Below are positions 1-64,000 of a stretch of 64,000 nt of DNA, piece after piece. The translations under genes were made by a program, and so were the position numbers. The first letter of the stretch is position 1; the number at the start of each line of letters is the position of its first letter. The notes beneath the pieces were generated by a model. It worked only from the letters and a program-made list of their open reading frames with translations. It was not told the origin of the DNA and did not search any database. Origin of the DNA: Roseimaritima ulvae (GTDB lineage: Bacteria > Planctomycetota > Planctomycetia > Pirellulales > Pirellulaceae); assembly GCF_008065135.1 (NCBI RefSeq), contig NZ_CP042914.1, positions 2,046,001 through 2,110,000 on the forward strand. Direction: 5' to 3'.

Positions 1-3000
1 TCGACGATCGAAACACCGTCGAGCACGTTCCAGGAAGTGAAGGTGGGGCCGTCCGCAACGCCGTCGTCGTCGGTGTCGATCGTATCGGATAGCGTCGGGG
101 CGGTGGGAGCCTCGATTAGCAGGAAGGTGACCGAAGCGTTTTCGATGCCCGCACCGGAATCGGCCTGGAAGCCGAAGTCTGAGGAACCGGCAAACCCATC
201 ACTCGTCGTGCCGCTGACCTCCGTGGCATCACCATCGACCGTGTAGGGGCTGGTGTTTTGTGTGATCACCAGCAAGCCGTTGCTGCCGATCGTTAGACCA
301 CTGAGGTTGAAGATGGTTTGCAGGTCGCCATTGCTGCTGTCATCCCCCTCGATACCTACCAGATACGTGCCCGCTGCAATGACCGCGCCCGCCGTCCCAC
401 GAATTTCAACGTATTCGTTTGGATTGTCGCTGCCGGGGGGATTGAACAGGATCTCGTTGATCAGCAAATCAGCCGCGGCGATTTCGTCATCGGTCACATC
501 CACCGTGTCGGTGGTCGGCAGATAGTTGTCAGACGACCCCGTGATGACTGCGGTTTGCGTCCCGTCCAGGAGCCCGTCGTCCACCGCGGTAACCGTGAAC
601 GTCGCCGAGGTTTGGCCAGCAAGCACGGCAACCGTGCTGGGCACGGTTGCTTCCGACGTGTCATGGCTCGACAGGTTAATGATGGTGTTGCCGGAAGCGG
701 CGGCATTGAGAGTCACCGTTCCGGTCGCTGTGCCACCATTTTCACTGATCGAGGCCGGATCAATGGAAATCGTCATTCCAGCCGGCGTGATTATAAAATC
801 GAAGGCGGTCGATGCGACGGATTCATAATCGGCGTTCCCCGCATAGGAGACTTCAACCGAATAGCTGCCAGCGTCGCTGGGGGCGGAAACCACTCCACCG
901 CTGAGGCCGCTGCCGGCGTAGAAGGTGAAGCTGAAGTTGCCTTGATCGGTATCGGCCGCGAGGGCGCCCGGTCCGTCATCCGCGGAGGCTGTCACCGTGA
1001 ACGCGGCACCATCGTACTCCTTGGTCAACGGCGTGATATCGATGTCCGGCGTGACCAGCGTCAGCAAGGTAAAGGCAGTGGTGTCGAAAGGCACGTCCGG
1101 GCCCGTGCCGTTGTCATGTTGGTCACCGGAGCCACCTTCGAACAGCCAGTTGGCTGGATTGTTGATAAGGTTGCGGTAGGCCGCGAATGAGATTTGGTCA
1201 TCGCGAGCCGCATCGTACGCGAAAATGTCTTCGTCTTCACCGGACGTTCCGTCAAAGTCGACTGCGGTATCGCCGACAACTAAGCCGGTGCCGCTGAGGT
1301 CGGTAAAGCCCGCGGAGCCATCGTTACTGAAGGCGGTCAGGAAGTTGGCCGGAGATGCAAAGGGGCCGTTGAAAGCGAACAGGCCTTCATTGCTAGCCCC
1401 TAAGTTAAACGAACCACCTTCGGAAACGATCGTGCCGAGGCTTGCCGTACGCGAACCGTTGCTGGCACTGCTGATTTCAACCACCGTGCCCGCGCTGACT
1501 CCGCCGGACGGAGCGACCCAAGCCAGGATCCCTTCGCCGGTGGTAAACGCCGAGCCGTTCCATTCATTGTCGGTGAAGGCGATCCGTTCGCCGGCCGGGA
1601 TCGATTTCAATGCCACAAACGCGAAGTCGTCGCTGCCATCGGCGTTGAAGCCGGTGAAGGCGATATCGCCGGTACTCAAGTTCGGTTCACTGACAGTCAC
1701 CGTGGTGTCGTCTTGAAGGGGAACGACCAAGGCATTGCCGGAGGGGTCGGTGATCACCGCAGTCGTAGGAATCCGCAGGACAATCGAACCGGTGGTCGAG
1801 GCACTGACGGCCACTTCGAAAACGCCCGGCGAAATTTCGTCGACGTCATCGATCGATAGCGTCGCCGTGCCGGCGTTGTCGAAGTCGGTGCTGTCGACGG
1901 TTGTGCCATCAATGTCCTCGTCAAACGACACGGTGTACACAAAGCTCAAGCCCAACGCCACCGGGCCGCCCGCTTGATCGTCGACAATGGATACCAGTGT
2001 CGGAGCGGTGACATCAGGTTCACTGACAATCACCGTGGTGTCGTCGGTGATGACGAAGGCGGTATCGAGCGGATTGCCGGCGACGTCCGTAATCACGGCG
2101 CCGACGGGGATTTGTAGGGTTACGGTTCCCGCCGCGGTGGGCGTGATTTCGACAGAGAACACACCCGGCGCGGTTTCGGTGATCGCGCCGATGGTGATCG
2201 GTGCGGTGCCGGTGTTTTCGATATCTGCGGCGGAGACCGTGGCTTCGTCGATGTCTTCGCTGAACGTCAGCGTGTAGGTCAGCGTTTCGTTGACCAATGC
2301 CGCGTTGTCAAACTTTCCGTCGTCGATGTTGTCCAGCGTTGGCGGCGTGTTGTCGGCGTTCGATACCGTGATGGTGGCGTTGTCGACGATCGGTGTGGTG
2401 ACATCCAGGTTGTTTCCCGCCACGTCACTGATCACCGCGACACTGGGCACCCGCAGGATGATCAGGCCCGTGCTGCTAGGCGTGACTTCAACCGTGAATT
2501 CACCAGGGGAGACTTCGGTAATCGTACCGATGCTGATCGTCGCCGATCCGGCATTTTCGAAATCGGCTGCTTCGACCGTGGCCTCATCGATGTCTTCATT
2601 AAAGGTCAACGTGTAGGTCAAGGTTTCGCCGACCAGGACCGCGTTGTCACTATCCCCATCATCGATATCGTCCAGCGTTGGGGCGGTGGTGTCGGCGTTG
2701 CTGTTGATCGCTCCGGGGCTGGGGGCCAGAGCCAGGAAGCCGTCGGTGTTGCGAGCCTCACCGGCGGCGTTCGGAATCCGCTGTAGAGACTGGTTGTCTT
2801 TGTCGCCGTTGGCGTTCTCGTTAAGTTGCGGTTGGCCGGCGTTCAGCAGCGTCAGCAGGCCACTGTCATCGCTATCGTCGGTGTCGTAGACAACCGCGTC
2901 CATCAAGCCCACGGTGGTCACCGCCGTGCCGGTGGCAAAGTCCGCCGCGTCGCCTTCGTAGACAGCCACGGCGTCGGCCCCATTTTGCAAGCCGTTCGAG

Positions 3001-6000
3001 GCAAACGTGATTTGAACTCCGTTGACTCCCGTGTTGCCCAGCACAAATAGACCGTTGGCATCCAGGCTGAACCCATCCAGATCGTAAGCGGCGTAAGAAG
3101 TGTCGGAACTGCCGTTGAAGAACACGACCACCAAGCCGTCGAGTGGTGCATTGGCAGGACCGGCCAGTTCGACGAATTCGGCTTCATCGGTGCCGGGCGT
3201 GTCGGCGTCCACTTCGTTGATCAACACTTCGGTGACCGGCGTGGCGCCTTGCACCGTCAGGACTCCGTCCACCGAGTCGTTATCGGCATTGGTCGGTGCC
3301 GGAAGAATGGACAGAGTTCCCTCATTGGCCAACGTCTGTCGATTGGGGCTGGTGGTATCGGCGGCGATATTGATGGCCGAAGCACCCGCCGGCGCGTCGG
3401 CTTTCAGAGTCGCGTTGAGGTTGATGAACGTTCCTTGGAACGTGCCACCCAACCCGACGAAGTTTGCCGCGCCAATAATGATCCGACCATTGACATTGTC
3501 GATGTTGGGAGTGATCGGCAACCAGATTGCCGATGACGAGTTGGTGATCACGTCGCCGTTGGTTACCGAATCAATCGACAGTACATTGGGGTCGAAATTG
3601 ATAATCACATCCAAAGCCTGGAGCGGATTCGCCGTGAGGTCTTCGATACTGTCGATATCCAGCGGAATGACGATCGAATCGCCCGGCGCGGCCGTCAGGT
3701 CTTTGGGGATACTGATTTTTGGGTCGGGACCACTCTGGGCAATTGCCGTCCCCAGTGACGGCAGGTCAGGGATGGTGCTGGAGTCCAGCCCGACAACTTT
3801 GCGTGCGAAGAAGGATGTGTCCAGCGAAGAAAGGGATCCGTTACCAGTGACATCGCCGACGATCACGGGGTCGGCAAGCTGGTAAGCTGCGAAGCCGTCA
3901 TCCAAACCAACGACAACGCGAGCAAGCTGCGAGGTGTCCAGACTGCTGTAGGTGCCATTGCCAGTGGTATCACCAAAGTAGCCGGACAGATGGACTGCGT
4001 CGTCTGCCACGGCGGCAATCGCGTCCTCGTTGACCGAAAGATTCTCGATTCGCAGCAGGTTTTTCGCGGTGTAGCTGGCGGTCTCGGGGACCGCCGCGGT
4101 CAGGTTGGCAAAGATCACGGGACCGGCGGCAAGAGCCGTGGGGCTGGCGAACCCAATGATGGCCCGTCCGGGCGTCACCGTGTTGACGACCACACTCGCA
4201 CCAAGCGGCAGGCCGCTGCCCAGCGACACGGCCGTAATATCTAGAAGGTTTGGATCGTAGGTTACATGCAGGTCGACGGCAAAGACTCCCTCACCGTTGC
4301 TCAACTGCAATGGAATCCCATTCGATGGATCGTTGGGGACATGCACATCTTGTCCGGGGCCACGCATGAAATCGGGCAGACTCACAACGGTTGCATCAGC
4401 CGCCAATGCGGACACATTGAAGGTGCCGCTATAATCCCCGCCGGCGGTCGAATCCGCATTCCCGTCCAGCAATTCTCCGACGCCATTGACGAAGCCGTCG
4501 GCGGCACTTCGCAGGGTCACCGTGTAGGTGTCCGGAACCAGCGGATCGCCGGTCTTGATAAAGGTGAAGCGGTCGTTGGTGGGGGCGATCACCAGCGATC
4601 CGATGACCGTTCCGACGCTGGCACCCACCAGCACCACGTCGGCGGCACCCAAGCCGCCGGCTACGGAGTCATACAGGTTCAACAGATCGGGATCAAAGGC
4701 CTCGTTGAAGGTGACCTCAAATCCGCTGGCGGTGGCCGTCAGATCAGTGACCAGCATCGAAGCAAAATCATTGTCGGTGATGTCCACCGTGACGTCGGAC
4801 ACGCTGAGCTCGTCGTAATTCCCGTCCGTAGACGCAACGGTCAAACTTACCAGCCCGGTGTGGTTGCCTTCGATGTCGCTATCGTCCACGGCCGTCACGG
4901 TGATCGTCTGGGCCGTGTCCCAGTTGGCTGCGGTGAACACCACGGAACTAAGATCGACGGTGGTCTGTGAGTCGGAAGTGTCCAGCGTGATCGTGACGTC
5001 GTCGCTGGGGGCAGCATCGAGCACGATGGTGAAGGTGTCGCTGGTCGGCCCGGATTCGGCAACCGAAACCCCGTCGCCTGTATCGATGGTGACACCCACC
5101 ACCACGCCGGACTCGACTTGGTTAGCGGCTCCCGGCGTATTCAGGGCTTCGCCCGGATCGGCGGTCACGCCTGGAAAGGCCGCGAATCCGGCTCCAAAAT
5201 AGTTGTTGCGGACCCAGTCGGCCGCGGTGTCGGTGTCCGTGCCATTGGGAATCCGGGAGGCCCCGCCGTATTGGTTGCTGTCGCCGTCCAAACCAGGAGT
5301 CAGTGCGGCGGGGGAGTAAGCAATGTCGGTGGCTTCATTGTCCACGGTGGCCACCGAGTCGACGATGGCCGTCCACGGGGTGACATCAAAGGTTCCGTCG
5401 TTGTCTGTGTCCAGATCGTCATTGATCGAACCCGTAAAGCCTTCGACCAGTAGGTAGGTGACCGTATCGTTTTCAGCGTCCAAGGCTTGCAGGAAGTAGC
5501 CCGCGGCATCGGTCGTTCCCAATTGGAATGCGTCATCGACATTGCCGATGGCACTTTGGCCTTCGATTTCCAACAGCCACAGGGCGCTCAGGTCGGTGGG
5601 GCCGGAAACGCCGTGGGCCAATATTTCGACAAACGCCTGAGTATCCCCGCCGACATGATCGGCCACAAACTCGTTAATCAACGCGTTGGTCGTTGAGGGA
5701 GTGTCGTTGTCCGCAATATTGACCTGCACGTCCGCCGCGGTGAGGGCGTCAAACGCACTGTCCAGACTGCTGATCGCGATCGAGAACAAACTGCTGTGCG
5801 AGCCATCGATCACCACGTCGTCATTGGCGCTGACCGTCACGGTTTGAGCCACATCGAAGTCGCCGGGGGTGAAGGTCAACACCAGATCGACACCCGGCCC
5901 ATTGCCCAAATCGATTTCCCCATCCACCGGCGACAGCGTGACCGTTACGTCGCTGGTCGGCGAACCCGATAGGACGATCGATACCAGGTCGCTCGCGCCC

Positions 6001-9000
6001 CCTTCCACGACATCCGTCGAGCCTTCGGTTTGCGTCACCTGGATGGCGGCTCCAATGTCAAACAGATCGGCGTCATCGTTGGTCAGGCCAGGCGTCGAAA
6101 ACAGCCCTTGCAAAAACGCGGACGTAGCAATGAAGGGGCCAGCTCCGTCGGTGCCCGCCGCGTCGGTGTCGCGAGCGAGCGATTCATCGTTGACCTCACC
6201 CTCCTGATAGCTATAGCGATCGATGTTCTGCGTGGGGCCGGCCAGGGTGACGGTGTCGCCGGCGTTGGACAGATCTAAACCACCCGTGGAAGCCAGTACG
6301 GCCAGCGAGTTACCGAAATCTCCCAGCAGCGAACCACCGCCGAACACCACAATCGCTTGACCGGCCGCCAGTGTGGTGCCCGCCGCGAAGGTATGTCGAA
6401 CTTGAACGCCATCGGAGAGCGTCCAATCGCTGATGTCGATGGGCGAGTCGCCGGCATTTAGTACTTCGATGAATTCGTCTTGGACGGGATCCGTAATCCC
6501 GTCACCATTGGCGTCTTCGACCGTGCCTGGATCGTAGAGGATCTCATTGATGACCACGACACTGCCTGCGTTTTCGTTGTCGATAATATCCGTCGACAAA
6601 CTGGAGACGGAGAACGCGTCGTAGTTGCTGTCGGAGCTGCTGACCGTAAAGCTAACTTGTCCGCTGTGGTCTCCCTCTTCCACAAGATCGTCGACGGCTA
6701 CCAATTCGACCGTTTGCGGGATCGCCCAGTTACCCGCGTCGAAGGTCAGCGTGACGCTGCTGCCAGCTCCGCCGCCGTCGTCGACAGTGATTTGAGCATC
6801 CGCATTGACCGTTATCGTCACGGGCGATGTCGGCATGGCGTCCAGCACCACTTCAAAACTTCCCGTGGTCACGCCGATGGCGCCGGTAAAGTCTTCTGTT
6901 GTGGCCTCGTTCAGGTTCAAGCTGATCGGGGTCACTCGTACCGCTGGGGGCAATTCATTGGTGAAGCCCGGCGTGTCGAAGGCGTCCGTATCATCGAAGG
7001 GCAAGTCCGAGTAGTTGCCCGTGGCATCCGTCAGGCGTCGGGCCCCTGCGGCGGTGAAACCGTCATCCGTATTGGAAGGGACCACCGTCACGCCGGCCAG
7101 GCCAAACCCGGTGGCCACCCCGCCGAATACGTCCAGAGTAACGCCGTCATGGACCGTCGCCCAAGGCGTGCCTTCCAGCACCCCATCGTCATTGGCATCC
7201 AGGTCTTGCCCCAGTGCTCCGGTGAAACCGGAGACGAGCAGGAAGGTGGTGTTGGCGCCGCGGAAGTCGAGTCCGGCAAATTCCAGGTCACCCGCATCCA
7301 GGTCGGCGGAGCTGCCGTCGCTGTGGATCAGGGCAAAGCCGTTGGCATCCGTCGTGCCGCCGGTCAGTGGCAACACCTGTTCGATGCGGCCTTTGCTCAA
7401 GTCGCCTTCTTCGATCGAGATCAATACCAACCCGGACAGATCGACATTTGCCGTGCCATTCAAATCGACCAATTCCACAAAGTTGGACGAATTGTCGGAG
7501 CTGCCCGGCGAGGAGATCCGCAGTTCGTTGAACACCATGTCGCTGGGAGCCACCACGGCGTCGGCCACGGTGACGGAAACATTGGCCACGCTGGCACCAT
7601 CAAAGTCCGTATCCGAGCTGGTAACGGCAAAAGAAATCGTGTCGTCGTGCAAACCTTCAACGGTGCTGTCGTCGGGAGCTGTGACCGTGACCGTCTGAGC
7701 CGAATTCCAATCGCTCGGAGTGAAGGTTAACGAAGTGGGAGCCACATCGACCTGTCCGCCCGTGGACAGCGTGATCGTTACGTCCACGGTGGGGGCGGCG
7801 GAGAGCACCACATCGAAGGAGTCGCTGCCAACGCCTTCGGTGACTCCGGTGCCACCACCGGTTTGGGTGATCACGACCAAGGGAGCGTTGGAAGTGCCCG
7901 GAGTATCTGCGTTGGCATCGGCGAACGTATCGGCTCCGTTGGTCAACACAAAGCTGCCGCTGCCGTCAGGAATTCGCGAGACCGCGGCCGGGGTGAAGCC
8001 GTCGGTCGATCCCACCACGTCGCCGCCGGTAGTGGCCGACACGGTGGTGGCATAATTCCGTGTCGGGGCGGCGTCCCCATCGTTGTCATCCAGGGAGATC
8101 GCATCCAGAACGGCCGTCCAGGGCGTGCTGTCCAGCGTCCCGTCATCGTCGGTATCCAGGTCGGAGCCTACCGTTCCCGAAAATCCTTCGACCAGTAGGA
8201 ACGTCGATGGCGAGCCGAAGAAATCGAAGCTCGAAGTGATGTCGTTTTCATCGTTCGAGTAAGCACCGGGATTGGAGATCAGCAGGAACCCGGCGGAATC
8301 CACCACGCCGCCGCTCAGGTCAATCGCGAAATTCAGATCCCCCGACGTGTAATTCGGTGTTGGATCATCCTCCGATTCACCGGTTAGAACCACCAGTGTC
8401 AGACCATCGGTCGAGGCATTGGCCAGTCCGCTGGTTTCAAACAATTCAACAAAGTTGTTGGTCTGGTCAGCCGGATCCGGGGACGAGATCCGCAACTCGT
8501 TGATCACAAACGTGCCGCCGGTCGCACCACTGTCGTTGTCGGTGATCTCCGCAACCACATCTCCCATCGCCAAGGCGTCAAAGGCGGGATCCGTGCTGGC
8601 CACCGAGAAGGTCACCGTGCCGCTGTGGGTGCCTTCGATATCCGAGTCATCGACCGCGGTCACATTGACCGTTTGCGGGGTGTCCCAATCGGCGGGCGTA
8701 AAGGTCAAAGAACTGGTCGACAGGTTGACTTCCGCATCGGCGGACAACGTGATCGTTACATCGTCCGTGGGAGCTTGGCTCAAAACCACGTCGAAGGAAT
8801 CCGTGACGCCGGCTTCCGACACCTCTGTCGCTCCGGCGGATTCGCTGACCGCCACCAACGGAGGCGCGGCCCCGGGGAAGGGCGTCACGCCGTCGTTTTC
8901 AAAACCGGGGGAGAAGGCGAATTCGGTGAAGCTGCCGGTCAGATCCGGGTCTCGAGAGAGCGCGGAGTCATTGCCACCTTCAGAGCCATAGCTGTATTCA

Positions 9001-11168
9001 GCGACGGTCGAACTGCCGTCGGAAATTGTCATCGTATCACCACCGTTGTTCAAACCCAGCGAACCGCTGGAAGCCGGAAAGGCCAAGGCGTTGCCGAAGT
9101 CCCCGTCCAGCGACCCGCCGCCGAAGAGCACCACGGCTTGGCCGTCGGCCAGGATGGTATCGGCGGCAAAAGTATGCCGCACCCCAAAACCATCGCTGAG
9201 TGTCCAGCCCGAGATATCCAGCGCACCACCGGAAACATTGACCAGTTCGACAAATTCGTCTTGCGTGCTGTGGAATTCACCGTCGCCGTTGGCATCGTTG
9301 ACCGAACCGGGATCCGCCATGAATTCGTTGATGACCAGCATGCTGGACGGCGTGGCTCCAGCAGGATTTTCTGCGCCGATATGATTCAGCACGTTGCCGC
9401 CCACGCTGTAAGTCGGCAGGCTGCCCGTGACGCTATTGCCGGTCCAGTCCGCCGGAGCGGAGCCGGTTGAGCTACCGACGCGCCCCACGTACCCGGTGCT
9501 CGAGGTCGCCAGCACGAACTCGGGCTGAGCGTAGGTCAAGTCGCCGGCACCGCCATCGGAGATGGACACACCGTCCAACACGGCCCAGCCCGGATCGCTG
9601 GTCAAAGAGCCGTCCAGAACGCCGTCGTTGTTGACATCTAGTTCATCGGTGTCGCCGCTGGCGTCATCCACCGAGGGGGCGGTCGGAGACCTCACCAACA
9701 AAAACGTATTGGTGGCATTTTCCAATTCGTTGGCACTGGTATCCGATTGGAAAAAGGCCAGACCACCGAAGTCGCTCGTCGTGCTGACAATCGAATTCGC
9801 ATCCCCGTCGATGCTGTAGCCACTGCCGGCTTGCGAGATCACCAGATAGCCGTTGCTACCAAACGCCAGACCAGACAGGTTGAACAAATTCGAGATCTTG
9901 CCCTGCCCAAAACCCGAGCTGGCATCGCCCTCGACGTCCAGCAGATAGGTGTCGGCCGGGATGACCGTGCCGGCTTCGCCACGCAATTCGATGTATTCGC
10001 TGCCCGAATCGGTCCCCGGCACGTCAAACAAGATTTCGTTGATCCACACGTCGGCTGCCGGCGAGTCGTCGTCCAGGATCGTGCCACTCGCGCTATCGCT
10101 ACTGAGAGTCGCACCACCGGATGCGTTGCTCAGCGTGACCGTAAACACTTCGTTGTCTTCGATGTTCGTATCGCCGGCTACGTCGATGCTGATCGTTTGA
10201 GAGGTTTCAGTGGCCTGGAACTGCACCGTTCCCGTGGGCAGGCTGCCGTCGAAGTCCGCGGCATCCACGTCTGCTCCGCCGACCGCATAGTCGACTTCGG
10301 TGGTGCCGCTGGTATCGCCGCTACGGGTCACGGTGAACGTGAAGGTTGTGGTACCGGAGTCGCCTTCTGGCTTGACCGCTTCCAGGGGGCTAACGCTGAG
10401 GGTCGTTCCGGCGGGGGCTCCGGCCGCGGCGACCGAAACGTTGTCGATGCCCAACTCATCGCGACTGCCGCCGCCCGAGACGTCATCGCTGGTCCATTGC
10501 AGATACAGCGTTTCGCCAGCGGAGGTGGGCGCGTTCAGCGAGCTGAGCGTACGATTGACCGATTGCCAGCCGCTTGCATCGGAAGCCCCGGGAGTGGTGA
10601 AGTCCAAGGCGGGGACGGAAGTGTAGCCGCTGTCCGCGGCGCCCACGGAATACTGGAAATTCAGCGAATTCGCACGTGCTTGGTCATTCAGCGAAAAAAT
10701 GTCGTAGCTGATGTCCCAGTCGTTGATGGTTGCCCCGCTGGTGTTTTCGATTGCCAGCGTGATCGCTCCGGGCGTGAAATCGGAGCCTCCCGGCTGCACG
10801 CCGAGGATCACATTGGAACCGGTGTTAAACGCGTACACGCCACCGGTCGATACGCCACCGGTGCTTTCGCCCCGAGCCTGGTCGCCGGACGTGAAGGTGC
10901 CGCCGAAGCCTCCGTTATTGCTCATCCCGGTGACCCGCCAGTCGTCCGAGTCCAACTGGCCGGCCGCAGGGCTGGAAGCAAATCCGGCACCGCTGAAGGC
11001 TTCGAAATTTTCCGTGAACGGGGTGGCCGCCAACAAACGACGGCCTTCCAGATTCTCCAACAACGTCCGCCGGTTCTGGCGTTTCCTGCGTGCGTTTCGA
11101 CGCTTCGCTTTCCGCTTTGCTGCCAACTTGCCAATTAACGACTCGACTCGATTCATCGCACGTGTCAT
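1..11168 (-). CDS. Giant secreted multidomain protein (lamin-tail, Calx-beta, cohesin/dockerin, Ig-like), 3' end outside window
   Basis: The frame opens at ATG 11168 and reads without a stop to the left edge: 3,722 codons, C-terminus missing. I checked frame continuity at about 7080, 3980 and 119. Residues 14-34 are very basic and are followed by LENLEGRRLLA (37-47), a planctomycetal N-terminal sorting motif of the LEPR-XLL kind. A beta-sandwich domain (about 50-240) and a Calx-beta-like domain (about 250-365) follow. Eight lamin-tail-like segments start with INE(I/F/L/V) or a variant near residues 374, 613, 888, 1213, 1537, 1830, 2648 and 3568; five Calx-beta-like segments alternate with the earlier ones. 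Two cohesin-like domains (about 2270-2360 and 2478-2620) flank a dockerin-like pair of calcium loops (2400-2458, GDTTGNG and GDVTGNG). Three SwmB-type Ig-like repeats (about 2830-3160) and an MBG-like repeat (about 3370-3460) precede the last lamin-tail segment. The role is probably structural or adhesive at the cell surface; no catalytic motif was seen. Confidence 0.9.
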   Translation of the reverse strand, partial: MTRAMNRVESLIGKLAAKRKAKRRNARRKRQNRRTLLENLEGRRLLAATPFTENFEAFSGAGFASSPAAGQLDSDDWRVTGMSNNGGFGGTFTSGDQARGESTGGVSTGGVYAFNTGSNVILGVQPGGSDFTPGAITLAIENTSGATINDWDISYDIFSLNDQARANSLNFQYSVGAADSGYTSVPALDFTTPGASDASGWQSVNRTLSSLNAPTSAGETLYLQWTSDDVSGGGSRDELGIDNVSVAAAGAPAGTTLSVSPLEAVKPEGDSGTTTFTFTVTRSGDTSGTTEVDYAVGGADVDAADFDGSLPTGTVQFQATETSQTISIDVAGDTNIEDNEVFTVTLSNASGGATLSSDSASGTILDDDSPAADVWINEILFDVPGTDSGSEYIELRGEAGTVIPADTYLLDVEGDASSGFGQGKISNLFNLSGLAFGSNGYLVISQAGSGYSIDGDANSIVSTTSDFGGLAFFQSDTSANELENATNTFLLVRSPTAPSVDDASGDTDELDVNNDGVLDGSLTSDPGWAVLDGVSISDGGAGDLTYAQPEFVLATSSTGYVGRVGSSTGSAPADWTGNSVTGSLPTYSVGGNVLNHIGAENPAGATPSSMLVINEFMADPGSVNDANGDGEFHSTQDEFVELVNVSGGALDISGWTLSDGFGVRHTFAADTILADGQAVVLFGGGSLDGDFGNALAFPASSGSLGLNNGGDTMTISDGSSTVAEYSYGSEGGNDSALSRDPDLTGSFTEFAFSPGFENDGVTPFPGAAPPLVAVSESAGATEVSEAGVTDSFDVVLSQAPTDDVTITLSADAEVNLSTSSLTFTPADWDTPQTVNVTAVDDSDIEGTHSGTVTFSVASTDPAFDALAMGDVVAEITDNDSGATGGTFVINELRISSPDPADQTNNFVELFETSGLANASTDGLTLVVLTGESEDDPTPNYTSGDLNFAIDLSGGVVDSAGFLLISNPGAYSNDENDITSSFDFFGSPSTFLLVEGFSGTVGSDLDTDDDGTLDSTPWTAVLDAISLDDNDGDAAPTRNYATTVSATTGGDVVGSTDGFTPAAVSRIPDGSGSFVLTNGADTFADANADTPGTSNAPLVVITQTGGGTGVTEGVGSDSFDVVLSAAPTVDVTITLSTGGQVDVAPTSLTFTPSDWNSAQTVTVTAPDDSTVEGLHDDTISFAVTSSDTDFDGASVANVSVTVADAVVAPSDMVFNELRISSPGSSDNSSNFVELVDLNGTANVDLSGLVLISIEEGDLSKGRIEQVLPLTGGTTDANGFALIHSDGSSADLDAGDLEFAGLDFRGANTTFLLVSGFTGALGQDLDANDDGVLEGTPWATVHDGVTLDVFGGVATGFGLAGVTVVPSNTDDGFTAAGARRLTDATGNYSDLPFDDTDAFDTPGFTNELPPAVRVTPISLNLNEATTEDFTGAIGVTTGSFEVVLDAMPTSPVTITVNADAQITVDDGGGAGSSVTLTFDAGNWAIPQTVELVAVDDLVEEGDHSGQVSFTVSSSDSNYDAFSVSSLSTDIIDNENAGSVVVINEILYDPGTVEDANGDGITDPVQDEFIEVLNAGDSPIDISDWTLSDGVQVRHTFAAGTTLAAGQAIVVFGGGSLLGDFGNSLAVLASTGGLDLSNAGDTVTLAGPTQNIDRYSYQEGEVNDESLARDTDAAGTDGAGPFIATSAFLQGLFSTPGLTNDDADLFDIGAAIQVTQTEGSTDVVEGGASDLVSIVLSGSPTSDVTVTLSPVDGEIDLGNGPGVDLVLTFTPGDFDVAQTVTVSANDDVVIDGSHSSLFSIAISSLDSAFDALTAADVQVNIADNDTPSTTNALINEFVADHVGGDTQAFVEILAHGVSGPTDLSALWLLEIEGQSAIGNVDDAFQLGTTDAAGYFLQALDAENDTVTYLLVEGFTGSINDDLDTDNDGTFDVTPWTAIVDSVATVDNEATDIAYSPAALTPGLDGDSNQYGGASRIPNGTDTDTAADWVRNNYFGAGFAAFPGVTADPGEALNTPGAANQVESGVVVGVTIDTGDGVSVAESGPTSDTFTIVLDAAPSDDVTITLDTSDSQTTVDLSSVVFTAANWDTAQTITVTAVDDSDIEGNHTGLVSLTVASTDGNYDELSVSDVTVDITDNDFASMLVTDLTATASGFEVTFNEAFDPDLLNLYDSVAGGLGAADVVLVGASVGTVIGSLVIAPTNDRFTFIKTGDPLVPDTYTVTLRSAADGFVNGVGELLDGNADSTAGGDYSGTFNVSALAADATVVSLPDFMRGPGQDVHVPNDPSNGIPLQLSNGEGVFAVDLHVTYDPNLLDITAVSLGSGLPLGASVVVNTVTPGRAIIGFASPTALAAGPVIFANLTAAVPETASYTAKNLLRIENLSVNEDAIAAVADDAVHLSGYFGDTTGNGTYSSLDTSQLARVVVGLDDGFAAYQLADPVIVGDVTGNGSLSSLDTSFFARKVVGLDSSTIPDLPSLGTAIAQSGPDPKISIPKDLTAAPGDSIVIPLDIDSIEDLTANPLQALDVIINFDPNVLSIDSVTNGDVITNSSSAIWLPITPNIDNVNGRIIIGAANFVGLGGTFQGTFINLNATLKADAPAGASAINIAADTTSPNRQTLANEGTLSILPAPTNADNDSVDGVLTVQGATPVTEVLINEVDADTPGTDEAEFVELAGPANAPLDGLVVVFFNGSSDTSYAAYDLDGFSLDANGLFVLGNTGVNGVQITFASNGLQNGADAVAVYEGDAADFATGTAVTTVGLMDAVVYDTDDSDDSGLLTLLNAGQPQLNENANGDKDNQSLQRIPNAAGEARNTDGFLALAPSPGAINSNADTTAPTLDDIDDGDSDNAVLVGETLTYTLTFNEDIDEATVEAADFENAGSATISIGTITEVSPGEFTVEVTPSSTGLIILRVPSVAVISDVAGNNLDVTTPIVDNATITVSNADNTPPTLDNIDDGKFDNAALVNETLTYTLTFSEDIDEATVSAADIENTGTAPITIGAITETAPGVFSVEITPTAAGTVTLQIPVGAVITDVAGNPLDTAFVITDDTTVIVSEPDVTAPTLVSIVDDQAGGPVALGLSFVYTVSFDEDIDGTTVDSTDFDNAGTATLSIDDVDEISPGVFEVAVSASTTGSIVLRIPTTAVITDPSGNALVVPLQDDTTVTVSEPNLSTGDIAFTGFNADGSDDFAFVALKSIPAGERIAFTDNEWNGSAFTTGEGILAWVAPSGGVSAGTVVEISSASNGSRTASLGTIVSEGGSFNLGASNEGLFAFNGPFASPANFLTAFSNDGSAGFTDLSGTGLVVGDTAVDFDGTSGEDEDIFAYDAARDDQISFAAYRNLINNPANWLFEGGSGDQHDNGTGPDVPFDTTAFTLLTLVTPDIDITPLTKEYDGAAFTVTASADDGPGALAADTDQGNFSFTFYAGSGLSGGVVSAPSDAGSYSVEVSYAGNADYESVASTAFDFIITPAGMTISIDPASISENGGTATGTVTLNAAASGNTIINLSSHDTSEATVPSTVAVLAGQTSATFTVTAVDDGLLDGTQTAVITGSSDNYLPTTDTVDVTDDEIAAADLLINEILFNPPGSDNPNEYVEIRGTAGAVIAAGTYLVGIEGDDSSNGDLQTIFNLSGLTIGSNGLLVITQNTSPYTVDGDATEVSGTTSDGFAGSSDFGFQADSGAGIENASVTFLLIEAPTAPTLSDTIDTDDDGVADGPTFTSWNVLDGVSIV

Positions 11169-11523
11169 GAGGTGGACCTGATCTTCTTTTGTAGCAAGAA
11201 ACGCGGAGGGAGAGTGGATGTGGAACCCTGCCCGGTTCCACGGTTCCGGCCGATTGTACGGATTGTGAAGCGTTGTCCAGCGCGGAACGCCGACTGTCCG
11301 AGATCTTAACTTTGGCTTGGCCGTTTGCTCCCATTTGTCTCTCTCAAACTCGTTGCGCAGGAATGCACCGGAGTTGGTGGGGAGGCCGATAATTGCTGCC
11401 CAGACGCGCGGCGGGAGCCCCTTGGAGGACGCTGCTTAACGCAAATCACATGTATGTGAAGAATCGAAAAACGCGGACGCATATACGGCGCTGATCAGAA
11501 GAAATGGCCGCGGCGAAATGCAG
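11169..11523. other. Intergenic leader upstream of the giant gene
   Basis: This 355-bp stretch lies between the uvrA stop and the start of the giant surface-protein gene, both on the minus strand, so it should hold that gene's promoter and untranslated leader. I see no convincing -35/-10 pair and no strong Shine-Dalgarno just before ATG 11168. It contains the inverted repeat listed separately at 11221-11240 and a small CACAT-gt-ATGTG inverted repeat at about 11447-11458. No RNA gene or small coding frame was recognised. Confidence 0.5.
11221..11240. repeat. Perfect 7-bp inverted repeat in the giant gene's leader
   Basis: TGGAACC and GGTTCCA flank a 6-nt loop, 53 bp upstream of the start codon. 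There is no T-run, so an intrinsic terminator is unlikely; it could be an operator or a leader hairpin. A further GGTTCC follows at once on the plus strand. Confidence 0.4.
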
Positions 11524-14346
11524 CTACAGAAACTTGCCGGTGTGGCTGGCGGGCAGATCGCGGATGGTTTGGGGAGGGCCTTGGCCGATGAGTTCGCCGC
11601 CTGCTGCGCCGCCTTCTGGACCGAGGTCGATCAACCAGTCGCAGGCTCGGGCTACGTCCAGGTTGTGTTCGATCACGATCACCGTGTTGCCGGCCGCCGC
11701 TAGGCGGTGCAGCACTTGCAACAGGCGGTGCACGTCTTCGAAATGCAAACCTGTGGTCGGCTCGTCCAATAAATACAGCGTCGAACCGGTGCTGGTTTTG
11801 GCCAGTTCGCTGCCCAGCTTAATGCGTTGGGCTTCGCCACCGCTGAGCGTCGTGCTGGGTTGCCCCAGGTGCAGGTAGCCCAGGCCGACGTCACGCAGCG
11901 ATTGCAGCACGCGATCGACTTTGGGAATGTTGGTAAACAACGCGCTGGCTTCGTCGATCGTCATGTCCAAAATGTCGGCGATCGTCTGGCCTTTGAAACG
12001 CACCTGTAAAGTGGCTTGGTTGTAACGTTTGCCGCCGCAAATGCTGCACGTCACATACAGGTCGCTTAAAAAATTCATCTCGATCTTTTCTTGCCCGTGC
12101 CCCTTGCATTGCGGGCACTGGCCGGCCGCAGCGTTAAAGCTGAACCGGCTGCTGGTAAAGCCCCGTTGTTTGGCTTCCCGCGTGGCCGCGTAGACTTTGC
12201 GGATTTCATCCAGGGCTCCGGTGTAAGTCGCCGGACAACTACGCGGCGAGCGTCCGATGGGGGCTTGGTCGATGCGAATCAGTTTGTCGATCCACTGTGT
12301 GCCCTCAAGCGACTGATAGGGACCACAGTGTGGGGCCTGCAGTCCCAGCTGAGCGGCCACGGCCGGGTACAACGTGTCGTTGATTAAGGAGCTTTTGCCG
12401 CTGCCGCTGACCCCGGTGACGCCGATCAAGCCGCCGATGGGGAACCGTGCGGTGACGGATTTCAGGTTGTGAGTGCTGGCCCCCTTGATGACCAGCGCGT
12501 GTTTGGGGTCGACCTCATGGGGCGGCAGATCGGGCACACCCGACAGGCGGCCGCTGAGGTATCCGCCGGTGACCGATTCCGGATCCGCGGCGACTTGCTC
12601 GGGCGTCCCCTGACTGATGATCCGGCCGCCGTGTTGTCCCGCGCCCGGTCCCATGTCGATCAACCAGTCGGCGCTCCGCATCATGGCTTCGTCGTGTTCG
12701 ACGACCAGCACCGTATTGCCCTGTTGCTGCAGGTCTCGCAGGGCTCCGATCAAGCGGTCGTTGTCGCGTTGGTGCAGGCCGATCGAGGGTTCGTCCAGGA
12801 CGTAACACACGCCCACCAAACCGGAGCCGATGCTGGTGGCCAGCCGTACGCGTTGCAGTTCGCCACCGCTGAGCGTATCGGCAGAACGGTCCAGGCTGAG
12901 GTAGCCGACGCCGACCAGATTAAGGAACCGCAGCCGTTTGCGGACCTCTTCGCGAATCGGTTTGGCGATCACCGCGTCGGCGGCCGATAATTCCAGCGAC
13001 TCAAACCAAGCGGTTGAATCGGAGATCGGCATGGCGGTTAGCTGGGCGATATTGGTGTCGCCCACCGTGACGCTGAGCGCTTCGGCTCGTAGTCGTCCGC
13101 CGTGGCACTGCGGGCAGATGACCGAGGCTTGCAGCAGCTCTAGCTGTTCGGCCCGTTTGTCGCTGCGGGTGGATTGCCACTCTTGATCCAGCAGCGACAT
13201 CAGTCCGGCGAACGACTCGGCTTCGTCGCCGTGCAGCAGCTGCATCCGCGCGGCGGCTTTCATTTTCTTCAGCGGCGTCGACCATTCAAAGCCCAGCGAC
13301 TGCAGGTAGGGCTCCACGACGGCTCGCATCTTGCGGACCACCGCCTTGGTCGCGTCTTGGTACGCCAACAGGGCGCCGTCGTCGGGGGAACGTTTGAAAT
13401 CGATGATGCGGGCGGGATCAAATCCGTCCAGGACGCCCATGCCGTCACATTTAGGACAGGCGCCATAGGGGCTGTTAAAGCTGAACGTGCGGGGTTCCAG
13501 TTCGGCGTAGCTGATGCCGCAATCGGGGCAGGCGTAGGCACTGCTGATCAGTTGTTCTTGCCACTGTGACTCGCCCGGGGCTTGGGTGACCGAGACCAGC
13601 AAGCCCTCGCCTATCCGCAGGGCCAGTCGCACCGAATCGTCGAAGCGATCTTGCAGATCCTCGCGGACCACAATCCGATCGACGACCGCTTCGATGGTGT
13701 GGTTGCGACGCGCGGCCAGCGGCGGCACATCGTCCAGCGGGTACAGTTCTCCATCGACGCGGACGCGGACGAAACCGGCTTTGCGGATTTCCTGAAATAC
13801 CTCGTCATGTTTGCCCCGGCGGCCGCGGATCATCGGGGCCAGCAGCATCAACTTGGTCGATTCGGGCAGTTGGGAAAGCGATTCGACGATCGTGTCGGCG
13901 GACTGCTGTAGGATCGCGGTGCCACAGTTGTAGCAGTGGGGGACGCCGATACGGGCATACATCAGCCGCAGGTAGTCATAGATCTCGGTGACCGTGGCGA
14001 CCGTGCTGCGGGGGTTGTTGGTGCCGCGTTTCTGGTCGATACACAGCGTCGGTTCGAGGCCATCGACCCAGTCCACGTCGGGCCGCTGCAGTTGGTCGAG
14101 GAATTGGCGAGCGTAGGCGGACAGGCTTTCGATGTATTGCCGTTGGCCTTCGGCGTACAGGGTGTCAAAGGCCAGCGAGCTTTTGCCGCTGCCGCTGACG
14201 CCGGTGATCACGGTCAGCCGGTCGCGGGGCAGGTCCAGGTCGACACCCCGCAGGTTGTGCACCCGGGCGCCGCGGATGCGAATTACGCCTTCAGCCCCGC
14301 TGGGATGGGGAATCTCGCTGTCTCGTTGAATTGTTCTGTCCGCCAC
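11524..14346 (-). CDS. uvrA: UvrABC excinuclease ATPase subunit UvrA
   Basis: UvrA finds DNA damage as a dimer and loads UvrB in nucleotide excision repair in the cytoplasm. The 940-residue length is normal. The first Walker A is GVSGSGKSS at residues 49-57, and the ABC signatures [12 protein letters not shown] and [12 protein letters not shown] each precede a Walker B ([20 protein letters not shown]). Cys-rich zinc modules are present: CPDCG...CPKC in the first half and CPQCKGHG...CSICGG in the second. The second P-loop [10 protein letters not shown] is also intact. The gene stands alone: the next gene on its left is the giant surface protein after 355 bp, and dgt on its right is divergent. 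No anomaly was seen. Confidence 0.98.
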
Positions 14347-14378
14347 GGAAACTACAACCTAGAATGATTTATTCACCC

Positions 14379-14475
14379 AGCGTAGCCGTGTTGGCCGGAA
14401 GGTGGAATGTGTCGTGTTCCACGTCTTGACCGACGTGGCTACATTAGATTCCACGCTCTGGCGAGCGTAGCTACG
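14379..14475. repeat. Interspersed palindromic repeats, family A, between uvrA and dgt
   Basis: The gap between the divergent uvrA and dgt genes contains 'gtagc'-type palindromic segments. The 25 bases at 14451-14475 are identical to 54936-54960. They contain ACGCT-ctggcg-AGCGT and the 10-bp palindrome CGTAGCTACG. Related copies occur near 16480, 37510, 43180 and 54895. Confidence 0.75.
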
Positions 14476-14495
14476 CCAGACTTGCACCCTCGCAT

Positions 14496-15716
14496 TTGCC
14501 CAGACCTCCCTTGTCGCCAGCCACTGAAATCGCCACGCGCAAACCACCGCAGCGGACTCCTTCTGCCGGTTCCGACCATTCGGTACTTGATTCGGTCGCC
14601 GGTCGCGAACACCTGATGCTCGCGACCTATGCGACGCACAGCGAGGATACGGCGGGCCGCGACTATCCCGAGCCGCCGCATACCTACCGCGGCCCTTTTC
14701 AGCGTGACCGCGATCGGATTTTGCACTGTTCGGCCTTCCGCCGGCTGTCGGGAAAGATGCAGGTCTTTACCGGCGACATGGGCGAATACCACCGTACACG
14801 TTTGACGCACACCTTCGAAGTCGCCTCGATCGCGCGGACGATTACGCGGGTGTTGCGGCTTAATGAAGATTTAACGGAAGCTCTGGCGCTGATGCACGAC
14901 ATCGGCCATCCGCCGTTTGGGCATTGCGGCGAAGATGTGCTGAACGAGTGCCTGCAAGCGGTCGGGGGGTTCTCGCACAACGCCTTTGCCCTGACCATCG
15001 CTCAGCAGCTGGAACAACGCTACACCGGCTATCCCGGCCTGAATCTGTCGGCCGAAGTTTTGGAGGGGCAAGCCGAACGAGCGGACAAACAGCACGGTGC
15101 CGTGGGCCCGACCGCGCGGCTGGAAGTCCAGGTGGTCGATATCGCCGACTCGCTGGCCTACGACGCCCACGACATCGACGATGCCCTGCAAATGGGCCTG
15201 CTGACGATCGATGAACTTTCGCAGCTGCGACTGGTCCGCAGGGCCCTCGAGCAGACGGAGCTGAAATACGGAACCCTTTCGGCGGTCAAACTGCGGCCCG
15301 CGCTGGTCCATGAATTGATCGACCTGCAGGTCAGCGATTTTCTAGAACAAGCCGTGGAACGATTGCGGCGGTGGAACGGTTGTCGCAGCGAGGAGCTGAG
15401 CGAAGCCGGCGTCCGACTGTCGCATTCGATTCCCCTGTGTGACGAGCAAGGTGAGCTGGAAGCGTATTTGTTCGAGCACGTTTATCGGCATCCTCAACTG
15501 ATGACTGTGCGTCGCCGGGCCGCCGATCGTTTGCATCAACTGTTCGACGCCCTGACCCAGCAGCCAGACCGATTGCCGCTGCGATTTCGCCAACGTACCG
15601 AACAGGTCGGCGCGATTCGTGCAGTGGGCGAGTATCTGGCTGGTATGACCGATCGTTTCTGTGACATGCAGTATGCGTTTCTACAACAGGGCAGCGGTCC
15701 GCTTGCCGATTGGTAG
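14496..15716 (+). CDS. dgt: Deoxyguanosinetriphosphate triphosphohydrolase-like HD-domain dNTPase
   Basis: Family members hydrolyse dNTPs to nucleoside and triphosphate, controlling dNTP pools. The HD-domain metal ligands are visible: His105 in the RTRLTHTFEV segment, the HD pair at 134-135 (MHDIGHPPFGHCGE) and the acidic DIADSLAYDAHDIDD stretch at 215-229. The family block FQRDRDRILH..AFRRL lies at 68-84. Length is 406 residues; family homology only starts near residue 40 (LATYATHSEDTAGR), so the first 35-40 residues may be untranslated, and the ATG at residue 41 is an alternative start. The stop is followed after 3 bases by a methyltransferase-like gene, so the two probably form an operon. 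The sequence resembles the shorter Thermus-type dNTPases more than E. coli Dgt, so the preferred substrate is open. Confidence 0.93.
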   Translation: MPRPPLSPATEIATRKPPQRTPSAGSDHSVLDSVAGREHLMLATYATHSEDTAGRDYPEPPHTYRGPFQRDRDRILHCSAFRRLSGKMQVFTGDMGEYHRTRLTHTFEVASIARTITRVLRLNEDLTEALALMHDIGHPPFGHCGEDVLNECLQAVGGFSHNAFALTIAQQLEQRYTGYPGLNLSAEVLEGQAERADKQHGAVGPTARLEVQVVDIADSLAYDAHDIDDALQMGLLTIDELSQLRLVRRALEQTELKYGTLSAVKLRPALVHELIDLQVSDFLEQAVERLRRWNGCRSEELSEAGVRLSHSIPLCDEQGELEAYLFEHVYRHPQLMTVRRRAADRLHQLFDALTQQPDRLPLRFRQRTEQVGAIRAVGEYLAGMTDRFCDMQYAFLQQGSGPLADW

Positions 15717-15719
15717 ACC

Positions 15720-16478
15720 ATGTCGCGCGAGCAACAGATTGCCTGGAACCGAGAAACGCTGGATGGTTGGGAATTATTTCGCGAACATCGCTTTCGCATC
15801 ACGGAATTGCTAACCCAACTGGCGCCCCAGCCTGCGGGCCGACTGGCCGTGTTGGGGGCCGGCAACTGCAATGACCTCGATCTATCCGCGTTGTGCCAAG
15901 CATACGCCGAAATCGAATTGCTGGACTGGGATCACCACGCCGTCGTGGAAGGGGTTCGACGACAAGGTTTGCAGTCCTGCGAACAACTGCGGATCGACGC
16001 TGCCAGGGACCTGTCTCAATCGCCCGACCCGGCAGCGATCGCTGCGGCCGATTGTGTGGCCTCTGTGGGATTACTGTCCCAGTTGATGTTGTCCGTCACG
16101 CAGGTCCATGATCCAGGAGCCCCGCAGCAGACGATCGCGGCCGCCGCGGAGCTTCGACGGCAGCATTTCCAACACCTCTTGGCGCGGATGCGGCCGGGAG
16201 CCGTGGGGGTGGTGAGTTTCGAAATCGTCTCGTCGGACAGCTTGCCGGAATTAATCGGGTGCGCAAACGAGGCGGTGCCAAACCTGACGGCCGCCGCCAT
16301 CGGTACCGGCAATTTCTATACGGGCTTACATCCCGCCGCGATGTTTCATACCGCGAGCCAACTCGCCAAGGACGAGCATGTTTCGGACCCGCAAATGCAC
16401 CGACCGTGGAAGTGGTGTTTGGGGCCGCGAACTTACGCGGTTGCGGCGTTGAGCTTTCGTCGACCAAACTCAAGGTAG
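15720..16478 (+). CDS. SAM-dependent methyltransferase-like protein
   Basis: This 252-residue protein starts 3 bases after the dgt stop and is presumably co-transcribed and translationally coupled. Residues 42-55 (LAVLGAGNCNDLDL) resemble motif I of class I methyltransferases. An acidic IELLDWD (65-71) at the end of the next strand would bind the SAM ribose, and DCVASVGLLSQ fits motif IV. The substrate cannot be predicted. No signal peptide or membrane segment is seen. Assignment to the fold is moderately secure; function is unknown. Confidence 0.7.
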   Translation: MSREQQIAWNRETLDGWELFREHRFRITELLTQLAPQPAGRLAVLGAGNCNDLDLSALCQAYAEIELLDWDHHAVVEGVRRQGLQSCEQLRIDAARDLSQSPDPAAIAAADCVASVGLLSQLMLSVTQVHDPGAPQQTIAAAAELRRQHFQHLLARMRPGAVGVVSFEIVSSDSLPELIGCANEAVPNLTAAAIGTGNFYTGLHPAAMFHTASQLAKDEHVSDPQMHRPWKWCLGPRTYAVAALSFRRPNSR

Positions 16479-16610
16479 CCAAAGTCGCCAGACTTTGGAC
16501 TCGCGGTAGCCGAAGTCGCCAGACTTTGGACGAAAAACGGGGCTCTCTCCAAACTCACGCGCGAGTTCGGCTACGGAAGGCGACCCAACTCGGGCGAGTT
16601 CGGCTGCAAT
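16479..16610. repeat. Interspersed palindromic repeats, family A, after the methyltransferase gene
   Basis: Two direct copies of 'gtagcc(a/g)aagtcgccagactttgga' are followed by copies of 'gcgagttcggct(a/g)c' on the same strand. They start immediately after the stop codon and fill the space to the FHA gene. The arms of 'agtcgccagact' are self-complementary. The segment may end transcription or be a REP-like element. Confidence 0.65.
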
Positions 16611-16681
16611 AATGATTATATTGGTGACGAGGCGCTGGGCCGCTGAGCATCGTCGGACCGCAGACAGGGGAGCTAACAACC

Positions 16682-17419
16682 GTGAGCACAAACGAGTGGG
16701 TCTTTGGATCTTCGCCCGAAAGTGATGTCTGGGTTCCCGAATCAACCGTGTCCGCCAGTCACTGCAGTCTGAGAAAGACGTCTCAGGGATATCGCTTGCG
16801 CGATCTGGACAGCACCAACGGAACCTTTGTCGACGGCGCCAAAATTCGACAGCCAACGTCGATCGGGCCCGAAACGCACGTGATGCTAGGCGGGCTGATC
16901 ACCTTGCCCTGGCCGGAAAAAGAAGGCGCCTCGCGAGTGGTCCGGTTTGGGCGTGGTAGCCAGAACGATTACGTCATCGATGCCCCGAACGTGTCTACCT
17001 TTCACGGTGAGATCGTGGTCGGTCATTCGGGCACCTGGGTGGTAGTCGATTTAGGCAGCACCAACGGCATCGGTCTGAAGCAAGGACGCAAGTTTCATGT
17101 GATCCGCCGCGCGGCGATGATCAGCCCCAACGATACGTTGCTGCTGGGCAAAACGGAGTTACGGGTTCAGGACATCACGCCGCTGTTTCGCGGCACTCCG
17201 GCCTCCGATTCGGTCACGGGGTCACGACCGGCTTTGTCGGCCGAGCATCCTGCAGTGGACAATGCCTCGACCGACGAGCTCCCGCAAGCCGCTCGCTCGG
17301 CGGCGATACCCCGATTGTCCACCGCCACACCGCTGGCCAGCGCCCCGGCTTGGCTGTTGTTCGGTGTGGGATTGTTGATCGCGGTGCTGGTGTATGTCTG
17401 GTTCGTGGCGTTGCGTTAA
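16682..17419 (+). CDS. Double FHA-domain protein with C-terminal membrane anchor
   Basis: FHA domains bind phosphothreonine peptides. Two are present: residues 7-78 with Ser24-x-x-His27 and DSTNGTFV (43-50), and residues 88-165 with FGRGSQNDYVI, Ser105-x-x-His108 and GSTNGIGL (125-132). Both keep the Gly-Ser/Thr and Asn residues of a working site. A Pro/Ala/Ser-rich linker leads to a single hydrophobic helix at about 219-243 that ends the protein, suggesting a tail-anchored reader facing the cytoplasm. The start is GTG, preceded by AGGGGAGCT at good spacing. Planctomycetes have many Ser/Thr kinases; the kinase whose targets it reads is not evident here, although one lies at 53.3 kb. Confidence 0.9.
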   Translation: MSTNEWVFGSSPESDVWVPESTVSASHCSLRKTSQGYRLRDLDSTNGTFVDGAKIRQPTSIGPETHVMLGGLITLPWPEKEGASRVVRFGRGSQNDYVIDAPNVSTFHGEIVVGHSGTWVVVDLGSTNGIGLKQGRKFHVIRRAAMISPNDTLLLGKTELRVQDITPLFRGTPASDSVTGSRPALSAEHPAVDNASTDELPQAARSAAIPRLSTATPLASAPAWLLFGVGLLIAVLVYVWFVALR

Positions 17420-17439
17420 GTTGTCGAGCGTGAGTGTGT

Positions 17440-19480
17440 GTGTGGAGCCTCTCGCGGCTCCTGCGGCTATCTCGTTTAATCCGTAGCCGAAGGCGCCGGC
17501 GCGGGCTGCCGCGGAGGGTTGGGTTTGTCTTTTGCTTTTCTAGACCGTTTGGCTTCGATTGCGATCGTCCGGCGGACCACGCCTGCGCCTGCGGAGCCTG
17601 TCGAGCATGAGGGTGTGTGTGGAACTTCTCGCGGCTCCTGCGGCTATCTCGTTTAACCCGTAGCCGCAGGCGCCGGCGCGGGCTGCCGCGGAGGGTTGGG
17701 TTTGTCTTTTGCTTCTCTAGGCCGTTTGGCTTCGATTGCGATCGTCCGGCGGATCACGCCTGCGCCTGCGGAGCCTGTCGCGCGTGAGGGTGCGTGCGGA
17801 ACTTCTCGCGGCTCCTGCGGCTACGGGTTAAACGACTGAGCCGGACCACGCCTGCGCCTGCGGAGCCTGTCGAGCATGAGGGTGTGTGTGGAACTTTTTG
17901 AGGCTCCTGCGGCTACCTCGTTTAACCCGTAGCCGCAGGCGCCGGCGCGGGCTGCCGCGGAGGGTTGGGTTTGTCTTTTGCTTCTCGAGACCGTTTGGCT
18001 TCGATTGCGAGCGTCCGGCGGACCACGCCTGTGCCTGCGGAGCCTGTCGCGCGTGAGGGTGTGTGCGGAACTTCTCGCGGCTCCTGCGGCTACGGGTTAA
18101 ACGACTGAGCCGGACCACGCCTGCGCCTGCGGAGCCTGTCGAGCATGAGGGTGTGTGTGGAACTTTTTGAGGCTCCTGCGGCTACCTCGTTTAACCCGTA
18201 GCCGCAGGCGCCGGCGCGGGCTGCCGCGGAGGGTTGGGTTTGTCTTTTGCTTCTCGAGACCGTTTGGCTTCGATTGCGAGCGTCCGGCGGACCACGCCTG
18301 TGCCTGCGGAGCCTGTCGCGCGTGAGGGTGTGTGTGGAACTTTTTGAGGCTCCTGCGGCTATCTCGTTTAACCCGTAGCCGCAGGCGCCGGCGCGGGCTG
18401 CCGCGGAGGGTTGGGTTTGTCTTTTGCTTTTCTAGACCGTTTGGCTTCGATTGCGATCGTCCGGCGGACCATGCCTGCGCCTGCGGAGCCTGTCGCGCGT
18501 GAGGGTGCGTGCGGAACTTTTTGAGGCTCCTGCGGCTACCTCGTTTAACCCGTAGCCGCAGGCGCCGGCGCGGGCTGCCGCGGAGGGTTGGGTTTGTCTT
18601 TTGCTTCTCTAGGCCGTTTGGCTTCGATTGCGATCGTCCGGCGGACCACGCCTGCGCCTGCGGAGCCTGCCGAGCGTGAGGGTGTGTGCGGAACTTCTTG
18701 AGGCTCCTGCGGCTACCTCGTTTAACCCGTAGCCGCAGGCGCCGGCGCGGGCTGCCGCGGAGGGTTGGGTTTGTCTTTTGCTTCTCTAGGCCGTTTGGCT
18801 TCGATTGCGATCGTCCGGCGGACCACGCCTGCGCCTGCGGAGCCTGTCGCGCATGAGGGTGCGTGCGGAACTTTTTGAGGCTCCTGAGGCTACCTCGTTT
18901 AACCCGTAGCCGCAGGCGCCGGCTCGGGCTGCCGCGGAGGGTTGGGTTTGTCTTTTGCTTCTCTAGGCCGTTTGGCTTCGATTGCGATCGTCCGGCGGAC
19001 CACGCCTGCGCCTGCGGAGCCTGCCGCGCGTGAGGGTGTGTGCGGAACTTCTTGAGGCTCCTGCGGCTACGGGTTAAACGACTGAGCCGGACCATGCCTG
19101 TGCCTGCGGAGCCTGTCGCGCGTGAGGGTGTGTGTGGAACTTTTTGAGGCTCCTGCGGCTATCTCGTTTAACCCGTAGCCGCAGGCGCCGGCGCGGGCTG
19201 CCGCGGAGGGTTGGGTTTGTCTTTTGCTTCTCTAGGCCGTTTGGCTTCGATTGCGATCGTCCGGCGGACCATGCCTGCGCCTGCGGAGCCTGTCGCGCGT
19301 GAGGGTGCGTGCGGAACTTTTTGAGGCTCCTGAGGCTACGGGTTAAACGACTGAGCCGGACCACGCCTGCGCCTGCGGAGCCTGTCGCGCGTGAGGGTGT
19401 GTGTGGAACTTCTCGAGGCTCCTGCGGTTACGGGTTAAACGACTGAACCGGACTGCGGCTACGGGTTTAACGAGCTGGCC
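17440..19480. repeat. Tandem array of 177-bp units interspersed with 92-bp half-units
   Basis: The landmark 'gggttgggtttgtctttt' recurs at about 17516, 17693, 17962, 18231, 18408, 18585, 18762, 18939 and 19208. Spacings are 177 or 269 bp (177 plus 92), so nine full units alternate irregularly with half-units that lack the landmark. More half-units close the array. Within the unit, CCTGCGGCTAC and GTAGCCGCAGG form a perfect 11-bp inverted repeat around a 12-nt loop. Units differ by scattered substitutions only, implying recent amplification or homogenisation. Because 177 is divisible by three, the minus strand shows repetitive open frames of 59-residue units; I regard these as by-products. Nothing else is seen in this 2-kb stretch. 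Confidence 0.95.
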
Positions 19481-19487
19481 GCAGACG

Positions 19488-20540
19488 TTAGGCTTGCTGT
19501 ATCGCAAACGCGTCGAGTCGCTGTTTGATCAAGCGTGCTCCGTTGCCATCCAGGGGACCCAGCTGCACGCGGCCCCGCTGTACGGTCGCCCCCTCGGCGG
19601 GTTCGTCGGCCAGCAGCACCGCTCCGTCCAGGTCCGCGTAGTCCAACAGCGGCAACAGCTGCGCCGCGGCCGAGATACCGATCGAACTTTCCACCATACA
19701 CCCGACCATCGTCGACATGCCCAGCGAACGGGCTTCGCGCAGCATCCGCACGGCCGGAGTCAGCCCGCCGCACTTGCACAGTTTCACGTTGACGCCGTGA
19801 AACCGCTGATGACATTTTTCCACATCGCTTTCCACCAAACAACTTTCGTCGGCGATGATCGGCAAAACCGATTCGGCGTACACCCGCCGATGCGCTTCGT
19901 CGGGAGCGGTCGCCGGCAGCGGTTGTTCGATAAATTCCACGCCCAGCTGTTTTAAGACCGACGCATTGGCGATGGTTTCCTCCGCCGTCCAGCCGCAGTT
20001 GGCGTCCACTCGCAGCGTGGCGTCGGTCTGTTCGCGAAGTTGGCGAACGATGTCCACGTCATGCTCGGTCCCCAGTTTGATTTTGTACACCGGCCAGCCC
20101 GGTTGCTCGTTCAGCTTGGCGACCATCTTATCGATGCTGTCGATGCCAATCGTATAACTGGACGCTGGAATCCGCTCCCACTGCAAACCCAGCAACTGGT
20201 AGGTGGGCTGCTGTTTTAGCTTGCCATGCAGATCGTGGGCGGCCAGGTCCAGAGCGGAGAGCGTGAAGGGATCGCCCGACAAGCCGGCTTGCAGCATATC
20301 CCACAGCTCTTGGGGTCTGCCGAATTGGTACGAGTGGAGGATCGGCGTACAGTTTTCAATCGCCGCGGTCATCGATTTTAAAGAATGACCGTAATACGTG
20401 TTTTCCGTCGCTTCGCCGTACCCGCACACGCCCTCGTGCTCAAGTTCGACGATCAAGGAACGCTGCACTGAAATCGACTCGCGGGCGATCGTGAATTCGT
20501 GCTCCAAGGGAAGCGCCAGAGGATAGACCCGTACCTTCAT
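19488..20540 (-). CDS. dgcA: Enolase-superfamily epimerase/racemase (dipeptide epimerase or N-acetyl-D-glutamate racemase)
   Basis: This 350-residue protein has the muconate-lactonising/dipeptide epimerase layout. Visible catalytic residues are Lys153-x-Lys155 (YKIKLG), metal ligands Asp179 (RVDANCGW), Glu205 (FIEQPLP) and Asp231 (IADES), and the opposite lysine in [10 protein letters not shown] (253 or 256). Family members epimerise L-Ala-D/L-Glu in murein recycling. The start codon overlaps by 4 bp (ATGA) the end of the DUF1611 gene upstream. Characterised DgcN (DUF1611)-DgcA pairs acetylate D-glutamate and racemise N-acetyl-D-glutamate, so this pairing favours D-glutamate catabolism. Dipeptide epimerase activity remains the alternative; the family is certain, the substrate is inferred. 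Confidence 0.85.
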
Positions 20541-21667
20541 CGCTGCAGTTCCTGTTTCAGTTTCCGTACGGCATCGACCAGCGGCGCCGGGCCGTCGCGA
20601 TAGACATCACAAACCGGCAACCCCAATTCCTCGCTGACCCGCTGTCGCTCCTCGGCGGCCTCTTCGGCCGACACCTTGCGACTGTTCATGGCCACGCCGA
20701 TCACTCGGCAGGGATGCCGCAGCGAGGCGTTGGCTTCATAAGCGTCGATCAATCGGCGATGGGACAGCAGTTCGATTTGGTCATAGCCCTTGGCCATGGT
20801 GCGGCCGACTTCGTAGCAGAATATCAGGCCATCCGGTGCACAGCCATGTAACAGACCCAGCGTGACGGCGGAGAAACTGGGGTGGGAGATACAGCCCTGG
20901 CCTTCGATCAACAATACATCGTGCTGTTCGTGTTGCTTGACCAGCGTTTCCGCCGCGCCGTTGACAAAGTCGGCCACCACGCAATCGATGGGAAAACCGG
21001 CACCGGAAATCATGATCCCGGTTTGTCCGGTGGCCAAAAACCGGGCGTCCACGTTCTGTTTGGCCAACGCTTGTTGGACTTCCAAGGCGACCACCATTTT
21101 GCCGACGCTGCAGTCGTGTCCCACGGTGTGGATCCGCAGGCAACCATCGCGGAAGCGGACGCCTTGAGCCGTATCGCGGATCGTGTTCCGGCGTACGTCG
21201 ATCAGCCGCGAGCCGTGTTGCTGGGCGAGGCTGACAAATTCGGGGTCGTGGCACAGAAAGTCATGCAGCCCGGAGACGACGTCGATGCCGCGGCGAAGGG
21301 CTTCACTGACAATTGGTCGCCAGGTCGCCGGCAAGGCACCGCCGGGGGGCGCGATGCCGATGAACAACGCGTCGGCAGGTACTTGATCGAGCGACGCAAT
21401 CACGGGCAGGTCGCCGCCGGCACCCAGCAAGGCTTGAGCGGTCTGTCCGGCTTGGCTGGCATCCAACACCGCCGCGATATCGGCGGTGCGATAACGCAAC
21501 AAACTGATCGCCGTCTTGGCCAGAAACGGGGTTGAAAACCCATCGGTCAGCAAGACGATGCGGTGATAGTCTTTCAGCGAGGAGGAGTCCGGATGAGCCT
21601 GCGGATCCGGTTGCCCGCTGCCGGGCTCGCTTTCGACAGAGGCGGTGGGTTGGGGAACGGTATTCAT
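20537..21667 (-). CDS. dgcN: DUF1611 family protein, probable D-glutamate N-acetyltransferase (DgcN-like)
   Basis: A Rossmann-like N-terminal half starts at [10 protein letters not shown]. It is followed by a P-loop-type GHDCSVGKM motif and a second half with [14 protein letters not shown], which is DUF1611 organisation. The family was long called NAD-dependent epimerase/dehydratase; characterised members (DgcN) N-acetylate D-glutamate. The downstream gene overlaps by 4 bp and is a DgcA-like racemase. I place the start at ATG 21667; an in-frame GTG at 21739 would add 24 residues, but its GGGAGG lies only 1 nt away and the added residues look non-conserved. A poorly conserved Pro/Ser-rich region precedes the domain. 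Confidence 0.8.
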
Positions 21668-21765
21668 ATTGATCGACGAACGGGTACCCTGTGACGGAGC
21701 TTGGTGGGAAAGTGCGATTGAATTGTAGCGAACCGCCACGCCTCCCGGCAGATCGTGGCGGCGGG

Positions 21766-23439
21766 CTAATCAATTAACATCGCCGCCAATTCGGCCACGA
21801 TCGGTGCCAGCTCGCGCATTGAAGCCTGGATGCGATACGGGCGTGAACCGGACAGTCCGTGTTGCGATAACGTTTCGCTGCTTTCGCTCAGGTGCTCCCA
21901 TTCGCTCAGCAACGCCTTGCAGGTCGCTTGCAGGTCTCGCAAAGGGGCCTGGTTGCTCAGCTGCGAATTCAGCTGTCGGGCCAGTCGCAGGAAGCGATCG
22001 CCGCATTCCGTGAACTCGGCGCCAAAATCCCGTGGCGTGTAATAGCGACGGTAACGCTGGATATCGGCGTTCAGGTATTCCGCTTGCCCTTCCAGCGAGG
22101 CCGCCAATTCCAGACCGCGCTGCTGGTCCAGGGTTTCGTGCATGCCCAGCAATTCGCGGATTTGTTGGCTGCTCCGCTGCACGTCGCGGAGGACGGCGGG
22201 ATCGATCGCGTCGATCGCGGCCAGCCGCGACTGCAAGGCCTGCCAGCGTCCGTCGATATCGACAAACTGCTGCCGCAATGAGCTCTGCCGCGGCGGAGTT
22301 GCCTGCGGGTCGACCAACTGGTTGAATTCGCGACATCGCGTCCACAGCGAGCGGGCATCGTTGACGATCGCGTTCTGTTCGCGGGCTGGCAACCGGACCA
22401 GGGCGCGGATCGTCAGTTGATCCAACAGCTTGGCGACCTGCTGCTCCAAACGCGCCGATGCGCGGAACAATAGATTTCCGTCCGCCACCGGGGGCATGTA
22501 CATCAAGGCAAACACTTCCTCGCCGCATTGCCGGATACGTTCCAGGCGAACATCGACATGGGCATCGTTCAACTGGTAAAGAGGCGCTGCATAGGATCGC
22601 CAACGTGTGACAAAGTCGTTGTAACGGGGCATGATCTGATCCAGCTCCGCCGTCGCGGCAAAGTCCGCCTCGCGTTGCAGTTGTTGTTCCAGGATGCGGC
22701 CGTCATGGATCCACTGGCGAATTTCGGCCGAGCGGCCGCGGACCAATTGCAGATCATCCAGCAGGGCGTTCATGTAAGTGCTGGCGATCGTCATCAGTTC
22801 CTGCATCCGGCGGCGATCGAACTGCGCCTGCACGCCCAGCAGTTTGCAGATCTGGTTGCTGTATTGATCGAGCGCCGAGACGCTTTGCATCGTCTGGGGG
22901 CGGAGACCATCGAGTGAACGCAGCTGAAACGAAAGCGGACGCCAATCGCTATCGACGTCACAGTATTCGTCGATCACCTGGCGATACTCCGTCACCGCCA
23001 AGGCTTGGCGGGAGAGCGCGTCGGCGTGGGCGTGCAGGTGCAGCACGTCGCCGATCAGGGCTCGCGAACCGGGGACGTGGCCCGACGGGCGACGGAGCTC
23101 GTCCGCCAGGGCGGCGGCGTGCAGCGTGTACTGTTGGATCCAGTCGCGAAACGTCAGCAACCGTTGGTCGTTCGTGGCGGCGCCGCGCCGGGGCGCGGCC
23201 GCGGAGGGAGCCGCCGGCCGCACATCTGGCGGCTGCGGAGCGGAGGGCAACGGACGCCGCTCGGTCCGCTGGGTTTGTTGCCGCCGCTGCTGTTCGCGCT
23301 GCTGGTTTTTCTCCAGCTCCGCTTCGACGATCGAACGGAACAGGCCTTCGATGAATTGCCCACGCTGGGCCAACGCCGGGCCGCTGCAGGCGATTGTCAG
23401 GACGAGGCAGACGCTGCCTGAGAAGCATTTTCGGAACAT
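21766..23439 (-). CDS. Secreted alpha-helical protein of unknown function
   Basis: From ATG 23439 the protein has 557 residues. I prefer this start to an upstream in-frame one because it gives a clean signal peptide ([23 protein letters not shown]) with an AxA cleavage site. The mature part opens with a Gln/Arg/Glu-rich segment, then a Pro/Ala-rich linker, then mostly helical sequence with many Arg/Leu/Gln heptads and no membrane segment. No enzymatic motif is recognisable. It is probably periplasmic or on the cell surface. It lies 98 bp upstream of the dgcN-like gene on the same strand; a functional link is not evident. Confidence 0.75.
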
Positions 23440-23983
23440 GATCGAGCGACCGGCTGGAGAGAAGGGAAACGCGACGCAGGAACAGCGAGCGGCAACGCTC
23501 GGCGGCGCAGCACTCGGGGTTTCGTTTGTTATACACCGGCCAGCGATGCGGTACCGCGTAGGGCGCATGGTGGCGCGTTAAAAGGGCCCATCCCCCCCGA
23601 CTGCGGCGCATACTCTCTCTTACATCGGATCGTACCGAGGTGCACACAAAACGGGCATCAGCTGCCTCGTCCCTAGGCATTTGCGAGCTTGTCGAGGACC
23701 GCTGGAGGGGCTTTGCCGATCGTTCCCGGAAAATTCTTGCAATCCTAACTATCGGTGTGGCCGTTATTTAGGGAACGGTGTTGGAAAGCCTTTCGCGGTT
23801 TGGCGCGGGCTGTGCGATAGGGGCACGGCAGTGAGACGCGACGAGTCATTCGCTTTGGCAGAGAAATTGGTCTACGGCCCAGGCAAGGTCAAACGAAGAT
23901 TTCGCAGTCGTCTCGCACAACAACTTTGGCTGCGGCAGACGTTCGTGGCATTCACCACCTTGTTGACTGCGAAAGGCAATCGT
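23440..23983. other. Divergent intergenic region upstream of amt
   Basis: This 544-bp region separates the secreted helical protein (leftward) from amt (rightward) and should carry both promoters. The amt frame is open upstream to 23681 but lacks family-like sequence before ATG 23984. A GG...TTGCA stretch near 23727-23740 resembles a sigma-54 site, but its GG-GC spacing is 9 nt rather than 10. I see no RNA gene. Confidence 0.4.
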
Positions 23984-25468
23984 ATGAGTAATTTTTGGAA
24001 GGGGCGGTCGGTTGGACCGCTGATGTTATTGGCCCTGTTGGGGCTGTGTTTGAGTTGGGCGCCGAGCAGCTGGGCTCAGGAAGAGTCGGCTCCTGCGGAA
24101 GCGGCGGCCCCGGCAGAAGAAGCCGAAACTCCCGCGGAAGTGGCAGCCGAGGAAGAGGTTGTGGAGGAAGCGGATCTGGGAGTTGGGTACGCGTTTGACA
24201 ACATCGTGTTGTTTGTGTGTGCCGTCTTGGTTTTGTTCATGCAAGCCGGTTTCGCGATGGTCGAAGTCGGTTTGAACGCGGCCAAAAACACCGTCAACAT
24301 TCTTTATAAGAACGTGATGGACCTATCGGTCGGAGCGTTGTTGTTCTTTTTGATCGGGTTTGGGTTGATGTACCCGACGTCTTATATGACGCCCGAGCAA
24401 GCCGAGACGGTCAGCGGCTACTTTGCCTTTGGCGGATCGGGCATTTATGAGAGTGCTCCCGATCGCACCTTTTCGCCTCAGGTGGATTGGTTGTTCCAAG
24501 CCGTGTTTGCCGCTACCGCCGCCACGATCGTGTCGGGTGCGGTCGCTGGTCGTATGAAGTTCACCGCTTACCTGGTTTACAGTGCCATCCTGACGGGTCT
24601 GATTTACCCGATCAGCGGTTACTGGAAATGGGGTGGTGGCTGGTTGATGCAGTTTGGCGAATTGACCGCCGACGGCTGGTCGATGGGTTTTCAGGATTTT
24701 GCGGGTTCGGCCGTGGTCCACGCAGTGGGTGGCTTTGCCGGTTTGGCCGGTGCCTTGATCCTGGGGCCTCGTTTGGGACGCTTTACCGCCGAAGGCAAGA
24801 GCGTACCGCTGCCCGGTCACAACGTGGCCTTCGCCGCGCTGGGTGTGTTCATCCTGTGGGTGGGTTGGTACGGATTTAACCCTGGTAGCCAATTGGCCTT
24901 CCAGTCCAGTGCGGACACCGACGCTACGGTGATGATCGCCGTCAACACGACGCTGGCCGCTGCGGCTGGTGTGGTTGCCGCCACGCTGATCAGCTGGGGC
25001 ATCTTTGGCAAACCCGACTTGACGATGAGCTTGAACGGAGCTCTGGGCGGCTTGGTGGGCATCACCGCCTGCTGTGACTGCTTCACCAACACTTGGTCGA
25101 TCGTGATCGGTGCGGTTGCCGGCGTCCTGGTTGTGCTGGGCGTGGTGATGTTGGACAAGTTGAAAATCGACGATCCCGTGGGGGCATGGCCCGTGCACGG
25201 TCTGTGTGGCATCTGGGGTTGTATGGCGATCGGCATCCTGCCCAACGCTCACCTGGAAAGCGGAGCCACCAGTTTTGGAATTCAGTTGATCGGTACGGCT
25301 TCCATCTGTGTGTGGGCCTTTGTCACGATGGGGATTGTTTTCGGAGTTCTGAAAATGATCGGCATGCTGCGAGTCACTCCGGAAGAAGAGACCGCTGGCT
25401 TGGATATCTCTGAGCACGGTATGCACGCTTATCCCTCGGACGCCATCACCGGCGGACAGGTAGCGTAA
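23984..25468 (+). CDS. amt: Ammonium transporter (Amt family) with signal peptide
   Basis: Amt proteins conduct ammonium across the inner membrane as trimers. From ATG 23984 (GAAAGG 9 nt upstream) the protein has 494 residues. Residues 1-31 are a signal peptide (...APSSWAQ), then an Ala/Glu-rich acidic linker (33-64) precedes the first core helix. Family sequences such as GSAVVHAVGGFAGLAGA and AWPVHGLCGIWG are present, giving the twin pore histidines His246 and His405. The acidic periplasmic N-terminal extension is longer than in E. coli AmtB. No glnK/PII gene is adjacent. A hairpin with a T-rich tail follows the stop. Confidence 0.96.
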   Translation: MSNFWKGRSVGPLMLLALLGLCLSWAPSSWAQEESAPAEAAAPAEEAETPAEVAAEEEVVEEADLGVGYAFDNIVLFVCAVLVLFMQAGFAMVEVGLNAAKNTVNILYKNVMDLSVGALLFFLIGFGLMYPTSYMTPEQAETVSGYFAFGGSGIYESAPDRTFSPQVDWLFQAVFAATAATIVSGAVAGRMKFTAYLVYSAILTGLIYPISGYWKWGGGWLMQFGELTADGWSMGFQDFAGSAVVHAVGGFAGLAGALILGPRLGRFTAEGKSVPLPGHNVAFAALGVFILWVGWYGFNPGSQLAFQSSADTDATVMIAVNTTLAAAAGVVAATLISWGIFGKPDLTMSLNGALGGLVGITACCDCFTNTWSIVIGAVAGVLVVLGVVMLDKLKIDDPVGAWPVHGLCGIWGCMAIGILPNAHLESGATSFGIQLIGTASICVWAFVTMGIVFGVLKMIGMLRVTPEEETAGLDISEHGMHAYPSDAITGGQVA

Positions 25469-25525
25469 CAACGCGAATCGCGGATTCTTCTTGGCTCTTG
25501 CCTGGGTCAGAAGAGGCCCCTATGG

Positions 25526-25573
25526 CTCGCAGTGGGTGACCGCCTCACCTGCTGCGAGTCGGGGGTTTTCTTT
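25526..25573 (+). terminator. Intrinsic terminator of amt
   Basis: CTCGCAG at 25526 pairs with CTGCGAG ending at 25558, with GGGTGA/TCACCT pairing inside, and is followed by GGGGGTTTTCTTT. It starts 57 bp after the amt stop and isolates amt from the pilus locus. Confidence 0.75.
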
Positions 25574-25797
25574 CGTTTGGGGTATTCTGATCCCGGACAA
25601 TCGTTGCAACCCGCGCAACGTCTCTGAGGGACTTAGTTTTCGCTACCGAAACAGCGTTCCCGACCCGATTCTTTTGACAGCCCCCATTCCTGGCGTACTT
25701 TTCCTGCAGAGAGCGAGCGAGTTGTCGTTCAACTCGCTGCCGAAGAGCCACACCGGTGTTTGCCTGCGGGCCTGCTCTGGTGAAACCCTTCGGTTGG

Positions 25798-25896
25798 CCT
25801 CTGCCTCCTTGAAAAAGGCTAACCGATCGTAAGGTCGGGGCGCAAAGCTACGGGTCCCCCGTATTAAGTGGGACTGCCGGGTTGCCAAGGCAGCAG
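25798..25896 (+). promoter_or_regulatory. Probable cyclic-di-GMP-I (GEMM) riboswitch upstream of the Flp pilin
   Basis: The segment matches the GEMM-I layout. Outer helix CUGCCU (25801-25806) pairs with AGGCAG (25888-25893). GGCUAACC-GAUC-GUAA-GGUC-GGGGCGCAAAGCU corresponds to the conserved first stem, with a GNRA tetraloop closing at 25829-25832 and the invariant GCAAAGC at 25842-25848. A second stem GGGUCCC...GGGAC is followed by UGCCGGGUUGCC, the tetraloop-receptor side. It lies 166 nt upstream of the pilin start on the same strand, as in other bacteria where GEMM RNAs control pili. No obvious terminator lies between it and the pilin, so control may be translational or through a distal fold. 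ON versus OFF polarity is unknown. Confidence 0.8.
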
Positions 25897-26061
25897 TGTT
25901 CGGTGCGACTTGAGAGCAAATTGCCAACAAGCCGCGCCGCCTGTCACCAAGGCGAAGATTGGAGACGAGGCTGCACCAGTCGGGCGATCAATCGATGGCC
26001 TGATATTTGTTTGTTGGGGTGGAATTTTTGAATCCGCCCATGACTCGCGAGGAGTAGAACT

Positions 26062-26238
26062 ATGAAGAACTTCGCCGACAAAGTTGTAAATTTCCTGAAG
26101 GACGAAGACGGCCCCACCGCTGTTGAGTACGCCGTGATGATGGCTTTGATCATCGTGGTTTGCCTGGGCAGCGTGGGCTTGATCGGTACCAAAGCCGATG
26201 AAAAGTTCCAAGCGGTTGCTGACGAACTGTCCAAATAA
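26062..26238 (+). CDS. flp: Flp/Fap-type class IVb pilin
   Basis: This is a 58-residue pilin preceded by GAGGAG at 9-nt spacing. It has a short charged leader, then GPTAVEYAVMMALIIVV, where the G/x-TxxEYxxxxA processing and Glu-Tyr assembly signature of Flp pilins is clear, followed by a hydrophobic helix and a short charged tail. The prepilin peptidase encoded downstream should cleave it. The leader mRNA carries the probable c-di-GMP riboswitch, and a strong stem-loop follows the stop, as expected for an abundantly expressed structural subunit. Confidence 0.95.
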   Translation: MKNFADKVVNFLKDEDGPTAVEYAVMMALIIVVCLGSVGLIGTKADEKFQAVADELSK

Positions 26239-26261
26239 TTTGGGTTAAGTCTGCAAGGCTA

Positions 26262-26320
26262 ATCACCCGAGGCGCACGGCTGAATTTCTCGCGATTCTCA
26301 GCCGTGCGTTCCGGGGTGAT
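26262..26320 (+). terminator. Long stem-loop after the pilin gene
   Basis: ATCACCC plus CGCACGGCTGA (26262-26283) pair almost continuously with TCAGCCGTGCG plus GGGGTGAT (26298-26320) around a 14-nt loop. No U-tract follows. It is therefore either a partial terminator or a 3' stabiliser that would make pilin mRNA more abundant than the downstream messages. Confidence 0.6.
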
Positions 26321-26373
26321 CGCCCGCCCCTGCGCCTTTTGTACCGCACACCCCTAGCGTTTACCGTTGTCTC

Positions 26374-26484
26374 ATGGACTACCCGCTGTTACCCGCCGAG
26401 GCCGCCTCGCAAGCATGGCAGATCGTTTGCTGTGTAACGACGTTGATTGTGGCCATGTTCAGCTGGTTCGCCTGCCTGCGCTAA
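26374..26484 (+). CDS. Possible 36-residue membrane microprotein between pilin and prepilin peptidase
   Basis: An ATG frame of 37 codons encodes a short acidic start (MDYPLLPAEAAS), a hydrophobic helix of about 20 residues (QIVCCVTTLIVAMFSWFACL) and a terminal Arg. The size and single membrane helix fit a small Tad-associated membrane peptide. No strong Shine-Dalgarno precedes it, so translation is uncertain. Its position between two Tad genes on the same strand is the main support. It could equally be leader sequence. Confidence 0.4.
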   Translation: MDYPLLPAEAASQAWQIVCCVTTLIVAMFSWFACLR

Positions 26485-26582
26485 ACCATCCGAAGCCAAC
26501 TACACCCAACCCACCCTACACATTTACTTGACCGGACGCGTCCTCAGACGGCCCGGCATACGCATCATCGGGGGATATAACC

Positions 26583-27140
26583 ATGGACATGATTCTCGAC
26601 TCGGTCGCTGCCAACTGGCCGATCTGGCTGGTCAGCGTAGTAATGATTATCGCCGCGATCATCGATGGCATGATCCTGAAGGTCCCCAACTGGTTGACCT
26701 TCCCCTTCATCCTTTGTGGCTGGGCTCACGGAATGATTCAAGGCGGCCCAGCCGGACTGGGAGCCAGTCTCGCGGGCACCGCTGTGGGCCTGATGCTGCT
26801 GTTGGTGGTTCGCGCCGTCGGCGGCATGGGCGGCGGTGACGTCAAACTGTTGGCCGGCCTGGGCGCCTGGGTAGGCGTCAGCAGCGTGTGGTGGGCGTTT
26901 GTCGTCACCACCTTCGTCGGAGCCCTGATGGCTCTGGTGATGATCGCCGCCAGCGGCCAATGGAAGAAGCACTACTACATGGCCCGGCAGATCCTGCACG
27001 AATGGAAAACCGTCCGCAATCCCGAAAAACTGTATGCGATCGCTAAAGAACGCAAACCGACCATGCAGCTGCTGCCCTACGGCATTCCCATGGCCATCGG
27101 CTCGATCCTGTATTTCGCCTATGCAGGCATGTTGGTCTGA
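26583..27140 (+). CDS. cpaA: Prepilin peptidase, A24 family (CpaA/TadV)
   Basis: This inner-membrane aspartic peptidase cleaves Flp prepilins. The 185-residue protein has several hydrophobic helices and both catalytic aspartates: Asp28 in the IIDGMILKVPNW segment (D-x4-K-x-PN) and Asp86 in GMGGGDVKLL. It lacks the methyltransferase domain of PilD, as usual for TadV/CpaA. The C-terminal part carries a cytoplasmic loop of about 50 residues before a last membrane helix. It lies downstream of the pilin and upstream of cpaB in the same direction. Confidence 0.95.
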   Translation: MDMILDSVAANWPIWLVSVVMIIAAIIDGMILKVPNWLTFPFILCGWAHGMIQGGPAGLGASLAGTAVGLMLLLVVRAVGGMGGGDVKLLAGLGAWVGVSSVWWAFVVTTFVGALMALVMIAASGQWKKHYYMARQILHEWKTVRNPEKLYAIAKERKPTMQLLPYGIPMAIGSILYFAYAGMLV

Positions 27141-27275
27141 GCGAAATAGGTAACCCGAAGCGAATGCGGTGGCTGGGTCGACAGGGTCCGCTTTGACGTG
27201 CCCGGCCACTGCCGCTACAGGAGCCCCCGTGCGGGTTCCGATTACAACCGCTAGGTCCGTTTGTTTCGGTCTTGC

Positions 27276-27332
27276 GGTTCAAACTGTAACGAACCCCCCG
27301 TCTATGACGGTCAGTTTAGGTGGTTTGAAGCC
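27276..27332 (+). promoter_or_regulatory. Structured leader upstream of cpaB
   Basis: GGTTCAAAC at 27276 pairs with GTTTGAAGCC ending at 27332 (one bulge), and CCGTC-tatga-CGG pairs inside. It sits 92 nt before the cpaB start in the 283-bp cpaA-cpaB gap. It matches no riboswitch I can name; it may be a processing or attenuation site that sets pilin/CpaA apart from CpaB-C-E expression. Confidence 0.35.
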
Positions 27333-27423
27333 ACAAGCTGCGGTTAGCCAATAAAGCTTTCTGCAGCCTTACCCGAACTTGACAGATCGATTCAAAAAGG
27401 CCGCCCGTAAGAGGCAAACAATC

Positions 27424-28494
27424 ATGCGAAGCAAAACACTACTATTAGCCATCGCCGGCATCTGCGGAACGATTGCCGCTGTGGGTGCCAGCAAGTTGTT
27501 GCAGGGGCAAGGCTCGGCGGAGAAACAGCCTATGGCGGAGATTTTTGTCACCGTCCAGGATGTGGAAATCGGCGAGCAGTTCACTGCCGAGAACATCAAG
27601 CTGGAACCCTGGCCGCTGGATCGGATGCCCGAAGGGGCGATTAAAGATCTGGAAAACGTCGAAGGCATGTACTCCAACCAACGCCTGTATGCCGGCGAGC
27701 CGCTGATCGCTCGAAAGATCAGCGCCACCCCGGGCAACACCCGCCGCGACATCCCTCGCGACTACAGCGTGGTTTCGCTGCAGACCGATACTGCGACCGG
27801 GATGGGCACCTTGGTCGAGCCGGGTGACCGCGTCAACGTGATCGGGTTTTTCAAGAAGAGCGATGTGATTCCTCAGACGATGACCCAAAAGATCTTGACC
27901 GGCATCCGCGTGTACGCGGTCGATGGCCGCAAGCGACGCACCGAAGGCGAAACGGTCAGCACTCCCGCTCGCACGATTTCGCTGCTGATCCACAAGAAAG
28001 ACGAAGAAGCCTGGACCTACGCCAACGAACTGGGCCGCGTCCGCTTGTCGCTCAGCCATCCCGATGAATATGAAAACAACAACGAGTCCGACGGAGCGGA
28101 TTCCTCCGGACAAGAGTTCCTCAAGTGGATCGCGGATCACAGCAAGAAAGCTGATGAGCAGCCCGTGGTGGTGACGACACCCGAACCGGCTGTTGTCGAA
28201 GTCGCCGCCGCTCCCACGGACGAACCCTTGCGGATGCAAAAGATTTCCGGTGGCGTGACCTATATGTACGAACTTCGCGACGGCATCTGGGTGGTTGTGC
28301 AGTCCAGTGATCAACAAGCCACCGGCACCAGCGAGAACAACGGTCTCACCGATTCCGCTGATCCGGTCGATAATGAAGATGAAAGTGATGAGTACGGCTA
28401 CCTGAATGGTTCCGAAAGCCCGTTTTTCGAAGACGGTCCCTCGGCATCTCAAGGGCAGCAGCAGGCGACCGGCAACGGTCGGAATTTTGAGTAA
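27424..28494 (+). CDS. cpaB: Flp pilus assembly protein CpaB/RcpC
   Basis: CpaB is a periplasmic partner of the secretin in the Tad/Flp pilus. From ATG 27424 (AAGAGG upstream) the protein has 356 residues; the frame also extends to a TTG 15 codons earlier. Residues 1-22 form a signal or anchor helix. An SAF-like domain follows (about 36-110: IFVTVQDVEIGEQF, then RLYAGEPLIARKI), and the central part contains LVEPGDRVNVIGF, typical of CpaB. The C-terminal 130 residues are acidic and low in complexity, longer than in Caulobacter CpaB. cpaC follows after 96 bp. Confidence 0.92.
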   Translation: MRSKTLLLAIAGICGTIAAVGASKLLQGQGSAEKQPMAEIFVTVQDVEIGEQFTAENIKLEPWPLDRMPEGAIKDLENVEGMYSNQRLYAGEPLIARKISATPGNTRRDIPRDYSVVSLQTDTATGMGTLVEPGDRVNVIGFFKKSDVIPQTMTQKILTGIRVYAVDGRKRRTEGETVSTPARTISLLIHKKDEEAWTYANELGRVRLSLSHPDEYENNNESDGADSSGQEFLKWIADHSKKADEQPVVVTTPEPAVVEVAAAPTDEPLRMQKISGGVTYMYELRDGIWVVVQSSDQQATGTSENNGLTDSADPVDNEDESDEYGYLNGSESPFFEDGPSASQGQQQATGNGRNFE

Positions 28495-28519
28495 CCTTTT
28501 TTACTAGTTCGCACAGACC

Positions 28520-28551
28520 AACCCCGCGACGCAGTTCTGCCGAGCGGGGTT
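28520..28551 (+). terminator. Hairpin between cpaB and cpaC
   Basis: AACCCCGC (28520-28527) pairs perfectly with GCGGGGTT (28544-28551) around a 16-nt loop. Only a short T-run follows, so it may be a weak attenuator lowering cpaC expression relative to cpaB, or a processing site. Confidence 0.4.
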
Positions 28552-28590
28552 TCGGATGGATCCGTTCGGTCAAGCAAGGAAGCGATAAGC

Positions 28591-30192
28591 ATGATCTATA
28601 AACGCTATACGGCACACGCTGCCATTTGCCTGTTGCTGTTCGTTGCCGCTCCTGCCGCAACGACGCCCTGCTTGGCTCAAGGAGGGGCAGCCGCTGGAGC
28701 AAACGCCGGCGGCATGCTGGCCTCGACCAGTGCAGGAGTGAATTACAACGTCACCCAACCGGTCGAACGGTTGGAGATGATTGTCAAGAGCAGCCGGATC
28801 CTGACGTTGGACAAACGTGTGCCGCGTTTCCAAGTTCACAACGAACAGATCTTGGGAGCCACTCCGGTTTCTCAAAATCAGATCCAGGTCCACGGCAAAA
28901 CGCCCGGCACCACTCAGCTGAACCTGTGGGACGCCGACGATCAGCTGTATACGGTGGACATCGTGGTCTTGGCGGACGCCCGTGAGGTTGAAGGCATTTT
29001 GGGCACTCAGTTGCCACTGGCTTCGCTCCGCGTCACCCCGTTGAACAAGGGGGCCATCGTCTCGGGCACCGTGACCAACGTTGACGACGTCGATCGCGCG
29101 GTGCTGATCGTGGAACAATTTTACGCCAACGTGGTCAATAACATTCGCGTGGTCGGCGTGCAGCAGGTGTTGTTGCACACCAAGATCATGGAAGTCTCCC
29201 GCACCAAGCTTCGCGATGTGGGCATCGACTGGTCGTTGCGAAACCCGGGTGGCATCGACGGCTATGTGTCGGCTCCCGGCGGGTTGATCAACGCCCCGGC
29301 CAGCCCCTTGACCGGCAGTCCCACGGCGATCGCCTTCCAGGCCGACGCGCGGACCACCTTTGGGCTGGGCTCCTATAATTTCGAAGCCCTGATCAAAGCT
29401 CTGCGGCAGAACGACTTGATCAAAGTTTTGGCGGAACCCACCGTGGTCGCCACGCACGGTCGCCCGGCTCGATTCATCGTCGGCGGCAAGGTGCCGTATT
29501 TGGTGCCCTCGCAACAAGGTGTGACGGTGAACTACGAAGAGTTCGGGACCTCGGTCGACTTCCTGCCCTTTGTGGTCGGCCCGGGCCGGATCCGCTTGGA
29601 GGTGCGTCCGGAGGTCAGCGAACCGGATCCCTCGCGAGGCCTGACGCTAGACGGCACCTCGGTGCCCGGCTTCCGCAGTCGCTATGTTGAAACCGCGGTG
29701 GAAATGCAAGCCGGGCAAACCCTGGCGATCGCTGGACTGTTGCAGAACCGAGTGGAGTCCTCGACGGCGGCCGTGCCCTTCTTGGGCGAACTGCCTTACA
29801 TTGGCACCGCCTTCCGACGCGTTTCCGAAACCGAGAACGAGATCGAACTGTTGATCTTGGTGACGCCCGAATTGGTCGACGCCATGGATCCTCACGAAGT
29901 GCCGCCAGGCGGACCCGGTTTGAACTCGACCACGCCCTCGGATTGCGAAATGATTATCAAAGGCCACATCGAAGTGCCCGCCTACAACGCCTGCAATGAC
30001 TGCGTCGACGGGGGCTTTCCCGCCGGACCGATGCTGGAAGGGTCGGGAATGTATGAAGCGGGAATGCACGGGGTAGAAGTGCAAGGAGCGGGGCCGGTTT
30101 ACAGCCAGGAACTGCCCGCCGGAGCGGTGGTCCCCCAGTCGCAGGGCACCGTGGTGGGCCAGGGCGTGACCGTCCTGTCGCCCGCTGAATAG
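28591..30192 (+). CDS. cpaC: Flp pilus outer-membrane secretin CpaC/RcpA
   Basis: Secretins form the outer-membrane pore through which the pilus exits. The 533-residue protein has a signal peptide (residues 1-30, ...TTPCLAQ). An N-terminal pilus-secretin domain follows (LTLDKRVPRFQVHNEQI...QIQVHGKTPGTTQLNLWD), then a BON-like region (VSGTVTNVDDVDRA) and the secretin core from about 190 to 425, with LAEPTVVATHGRPARFIVGG and the closing LLILVTPELVD. An extra tail of about 95 residues rich in Gly/Pro/Met lies beyond the core. It is co-oriented with cpaB and cpaE. Confidence 0.94.
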   Translation: MIYKRYTAHAAICLLLFVAAPAATTPCLAQGGAAAGANAGGMLASTSAGVNYNVTQPVERLEMIVKSSRILTLDKRVPRFQVHNEQILGATPVSQNQIQVHGKTPGTTQLNLWDADDQLYTVDIVVLADAREVEGILGTQLPLASLRVTPLNKGAIVSGTVTNVDDVDRAVLIVEQFYANVVNNIRVVGVQQVLLHTKIMEVSRTKLRDVGIDWSLRNPGGIDGYVSAPGGLINAPASPLTGSPTAIAFQADARTTFGLGSYNFEALIKALRQNDLIKVLAEPTVVATHGRPARFIVGGKVPYLVPSQQGVTVNYEEFGTSVDFLPFVVGPGRIRLEVRPEVSEPDPSRGLTLDGTSVPGFRSRYVETAVEMQAGQTLAIAGLLQNRVESSTAAVPFLGELPYIGTAFRRVSETENEIELLILVTPELVDAMDPHEVPPGGPGLNSTTPSDCEMIIKGHIEVPAYNACNDCVDGGFPAGPMLEGSGMYEAGMHGVEVQGAGPVYSQELPAGAVVPQSQGTVVGQGVTVLSPAE

Positions 30193-30233
30193 TCGAACCA
30201 TGATTTTTCCTACCACCATGCGGAAGTACCTCA

Positions 30234-31460
30234 ATGAGTAATGTTTTGAGACTAGCGATCGTGGACCCCAACGATGGGTCCCGTGAATCGCTCAAGTCGA
30301 TGCTGCTCGGCATGGACACCGTCTGGCTGGAAGCCGAGTGTTCACGCTACGAGTTCTTTACCGATGTCGTCGGGCAAACCACCCCCGACGTCGGCGTGGT
30401 TTCACTGGATGCCGACAATGAAAAAGCGATCGAGCTGATCACGAAGCTTTCGGCTTCGCATCCCGACTGCGCTTTGCTGGCCGCCAGTTCCAGCACCGAC
30501 GGCCACCTGATCCTCAAAACCATGCGGGCCGGGGCACGTGAGTTCATCACGCTGCCGATCACGTCCGAAGATCTGACCAGCGCGCTCGAACGCGTCGGTC
30601 GGCAGAAGTTCGGCGAAGGCGATTCGAAGACGCGAGCCTGCGAGATGATCGCCGTGGCCGGCGCGACCGGAGGCGTGGGCAGTACCAGTATCGCCGTCAA
30701 CATGGCCTGCGTGCTGGCCACCGAGCCGGGCACCAGTGTGGCCCTGGTCGATCTGGACATGGCCCTCGGCGATGCCGACGTGTTCCTCGACGCGATTCCC
30801 GATTACACGCTGGCCGATGTCGCCCAGAATATCTCACGGCTGGACATTCAACTGCTCAAACGCTCGCTCACCAAACACTCCTCTGGCCTGTACCTGCTGC
30901 CTCGACCGGTCGAATTGCACGATGCGGACGTGATCAACGCGGACAGTCTGCGGAAAGTGATCGGCTTGTTGAAAGCATCCTTCACACATCTGATCATCGA
31001 CCTATCGAAAAGTTATTCGCCTGTGGACATGGCGGTCTTGCAGGAGGTCGATCACGTGGTCTTGGTGACCCAGTTGGACCTGCCCTGTCTGCGCAACGTG
31101 GTCCGCTTGATGATGAGTTTCGAGGAAACCGAAGGCCTCAAGGAAAAGACCAAGATCGTGGTCAATCGCGCCGGTTTGGACACCGGCGGGATCAGTCTGA
31201 AAAAGGCCAAAGAGACGATGGGCCGCGATATCTTCGCCCAATTGCCCAACGACTACCGCACGATGGTGGAAGTCCGCAACAACGGCGTGCCGTTGATCAC
31301 CCAGGCGCCCAAAGCCGGCATCACCCACGCGGTTCGCGACATGGTCAACAAGATCGTCTGCGACCTGCCCGAGGAAGGCGGCGAGGGCGAGGGCAAAGAT
31401 AAAGCGGGCGACTCCAAAGGCGTGTGGCAAAAATTCTGGCCGGTCGGCCAGAAAAAGTAG
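30234..31460 (+). CDS. cpaE: Tad pilus localisation ATPase CpaE/TadZ
   Basis: CpaE/TadZ proteins mark the site of Flp pilus assembly. Residues 5-125 form an atypical receiver domain; the usual phospho-Asp region reads VGVVSLDAD. Residues 137-385 are a MinD/ParA-like ATPase with LVDLDMALGDADV. The P-loop reads AGATGGVGSTS (142-152), so the invariant Lys of GKT is Ser, a deviation seen in TadZ proteins; hydrolysis may be weak or absent. The C-terminus is Glu/Gly/Lys-rich. Length is 408 residues. It is the last Tad gene here: thrS follows, and tadA (cpaF), tadB and tadC are not in the window. Confidence 0.93.
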   Translation: MSNVLRLAIVDPNDGSRESLKSMLLGMDTVWLEAECSRYEFFTDVVGQTTPDVGVVSLDADNEKAIELITKLSASHPDCALLAASSSTDGHLILKTMRAGAREFITLPITSEDLTSALERVGRQKFGEGDSKTRACEMIAVAGATGGVGSTSIAVNMACVLATEPGTSVALVDLDMALGDADVFLDAIPDYTLADVAQNISRLDIQLLKRSLTKHSSGLYLLPRPVELHDADVINADSLRKVIGLLKASFTHLIIDLSKSYSPVDMAVLQEVDHVVLVTQLDLPCLRNVVRLMMSFEETEGLKEKTKIVVNRAGLDTGGISLKKAKETMGRDIFAQLPNDYRTMVEVRNNGVPLITQAPKAGITHAVRDMVNKIVCDLPEEGGEGEGKDKAGDSKGVWQKFWPVGQKK

Positions 31461-31559
31461 GTCCTTGACGAAATCCCCGTCCAACCGCGATCCTTTGATC
31501 TCTCACGTGACTCCTTTTGTAATGGGGTCCGAGTTTCTCTTAATGGAAGGATGACGGCG

Positions 31560-33779
31560 ATGTCGCAAGTTTCGGTTCAATTACCCGACGGTTCAGTCCA
31601 ACAGCACCCCGGTTCGGCGACGCCCATGGATGTAGCCAAGGGCATCAGTGAGGGGCTGGCGCGAGCCGTGGTTGCGGCCCAGATCGACGGCCATATCGTC
31701 GATGCCTTCCGCCCTCTGGAAGATCTGAAACCGGCTGCAGATCCAACCGCTGCCGAAACCGCTGACGATTCGCTCAGTTTGCAACTATTGACCAGTCGCG
31801 ACGCCGCCGCCCTGGCCGTGCTGCGACATTCGGCCGCCCACGTCATGGCCCGCGCCGTGATGCGGCTGTTCAAAGGCGTTTCGCTGGCATTTGGCCCCAC
31901 CACCGACGGCGGCTTCTACTACGACTTCGACCTGCCGGAAAAAATCAGCGAAGATGATTTTCCGAAAATCGAAGCGGAGATGAAGAAGATCATCAAAGCC
32001 AAAGAGCCCTTCGAGCGTTTCAGCCTGCAGCGTGACAAAGCATTGCAGCTGTGCGAGGAGATGGGCCAGGATCTGAAGGTCGAACATATCCAAACCGGCC
32101 TGGGCGACCAGGACGCAGTCAGCTTCTATCGCCAAGGCGAATTTGTCGACCTCTGCCGCGGACCGCACATCCCACACGCCGGCATGATCAAGGCGATCAA
32201 ATTGCTGAGTGTGGCCGGCGCCTATTGGAAGGGCGACGCCAAGGGACGCCAGCTGCAGCGACTGTACGGCACCGCGTTCTTTGACAAAAAAGAACTTAAG
32301 GCTCACCTCGAATTGCTGGAAGAAGCCCGTCGTCGCGATCATCGCGTGCTGGGCAAAAAACACGGCCTATTCGCATTTAACCCCGAGGTCGGGCCGGGAC
32401 TGTGCCTGTGGCTGCCTCGCGGCGCGCGGGTGCGGACGCTGCTGGAAGATTTCCTCCGCGGCGAATTGCTGCAACGCGGTTACGATCCGGTCTACAGCCC
32501 GCACATCGGCCGCGTGGAGATGTACGAAACCAGCGGCCACTTCCCGTATTATCGCGATAGCCAGTTTTCGCCGCTGTTCGGGGCCGAAGCCGGTGGGTTG
32601 CTGGATGCCTGGAGCCAACGTCTGGAAGCCGGCACGCTGGACCGCGACGGCGAAGATAAATTGATGGCCGCCGCCGAAGTGCTGGGCGTGACGCTGCCGG
32701 ATTACAAACCCAGCGCCTCGCCCGAAGACCGACGCGGCGTGCTGCATCGCTGGCAGACCGAGAACGAGCGGTATCTGGTCAAACCCATGAACTGCCCGCA
32801 TCACTGCCAGATCTTTAAAGCTCAGCCGCGGTCCTACCGCCAGTTGCCGCTACGATTGTTCGAATTCGGCACGGTCTATCGCCACGAGCAAACCGGCGAA
32901 TTAAACGGCATGCTGCGGGTCCGCGGGTTGACGCAGGACGACGCGCACATCTTCTGCACCGCCGATCAAGTAGAGCACGAATTCCGGGCCACGATCGAAC
33001 TGACCAAGTTTGTGCTCGAGTCGGTGGGCTTGAGCGATTACCGCGTGCAGTTGTCGTTGCGCGACCCGGATAGCGACAAATACGTGGGCAGCGAAGCCAA
33101 CTGGGACCGCGCCGAAGGGGCCCTCCGTGGGGTGCTGGAAGAATCCGGTTTGAGCTTCAACGAACAGCCCGGCGAGGCCGCCTTTTATGGTCCCAAGGCC
33201 GACTTCATGGTCCGCGACTGCATCGGCCGCAGCTGGCAATTGGGAACGGTCCAGTTGGACTACAACCTGCCCGAACGTTTTAAACTGGAGTACGCCGGGG
33301 CCGACAATGTGGGCCACCGACCGGTGATGATTCACCGTGCTCCGTTTGGTTCGCTGGAACGGTTTGTGGGAATGTTGATCGAGCACTTTGCGGCCGCCTT
33401 CCCACTGTGGTTGGCGCCCGAACAGATTCGCGTCCTGCCGTTGTCGGAAAAGACCACCGACTACGCCGTCGCGGTCACGAAACAGTTGAGCGATGCGGGC
33501 TTGCGGGCCACTACCGACCTGCGAAACAGCAAGGTGCAAGCCAAAATTCGCGACGCCCAGTTGGAATTGGTGCCCTATATGGCCGTTGTGGGGCCCAAGG
33601 AGTCGGAATCGAATCAGCTGGCGCTGCGTGACCGCATCGACGGCGATTTGGGATCGATGCCGGTGGCCGAAGCGGTTGCGAAGCTGACGAAGGAAGTCGC
33701 CGACCGGACGGTCCGCACGGTCGTCAAGAACGCTTTGATGGAAACCGAGTCGAGCGGTGAAGAGATGTTTGCCGGCTAA
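31560..33779 (+). CDS. thrS: Threonyl-tRNA synthetase with an insertion in the catalytic domain
   Basis: ThrRS charges tRNA-Thr. The order is TGS domain ([14 protein letters not shown]), editing domain with HSAAH and [10 protein letters not shown], class II core with zinc ligands in PMNCPHHC, motif 2 ([13 protein letters not shown]), motif 3 ([11 protein letters not shown]) and the anticodon domain ([15 protein letters not shown]). GGAAGG ends right at ATG 31551 but is 9 nt from ATG 31560, so I choose 31560. Length is 739 residues against about 640 in E. coli. Most of the excess is a roughly 60-residue insertion (about 340-400, from FGAEAGG to LHRWQTEN) just before the zinc-binding segment, plus a longer TGS-editing linker. 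Confidence 0.97.
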
Positions 33780-33796
33780 GCAGCTCGCGGCAAAAC

Positions 33797-34465
33797 TTAA
33801 CGCGAGAAAAACGTCATCTGAAAGCCCGTCAGCCAATCGTCGCTATCACGTCCTTCGGTCGTCACCATGTACCGGGAAAAGACCGTGATGCGACCTTGGC
33901 CGATGGGCCAAAAGTGCACGCCCACTTCCGGATATACGCCGCTTAACCAGCCGTCGAATTTGGTGTCTTTCTCGCCCCATTCGTCGACCGTCCCATCGTC
34001 GTCGTTGTCTTCATTGTCATCGTCGGCATCGACGCGGGTCGTGGAAAAACCATTAAACATGCCCACGCCCACGAAGGGCGTCAGGCGAGTTGGCAGCTGC
34101 AGCCGTACGCCGTTATCGAGGCCGGCGTACCAATCGCCATGGCCGACATAGCCGGCCAGCCCCATTCTGGCGCTGGACCAACTGTTGCCATAGGCTTCGG
34201 CGCCCAGTTCCAGGCCGGTCAGCGTGGCGCCGTCCTGACCGCGGTATTGGGTGCCGCCGGACAGGTAGTTGCCACCCAAGCCTTCGACGTGTCGAGCATC
34301 GGAGGCCTGTTTCAGCTTGCCCAGGATATCGCCGCGTTCCGCCCCGTCGCGATACTTGGCAGCGTAAGCCGGGTCGTCCATCGCGTAGCGGCTTTTCAGA
34401 AAGTGCGCGCAGCCGCCCGCCGGGGCAAACAGCACAACACACAGCAGGGCGAGACGATAATCCAT
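33797..34465 (-). CDS. Putative lipoprotein, outer-membrane beta-rich
   Basis: The 222-residue protein starts with a short signal sequence and a lipobox-like AGGC with Cys19. The body is rich in Gly, Tyr, Trp and aromatic-alternating strands (ARMGLAGYVGHGDWYAGLDNG, then YPEVGVHFWPIG). It has an acidic calcium-loop-like stretch VDADDDNEDNDDDG in the middle and ends with Phe-Phe-Ser-Arg. This suggests a beta-barrel-like or surface lipoprotein. It is convergent with thrS, 17 bp from its stop. No named family is recognised. Confidence 0.7.
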   Translation of the reverse strand: MDYRLALLCVVLFAPAGGCAHFLKSRYAMDDPAYAAKYRDGAERGDILGKLKQASDARHVEGLGGNYLSGGTQYRGQDGATLTGLELGAEAYGNSWSSARMGLAGYVGHGDWYAGLDNGVRLQLPTRLTPFVGVGMFNGFSTTRVDADDDNEDNDDDGTVDEWGEKDTKFDGWLSGVYPEVGVHFWPIGQGRITVFSRYMVTTEGRDSDDWLTGFQMTFFSR

Positions 34466-34499
34466 TGTCGGGGGTATAGCGAATCGCCGAAATGGCCGT

Positions 34500-34600
34500 C
34501 AACGGGAAAGAAGGACCAAAAGGACCAAAAGGACCAAAGGGACCAAAGGGACCAAAGGGACGGAAGGGACAGTCCTTTAAGTCCTTTAGGTCCCTTTCGT
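34500..34600. repeat. Low-complexity 'ggaccaaa' repeat between lipoprotein and phosphatase genes
   Basis: About seven degenerate copies of an 8-9 bp unit (ggaccaaaa/ggaccaaag) run from about 34502 to 34565. They are followed by a roughly complementary segment (agtcctttaagtcctttaggtccctttcgtcc), so the whole can fold on itself. No gene is seen in 34466-34653. Confidence 0.75.
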
Positions 34601-34653
34601 CCTAGCTTGCCCTGCCCTTGCCTTTTGCGCCGCCGAACCACCCTCGCAGCCGC

Positions 34654-36285
34654 CTACGGTGAAACGCCTTCGCCCTGTGCCGCGTCCGCGATTGCCTGGG
34701 GATTGGTCATCATAAAATAGTGGCCGTGGTCGGCCGTCAGGATCATTGCGGTATCGTCCCAGCCGCCATGGGTTTCGATCCAGTTGACGATGGCTTTAAA
34801 GGCCTCATCGCCGCTCAGGACCGCACCGATCGAGTTATCCAGGTTGTTGGCGTGGTTGGCCCAGTCCACGTCGCCGGCTTCGACCATCAACCAGAATTTC
34901 TGCTCGTCGCGGTCGAGCACGCGGAGAGCTGCGGTGGCCATGTCGGCCAGGGTCGGGTTTTCCTGCACGTCCGCCGGGCTGTAGGTGCGGCCGCCTTTCA
35001 TGTCGATGGTCGGATTAAATCTTCCGTCGGCGGTTTGATAGGGCAGGTTCCCGCCGGGGGCCCCGAACAGGCCGATCAGTCTTTGCTGTTTCTTGATGGC
35101 TTGCTCGGTCGCTTGTCGCAGCACGTCGGGACCCGCTTGGCCCGCCGTCCGCTGGACGACGACGGCTCCGCTGCGGGCCACTTTCTCCAGGTCGGCCAGG
35201 TCGACGTACGCGTTTCCCGGCACGAAGTTATCGCCCTGTGCCGCAGCGGTTTCCTTTTCTTCCCCCCAGCCGGTGCCGAGCACCACGTCCATGCCGGGCA
35301 GAGCATCGGAGCGGTGAGCGCTGGACGGCAGACCCAGCAGGTCGCGGGAGATGTCTTGGTAGTCGTTGCGGCTGACGTTATTGGCATAGGCGGCCGCCGG
35401 CGTGGCGTGGCTGAACGGGACGCTGCTAACGGCTCCGATGGCAAAGTCCTGGTCGCGTTGCAGCCGGCGAGCGATGGGTTCGACTTGGCGACCGTCGGCG
35501 GTGTAGTTGATGGAGGCGTTGTAGGTCTTGATGCCGGTGGTCATCGAAGTGGCCGAGGAGGCGCTGTCGGTCACAGTGTGAGGCCGTGTGCGGTCCATGC
35601 CGAGCAAGTATTCGCGAGCCGGCGCGACGGCCCAGGGTGTGGCGCCGCCCATCGCGGGGTCGTACCCGCCGCTGGCCGGTTTGTCACCGTCCAATACGAC
35701 TTGCGCGTTGACGTCCGTCTTTAATCCCCCCAGCAGCGGCGAGGAGACGAAGAAGCCGTAGTCGGTGGGGCAGCCTCGGTAGTCTTGAAACAACAATCCG
35801 TTGCCGCGGCCCTCGGTGTAATGCACCTGTTTCTGGGTGTAGATGCTGGCCGCCCGCGTGGTGTCCCAGTCCATGCCGTCGAAGATCATCAGGATGATTC
35901 GGCGTTTGCCCGCCGCGACGGCTTGCTGTTGCAGTTGATACACGTCGGTTTGGTCGAAGTACTCCGCTTGCGGGTTCAGCGTGTTCTCCGGCACGCGGCC
36001 ATACAAAGCTTTGATTCGCTGTTCGTCGCGGTACACGCTGCCCTGTTCGCGAAGCTTCGCCAAGTCGATGCCGAAGGTGTAGATCGGAATCAAGCGATTG
36101 GAATGATTGGTCCAGCTGGAATAGCGTTCGGTGGACGCTCCCCAGTGGCCGAAGTCGGTGGAGTTCTTTTCCATTGCCTGCGTCTGCATGTCACGCAGCG
36201 GGTCGGCGGCGGAGGCGGGTGGGTTGGTGAGCAACCAACCAGGAAATACGATCAAGGCAGTGAGCAGGCAACGCAAAGCAAGCAT
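34654..36285 (-). CDS. phoA: Secreted alkaline phosphatase, PhoA superfamily
   Basis: The 543-residue precursor has a signal peptide (1-27, ...NPPASAAD). Alkaline-phosphatase motifs are present in order: metal-binding LMIFDGMDW (132-140), the nucleophile region VTDSASSATSMTTG with Ser241, VEAGDVDWANHANN and LTADHGH near the C-terminus. It should release phosphate from monoesters in the periplasm or outside the cell. The first metal motif is FDGMD where E. coli has GDGMG. No pho box was identified. It is divergent from pdxA across a 284-bp gap carrying a large inverted repeat. Confidence 0.92.
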   Translation of the reverse strand: MLALRCLLTALIVFPGWLLTNPPASAADPLRDMQTQAMEKNSTDFGHWGASTERYSSWTNHSNRLIPIYTFGIDLAKLREQGSVYRDEQRIKALYGRVPENTLNPQAEYFDQTDVYQLQQQAVAAGKRRIILMIFDGMDWDTTRAASIYTQKQVHYTEGRGNGLLFQDYRGCPTDYGFFVSSPLLGGLKTDVNAQVVLDGDKPASGGYDPAMGGATPWAVAPAREYLLGMDRTRPHTVTDSASSATSMTTGIKTYNASINYTADGRQVEPIARRLQRDQDFAIGAVSSVPFSHATPAAAYANNVSRNDYQDISRDLLGLPSSAHRSDALPGMDVVLGTGWGEEKETAAAQGDNFVPGNAYVDLADLEKVARSGAVVVQRTAGQAGPDVLRQATEQAIKKQQRLIGLFGAPGGNLPYQTADGRFNPTIDMKGGRTYSPADVQENPTLADMATAALRVLDRDEQKFWLMVEAGDVDWANHANNLDNSIGAVLSGDEAFKAIVNWIETHGGWDDTAMILTADHGHYFMMTNPQAIADAAQGEGVSP

Positions 36286-36364
36286 CGGCCAAATCCAAGC
36301 AAAGGCGGGGGAGGGTAGGAGTGAGTCAATATCTTGGTTGCTGCCCCGCCATCTGGCAACCTAG

Positions 36365-36474
36365 ACAAGGTCGCCATGGTCGTCGTTCGCTCCGCGAACG
36401 CAACGTATGGTCCCAAGCGAACAACGACCCTGCGTAACGACCTTGCGTTGCGTTCGCGGAGCGAACAACGACCT
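36365..36474. repeat. Large inverted repeat between the phosphatase and pdxA genes
   Basis: The 20 bases at 36386-36405 are the exact reverse complement of 36446-36465. Each arm itself contains TTCGC-NNN-GCGAA. An outer ACAAGGTCG (36365-36373) matches CGACCTTGT (about 36469-36477) in inverse orientation. The rest of 36286-36569 shows no gene. Confidence 0.85.
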
Positions 36475-36569
36475 TGTTGACCAGGTTGCTTGCGCTGTTT
36501 GATGTTGGATGATAAAGTTTTGGTTAAATACGCATTTACTCCTCTGGATCGCGGATCGGCCCCTGCCTT

Positions 36570-37511
36570 ATGACGCTACCTGACATCGCGATTTCGATGG
36601 GCGACCCCGCCGGGATTGGTCCCGAAGTGACGCTGCGGGCGATTCCCGAAGTGCTGGCGATCTGTCGGCCGCAAGTGATCGGCAACCGGCAAGTCTTGCA
36701 CACCGTCGCGGAGCGATTGGGTTTGCCGCTGCCCAGCGTGCCCATCGTCGACCCCGGCGGTTTATCGCAGCCGGTGGTGCCGGGACGGATCGACGTCGAC
36801 TGCGGTCGAGCCTCGTATGGCTATGTGATCGAAGCCATCGATCGGGCTCTGGCCGGCGATGTGGCGGGAATCGTCACCGGACCGATCCAGAAAGAAGCTT
36901 GGCATGCGGCCGGAGTCCCCTTTCCGGGCCATACCGAGTTGCTGCAGCAGCGGACCGGAGCGGCCGACGTGCGGATGATGCTGACGGCCGCCACGATCAG
37001 TTGCGTGCTGGTGACCGTCCATGTGGGCTATGCCCAGGTGCCCGAGCTGCTATCTATCGAGTCGGTGTTGGATTCGATCCGCAAAGCGCACCAGACGATG
37101 CAGCGAATTCGCGGTGGCGAGACGCGGGTGACCGTCTGCGGGCTGAATCCCCACGCCGGCGAAAATGGTTTGTTTGGTGATGGCGAAGAACAGCGGATCA
37201 TCTTGCCGGCCATCGAACAGGCTGGCCGGGAGGGAATCTCCGTCGTGGGCCCGTTGCCCCCCGACACGGCGTTTACCGCGGCTCGGCGAGCGGAAACCGA
37301 CGTATACGTCTGCATGTACCACGATCAGGGGCTGATACCGCTGAAAACGCTGGCCTTTGACGATGCCGTCAATGTTACGCTGGGGTTGCCCATCGTCCGC
37401 ACTTCGGTGGACCACGGCACGGCCATGGATATCGCTTGGACCGGCCAAGCCAGCCATCACAGCATGGTCGAAGCCATCCGCTTGGCCGTCCAGCTAGGCA
37501 CCAACCCGTAG
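36570..37511 (+). CDS. pdxA: 4-hydroxythreonine-4-phosphate dehydrogenase PdxA
   Basis: PdxA oxidises 4-phosphohydroxy-L-threonine in DXP-dependent pyridoxal phosphate synthesis. The 313-residue protein opens with the family start [15 protein letters not shown] (7-21). Its three metal-binding histidines are His151 (VTVHVGYA), His195 ([10 protein letters not shown]) and His251 ([10 protein letters not shown]), and PGHTELL (119-125) and [10 protein letters not shown] are also conserved. The gene is monocistronic here: a phosphatase lies divergent upstream and repeats separate it from the next gene. No pdxJ is visible. Confidence 0.96.
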
Positions 37512-37595
37512 CCGAACTCTGGCGACTTCGGCTACGGCGAGTTTGGGCGGCCCTCGAAAACCTTGTCAGCCTGGAAAGGCTAACGTACGCCGGCG
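37512..37595. repeat. Family A and family B interspersed repeats after pdxA
   Basis: Directly after the stop, 'gccgaactctggcgacttcggctacgg' (family A) is followed by 'cagcctggaaaggctaacgtacg' (family B, also at 42596-42618). This is the only place in the window where both families adjoin. Confidence 0.65.
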
Positions 37596-37729
37596 TTTTT
37601 GCTTCAGGTGGAACCGCAAAGGTTGGATTCTTGGCCATTGCTTGTTGGTACCGTTTAATTGCGGGCCATTGCAGTTAGAATATCGGGGCTGAACCGCCTC
37701 CGTTCCTCTTGTCTGCTGGTGAGTCCGAA

Positions 37730-40426
37730 ATGAATCGACCGTCGAAACGCCTGACGCTGCTGGTCCTGTTCCTCGCTGCCATTTGGCTGGCCCCCGCGGT
37801 ATCGCTGTCGGCGGCCGAATTGACGCTGGAGGAAGGCGACCAAATCTGTCTGGTCGGCAACGCTTTGGGAGAACGGATGCAGCACCAAAATTATTGGGAA
37901 ACCCTGCTGTACCAGCGTTTTCCCGACAAGCAGCTGGCCGTCCGCAATCTGTGTTTCCCCGGTGACGAGCCCGATCAGCGGATTCGTTCGAAGAATTTTG
38001 GCAGCCCCGACGACCATCTGACACACAGCAAAGCTTCGGTGGTGATGTTTTTCTTTGGCTACAACGAATCCTTCGCCGGCCAAGCGGGGCTGCAAGCGTT
38101 CACCGACGAAATGCAGCAATTGGTCGAGCACACGCAATCGCAGAAGTACAACGGTTCGGGCCCTCCGCGGATCGTGCTGATCTCGCCGATCGCTTTTGAA
38201 AACACCGGCGATCCGAACCTGCCCGACGGTTCGGAGCATAATCCTCGCCTGGCCGCCTACACGGCCGCATTGCAGGCGGTGGCCGAGAAAACCGGTGTCG
38301 GCTTTGTCGACCTGTTCACGCCCACCAAAGCTCTATTCGAAAGCTCCGACCAGCGTCTGACCTTAAACGGTTGCCATCTGAACGAAGCCGGCTATCGGGC
38401 ATTGGCGCCGATCCTCGATGAAGGCCTGTTCGGCGAAGGCGGCAGCCGCCAAATCAACGAAACGCTTCACTCGATTGTCGAGGACAAAAACTTTCATTGG
38501 TGGCATCGCTACCGCGCCGTCAACGGGTTTTCGATCTACGGTGATCGCGGGCGAGCCGGCTTCGACGGCACCTATCGCAATCGTGACGTGATGGAACGCG
38601 AACGCGCTATCCTGGACCAAATGACGGCCAACCGCGATCAACGCATTTGGGCGGTGGCCTTGGGCAAAAAGGTGTCGGCCGAAATCGACGACAGTAACAC
38701 CCTGCCCTTTATCACCCCCAAGACCAATGTCGGTATCCCCAATGACCCCAACGCCAAGCGCGGCAAACTGGGGTCGCTCGATTACTTGGACTCCGAGGCG
38801 CAACAGAAACTGTTCAAGCTGCTGCCGGGCTACGAAATCAATCTGTTCGCTTCCGAAGAACAATTTCCCGAACTGGCCAACCCCGTCGCGTTGAACTTTG
38901 ACAGCCAGGGCCGGATGTGGGTTTCCACGATGGCTTCGTACCCGCACTGGAAGCCGAAGACGAAACTGGACGACAAGCTGTTGATCTTTACCGACAGCGA
39001 CGGCGACGGTCGGGCCGACGACTGCGACGTGTTTGCCGACGGCCTGCACCAGCCCACCGGATTTGAAATCGGTCGCGGCGGCGCTTTCATCGCTCAGCAA
39101 CCCGACGTGCTGTTCGCCAAAGACACCGACGGTGATGGCAAAGCCGATCACGTCGAACGCCGCCTGATCGGCTTCGGTTCGGCGGACTCGCACCACGGTC
39201 TAGCGGCTTTCACTTGGGGACCGGGCGGGCAACTGTTCTTCCAGGAGGGCACCTTCAAATTTTCGCAGATCGAAAGTCCTTACGGGCTGACGCGGATGGC
39301 CGAAGCCGGCGTCTGGCAATACGACCCGCGAACCGAAAAGTTCGGTTCGTATATCTCGATGGCCTTCGCCAATCCCTGGGGCCACGTGTTTGATCGTTGG
39401 GGACAGGATTTCATCGCTGACGCTTCACCCGGCTACAGCTACTGGGCGGCGCCGTTGACCGGTCATGTGGAATTTCCCAACAAACATCCCGGCGGCGCCC
39501 AGCACCGTCGTGTGGCCAGCATGGGCGGCGGCGATCCCAAGTACCAGCACAAGACGTTTTATAGCAAACGCATTCGCCCCTCGGCGGGTTGCGAACTGGT
39601 CAGCAGCCGGCACTTTCCCGAAGACATTCAGGGCAACTTTCTGTTGGCCAATGTGATCGGCGAACGAGCCATCTTGAACTTTTCGGTCGAAGAAGCCGAA
39701 TCGGGTTTTGCCGGCGAGGAACAGCCCGCGCTGGTGTCCTGCCAAGACGGCAACTTCCGGCCCATCGATTTGCAGTTTGGTCCCGACGGCGCGCTGTATA
39801 TCGTCGACTGGCACAACGCCTTGATCGGTCACCTGCAGCACAACCTCCGCGATCCCAGCCGTGACCATTCCCACGGTCGCATCTGGAGGATCACCCACAA
39901 ACAGCGTCCGCTGTTGACGCCTCCGCAGATCGCCGAGGCTTCGGTGCCGGAGCTGCTGGAATTGCTGAAGGAACCGGAAAATCGCACCCGTTACCGCGCG
40001 CGGCGTGAATTGGCCGAGCGTGATTCGGCGGAAGTCGTCGCGGCGTTGGATCAATGGACCACAGCGTTGGGTGAAGCGACGGACGAAACCACGCATCATT
40101 TGCTGGAAGCGCTGTGGGCCTACCAAACGCAAAACCACGTCCAGCCCGAACTGCTGCAGCGGTTGTTGCAGTGCGACGACCATCGGGCTCGCGCCGCCGC
40201 GGTGCGGGTCTTGGTGGCCTGGCGGGACCGTGTGGAACAGCCCCTGGCCCAGCTGCAAACGTTGGTGAACGACCCCCATCCGCGAGTGCGATTGGAAGCC
40301 GTCGCCGGACTAAGTCATTTCGACGGTGATGAACCGATTGAAATCGTCTTGGAAGTTTTGGAACACGACATGGATGATTATCTTCAATACACGCTGGATG
40401 AAACCATGCGGACGTTGGAGCAGTAG
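37730..40426 (+). CDS. Secreted SGNH hydrolase joined to a PVC-type membrane-bound-dehydrogenase propeller
   Basis: From ATG 37730 the precursor has 898 residues and a signal peptide (...AVSLSAAE). Residues about 35-235 are an SGNH/GDSL-type hydrolase: LVGNALGER in the first block, FFGYNES in the third, and His near 215 in LNGCHLNEAGYRAL; the usual block-I GDS serine is replaced. Residues about 350-710 are a beta-propeller of the planctomycete membrane-bound dehydrogenase/sorbosone-dehydrogenase kind (LLPGYEINLFASEEQF, DSDGDGRADDCDVFADGLHQ). The C-terminal 170 residues are HEAT-like helices. No CxxCH heme site is seen, unlike many relatives. A TTG start 7 codons upstream is possible but less likely. 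Probable role: periplasmic polysaccharide or sugar processing. Confidence 0.85.
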   Translation: MNRPSKRLTLLVLFLAAIWLAPAVSLSAAELTLEEGDQICLVGNALGERMQHQNYWETLLYQRFPDKQLAVRNLCFPGDEPDQRIRSKNFGSPDDHLTHSKASVVMFFFGYNESFAGQAGLQAFTDEMQQLVEHTQSQKYNGSGPPRIVLISPIAFENTGDPNLPDGSEHNPRLAAYTAALQAVAEKTGVGFVDLFTPTKALFESSDQRLTLNGCHLNEAGYRALAPILDEGLFGEGGSRQINETLHSIVEDKNFHWWHRYRAVNGFSIYGDRGRAGFDGTYRNRDVMERERAILDQMTANRDQRIWAVALGKKVSAEIDDSNTLPFITPKTNVGIPNDPNAKRGKLGSLDYLDSEAQQKLFKLLPGYEINLFASEEQFPELANPVALNFDSQGRMWVSTMASYPHWKPKTKLDDKLLIFTDSDGDGRADDCDVFADGLHQPTGFEIGRGGAFIAQQPDVLFAKDTDGDGKADHVERRLIGFGSADSHHGLAAFTWGPGGQLFFQEGTFKFSQIESPYGLTRMAEAGVWQYDPRTEKFGSYISMAFANPWGHVFDRWGQDFIADASPGYSYWAAPLTGHVEFPNKHPGGAQHRRVASMGGGDPKYQHKTFYSKRIRPSAGCELVSSRHFPEDIQGNFLLANVIGERAILNFSVEEAESGFAGEEQPALVSCQDGNFRPIDLQFGPDGALYIVDWHNALIGHLQHNLRDPSRDHSHGRIWRITHKQRPLLTPPQIAEASVPELLELLKEPENRTRYRARRELAERDSAEVVAALDQWTTALGEATDETTHHLLEALWAYQTQNHVQPELLQRLLQCDDHRARAAAVRVLVAWRDRVEQPLAQLQTLVNDPHPRVRLEAVAGLSHFDGDEPIEIVLEVLEHDMDDYLQYTLDETMRTLEQ

Positions 40427-40599
40427 CCGCCGGGAACGTGAAATAAATAACTGCAGCATTTGTAGTTGCCCCTCTCCTTAATCCTCTGCCCCGCTATTCG
40501 CTTCGCGTCTGGGAAGAGGAGACGAGAGGCCCGTTATTCATGTCACGTCCCACGCAGCCTCCGACAGTTTCCAGGTTTTGTCCCCCACAAACGATCGCC

Positions 40600-42525
40600 A
40601 TGAAACGCACTTTTGCACTGCTCGCCTGCACCTTGTTCGCCGCCTGTCCCTGGGGCCCTTCCGCGGGGGCTCAGGAACACGGGCACCATCATCACGCGGC
40701 CGCGGATAGCAAACCGGTCGAGCCGCCGAAGGTGTTTTTGGATAAGAGCCCTCGAGTGGTGGCGTATCAACTGAAACGGTTGGACAACGAACGCCTGTTG
40801 TTGGTGCCGCGTGAGACCAGCGATGCCAAGTACATTCCGGTTTACACCGCGATTCTGACCCGGGCCGGGATGTCGCCGCAGTATCGCGAAGAAGCCGTCG
40901 AGGCGTTGGCAATGTTGAACCAAACCGCCGCCGTGGAGGTGTTGTTGGAGGCACTCGCGGACGTGGATACCAGCGACCGCCAGTCGCGGCGAACCGCGGG
41001 CGAACTGTCCGGCCTGCTGCTGAATCAGCCCACCGAGCAATTGCAGCAGCACGCCGAGCAATTACTCGCGGCCACCGAATCCGAATCCGACTGGCTGCGA
41101 CGCGTGGGCTATGCCGGTTTGATCGTAGGCGGTCAAGCCGATCGCGCGGTCGGCCAAGCCCAGCGCAGCCGTGCAGCACTGGTCGATTGGTTGTCCGCCA
41201 TCCGCATGGTTCCGGCGGCGGAACCGCGAAACGCGATGCGCCCCAAGGTCGTCGCCCAGTTGGACGCCGACAGTGTTGACGTGCGCACCGCGGCGATCCG
41301 TGCCCTGGCGTCGATCCCGGCAGACCAGGACGAAACCTTTGCCACCATCGCTCCCCTGGTGCAACAAGCCGAACTGCGAGCCGCCGCGGTGTCCACGGCG
41401 CTAAAGGTACCGCTCGACCAACGCGATCAAGCCGCCGCCGCCCGGTTGCTGGCCACCCTGGTCGACTATGCCGAACAGACTCCTGCGGAAGATCGTACCA
41501 GCGACGCCTTTGTCGATGCCATGCAGTTGGCCGACCAGTCGATGGCGGCCGTAACATCCGAAGCGGCTAAAGCGTTTCGGCAACGGCTGCGAGCGGTCAC
41601 GGTGCGGGTGGTGCGCATCAAAACGGTCGAAGAAGAGATGCGATATGACACGCCCTACTTTGCCGTCGAAGCCGGACGCCCCATTCAGATCATCTTGGAC
41701 AACGAAGATTTGATGCCACACAACTTGGTGCTGACCAAGCCGGGCGAGTTAAAAGAAGTCGCTCAGATGGGTTTGGCCATTGGTCCCGCGGGCGGCTGGC
41801 AAGGCAAACAGTACGTACCTGAATCGGACAAAGTTTTACAGGCCACGTCGATGGTACCGGCCGGGGCCCAGCAGCGACTCACCTTCGACGCTCCGGACGA
41901 GCCCGGTGAGTACCCCTACGTGTGTACCTTCCCCCAGCACTGGCAGCGGATGTATGGCGTGATGGTGGTCGTGGAAGACCTGGACGCCTGGCTGCAGAAC
42001 CCGGTCAAGCCCGAGGATCCGATCGGCAGTAATCGGTCCTTCGTGCAAGCCTGGAAGGTCGCCGATTTGAAAGACGACCTGCCCGACGGGTTGCGAGGTC
42101 GCACGGCGGAAATTGGCCAGCGCATTTTCACCGAAGCTTCCTGTGCCAACTGTCACAAAATGCATGGGCAAGGCGGTGCAGTGGGGCCGGAGTTGACCGA
42201 TGTGTTTAAACGTTGGAAAGGCGATTCGGTGGCTGTGCTGCGCGAAATTCTTGATCCCTCCCATCGCATTGATCCGAAATACGCGATGCACGTGATCCTG
42301 ACCGTCGACGGGCGAACCCTGACCGGATTGGTCGTCGCCGAAGACAAAGATGCGGTGTCGCTGGTGGAAAATCCCGAAGCCAAACAGCCAACGGTGGTGC
42401 CTCAAGACGATATCGAAGAGATTGTGAAAACGTCCAAATCGATGATGCCCAAGGCTTTGATGGACCAATACACCCAAGACGAAATTTTCGAACTATTGGC
42501 CTACCTGCAAGGGGCCACCCCGTAG
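40600..42525 (+). CDS. Secreted cupredoxin - cytochrome c fusion with PVC heme-binding C-terminus
   Basis: From ATG 40600 the precursor has 641 residues with a signal peptide (...GPSAGAQE) and a His-rich start to the mature protein (HGHHHHA). Residues about 60-340 are HEAT-like helices. A type I copper domain spans about 345-460 with ligands His374 (MPHNLVL), Cys442, His447 and Met451 (C-x4-H-x3-M). A c-type cytochrome follows with CANCH at 515-519, and the end (LTGLVVAEDKDAVSL...ELLAYLQ) matches the Pirellula/Verrucomicrobium heme-binding domain. It is likely a periplasmic electron carrier. An upstream ATG at 40540 would add 20 unlikely residues. Confidence 0.9.
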   Translation: MKRTFALLACTLFAACPWGPSAGAQEHGHHHHAAADSKPVEPPKVFLDKSPRVVAYQLKRLDNERLLLVPRETSDAKYIPVYTAILTRAGMSPQYREEAVEALAMLNQTAAVEVLLEALADVDTSDRQSRRTAGELSGLLLNQPTEQLQQHAEQLLAATESESDWLRRVGYAGLIVGGQADRAVGQAQRSRAALVDWLSAIRMVPAAEPRNAMRPKVVAQLDADSVDVRTAAIRALASIPADQDETFATIAPLVQQAELRAAAVSTALKVPLDQRDQAAAARLLATLVDYAEQTPAEDRTSDAFVDAMQLADQSMAAVTSEAAKAFRQRLRAVTVRVVRIKTVEEEMRYDTPYFAVEAGRPIQIILDNEDLMPHNLVLTKPGELKEVAQMGLAIGPAGGWQGKQYVPESDKVLQATSMVPAGAQQRLTFDAPDEPGEYPYVCTFPQHWQRMYGVMVVVEDLDAWLQNPVKPEDPIGSNRSFVQAWKVADLKDDLPDGLRGRTAEIGQRIFTEASCANCHKMHGQGGAVGPELTDVFKRWKGDSVAVLREILDPSHRIDPKYAMHVILTVDGRTLTGLVVAEDKDAVSLVENPEAKQPTVVPQDDIEEIVKTSKSMMPKALMDQYTQDEIFELLAYLQGATP

Positions 42526-42680
42526 CCTAGGCTTCCAGCCTGGGGCCGCAACGTAGCCTAGGCTTCCAGCCTGGGGACCTTGTACGCTACGCTGTCAGCC
42601 TAGAAAGGCTAACGTACGTTAGGCTTTCCAGCCTGACCGCGTTTTTTCCGGCCAGCCCAATCAGGCTGGCGTACCGATAC
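42524..42680. repeat. Family B interspersed repeats between the cytochrome gene and nusB
   Basis: Two near-identical direct copies of 'gtagcctaggcttccagcctgggg' are followed by 'cagcctagaaaggctaacgtacg', the perfect 14-bp palindrome CTAACGTACGTTAG (42609-42622) and two more 'cagcctga/caggctgg' arms. Many hairpins can form. The first copy overlaps the stop codon of the upstream gene. Confidence 0.8.
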
Positions 42681-42705
42681 CCCGCTACATTTTCCCCGTC
42701 ATCCT

Positions 42706-43131
42706 ATGGCCACTCGGCGCCGCGCCCGCGAAATCGTCCTCCAACTACTCTACGAAGCCGACGTCAATCCCGGACGCGAACGAGAGTCTTCTTACGCCTT
42801 TTTGCGTTCCCGCATGCAGGGCCGCAAGGCACTGACCGTGTTTGCCGAAAAATTATTGCTGGGCACGCTGGAGCATCGCGATGCGATCGATCAGCAGCTG
42901 ACCAAACTGACCACCAACTGGTCACTGTCGCGGATGCCGATCACCGACCGCAACATCTTGCGGCTGGGAGCCTATGAGATCCTGTACGGCGACACGCCCG
43001 GTTCGGTAGCGATTACCGAAGCGATCGCCTTGGCCAGCCGCTACGGCGACAAAAACAGCCCACGCTTTATCAACGGCGTGCTGGACAAGGTGTTCAAAGG
43101 CCAGCGGGCTAAACCTCGACCGACGTCGTAG
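42706..43131 (+). CDS. nusB: Transcription antitermination factor NusB
   Basis: NusB with NusE binds boxA in rRNA leaders to prevent premature termination. The 141-residue protein has the family start [17 protein letters not shown] (4-20) and the C-terminal block [27 protein letters not shown], with the NusB fold's Arg and Phe landmarks. Usual neighbours ribH/ribE are not present; it sits alone between repeats and a convergent response regulator. Confidence 0.96.
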
Positions 43132-43197
43132 CGAAACCTGGCATTCCTGGCGACGCTCCATCGGCCGCCACGGTTTCCCACTCTCTGGCGAAGGTAG

Positions 43198-43917
43198 CTA
43201 CGAGGGCGCCGTGCAGTAGCGGTAGCCGACGCCGTAGACGGTTTGGATGATTTGCGGGTGTTTGGGATCGGGTTCGATCCGCTTGCGGAGTTGGCTGATG
43301 GTTTGATCCAGCGTACGACTGGCCGGCATCGAGGTAGCCCCCCAGATGATTTCGAACAGCAGTTTGCGATCCACCACTTCGTCGGCTCGGGCGTGCAGCA
43401 GTTGCAGAATCTGCAACTCACGCGGTGTCAGCTCAATCGATTGGTCACCGGTTTGGGCTCGCAGTTGTCGCGGGATGACGTGCAGCTGATGCATCCAAAA
43501 ATCTTCGTCCGCAAATTCGGGTTCATCGCTGCGAGGCGGCTGGGGCGGTGCGAGACAACGGCGAGCGACCGCGCGGATGCGGGCCAGCACTTCTTTCCCT
43601 CCAAAGGGTTTGACAATGTAGTCGTCGGCGCCCAGTTCCAGCCCCACCACTTTGTCGATCTCTTCGGCTCGGGCGGTGATGAACAGGATCGGCGTGTGAG
43701 CGGCCGCGGCCCGGATGTGGCGGCATACGTCGTACCCGCTGCGGCCGGGCATCATCACGTCCAAGCATGCCAGGTCGGGACGTTGCTGATCAAACAACCG
43801 GCAAGCGTCCTCGCCCGATCCGGCGGCGATCACGTCGTGGCCCTCACCACGCAGCAGCTCGGACAACGCGGCCCGGGTGTGGGGGTCGTCTTCGGCGATC
43901 AGGATTTTTAGTTTCAT
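43198..43917 (-). CDS. OmpR/PhoB-family response regulator
   Basis: The 239-residue protein has a receiver domain with acidic Glu9-Asp10-Asp11, phospho-acceptor Asp53 (CLDVMMPG), Thr81 and Lys103 (IVKPFGG). It is followed by a winged-helix DNA-binding domain from about 135 (ELTPRELQILQLLHA...SRTLDQTISQLRKRIEPDP...VYGVGYRY). It lies 28 bp downstream of the histidine kinase gene on the same strand and is presumably its partner. The regulon is unknown. It converges with nusB. Confidence 0.95.
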   Translation of the reverse strand: MKLKILIAEDDPHTRAALSELLRGEGHDVIAAGSGEDACRLFDQQRPDLACLDVMMPGRSGYDVCRHIRAAAAHTPILFITARAEEIDKVVGLELGADDYIVKPFGGKEVLARIRAVARRCLAPPQPPRSDEPEFADEDFWMHQLHVIPRQLRAQTGDQSIELTPRELQILQLLHARADEVVDRKLLFEIIWGATSMPASRTLDQTISQLRKRIEPDPKHPQIIQTVYGVGYRYCTAPS

Positions 43918-43945
43918 GACGGTTACGCTGCACTGGTTCTTGCAG

Positions 43946-45637
43946 TCAAGACAACGAAGAAACTGGAATGGTTAACTCAAAACAGGCGCCCTCGCGCTGC
44001 GGCAACAGACGCAACTCTCCGCCGTGTCGCCGGGCGGCCGTGCGGGCGATCGAGAGGCCGATTCCGGTTCCTGACGGGGCGCTGACGGAATCATCCAAAC
44101 GTGCAAAGGGTTTGAACACATGCTGATGTTGCCGCGATGGGATACCGGGGCCCTGGTCGTGGACCACGATCCGTAGCGAGCCGTCGCGGAACTCCGAACG
44201 AACCTCCACCGACTCGCCCTGGCTGGCGTACTTTTCCACGTTGCTCAGCAGGTTCACCAGAATCAATTCGATGATGTCCACATCCAGCGGGACGGTCCGG
44301 TTGGCCGCGGCCGAGTGTTGGATGCTCAGCTCGGCGGCGGCAAAACTGGGACGAAACTGCTCGATTGCCTGGTCGATCACTTCGTCCGGACAGACGGGCT
44401 GCAAACGCAGGGGCCGCCGCCGGCCGGGTTCGCTGACCCATTCCAGCACGCCGGAAACGAGTCGGGTCAGGCGTTGGCTTTCGCCTTCGATCACCTGCAG
44501 ACGATTCTGTAACGCGTCCCGCTGGACGCTAGCCGGCAGCTGCGAGATATCGGCTTCGGCCAGTTCCGCATACAGCCGAATGTTGGTTAACGGGGTTCGC
44601 AATTCGTGCGAGACCTGGCCGGCAAAACTGACGCGTTGTCTCGCCGCGCGCATTTGACGTGAGACCCCCGTGGCAATGTAACCGCCGAGGGTCAACAGCA
44701 GCACGCCGACGCCCAACAGCGAAGCGATCCAGCCCCACTGGAAAGGGCCGGTCGCCAGAGTGGTCAGGTCGCTGTAGTAACGCAGACGCCAAGCCGAGAG
44801 GGGATCGGAAACCGGGATCTCGGCCGCCAGCGGCGTGCGTTCGTCGGTGCCCAAACCCCAGCGGTAGACGACCCGTTCGGATGAATCCACCAGCACGGTA
44901 TAACCCGCCGCGTCGCGATCGTCCTCGCTCGATAGCGGGTCCTGCGTATCGGGCAACACGCTGATCAGGTCGGCCAACCAGCGTCCTCGTTCCAGCAGAA
45001 AGCCGATCGTCGAACCGTCGCTCTGCGGCAACCACAGGATCAACTGCAAACCCTGGTCGAAGTACCACACCTGCCAATAGGCGTCGGCTGTCGACGCGGA
45101 CTTTCCGCCGCCGCGAGCTTGCCCCACGGCAGAGGTCTTCGCCGGGGCCGAGGATTTTTGAGGGACAACGGCTTGGGCGAGGGCGGCCGGCGGCGAGTCG
45201 GATGGGGGACTGACCGCGGACGCGTTTTCTTCGCTGTTTGGCGAGCGGCGGTCGAGCACCAGCCGTTTTAAGCCGGCGTACAGGGCGACTGATTCGGATT
45301 GATCGGACAGCGGCTGGGAGGGATAGACCAACACGTTTTGACGGCTCAGCCACAGCCCACGACGAACCGCCGGCTGCTGTTGCTCCACGTGGCCCACCAG
45401 ATCGACCCCGCTGCGTTCGGATGACTCGGCCAGCGTTTGTAGAATTTGCCGCTGCGTTTGCTGCAGTCTGGCGGAGATCCGTTGGTCCATTTCCTGCAGA
45501 CGCGATTCCAGGATGACCGTCAATCGCTGCCGCGTCTCGATGCGTTGGTTACGCATCGTCAACGACATCAGCCAGCCCAGCAGCACCAAGGGCGCGACGA
45601 CCAGAACAATCAGAGCGATGGCGAAGGAGCGTGGCAT
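43946..45637 (-). CDS. Membrane sensor histidine kinase
   Basis: The 563-residue protein has a membrane helix near 5-27, a large periplasmic sensor of about 275 residues with a low-complexity Ser/Ala/Pro insert around 145-185, and a second membrane helix near 303-323. The kinase core contains the H-box SHELRTPLTNIRL with His344, N-box NLLSNVEKYA, G1 DQGPGIP and G2 GTGIGLSIA, so it should be active. There is no clear HAMP domain between helix and H-box. The ligand is unknown. It is transcribed ahead of the response regulator, the reverse of the commonest order. Confidence 0.94.
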   Translation of the reverse strand: MPRSFAIALIVLVVAPLVLLGWLMSLTMRNQRIETRQRLTVILESRLQEMDQRISARLQQTQRQILQTLAESSERSGVDLVGHVEQQQPAVRRGLWLSRQNVLVYPSQPLSDQSESVALYAGLKRLVLDRRSPNSEENASAVSPPSDSPPAALAQAVVPQKSSAPAKTSAVGQARGGGKSASTADAYWQVWYFDQGLQLILWLPQSDGSTIGFLLERGRWLADLISVLPDTQDPLSSEDDRDAAGYTVLVDSSERVVYRWGLGTDERTPLAAEIPVSDPLSAWRLRYYSDLTTLATGPFQWGWIASLLGVGVLLLTLGGYIATGVSRQMRAARQRVSFAGQVSHELRTPLTNIRLYAELAEADISQLPASVQRDALQNRLQVIEGESQRLTRLVSGVLEWVSEPGRRRPLRLQPVCPDEVIDQAIEQFRPSFAAAELSIQHSAAANRTVPLDVDIIELILVNLLSNVEKYASQGESVEVRSEFRDGSLRIVVHDQGPGIPSRQHQHVFKPFARLDDSVSAPSGTGIGLSIARTAARRHGGELRLLPQREGACFELTIPVSSLS

Positions 45638-45666
45638 AAGGCGGTCATCATAGCAGCCGTTTCAAA

Positions 45667-45827
45667 CTCTGTCTGAAACCCCAAGAATTCAGGTCGCGAA
45701 GCGATTCTTCACTGTCCCCCCTCCCCCAAAATCGTTCGCGCATGATGTCTTCCATCAGGTCCCAGCCCTGACCGCGAATATTTTGGGGGAGGGGGATAGG
45801 GGGAGGGGCAAACGGTTTCAGACAGAG
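45667..45827. mobile_element. 161-bp MITE-like element with terminal inverted repeats
   Basis: The ends CTCTGTCTGAAACC (45667-45680) and GGTTTCAGACAGAG (45814-45827) are perfect 14-bp inverted repeats. Inside, CCCCCTCCCCCAAAAT and ATTTTGGGGGAGGGGG form a second perfect 16-bp pair. No coding capacity is seen and no clear target duplication was found. The right end abuts the VWA gene stop. Nonautonomous element is my inference; a large intergenic hairpin repeat is the alternative. Confidence 0.55.
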
Positions 45828-45828
45828 G

Positions 45829-47208
45829 TTAGCGATTGGGAGCTGAATAGGTTTGTTGTTGCTCAACGGCGTTCTGGTATTCTCGCATCACTTTGCGCGA
45901 GCGTGACCAGTTGCGATCGTCTTCGATGTTGAGGGCTTGCAGGGTATTGGCGTCGGAGTTGCGTACCAACTCGGGCACCACGACCAACACGTTATTATCC
46001 TTGCATTTGACCGCCAGGACTCGCAATTCCTTTGCGTTATCTTCCAGTAGCTGTTTGGCCTGCTGGACCTGGCCAGCATCCCGCATGGCGGTCGCCTCGC
46101 GATTGCGTTCGGTGATGATTTGCACGCTGCAGAAGGCTTTGGTTTCCCAGTCCGTGGCGCGGCTGACCTCGTCGGGCGAAGTACTGAAGTGCACGCTGAC
46201 CCGATCGTGCAACTTGGCGGCGCGGTCGCGGATCAGATCATTAAAAGCCACCGTCACGTCGGCCAGCGGCAAGGGGCGTTTGGCGGCCTTGGCATCCACT
46301 TCCACCTCGACGATGAAGTAACGTTGTTGGCCGGCGTACAGTTGAGCCAGGGGAATCTGCACACGACGACCTTCGATCCGCGCGTGGGTGTTCAGTACTC
46401 GCACCGGACGCACGCCGGCGCCCAAATCGACGCGGATCTCCACGGAGTTGGCGATCACACTCATCAAGTCATCAAATTCTCGATTGAAAACTTCCACCAG
46501 ATAATCGGCGTCTTCGACAAACACATGGTTGCCCGAAGCGGCCGAGGCCAGTTGACTCATCAGGTCTTCGTTATAGCTGGCGCCCAGCCCCAAGGTGCTG
46601 ACGCTGATCCCCTCTTTGATCAACGAGCGTCCCAGGCTTTCCAGGTCGCCGGGTGATGAGGGGCCCACGTTGGCGTGGCCATCGGATAACAGAATCACCC
46701 GGTTGACACTATCGTCGCGAAGAAATTTACGCACCTCGGCAGCCCCGCGGCTGACACCGGCGAACAACGCCGTGCCGCCGCCGGCCCGAATGCTTTGAAT
46801 TTTTTGGATAATGGTTGCACGGTCGGTGGCCTTGGTGCTGGGCACCAGCACTTCCACGCCGGCGTTGTACAGCACGACCGAAACGATGTCCTGGTCGTTC
46901 AGTCGTTGCACCGCCGCGATCGCCGCCTGCTTGGCCTGTTCGATTTTGTGCCCCTGCATCGAGCCACTGCGATCGATCACGAGCGTGACATTCACCGGGG
47001 CTCGGAGGCGCTGCTCGGTGGGCTGGATCCCATCCAGAGCGATGCGGACGTGATTAATAGCCTGCGTTTCCGCCAGCATCGTGGGGTTGGCGACCCCAAC
47101 TTTCAGCTGAACCGCCGGGGCATCGGCGGCCAGGGTGGCCGATGTGCCGGCACTGCTCAGCACGACTGACAGGATGGTGGCGATTGCCAAGGGGGCGTTT
47201 GCGTTCAA
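45829..47208 (-). CDS. Secreted von Willebrand factor A domain protein
   Basis: The 459-residue precursor has a signal peptide (1-28, ...TSATLAAD). A VWA domain starts near 74 with an intact MIDAS motif (DRSGSM: Asp79, Ser81, Ser83), followed by GGGTALFAG and LLSDGHANVG. The layout with a beta-sandwich after the VWA domain and a helical C-terminus resembles YfbK/inter-alpha-trypsin-like secreted VWA proteins. It should bind a protein ligand through a metal ion outside the cytoplasm. It is divergent from the kinase/FtsK-type operon across 204 bp, and a part in that system is possible but unproven. Confidence 0.9.
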   Translation of the reverse strand: MNANAPLAIATILSVVLSSAGTSATLAADAPAVQLKVGVANPTMLAETQAINHVRIALDGIQPTEQRLRAPVNVTLVIDRSGSMQGHKIEQAKQAAIAAVQRLNDQDIVSVVLYNAGVEVLVPSTKATDRATIIQKIQSIRAGGGTALFAGVSRGAAEVRKFLRDDSVNRVILLSDGHANVGPSSPGDLESLGRSLIKEGISVSTLGLGASYNEDLMSQLASAASGNHVFVEDADYLVEVFNREFDDLMSVIANSVEIRVDLGAGVRPVRVLNTHARIEGRRVQIPLAQLYAGQQRYFIVEVEVDAKAAKRPLPLADVTVAFNDLIRDRAAKLHDRVSVHFSTSPDEVSRATDWETKAFCSVQIITERNREATAMRDAGQVQQAKQLLEDNAKELRVLAVKCKDNNVLVVVPELVRNSDANTLQALNIEDDRNWSRSRKVMREYQNAVEQQQTYSAPNR

Positions 47209-47324
47209 GGTTTGGGGCTTTCAATGTGCGGGATCCTACGAACCGACTAATCCCTTTCATCAGAGCAAAACCGCTGAAATCAATGGTGGGAATGAGGTCA
47301 AAACAATGCAAAAATAATGTAAAT

Positions 47325-47354
47325 TTGACCCGCGCCAGGGTTTTGAACCACAAT
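47325..47354 (+). promoter_or_regulatory. Candidate sigma-70-type promoter of the ESX-like operon
   Basis: TTGACC (47325-47330) and CACAAT (47349-47354) are separated by 18 bp and lie 58 bp before the first gene's start. The -35 matches 5 of 6 consensus bases and the -10 matches 4 of 6. It is in the AT-rich centre of the divergent region. Confidence 0.3.
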
Positions 47355-47412
47355 AGGATACTGTCCGGCATGCTTGATGCCTTCCCTTTTCGCAGCCTCC
47401 GGCGGGATCCGT

Positions 47413-48306
47413 ATGACGTCCGACGCCCACCGCAAACCGACCACCCCAAAATTGGGGCCGCTGGAAGGCGGTCCTTGGCGGCCGGTTCAGCCCGACGAAC
47501 TGTTGCGTCGCGACCCGCCCAGTGAGCCCGCCGAAGCGGCACCGCCTGCCGTCAATCTGCAGCGGCAGCAAGAACTGGAACGCTACCTGCAACCGCGGCC
47601 GGCCGATGTGGACGCGTATCGGGAACTAGCGGAAATCTACCGCCAGCTGGACCGGCCGCTCGATGCGCGACGGACGTTGCAGAAGGGATTGGAAATCCAT
47701 CCCGACGAACCGAAGTTGCTGTGGCAGTTTGAGGAAGCCTGTCTGGCGCAGTCTCTGCACCAACTCCGCGAAGTCACCGCGTTGACCAAACGTCTGGGCA
47801 CGCCGGAAGCTCAACGCGAACTGGATCGCTCGCGAACCGATTGGGCTTGCCGCCGCGTGGACGTCTGCCGGGCCAGGCTGAAACGCGATCCGCAGAACAT
47901 GCAATTGCGCGTCGTCCTGGCCGAAGCCTTGCGCGACATGGGGTTGTTTGAAGCGGCCATCGAAGCGGCCGAAGTCGTCGCCGGACACGATGCCTTGGCC
48001 CCCACCGCTTTCCTGATCCGTGGGCAATGCTACCAAGCCTTAGGAGAATCGATGAAGGCCTTGCCTTTGTTCCGTGCCGCGGCTCTCCGTCGCGCCACGC
48101 CAGCACCGCCACGGCTGCGGATCGTGGCGCTGCGAGCCGCAATGGAACTGGCCGAGCAACAGGGTTTGATGCTGTCGCTACAACGGTACGAGCGTTTTCT
48201 AAAAATTGCCGAAGCCGAACTGCAAACCGCCGCCTCCACAGCCCCGTCCTCTTCCGCCCCGAATGTTGAATCGTCCGAGCTGTCTTCGGAAGGAAGCCAA
48301 GCATGA
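47413..48306 (+). CDS. TPR-repeat protein, first gene of the ESX-like operon
   Basis: From ATG 47413 the protein has 297 residues; an ATG at 47377 would add 12. An N-terminal Pro-rich segment (KPTTPKLGPLEGGPWRPV) precedes helices with TPR-like spacing: YRELAEIYRQLDRPLDARRT, VVLAEALRDMGLFEAAIEAA and FLIRGQCYQALGESMKALPL. No signal peptide or membrane helix is present, so it is probably a cytoplasmic scaffold or chaperone. Its last codons overlap the WXG100-like gene by 4 bp (ATGA), indicating translational coupling. The family has no established function that I recognise. Confidence 0.8.
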   Translation: MTSDAHRKPTTPKLGPLEGGPWRPVQPDELLRRDPPSEPAEAAPPAVNLQRQQELERYLQPRPADVDAYRELAEIYRQLDRPLDARRTLQKGLEIHPDEPKLLWQFEEACLAQSLHQLREVTALTKRLGTPEAQRELDRSRTDWACRRVDVCRARLKRDPQNMQLRVVLAEALRDMGLFEAAIEAAEVVAGHDALAPTAFLIRGQCYQALGESMKALPLFRAAALRRATPAPPRLRIVALRAAMELAEQQGLMLSLQRYERFLKIAEAELQTAASTAPSSSAPNVESSELSSEGSQA

Positions 48307-48572
48307 ATCAAGCCATCGCCGATCCCGAAGAGCTGCGGCGTTTTGCCGGACATCTGCGAGCCTATGCCGAAGAGATGAAGCAGCGGAACACGGCGTTGGC
48401 TAGTCACATGAATGAACTGGAGCAGACCTGGCGCGACGACCAGCAACGCAAGTTCGCCGCCGAGTTTGAGCAACAGATGCGGCAACTCTCGCGGCTGCTG
48501 TCGGCCACCGAACAACACGTGCCCTACTTGCTTCGTAAGGCCGATCAGATCGAAACCTATTTACGTGGTTGA
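48303..48572 (+). CDS. WXG100-like small helical protein (ESX substrate candidate A)
   Basis: The 89-residue protein has two predicted helices joined at a central turn QTWRDDQQRKF, where Trp43, Asp45 and Phe51 sit where WXG100 (ESAT-6-like) proteins have W-x-G and an aromatic. Length and lack of a signal peptide fit the family. It overlaps the upstream TPR gene by 4 bp and is 6 bp from the next. An EccC-like ATPase is encoded four genes into the operon, supporting a type VII-like role. The WRD in place of WxG is a deviation, so this is a family-level inference. Confidence 0.7.
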   Translation: MNQAIADPEELRRFAGHLRAYAEEMKQRNTALASHMNELEQTWRDDQQRKFAAEFEQQMRQLSRLLSATEQHVPYLLRKADQIETYLRG

Positions 48573-48578
48573 TATTTA

Positions 48579-49070
48579 ATGCAGAGTGATGTCCGCGATG
48601 TCGATGTGCTGCTGGATTTGTTAAACGGGTTGGCCCGCTTGGGCGAAGGCTTCGAAGCCGCCGTGGAAGAAATTCGAGCCATCCTGTCTCGCGTGGATGA
48701 ATGGATCCGCGTGGACCGTCCGGCGTATTGGCAGCAGCAATTGCGATTGTCCGAGCAAGCCTTGAATTCGGCCTTGGACTACCTGCAGCAGAAGCGAAGT
48801 ACCACGCGGCCGGGCGATCGACCGCCAGCCAGCGAGGCGCAAAAACGCGTTGCGGTGGCGAAGCAAAGAGTCAAACTGTGCCAGGAAAAACATCAGGCCT
48901 GTCGGCGGCATCTGCTGCGTTTGGAGGGCGTGATCAATGCGATGGCGGGTCCGTTGACCGAAATCGACGAAGCCGCCGGCAATGACTTGCCACGCGCCAT
49001 GGCCGAGTTAAAGCAACTGATCAAAATCCTGGACGCCTACGGCGGCCCCCGACCGGATGCTTCCTCATGA
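48579..49070 (+). CDS. Helical protein of unknown function in the ESX-like operon
   Basis: The 163-residue protein is mostly alpha-helical with likely coiled coils (VEEIRAILSRVDEWI; RVAVAKQRVKLCQEKHQACRR). It contains a YWQQQLRLSEQAL segment and a basic Pro/Arg-rich linker at about 74-86. There is no signal peptide or membrane helix. It overlaps the next gene by 4 bp. It could be a chaperone or an additional helical substrate. No family is recognised. Confidence 0.75.
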   Translation: MQSDVRDVDVLLDLLNGLARLGEGFEAAVEEIRAILSRVDEWIRVDRPAYWQQQLRLSEQALNSALDYLQQKRSTTRPGDRPPASEAQKRVAVAKQRVKLCQEKHQACRRHLLRLEGVINAMAGPLTEIDEAAGNDLPRAMAELKQLIKILDAYGGPRPDASS

Positions 49071-49318
49071 AACAATCGTTGGGAAAACTGACCGATTGCG
49101 AAAATCGTTTCCGCCGCAGTTGGCATGACTTTACGCGGTTATGGAAGTCCGTCAAAGAACAGTGGCGTGACGCCCGTCGGCAACAGTTCGAAAAGGAACA
49201 TCTCAGCCGACTGCCCGCTTCGCTGAATCGGTTGTCCGCCGCCACCGTGGAATTGCGGCAGGCCATGCAAGATGCGGAACGAGAATTAAGTGATCAGCAC
49301 CAAGAGTACGGAACATGA
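49067..49318 (+). CDS. Second small WRD-motif helical protein (ESX substrate candidate B)
   Basis: The 83-residue helical protein has a central EQWRDARRQQFEKEHL in which Trp33, Asp35 and Phe41 repeat the WRDxxxxxF spacing of the 89-residue protein two genes upstream. The two could form a heterodimer as EsxA/EsxB do. It overlaps both neighbours by 4 bp (ATGA). It lacks a signal peptide. Homology to WXG100 proteins is inferred from size, helical pattern and motif only. Confidence 0.65.
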   Translation: MKQSLGKLTDCENRFRRSWHDFTRLWKSVKEQWRDARRQQFEKEHLSRLPASLNRLSAATVELRQAMQDAERELSDQHQEYGT

Positions 49319-52300
49319 CCAATACCCGACCGGCCCCCGTCGGTCTGCTTTCCCCGCGACGGCAGCAAACGCTGTTGCAGGCGATGCAGCACCGCTGTCA
49401 AAACGCGCAGCAGCAACGCGAGCAATTGCAAACGCGTTTGCAACAGGCCGGCAAACTCTTGGAACAACAACTGCAGTCGCAGCGACAACAAACCCTGGAC
49501 CGCTGCCGCGCCGACCGCCAGACCTTGTTACAAGCCTGGGACCAAGCCGACGAGCAGAAAGTTTCGCACTACGAAAACGAAACCTTGCGGCTGCGGCAGG
49601 AACTAAATCGCTTGGCCAGCAAGTTCCGGCAAGCTCGAAAAGAAGAACATGCGGTTGTGTTTCGCAAAGTCCAAGCCCGCTGCGCCGCGGTCCAGAAACA
49701 ATACGAAACGCGCAAAGATCAGCCGGCCGAACAACGCCAGAAAGAAGAAAGTCAGTTGGCCACCGCGCTGGCTGCGGTGCAAACAACCATGGAGGAGGTT
49801 CATGAAGTTTCCGCGCGGCGGTTAAATGGGTTGCCCGACGTAGCGCCCCAACCTAAGGAAGACTGGGAAGCATCGCAGGAAAGCGTGTCGGAAGCCATCG
49901 AAACGATCGAATTGGCTAATCGCCAGATCCGCGAAACCTTGCGCGAGTTGTACAGCGGAACGCCTTCTAAACTGGTCGATACGTTTTGGATCCTGCCGTC
50001 CTGGGCCGCCATCTTTGTTGTGGTGTGGTCGATCGGGGCGCTGTTTCTAGCTCAAGATAATCTGCTGATCGCCCTGTTGGCTGGGCTGGGCGTGGCCTTG
50101 GTGTTGTTTCTCAGCGTGCTGGGAATTTTACAGATTCCCCTTCGTCGCCAAACCCGTGCGATCTATCCCCGAGCGGAACATCTGCTGGCGATGGCGCATC
50201 GCGCCGTCCACCGCGGCAAGACCATCGCCGCGGCCAAAGCCAAAGATTTTTCCGCTGACCTGCTGAAGACTCGCGACTTTCATCTGCAAGCCGCCGAGCG
50301 TTGGAAACGAGAACATCTGGAATCGATCGACCAAACCATCGCCGCCAAAGAGCAGGCGATGCGGAAAGGTCTGGAACAGAAACTGGCTGAATTGGAGGAG
50401 ACGTTCAGCAAAGAAATCAGCGCCACGGACGCCCAGATGCACGATAAAGCCGAGGCGTTGGCCGAAGCGATCCGGACTACGCTGGCGAACGTGGATGCCT
50501 CCGCGGCCGCCCGCCGCCAAGAACAACAGCAACAAGACGCCATCGCCATCGCGGAACAGGAAGCCCGCTTTATGACCGCCATCGAGCGGGGGCTGAGACG
50601 CTTCGGGCAGGCCGACCAGCACGTCCACCAACGCTTCCCCGCTTGGCAGCGCGACCCGGAGTGTAGCTCTCATCCCACACTCGATTATCTGCCGGTGGGA
50701 GAGTTCGCCATTCGGCAAACGCTCACGCAGACACTTGGCGAACACGCGCAGAGTCTCGACGAACATCTGCAAACGGCGAACGAGGGGGCGCCGCCCAAGC
50801 AAACGCTACCCGACGCCCTGCCGCTGGTGCTGCATCGCCGCTTGCATGCGGGAATCGTCATTGATTGTCCCTCGCCGCTGATCGAAACCGCCGTCAGCTT
50901 GCTTCAAGGCATGCTGTGGCGAGCGTTGACCGGGGTCACACCCGGACGCTGCAAACTAACGTTGCTCGATCCTCTGGGACGCGGACAACATTTCGCCGGC
51001 TTGATCGCGTTGGCTGATTTCGACCCCGCTCTGGTGGGCCACCGCGTGTGGACATCGCCGGCACAGATTGAAGCCCGGCTGACGGAAATGACCCAGCACA
51101 ACGAAGACGTGCTGCAGTCCTGCCTCCGCGACCAGTACGCCACCATCGAAGACTACAACCGTGTCGCCGGTTCGCTGGCCGAACCCTACCGAGTGTTGGC
51201 CGCGGTGGGGCTGCCCGCCGGGGTCACGCAGGAGTCGGCCAGCCACCTTCGTGCGCTGGTCGATAGCGCACGGCGGTGTGGCAATTTTCTGCTGTTGGTG
51301 AACGATCCCAATCAGCCCTGGCCCGCCGAAATGCCCGACTTGAACGATCCCCGCTTGCTGCGGTTAAAGGTCCAGGATGATGGAAGCTTGGTAGCGTCGG
51401 ATGCGTTCTTCGAAGACCTGCTGTTGCAGCCGGTCACACCCCCGCCCGCGGCGATTCGCACCCAGTGGACCGAAGCGATCGGCACGGCCGCTCTGGCCGC
51501 CGCCCGGATCGAGATTCCCTTGGCACAGATCTTTCCAGAGTCGCTGGCCGGTCAAGCCGATTCGTCGAGCGGATTGTCGATCCCCATCGGCAGCCAGGGA
51601 GCGAACCGCGCGCTGTCCTTGGCTTTGGGCGAAGGCGTCCGTCAACATGTCCTGATCGCCGGGAAAACCGGTTCCGGTAAAAGTACGCTGCTGCACACCA
51701 TCATTACCGCCGGAGCGAAACTGTACACGCCCGATGAGCTGCAGTTCTATCTGTTGGATTTTAAGAAAGGCGTCGAGTTCCAGGTCTACGCCGAACATCC
51801 CTTGCCGCATGCCCGGGTGATTGGGATTGAAAGTGAACGCGAATTCGGACGCAGTGTGTTGCAGCGATTGGATGCCGAGCTGCAAACGCGTGGGGAAATG
51901 TTTCGCGAAGCGGGCGTCCAGGAAATCGGAGACTATCGTCGCCAAACCAATCACACTCTGCCCCGAATTCTGCTGGTGGTCGACGAATTCCAAGAGTTGT
52001 TTGTCCGCGATGATCGCATCGCCGGCGACTGTGCGATGGTTCTCGATCGGTTGGTCCGACAGGGGCGTTCGTTTGGGATTCATATCGTGTTGAGCAGTCA
52101 GTCGTTGGCCGGGGCGTACTCCCTGCCGCGAGCGACGTTGGGACAGATGGCCGTCCGCATCGCGTTGCAATCGAGCGAATCGGATGCGGCCTTGATCTTG
52201 GGCGACGACAACCCGGCGGCACGGTTGATCAACCGTCCCGGCGAAGCGATTTACAACGATGCCAGCGGATTGATCGAAGGCAATCAGCCCTTCCAAGTCG

Positions 52301-53256
52301 CTTGGTTGTCGGCCAGCGAACAACGCGAGATCTTGCAGCAGGTCGCCCAGCGGGATGCCGCGTCGGTGCAATCGTTGGATCCGCCGGTGGTGTTTGCGGG
52401 CAACCGCCCGGCGGTCTGGACGGCCGCGCTGGCCGAAGCGGCGCTGAAAGAAAAGCCGGAATCCGGCGATCTGATCCGTGGCCTGTTGGGGGAATCGGTG
52501 GAAATTGGTCCGCCCACGACCTTGACTTTACGGCCCGGTTCGGGACGCAACGTGCTGACTGTGGCGCCGCCGGAAACAACCCTACCGTTGGTCGCTTCGC
52601 TATTGTCGACACTGACCGTCGATGGTCAGCGACAACATGGCCAAGCTCCAGAGATCCGAGTCCTGGACGGAGCCCGCTCGGTTCAGGAAGGCCTCGTGCC
52701 GTTGGCGGATTGGCTGGCGGCGTCTGGCGTGGAAGTGCAGCCGGTCAAACCTCGCGACTGCGAAGCCGAGATCCTGCGGTTGAAAGAAACCGTCGATGCT
52801 CGGCTGGCGGCCGATGATGGCGAACAGGCTCCGCAGCGGCCGATCATTGTGGTCATCAGCCCCTTGGAACGGTTCCGCGAACTGCGGCAAACCGACAGCT
52901 ACAGTTTCTCCTTGGATGATTCCGGTGGCGGCGCCCCGGCGGCCCTGCAGGCTCTGCTGCGAGACGGCCCCCAAGTGTCGGTGCACACAATCCTGTGCTG
53001 CCAATCGGCCGAAACCCTGACCCGTTGGTTGCCGCGATCGGTGCACCACGATCTGGAATTGCGGCTGCTGGGACGGATGAGCGGCACCGATTCGGCCAAC
53101 CTGATCGACACGCCGGAAGCCTCGGATTTGACGGCTGCTACAATGTTAATGTACGACGACGCGGAAGGCCGCTTAACAAAATTCCGGATTTGTGATCAGC
53201 CGGCCGCCGCCGACGTCGCCGCCTGGATCCAACCGCGACACGATGAATCTGCTTGA
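49315..53256 (+). CDS. Membrane-anchored FtsK/SpoIIIE-type ATPase (EccC-like)
   Basis: The 1,313-residue protein starts with a long Gln-rich coiled coil (about 1-215), then two membrane helices at 225-275, then another coiled coil (about 300-420). An FtsK/SpoIIIE motor domain follows with Walker A GKTGSGKST (783-791) and Walker B ILLVVDEFQ with Asp890-Glu891, then LVRQGRSFGIHIVLSSQ, typical of translocases. The last 290 residues look like a second motor domain without a P-loop lysine (RPGSGRNVLTVAPP; PIIVVISPLE), reminiscent of the inactive second and third domains of EccC. It overlaps the preceding gene by 4 bp. The coiled-coil N-terminus is unlike EccC, and there is no gamma DNA-binding domain as in FtsK, so protein rather than DNA is the likely cargo. 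Confidence 0.88.
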   Translation: MTNTRPAPVGLLSPRRQQTLLQAMQHRCQNAQQQREQLQTRLQQAGKLLEQQLQSQRQQTLDRCRADRQTLLQAWDQADEQKVSHYENETLRLRQELNRLASKFRQARKEEHAVVFRKVQARCAAVQKQYETRKDQPAEQRQKEESQLATALAAVQTTMEEVHEVSARRLNGLPDVAPQPKEDWEASQESVSEAIETIELANRQIRETLRELYSGTPSKLVDTFWILPSWAAIFVVVWSIGALFLAQDNLLIALLAGLGVALVLFLSVLGILQIPLRRQTRAIYPRAEHLLAMAHRAVHRGKTIAAAKAKDFSADLLKTRDFHLQAAERWKREHLESIDQTIAAKEQAMRKGLEQKLAELEETFSKEISATDAQMHDKAEALAEAIRTTLANVDASAAARRQEQQQQDAIAIAEQEARFMTAIERGLRRFGQADQHVHQRFPAWQRDPECSSHPTLDYLPVGEFAIRQTLTQTLGEHAQSLDEHLQTANEGAPPKQTLPDALPLVLHRRLHAGIVIDCPSPLIETAVSLLQGMLWRALTGVTPGRCKLTLLDPLGRGQHFAGLIALADFDPALVGHRVWTSPAQIEARLTEMTQHNEDVLQSCLRDQYATIEDYNRVAGSLAEPYRVLAAVGLPAGVTQESASHLRALVDSARRCGNFLLLVNDPNQPWPAEMPDLNDPRLLRLKVQDDGSLVASDAFFEDLLLQPVTPPPAAIRTQWTEAIGTAALAAARIEIPLAQIFPESLAGQADSSSGLSIPIGSQGANRALSLALGEGVRQHVLIAGKTGSGKSTLLHTIITAGAKLYTPDELQFYLLDFKKGVEFQVYAEHPLPHARVIGIESEREFGRSVLQRLDAELQTRGEMFREAGVQEIGDYRRQTNHTLPRILLVVDEFQELFVRDDRIAGDCAMVLDRLVRQGRSFGIHIVLSSQSLAGAYSLPRATLGQMAVRIALQSSESDAALILGDDNPAARLINRPGEAIYNDASGLIEGNQPFQVAWLSASEQREILQQVAQRDAASVQSLDPPVVFAGNRPAVWTAALAEAALKEKPESGDLIRGLLGESVEIGPPTTLTLRPGSGRNVLTVAPPETTLPLVASLLSTLTVDGQRQHGQAPEIRVLDGARSVQEGLVPLADWLAASGVEVQPVKPRDCEAEILRLKETVDARLAADDGEQAPQRPIIVVISPLERFRELRQTDSYSFSLDDSGGGAPAALQALLRDGPQVSVHTILCCQSAETLTRWLPRSVHHDLELRLLGRMSGTDSANLIDTPEASDLTAATMLMYDDAEGRLTKFRICDQPAAADVAAWIQPRHDESA

Positions 53257-53271
53257 TGGTGAATCTGCTAG

Positions 53272-54879
53272 ATGGTCTCCCACCCCAATTCGTCTTCCGC
53301 CGATAACTCGAATATTCAATCCGAGTCGCCGGCGAGCCACAGCCAAGTCGAATTTGCCGGAGAATTGAAACGCAGCGGGCTGCTGACCCACGGCCAGTTT
53401 GTCGACGCCGTGACGCTTTGCAAACAGCACGTCGAACCGGCTCATACGGCTCGGCAGTTGGTCCAGCAGGGGCTGCTGACCTCCTTTCAAGCCAGTCAGA
53501 TTTTGTTGGGGCAGGGACACTGGTTGGCCCTGGACCAGTACCGCGTGCTGCGACCGTTAAGCGATGGCGGCGTGGGGCGGGTGTATTTGGGCTACGACAC
53601 CCAGAATCGTCAGAAGGTGGCCATCAAAATGTTGCGGGAAAGCCGCCGCAACAATCCCCGCGCGGTGCAGCGTTTTCGCGTCGAGGCTCACGCTCTGTTG
53701 TCGCTGCAGCACAAGAATCTGCTCCACGGTCTGGCTTATGAGAAAGTCGACCCACAGCGTCGACATCCAGCCTATCTGGTCACCGATTTTGTCGAAGGCC
53801 CCAACCTCCGCGAATTGCTGGCGATCCGCCGGCAACTGCCCTGGGAGGTGGTTTGTGACATGATCGCCCAAGCCGCCTCGGGCTTGCAGCATGCTCATGA
53901 CAATCGGTTTGTGCACCGCGACATCAAACCCAGCAACCTGATGGCCCTGGCGTCGGGGCGTGTCCTGGTGATCGACTTTGGGATGGTGCGTTATTGTGGC
54001 GACGACCCGGATTGGTTCTCGCCGCCACCGGTTAAATTGGGCTTTGCGGATTACTTGGCGCCCGAGCAATTGGCTGACCGCGAACACGTCGATGGCCGCG
54101 CCGATATTTATAGTCTCGGTTGCACGATGTTTTATCTGCTGACCGGACGGGCACCGATCAAGTTCGCGCCCCGCAATGCGCCACCGCCCTCGTTGTGCCA
54201 ACACCGCAGCGACGCGCCGCCTGAACTGGAACAGGTGGTCCACCGGATGCTGGCCGCCGAGCCCGAGGATCGGTACCAGAGCATGGAGGAGGTGCATGCC
54301 GAACTGCAGCCGCTGGCCCGCCGCGCCTCGTTGATCATCGACTACCCGGCCCTATTGCGGGCTCGTGCAGCCACGGTCCGCGCGGCCGAGCCAACCGCTC
54401 CGGAAATTCGACAGATCACGACGCCCACCGTGCGGCGGCCCGCCGATCAGACGGCCCCGGGCGCCGTGCCCGCCCGCACCGAGCAGCCGGCGGCCGACGA
54501 AGTGCCGTCGCTGGCCGATTCGCCTTTGCAACGCTTGGAGCGTCTGGTCACCGATCTCTCGCAACGGCTGATCGATTCGCAGCAAGCTTTGGCGATTGCC
54601 GAAGCCAAAATCGCCAACGACGCGCGGCTGGCCGCCGAGCAACTGGCGGCGTGGCGAGCCGAGAAAGAAGACCTGTTGAAGCAATTAGAAGCGAGCGAAA
54701 CGGCTCGCCGCGAAGCCGAGCAGCAGCGGCAGACGCTATTGGAACAAATCGACAAAACCACCGACCACGCCGTCGCCATGGCCGATGCCGTGGCCGCGCT
54801 GGAGCACCAGTTGGCCGAGCAAAGCGAAGACCTAAGTACGCTGAAAAAAGCCTACGATGACGCTCAGGAATCCACATAG
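53272..54879 (+). CDS. Ser/Thr protein kinase with C-terminal coiled coil
   Basis: The 535-residue protein has an N-terminal helical region typical of planctomycete kinases (RQLVQQGLLTSFQASQILLG, 61-80). The kinase domain (about 90-350) has Lys119 (VAIKML), catalytic HRDIKPSN (215-222, Asp217), DFG (235-237) and APEQL. The glycine loop reads LSDGGVGRVY. A Pro/Ala/Thr linker and a coiled coil (about 425-530) end the protein. No membrane segment is seen, unlike many bacterial PknB-type kinases. It starts 15 bp after the FtsK-type gene and closes the operon, so it probably regulates the secretion machine by phosphorylation. Confidence 0.93.
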   Translation: MVSHPNSSSADNSNIQSESPASHSQVEFAGELKRSGLLTHGQFVDAVTLCKQHVEPAHTARQLVQQGLLTSFQASQILLGQGHWLALDQYRVLRPLSDGGVGRVYLGYDTQNRQKVAIKMLRESRRNNPRAVQRFRVEAHALLSLQHKNLLHGLAYEKVDPQRRHPAYLVTDFVEGPNLRELLAIRRQLPWEVVCDMIAQAASGLQHAHDNRFVHRDIKPSNLMALASGRVLVIDFGMVRYCGDDPDWFSPPPVKLGFADYLAPEQLADREHVDGRADIYSLGCTMFYLLTGRAPIKFAPRNAPPPSLCQHRSDAPPELEQVVHRMLAAEPEDRYQSMEEVHAELQPLARRASLIIDYPALLRARAATVRAAEPTAPEIRQITTPTVRRPADQTAPGAVPARTEQPAADEVPSLADSPLQRLERLVTDLSQRLIDSQQALAIAEAKIANDARLAAEQLAAWRAEKEDLLKQLEASETARREAEQQRQTLLEQIDKTTDHAVAMADAVAALEHQLAEQSEDLSTLKKAYDDAQEST

Positions 54880-54895
54880 CCCGCATCACACGCCT

Positions 54896-55008
54896 CGTAG
54901 CTACCGTCGCCAGACGGTGGGCCAGGTGCATCCATCCACGCTCTGGCGAGCGTAGCTACGATGTCCAAACTCTGGCGAGTTCGGCTACGGCGAGTTCGGC
55001 TACGTCGG
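54896..55008. repeat. Family A interspersed repeats between the kinase gene and fliM
   Basis: The gap between the convergent kinase and fliM genes holds 'gtagctaccgtcgccagacggtgg', then the 25 bases at 54936-54960 identical to 14451-14475, then 'aactctggcgagttcggctacg' and 'gcgagttcggctacg'. The array runs into the last codons of fliM. It may act as a two-way terminator. Confidence 0.75.
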
Positions 55009-56070
55009 TTGCTCGGGTGGCTGTTCGGGTTCGATATGCGATTCGATACGGACCGCTTTCTTGCCGCGATGAGCTCCCGGGCGGACGGTGAACTTGGGGA
55101 CCGATTGGACGGCTAATTCCAGCGGCGATTGCGCATCTTTTTCGGTGGTGATCACGTCGCCAACCGACAGGTCCAAGAGGTCGCCGGTGCGGATCCGCGA
55201 TTCGGCTAGGGTTACCACGACTTCCACGCTGGCTTCGTCGATGAACTGCGAGACCCGCTGCCGCGACTGTTCGCTGGGCCGGTTCTTGCTGTAACCCACC
55301 CAACCATTGTTGGACAGCTGGGAGTTAAAACGTTCGATGGTGTTAAAGGGAATGCACAGATTCATCATCCCGCGGTTTCGCCCCAACGCGACTTCCAAGC
55401 CGATCAGAATAATGACTTCGTTGGGCGGCACGATTTGCACCAATTGCGGATTGCTTTCCACACGTGGCACGCTGATATCCAGATCGATGATGTTTTTCCA
55501 GATATCTTTCATCTCGGCGTTAAAGGCCGTCACTAGGCGACCGATCAAACGGTTTTCGATCTCCGTTAGTGGGCGGCGAATACTGTCTACCGGATGTGGA
55601 TCGCCACCCAGCATGCGGTCGACGATCGCGTAGGACAGGCCCGGAGAGATATCGAGGATCCAATGTCCTTCCAGCGGTTCGGGTTTGAGTACGTTGAAGC
55701 AGCTGGGGTTGTCCAAGCTGAACACGAATTCGCTGTAGGTCAGCTGATCGACGCTGATCAATTTGACTTCCAGCATCGTCCGCAACATCCCTGAGACGAC
55801 GGCTCCGAAGCTGCGAGCCAAGCCTTCGTGCAGCGAACGCATCGCCCGCATCTGCTCTTTGCCGACGCGTTCGGGGCGTTTGAAGTCGTAGTTCACCGCG
55901 CGCGGGTCCGCCAAGGGCGCGGCTGCAGCAGGCGGCGCGGCGGCCGTCGCTGCCGCGGCATCCTCCGTCGTCGCGTCCGCGTCCGGGCTGGGCGGAGCGC
56001 CCGCGCTGGTCTCCATTTGCTTCAGCAGGTTGTCGACCTGACTTTGGCTGAGCGACTCTTCGCCAGACAT
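55000..56070 (-). CDS. fliM: Flagellar motor switch protein FliM
   Basis: FliM forms the flagellar C-ring and binds CheY-P. The N-terminal LSQSQVDNLLKQM (7-19) matches the CheY-binding and switch motif. An Ala/Pro/Asp-rich linker (about 22-54) follows, then the FliM core (VNYDFKRPERVGKEQMRAMRSLHE; MLGGDPHPVDS; ENRLIGRL) and the C-terminal SpoA/FliN-like domain with LAESRIRTGDLLDLSVGDVI. Length is 356 residues, slightly longer than usual because of the linker. No other flagellar gene is in the window; proA lies 11 bp upstream on the same strand, so the two may be co-transcribed. Confidence 0.95.
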   Translation of the reverse strand: MSGEESLSQSQVDNLLKQMETSAGAPPSPDADATTEDAAAATAAAPPAAAAPLADPRAVNYDFKRPERVGKEQMRAMRSLHEGLARSFGAVVSGMLRTMLEVKLISVDQLTYSEFVFSLDNPSCFNVLKPEPLEGHWILDISPGLSYAIVDRMLGGDPHPVDSIRRPLTEIENRLIGRLVTAFNAEMKDIWKNIIDLDISVPRVESNPQLVQIVPPNEVIILIGLEVALGRNRGMMNLCIPFNTIERFNSQLSNNGWVGYSKNRPSEQSRQRVSQFIDEASVEVVVTLAESRIRTGDLLDLSVGDVITTEKDAQSPLELAVQSVPKFTVRPGAHRGKKAVRIESHIEPEQPPEQPT

Positions 56071-56081
56071 TCCTTTGTCCT

Positions 56082-57353
56082 CTATGAGCGAATGTGACCG
56101 TCCCCGTGGACAATGTATTTGTAGGTCGTCAGTTCACGCAGACCACACGGGCCCCGAGCGTGAAACTTGTCGGTGGAGATGCCAATCTCGGCTCCCAGGC
56201 CAAACTGGCTGCCATCGTTGAAACGAGTGCTGGCGTTGACCATCACTGCGGCGCTATCGACCATCGCGGTGAAACGCCGCGAAGTCCGCAGGTCGCCGGT
56301 GACGATCGCGTCGGTGTGACGGGAGCCGTAGCGATTGATGTGCTCGGCGGCTTGTTCGACACTGTCGACCACCGCCACGCTGATCGTGGGCCCGAGAAAT
56401 TCAGCGCCCCAATCCGCTTCGCTAGCCGCCGGCATGTCGACGATTGCTCGGGACCGCTGGTCGCCCCGCATTTCGACCCCGTGACCGCTCAGCACTTCGG
56501 CCACCATCGGCAGGAACCGCTCGGCGACATCGCGATGCACCAGCAGGGATTCGCAAGCGTTGCAGACACCCATCCGCTGACACTTGGCGTTTTCCGTGAT
56601 CCGCACCGCCATTTGCAAATCGGCCGCCGCATCGACATAGACGTGGCAGTTGCCGTGGAAGTGTTTGATGACCGGCATCGTGGCTTCGCTGGCGACACGG
56701 CGAATCAAGCCTTCTCCGCCACGCGGGATGGTGACGTCGATAGCGTCGTCCATCTTCAGGAAATGACCAACGGCCGCGCGGTCCGCTGTGTCGACCAACT
56801 GCACGGCGGCCTCGGGCAGCCCCACTTCGGCGGCCACTCGCCGCAGCACGTCGACGATCGCCGCGCTGCTATGGGCGGCTTCTTTACCGCCTCGCAAGAT
56901 CACCGCATTGCCGCTTTTGACGCAGATCGCCGCGGCATCGGCCGTCACGTTGGGGCGACTTTCATAGATGAAAAATACCACGCCCAGAGGGACCCGCACC
57001 TTTTGGATCTGCAGTCCACCGGGACGGGTTTGGCCTTCGATGACTTCGCCACAAGGATCCGGCAGGGCGGCCACCTCGCGGAGCCCCTGGGCGATCCCGG
57101 CGATCCGCTGTTCATCCAGCACCAAACGATCGATCTGGGCGTCGGAAAGCCCGTAGTCGGGGGCCGCGGCGATGTCTTGGGCGTTGGCTGCCAGGATCTC
57201 GGAGGTCGACTTCAGCAACGCCTCGGCGGACGCCAACAACCAGGCGTTTTTGAGTTCCGCATCCAAGACCGCCAATCCGCTGGCGGCTTGGCGAGCGGCA
57301 TCGGCGATGTGTCGGCAATGCGAGGACAGATTGGTGGCGTCGGCCGTAGCCAT
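56082..57353 (-). CDS. proA: Gamma-glutamyl phosphate reductase ProA
   Basis: ProA makes glutamate-5-semialdehyde in proline synthesis, usually with ProB. From ATG 57353 (AGGAG 8 nt upstream) the protein has 423 residues, the usual length; a longer in-frame start is not supported. Family segments include [27 protein letters not shown] and [14 protein letters not shown], with the catalytic cysteine in [14 protein letters not shown] (the more usual form is NALETLLVH), and [10 protein letters not shown] near the end. proB is not adjacent. fliM follows after 11 bp. Confidence 0.96.
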
Positions 57354-57489
57354 CGAGGGCTCCTGAGACGAGAGAATGCAAACGGAATTCAACGTGTCGA
57401 TTGTCGACGAAGGCGTGGCCAAGGTCAACGTCGGTTTCGTCGCCCCAAAACCGGGCTCCGCCCGCAGCATGTCGCCCGTCCGCGCGGGG

Positions 57490-58145
57490 ACAGACTCTGC
57501 GCGTTTTGTCTTCCGGCTAGGCCCGGAGGGCCGATATAGCGCCTGCCGGGAGTGTGAACCCCCGGATCGAAGACAGCAAAAGCTGCCAGGCCCGGAGGGC
57601 CGATATAGTTTTGCGGATGCGCGGCACTGCCCAGACCCCTATTGTGTCGGCCCTCCGGGCCTTTGTTTTGTTGCGGGCGGGTACCGGGGCTTCACAGCCC
57701 CGGCAGGGGCTATGCCGGCCCTCCGGGCCTAAGGCGTCGAGGGCCGGGCGGCCCGTCCCCGCACGGGGACAGTCTCTGCGCGTTTTGGGCTGCGCGGGGA
57801 CAGACCCTGCGCGTTTTGTCTTCCGGCTAGGCCCGGAGGGCCGATATAGCCCCTGCCGGGAGTGTGAACCCCCGGATCGAAGACAGCAAAAGCTGCCAGG
57901 CCCGGAGGGCCGACACAGTTCTGCGGATGCGCGGCACTGCCCAGCCCCCTATTGTGTCGGCCCTCCGGGCCTTTGTGTTGTTGCGGGCGGGTACCGGGGC
58001 TTCACAGCCCCGGCAGGGGCTATGCCGGCCCTCCGGGCCTAAGGCGTCGAAGGCCGGGCCGCCCGTCCCCGCGCGGGGACAGTCTCTGCGCGTTTTGCCC
58101 TGCGCGTTTTGTTTTGCCGCGCAGGGACAGACCCTGCGCGTTTTG
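57490..58145. repeat. 310-bp tandem duplication of GC-rich palindromic sequence
   Basis: The same sequence recurs with a constant offset of 310 bp (for example 'gcgttttgtcttccggctag' at 57501 and 57811; 'agtctctgcgcgttttg' at about 57770 and 58081), giving two copies plus a partial third end. Each copy contains several arms of GGCCCGGAGGGCCGA/TCGGCCCTCCGGGCC and CACGGGGACAG-like segments. Plus-strand open frames across it are repetitive and not credible. It fills the proA-rpoC gap. Confidence 0.9.
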
Positions 58146-58194
58146 GCTGCGGCTGTGAACAGACGCTGACACGCCCAGTGGGCGATCGCAACAT

Positions 58195-58245
58195 AAAAAA
58201 TGCAAAATGCCGAGCAAGCTCAGTCATTTTGCATTTTGCATTTTT
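58195..58245 (-). terminator. Intrinsic terminator of rpoBC
   Basis: Read on the minus strand, AAAAATGCAAAATG pairs with CATTTTGCATTTTT with GAGC-tt-GCTC inside, and the stem runs into a T6 tract. It lies 120 bp after the rpoC stop. Confidence 0.7.
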
Positions 58246-58313
58246 ACTTTTGCAATCGTCCTCGGCCCCGAATTAGATTCGCAGCGAGTCGATGCGTCGC
58301 AACCTACCTCGGC

Positions 58314-58366
58314 GACACGGGCCGGGGACCCATGCTACTTGGGAGGACACGGGCCGGGGACGCATA

Positions 58367-58371
<5 letters not shown>
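58314..58371. repeat. Short direct repeat at the rpoC 3' end
   Basis: Two copies of 'gacacgggccggggac(c/g)cat(g/a)ctact' start at 58314 and 58346, 32 bp apart; the second overlaps the rpoC stop codon. Confidence 0.7.
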
Positions 58372-62767
<4,396 letters not shown>

Positions 62768-62852
62768 ACAGGAGACTCCTATGGGGTGCGCCCGGGGGCG
62801 CGATGGTGTTTTGGTCGGTGGAGTGTGTTTTGATTTCAAATCTGAAATCTGA

Positions 62853-62884
62853 AATTTGAGATCTGAAATTTCAGATCTCAAATT
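62853..62884. repeat. Perfect 32-bp palindrome between rpoB and rpoC
   Basis: The 32 bases are identical to their reverse complement and sit among further 'gaaatctgaaat' copies (62832-62895) in the 135-bp rpoB-rpoC spacer. It contains two AGATCT sites. Confidence 0.85.
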
Positions 62885-62902
62885 CGATAAATTCGGCTGC
62901 GA

Positions 62903-64000
62903 CTAGATCGGGCGTTTTTCCAGTTGCATATTCAGTGCCAGCCCACGAATTTCGTTGGTAAGCACGTCGAAGCTGGCCGGCGTACCGGCTTCCAAGGTGT
63001 TTTCGCCCTTGACCATCGACTCGTAAATCTTGGTGCGTCCTTCCACATCGTCACTCTTGACGGTGAGCAATTCCTGCAAAATGTAAGCCGCTCCATACGC
63101 TTCCAGAGCCCAAACTTCCATTTCTCCAAAACGCTGTCCGCCGAAGCGAGCTTTGCCGCCCAGCGGTTGCTGAGTGATCAGCGAATACGGGCCGGTGCTG
63201 CGTGCGTGCACCTTGTCGTCGACCAGGTGATGCAGTTTCAGCATGTAGATGTAGCCAACGGTGGTTTCCTGCTCCATCGGCTCGCCGGTGCGGCCGTCGA
63301 GCAAGCGGACTTTCCCGTGTCGCGGCAAACCGGCTTCTTCCAGACACTGGTTGATGTCTTCTTCGCTGGCTCCGTCGAACACCGGCGTGATGGCTTGGAA
63401 GCCCAACTTGGCTCCAGCCCAGCCCAGGTGCGTTTCCAAAATCTGACCGACGTTCATACGGCTGGGAACGCCCAGCGGATTCAACATGATCTGCAGCGGC
63501 GTACCGTCGGGTAGGAAGGGCATGTCCTCGGCCGGCAAGATCTTGCCGATGACCCCTTTGTTACCGTGACGGCCGGCCATCTTGTCCCCCACGCTGATCA
63601 CGCGGCGGTTGGCGATGTAGACCTTGACCATCTGCAGCACACCACTCCGCAGCTCATCGCCGCGTTTCATGCTGTTCAGCTTGCGGTCGCGAGCGTCGAT
63701 GGCGGCTTCGACGTTGCCCCATTGCTGCTTGTAAACCTTTTCGACTTCGTCGCGGACGTCGTCTTTCTTGATCTGGTCCAGGACGCGGTTGATCTGGAAG
63801 TTGATCGCTTGTTCGGCGATGAACTTGGGATCCTGGCCGTCGGACAGCGGGTTACCCTCGGCGTCTTTCAGCTTGGTGTTCCCAGCCGCTTCCAGTTCAT
63901 TGATCATGCTGGTGAAGGTGCTGGCGATTTCGGCATTGCCTTCGCTTTCCACATCCTTCAGTTCTTTCTCGAATTCCTTGCGTTCGTCTTCGGTCAGACT
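62903..64000 (-). CDS. rpoB: RNA polymerase beta subunit RpoB, C-terminal part (5' end outside window)
   Basis: 366 codons are visible, open at the right edge; the in-frame GTG at 63952 is internal (preceded by ...EKELKD). Conserved C-terminal blocks are present: [35 protein letters not shown], and [24 protein letters not shown]. An acidic/Lys helical segment (about the first 60 visible residues) belongs to the lineage-variable region ahead of the [12 protein letters not shown] block. It is followed by rpoC after 135 bp. Confidence 0.97.

Follow-up and report, generated by a model that had tools for sequence, protein, structure and literature searches.

In surveys, type VII secretion is presented as belonging to the Gram-positive phyla, and the variants T7SSa, T7SSb and T7SSc-j are covered by Garrett et al. 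2024, whose component descriptions give most of them a ubiquitin-like EsaB/YukD partner, T7SSd being described without one (PMC11217815). Two further arrangements resemble the locus analysed here. A table footnote in Zhang et al. 2012 mentions a solo WXG protein with a YueA-like ATPase of three HerA/FtsK domains, of which the middle domain alone is active, and names planctomycetes among the carriers (PMC3482391). The TerY-P/Type III-A CoCoNuT loci are described as combining an EssC-like ATPase with two WXG100 proteins (PMC11090510).

Within the window, the whole 64,000-nt stretch of the Roseimaritima ulvae contig analysed here, we verified six co-directional ORFs (g1 to g6), which are listed below with their main motifs.

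47374-48306, likely ATG at 47413 by alignment (47413..48306), + strand: g1, TPR protein (Pfam TPR)
48303..48572, + strand: g2, WXG100 protein of 89 aa, core (Pfam PF06013, 6.5e-10)
48429-48437, + strand: W43-R44-D45 motif of g2
48579..49070, + strand: g3, predicted two-helix protein of 163 aa (AF2), core, candidate cargo slot
49067..49318, + strand: g4, small WxD protein of 83 aa, core (W33 and D35 invariant)
49163-49171, + strand: W33-x-D35 motif of g4
49315..53256, + strand: g5, EccC/EssC-like membrane ATPase of 1313 aa, core (profile and fold matches)
49990..50118, + strand: membrane hairpin of g5, about residues 226-268 (Kyte-Doolittle peaks 2.07 and 2.85)
51661..51684, + strand: Walker A of g5, residues 783-790 (GKTGSGKS), domain D1 (invariant in 30)
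51982..51987, + strand: Walker B of g5, D890-E891, domain D1 (invariant in 30)
53272..54879, + strand: g6, Ser/Thr kinase (Pfam Pkinase, 1.5e-37)

Overlaps of 4 bp join g1/g2, g3/g4 and g4/g5, and gaps of 6 and 15 nt separate g2/g3 and g5/g6, respectively. The tight spacing of the original prediction was as claimed; the g1 ORF runs from 47374, not from 47209.

The unit kept by evolution is g2 to g5, an all-or-none package in many planctomycetes. Among the 117 genomes of the order (window genome included), which were counted singly and are not independent of one another, 74 have all four genes, 41 have none, and the remaining 2, both incomplete, have two each. Taken singly, g2, g3, g4 and g5 occur in 75, 74, 75 and 76 of the 117 genomes, with g5 present in all 75 that carry g2; the lowest genome counted as having the ATPase scored 337 bits, and a partial hit in G014 (95.6 bits) was scored absent. 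Co-retention extends to genomes in which the parts are scattered over up to four contigs, and carriers and non-carriers occur side by side within families f1, f2, f10 and f14. The four genes lie together in 45 of the 57 orthologous loci of the order, a set to which L089-L091 do not belong, and any further gene cluster is limited to at most 8 of 61 loci. Records titled Verrucomicrobiales, Alphaproteobacteria and Anaerolineae are possibly misbinned, and we build no claim about other phyla on them.

The flanking genes behave differently, and the idea that all six are kept together in relatives held for g2 to g5 but failed for g1 and g6. The g1 profile matched in only 4 of the 57 loci; matches of at least 165 bits were found in 17 of the 117 genomes, 16 of which carry the system, and g1 is an accessory marking one sub-lineage. 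Besides the window, a g6 match directly behind g5 was seen in 1 of the 57 loci, that of a congener (G001/L032), several of these loci reaching a contig end soon after g5. A kinase-regulated operon of six genes, with g6 phosphorylating the machine, would fit the co-directional position of g6 15 nt behind g5, its retention in the congener and the presence of kinases in several T7SS variants (PMC11217815). It is nonetheless highly improbable, as no g6-like kinase was found directly behind g5 in the other 56 loci (some of which, for instance L034, stop within about 1 kb) and kinases at other positions around the loci occur only sporadically. The kinase-linked operon was dropped because g6 is not conserved; g6 is a local neighbour outside the conserved module.

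The analyses of single proteins used 46 of 47 rows for g2 (A1), 53 of 54 for g4 (A2), 44 of 47 for g3 (A3) and 30 of 61 for g5 (A4), together with prepared references (70 of 80 in A5 and 50 of 52 in A6) plus the window. As foreseen, g2 is WXG100-like: it scored 39.6 bits with the Pfam family (cut-off 27.3) and 29.3 bits, below the 44.85 cut-off, with the NCBIfam WXG100 model, and it is itself the single PF06013 match in the window genome. All 46 aligned orthologues carry WRD, not WxG. Among solved structures, the g2 profile matched HP0062 of Helicobacter best (3fx7, E 5.5e-12), followed by EsxB and others; HP0062 is a solved hairpin (PMC3397514), in agreement with the helical hairpin expected of g2. 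The same expectation was not contradicted by g3, predicted by AF2 as two long helices (residues 8-74 and 85-155, pLDDT 91.5). The g3 model had no solved match at E<=0.001, the structure search returning generic coiled coils, and its profile retrieved nothing below 0.02 from the PDB; similarity to g2 was weak by hhalign (23%). Some distant g3 orthologues bear a DSGW/Imm33-like tail. In g4, W33 and D35 are invariant in 53 sequences. A g4 profile built without g2 and searched against 7212 ORFs found, besides g4, mainly g2 ORFs: 45 rows labelled g2 at E<0.01, which are not independent because all belong to one family and which include L081's own g4 and L074 counted twice, with no unlabelled ORF at that threshold and 8 at E<1. 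By hhalign, g4 and g2 were weakly similar (15%), and the first PDB matches of the g4 profile were a designed spike construct (1.1e-4) and S. aureus EsxA (2.3e-4); coil bias in these matches is possible. The invariant motif and the profile matches point to g4 as a putative second WXG-like protein, as originally predicted.

The ATPase g5 has three ATPase-like domains, also seen in the AF2 model of residues 448-1313 (pLDDT 91.2), with a Walker A motif in the middle one only. Specifically, the pattern G4xGK[ST] was present in D0, D1 and D2 of 0, 70 and 0 of 71 sequences, and the hydrophobic-DE Walker B pattern in D1 of all 71; G783-S790 and D890-E891 are invariant in 30 aligned orthologues. The original prediction of one intact P-loop domain with Asp890 and a degenerate second domain (D2) was thus correct, and a further degenerate domain, D0, precedes the active D1. 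Of the 159 locus entries whose g5 ORF exceeds 1200 aa (redundant loci counted), 157 show, by hydropathy only, a hydrophobic segment that begins between residues 150 and 380.

Profile and fold searches place g5 closer to EccC/EssC than to FtsK, two groups that are not told apart by the D1 tree. NCBIfam returned EccCa (1e-34) and EssC (1e-27), both under their curated cut-offs (in one case 120 against 509 bits), and did not list the FtsK equivalog at E<=1; phmmer gave 144.8 bits for EccC versus 35 for FtsK. Foldseek placed EccC (4nh0) first at 1.5e-29, albeit with a TM-score of only 0.40, and FtsK motors next at 3.4e-16. The predicted distinction from DNA translocases is therefore upheld by the fold search and left undecided by the D1 tree. 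That g5 is an FtsK-type DNA translocase with gained small helical neighbours would accord with its Pfam assignment (FtsK_SpoIIIE), with FtsK motors as the next solved folds and with an EssC model that fails to separate EssC from FtsK, scoring the genome's own FtsK above g5 (108 versus 96 bits). This FtsK, however, reaches 425 bits with the FtsK model, eight planctomycete FtsKs sit in another starred group of the D1 tree (98/97, 12 rows), and g5 comes with WXG100 partners. Given these groupings and the profile and phmmer results, we dropped this very unlikely assignment. PADLOC returned SspH, mad8, HerA and ZorA for g5; a known defence system was rejected, since these hits cover the P-loop domain or coils and those on g6 look like general kinase matches.

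A C-terminal YxxxD/E motif is a general type VII export signal. It was absent from the last 30 residues of g2 (0 of 46; 11.9 expected from shuffles), g4 (0 of 53; 1.5) and g3 (0 of 44; 1.6). LXG proteins were found in none of 14 genomes and EssB in none of 12, the control giving a signal in both searches, in keeping with the predicted lack of EssB; EccB was found in none of 12 genomes, in a search where no control gave a signal. YukD (PF08817) is absent from the window genome, and PF08817 hits occurred in 2 of 12 genomes (G068 and G076), away from the system.

The lack of an export signal and of LXG proteins in these searches is also what would be seen if the module were not a secretion system but a membrane-anchored conflict or stress machine; so is the presence of one g2 copy only in 74 of the 75 genomes that carry it, which suggests a fixed internal role. 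In such a machine, WXG-like adaptors or sensors would load or gate an ATPase pumping something else, such as DNA or peptides. The TerY-P/CoCoNuT relatives are in line with this reading: the TerY-P-type ATPase of G024 (L090), whose locus bears VWA, PP2C and kinase genes, falls inside the family on the D1 tree (93/98, not starred, with a long-branch warning). We consider it rather unlikely, as the hydrophobic hairpin found in 157 of 159 entries is missing from L090, CoCoNuT ATPases are described without membrane domains (PMC11090510), and no cluster beyond g2 to g5 recurs around the planctomycete loci.

The module is best explained, with a probability of about 0.58, as a minimal pump of the inner membrane, related to type VII systems, that would export WXG100-like proteins. 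We counted in its favour the family and fold matches of g2 and g5, the co-retention, the hairpin, the g3 model and parallels in the slot occupied by g3. G024 (L090) and Caballeronia (L241) have a similar order (WXG100, a 436-aa protein, small gene(s), ATPase), and a plasmid of Helicobacter sp. NHP19-012 carries a WXG100-like gene, a WHH nuclease, a SUKH immunity gene, a small gene and an ATPase, its WXG100-like protein and ATPase matching the g2 and g5 profiles. Counted against export were the lack of YxxxD/E, LXG and EssB in the sets searched and of YukD in the window genome, the single PF06013 match there, the EccC TM-score of 0.40, the EssC model favouring FtsK, the weak hhalign similarities, the undecided D1 tree and the g3 model lacking a solved match at E<=0.001. 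A further point concerns the slot order, which is not universal: relatives on Rhodococcus and Deinococcus plasmids have the small genes behind the ATPase. In the proposed pump, g5 would sit in the inner membrane as a hexameric motor, g2 and g4 would dock on it as a targeting pair, g3 would be the passenger or its carrier, and ATP hydrolysis in D1 would push the helical complex into the periplasm. A further partner would be required for passage through the outer membrane, and g1 could assist in the cytosol of one clade, perhaps as a chaperone. Of the type VII-like machine first proposed, what stands is a WXG100 protein, a WXG-like protein and an EccC/EssC-matching ATPase kept together; the kinase link does not, and the machine is not new in kind.

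On the g5 tree, 15 family-label changes for 16 labels equal the minimum; the tree covers one order without L089 and L091 and comes from a single short search, with 19 of its 56 inner branches open. Judging from this tree, transfer between families has left no sign and none appears to be needed. A bolder version, which we put forward tentatively, is an obligate type VII-like exporter built of four proteins and inherited vertically within a diderm phylum, working without the known EccB/D/E or EsaA/EssB partners and with g3 as built-in passenger. The passenger would then be two bare helices in the window, would bear an Imm33-like domain in some relatives and would be replaced by a nuclease plus immunity gene in Helicobacter. 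If true, a stably inherited four-gene version in a phylum with a Gram-negative cell plan would be a minimal natural machine in which to explore the abilities of EccC/EssC and WXG100 proteins on their own, the possible encounter of WXG100 cargo with an outer membrane, and the way in which Gram-positive systems acquired their extra parts. Tests in cultured planctomycetes are conceivable, because a Rhodopirellula baltica record (L103) is among the named carriers of g4-g5 or more of the module.

Compared with T7SSa, T7SSb and T7SSc-j, the module shares an EccC/EssC-type membrane ATPase and a WXG100 protein; as surveyed, those systems differ in belonging to Gram-positive phyla and in having further components, mostly a ubiquitin-like protein, and LXG/RHS candidate substrates (PMC11217815). 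The CoCoNuT loci are alike in the central-only active ATPase domain, in one WXG100 plus one WXG100-like protein and in a coiled-coil protein; their ATPases, as described, have no membrane domains and lie among VWA, PP2C, kinase and other genes (PMC11090510), whereas the planctomycete module has the hairpin and stands alone. HP0062, described together with HP0066, also has WRD and clusters with an FtsK/SpoIIIE gene (PMC3397514, PMC4978471), and the NHP19-012 plasmid has its nuclease and SUKH genes mid-locus, where the planctomycete module has g3. The class in the footnote of Zhang et al. 2012 is alike in the planctomycetes named, the solo WXG and the three ATPase domains with an active middle one; a membrane anchor and g3/g4, both found here, go unmentioned in that footnote, and those systems are called mobile (PMC3482391), whereas the label changes on the g5 tree call for no transfer between families. 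The module class is thus already in print, in one line of 2012 (PMC3482391). New here are the membrane anchor, the all-or-none retention, the lack of any sign of transfer between families and the position of g3 in the nuclease/immunity slot.

The window genome, assembled as a single contig of 8.2 Mb, carries six genes in one direction, and the original prediction of a co-directional row with short overlaps was borne out, the g1/g2, g3/g4 and g4/g5 junctions being 4-bp overlaps. Of the near neighbors, to which examination was confined, a VWA gene upstream and fliM downstream lie on the opposite strand.

45829-47208, minus strand: VWA-domain gene, divergent and adjoining g1; its start is signal peptide-like by eye
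47374-54879, one direction: g1 (TPR), g2 (WXG100), g3 (helical), g4 (small WxD protein), g5 (ATPase) and g6 (kinase), in this order
57482-58106: 310-bp unit in two tandem copies, 96% alike, adjoining a gene read by eye as proA
58116: a 33-nt piece of the 310-bp unit again

We surveyed 117 genomes of the order Pirellulales (105 genera, window genome included) with g5 as query and with profiles for g2, g3, and g4. Orthologues of g5 occurred in 76 genomes, each at 337 bits or more (next genome, 95.6 bits), and g2, g3, and g4 in 75, 74, and 75 genomes, respectively. The g2-g5 set was complete in 74 genomes and wholly absent from 41; the two partial genomes, G065 (82% complete) and G106 (73%), have g5 with g2 and g5 with g4, respectively. 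Both presence and absence occur inside four families. The genomes are akin to one another, and therefore no p-value is given for this co-occurrence. The four genes are adjacent in 45 of 57 orthologous loci (L032-L088); one locus (L034) is without g2, six retain only g4-g5, and five g5 alone. All genomes of these last eleven loci have a WXG100 match elsewhere, and none was found in the system-less genomes G014, G021, and G022. In five of the eleven split genomes (G048, G016, G057, G009, and G061) a second site holds g1-g2-g3 together, the parts being more dispersed or interrupted by contig ends in the others; in G047 the four genes lie on four separate contigs. This survival of the set despite dispersal is the strongest evidence here that g2-g5 belong together, and the T7SS-related WXG100/ATPase module is very probably one functional unit.

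Conservation of the gene row, as originally proposed, thus holds for g2-g5 but not for g1 and g6. The kinase had to be dropped from the conserved operon, as g6 was found directly behind g5 in the window and L032 only, among the loci examined. Matches to g1 of at least 165 bits were found in 17 genomes, 16 of which have the system; in the exception, G014, which lacks g2-g4, the ATPase is present only as an N-terminal piece, encoded by a 347-aa ORF on the minus strand (L089, 7964-9004). By blastp clustering, any further gene family was shared by 8 of 61 loci at most. VWA genes flank TerY-P relatives as well, but none of the VWA families is a recurrent neighbor of the planctomycete module.

In a phylum-wide draw of 343 genomes, 49 had a match of at least 166 bits (next best, 75), and the named records among the best 80 matches listed include Rhodopirellula, Rubripirellula, Isosphaeraceae, Gemmatales, and Phycisphaerae. 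A g5 tree of 59 rows (from a single brief search that left 19 of its 56 inner branches open) showed 15 family-label changes for 16 labels, which is the minimum, so no transfer between families is required. This tree and the absence of the whole set from 41 genomes fit a vertically inherited set that is lost as a whole.

The proposed EccC-like nature of the ATPase was supported in part. EccCa (1e-34) and EssC (1e-27) were the top NCBIfam models for g5, both under their cut-offs, and the FtsK equivalog was not among the matches at E<=1; phmmer scored T. curvata EccC at 144.8 bits versus 35 for FtsK. However, the EssC model gave g5 96 bits and the genome's own FtsK 108 bits (425 with the FtsK model), and therefore this model alone cannot separate them. 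The structure predicted for residues 448-1313 (pLDDT 91.2) has three ATPase-like domains, for which Foldseek ranked EccC first (1.5e-29, TM-score 0.40), with FtsK at 3.4e-16 (TM-score 0.61 by target length). Walker A was found in 0, 70, and 0 of 71 sequences from the first to the last domain, confirming the suspected degenerate second ATPase domain. An active-domain tree (31 rows, with a program warning of long branches, the ATPase of L090 among them) placed the g5 family and L090 on one branch (93/98, not starred). Eight FtsKs of planctomycetes grouped separately with four other ATPases (98/97, starred), and the tree did not resolve where EccC/EssC belongs. Of 159 locus entries with a g5 ORF of >1200 aa, redundant loci included, 157 have a hydrophobic segment at about residues 226-268. 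The L090 ATPase has none, and the Helicobacter and Rhodococcus plasmid relatives show peaks (1.71 and 1.62) barely above the threshold used.

As predicted, g2 is WXG100-like: it scores above the Pfam cut-off, though under that of NCBIfam, and its profile matched solved HP0062 entries first and EsxB after. Its W43-R44-D45 motif is kept in 46/46 aligned sequences, and the W-x-D of g4 in 53/53. Against 7212 ORFs, a g4 profile built with no g2 matched, besides g4, mainly g2 ORFs, and the weak extra matches of the g3 profile (E<1) were 30 g2 rows and one other; hhalign support was far lower (15% for g4-g2, 23% for g3-g2). The anticipated helical fold appears in the model of g3, with two helices of ∼70 residues each (pLDDT 91.5); for g4 the likeness is by profile. 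We infer that all three are WXG100-like hairpins.

Relatives elsewhere bear on g3. The Helicobacter sp. NHP19-012 plasmid (L243, 5104-9506) has in a row a WXG100-like gene (Pfam 24 bits, under cut-off; g2 profile 51 bits), a 340-aa WHH/colicin-type nuclease-domain protein, a SUKH immunity gene, a 77-aa gene, and the FtsK-like ATPase, which looks like an effector cassette of the g2-g5 class. The nuclease gene occupies the position of g3; its product has no similarity to the g3 profile (E 7) and a weak one to that of g2 (5e-5), among 29 proteins searched. We infer that g3 is the passenger or its carrier. Among 120 g3 proteins, some loci being redundant, 9 have a long tail that includes a DSGW motif (L074, L087, L134, L141, L143, L147, L152, L159, and L178). 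Pfam gave an Imm33-like domain in three of five tailed proteins scanned, two of them passing the cut-off and one falling short; a fourth had a weak Imm33 match (0.027) and the fifth no domain. Some would be helical proteins fused to an immunity-type domain. G024 and Caballeronia share the order WXG100, 436-aa protein, small gene(s), and ATPase, among VWA, PP2C, kinase, and helicase or AAA genes. G024, which also has the stand-alone module, carries this second, TerY-P-type cluster at L090 (363-13167), with two VWA genes, WXG100, 436-aa and 113-aa proteins, an ATPase lacking the hydrophobic hairpin, PP2C, kinase, and a helicase-like AAA gene. On plasmids of Rhodococcus and Deinococcus, the ATPase comes first and the small genes after it.

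The likeliest function predicted for the module is that of an inner-membrane exporter (probability slightly below 0.6). Several results speak against export: the window genome has a single WXG100 match and no YukD, the small proteins lack YxxxD/E near their C-termini, and no LXG protein was found in 14 genomes. The claim that type VII partners are missing stands for EssB (0 of 12 genomes), which also counts against export; EccB likewise gave no match in 12 genomes, but in a search in which no control matched either.

This kind of system is already known in print, although a search combining type VII secretion, WXG100, and Planctomycetes found no paper. A table footnote in Zhang et al. 2012 (PMC3482391) lists solo WXG domains in planctomycetes and other lineages; the partner described there is a distinct YueA-like ATPase with three domains, the middle one active, and the footnote regards these systems as T7SS versions that are apparently mobile. 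The TerY-P/CoCoNuT form is the subject of PMC11090510, where Anantharaman 2012 is cited for a stand-alone form; HP0062/HP0066 are covered by PMC4978471 and PMC3397514, and Gram-positive T7SS variants by PMC11217815. The membrane-anchored, four-part, all-or-none form was not found in the compared portions of these papers; Anantharaman 2012 may describe more. Because the last 30 residues of g2, g3, and g4 contain no YxxxD/E and YukD is absent from the window genome, we do not file the module under the characterized T7SS types, while in anatomy it is like a type VII system.
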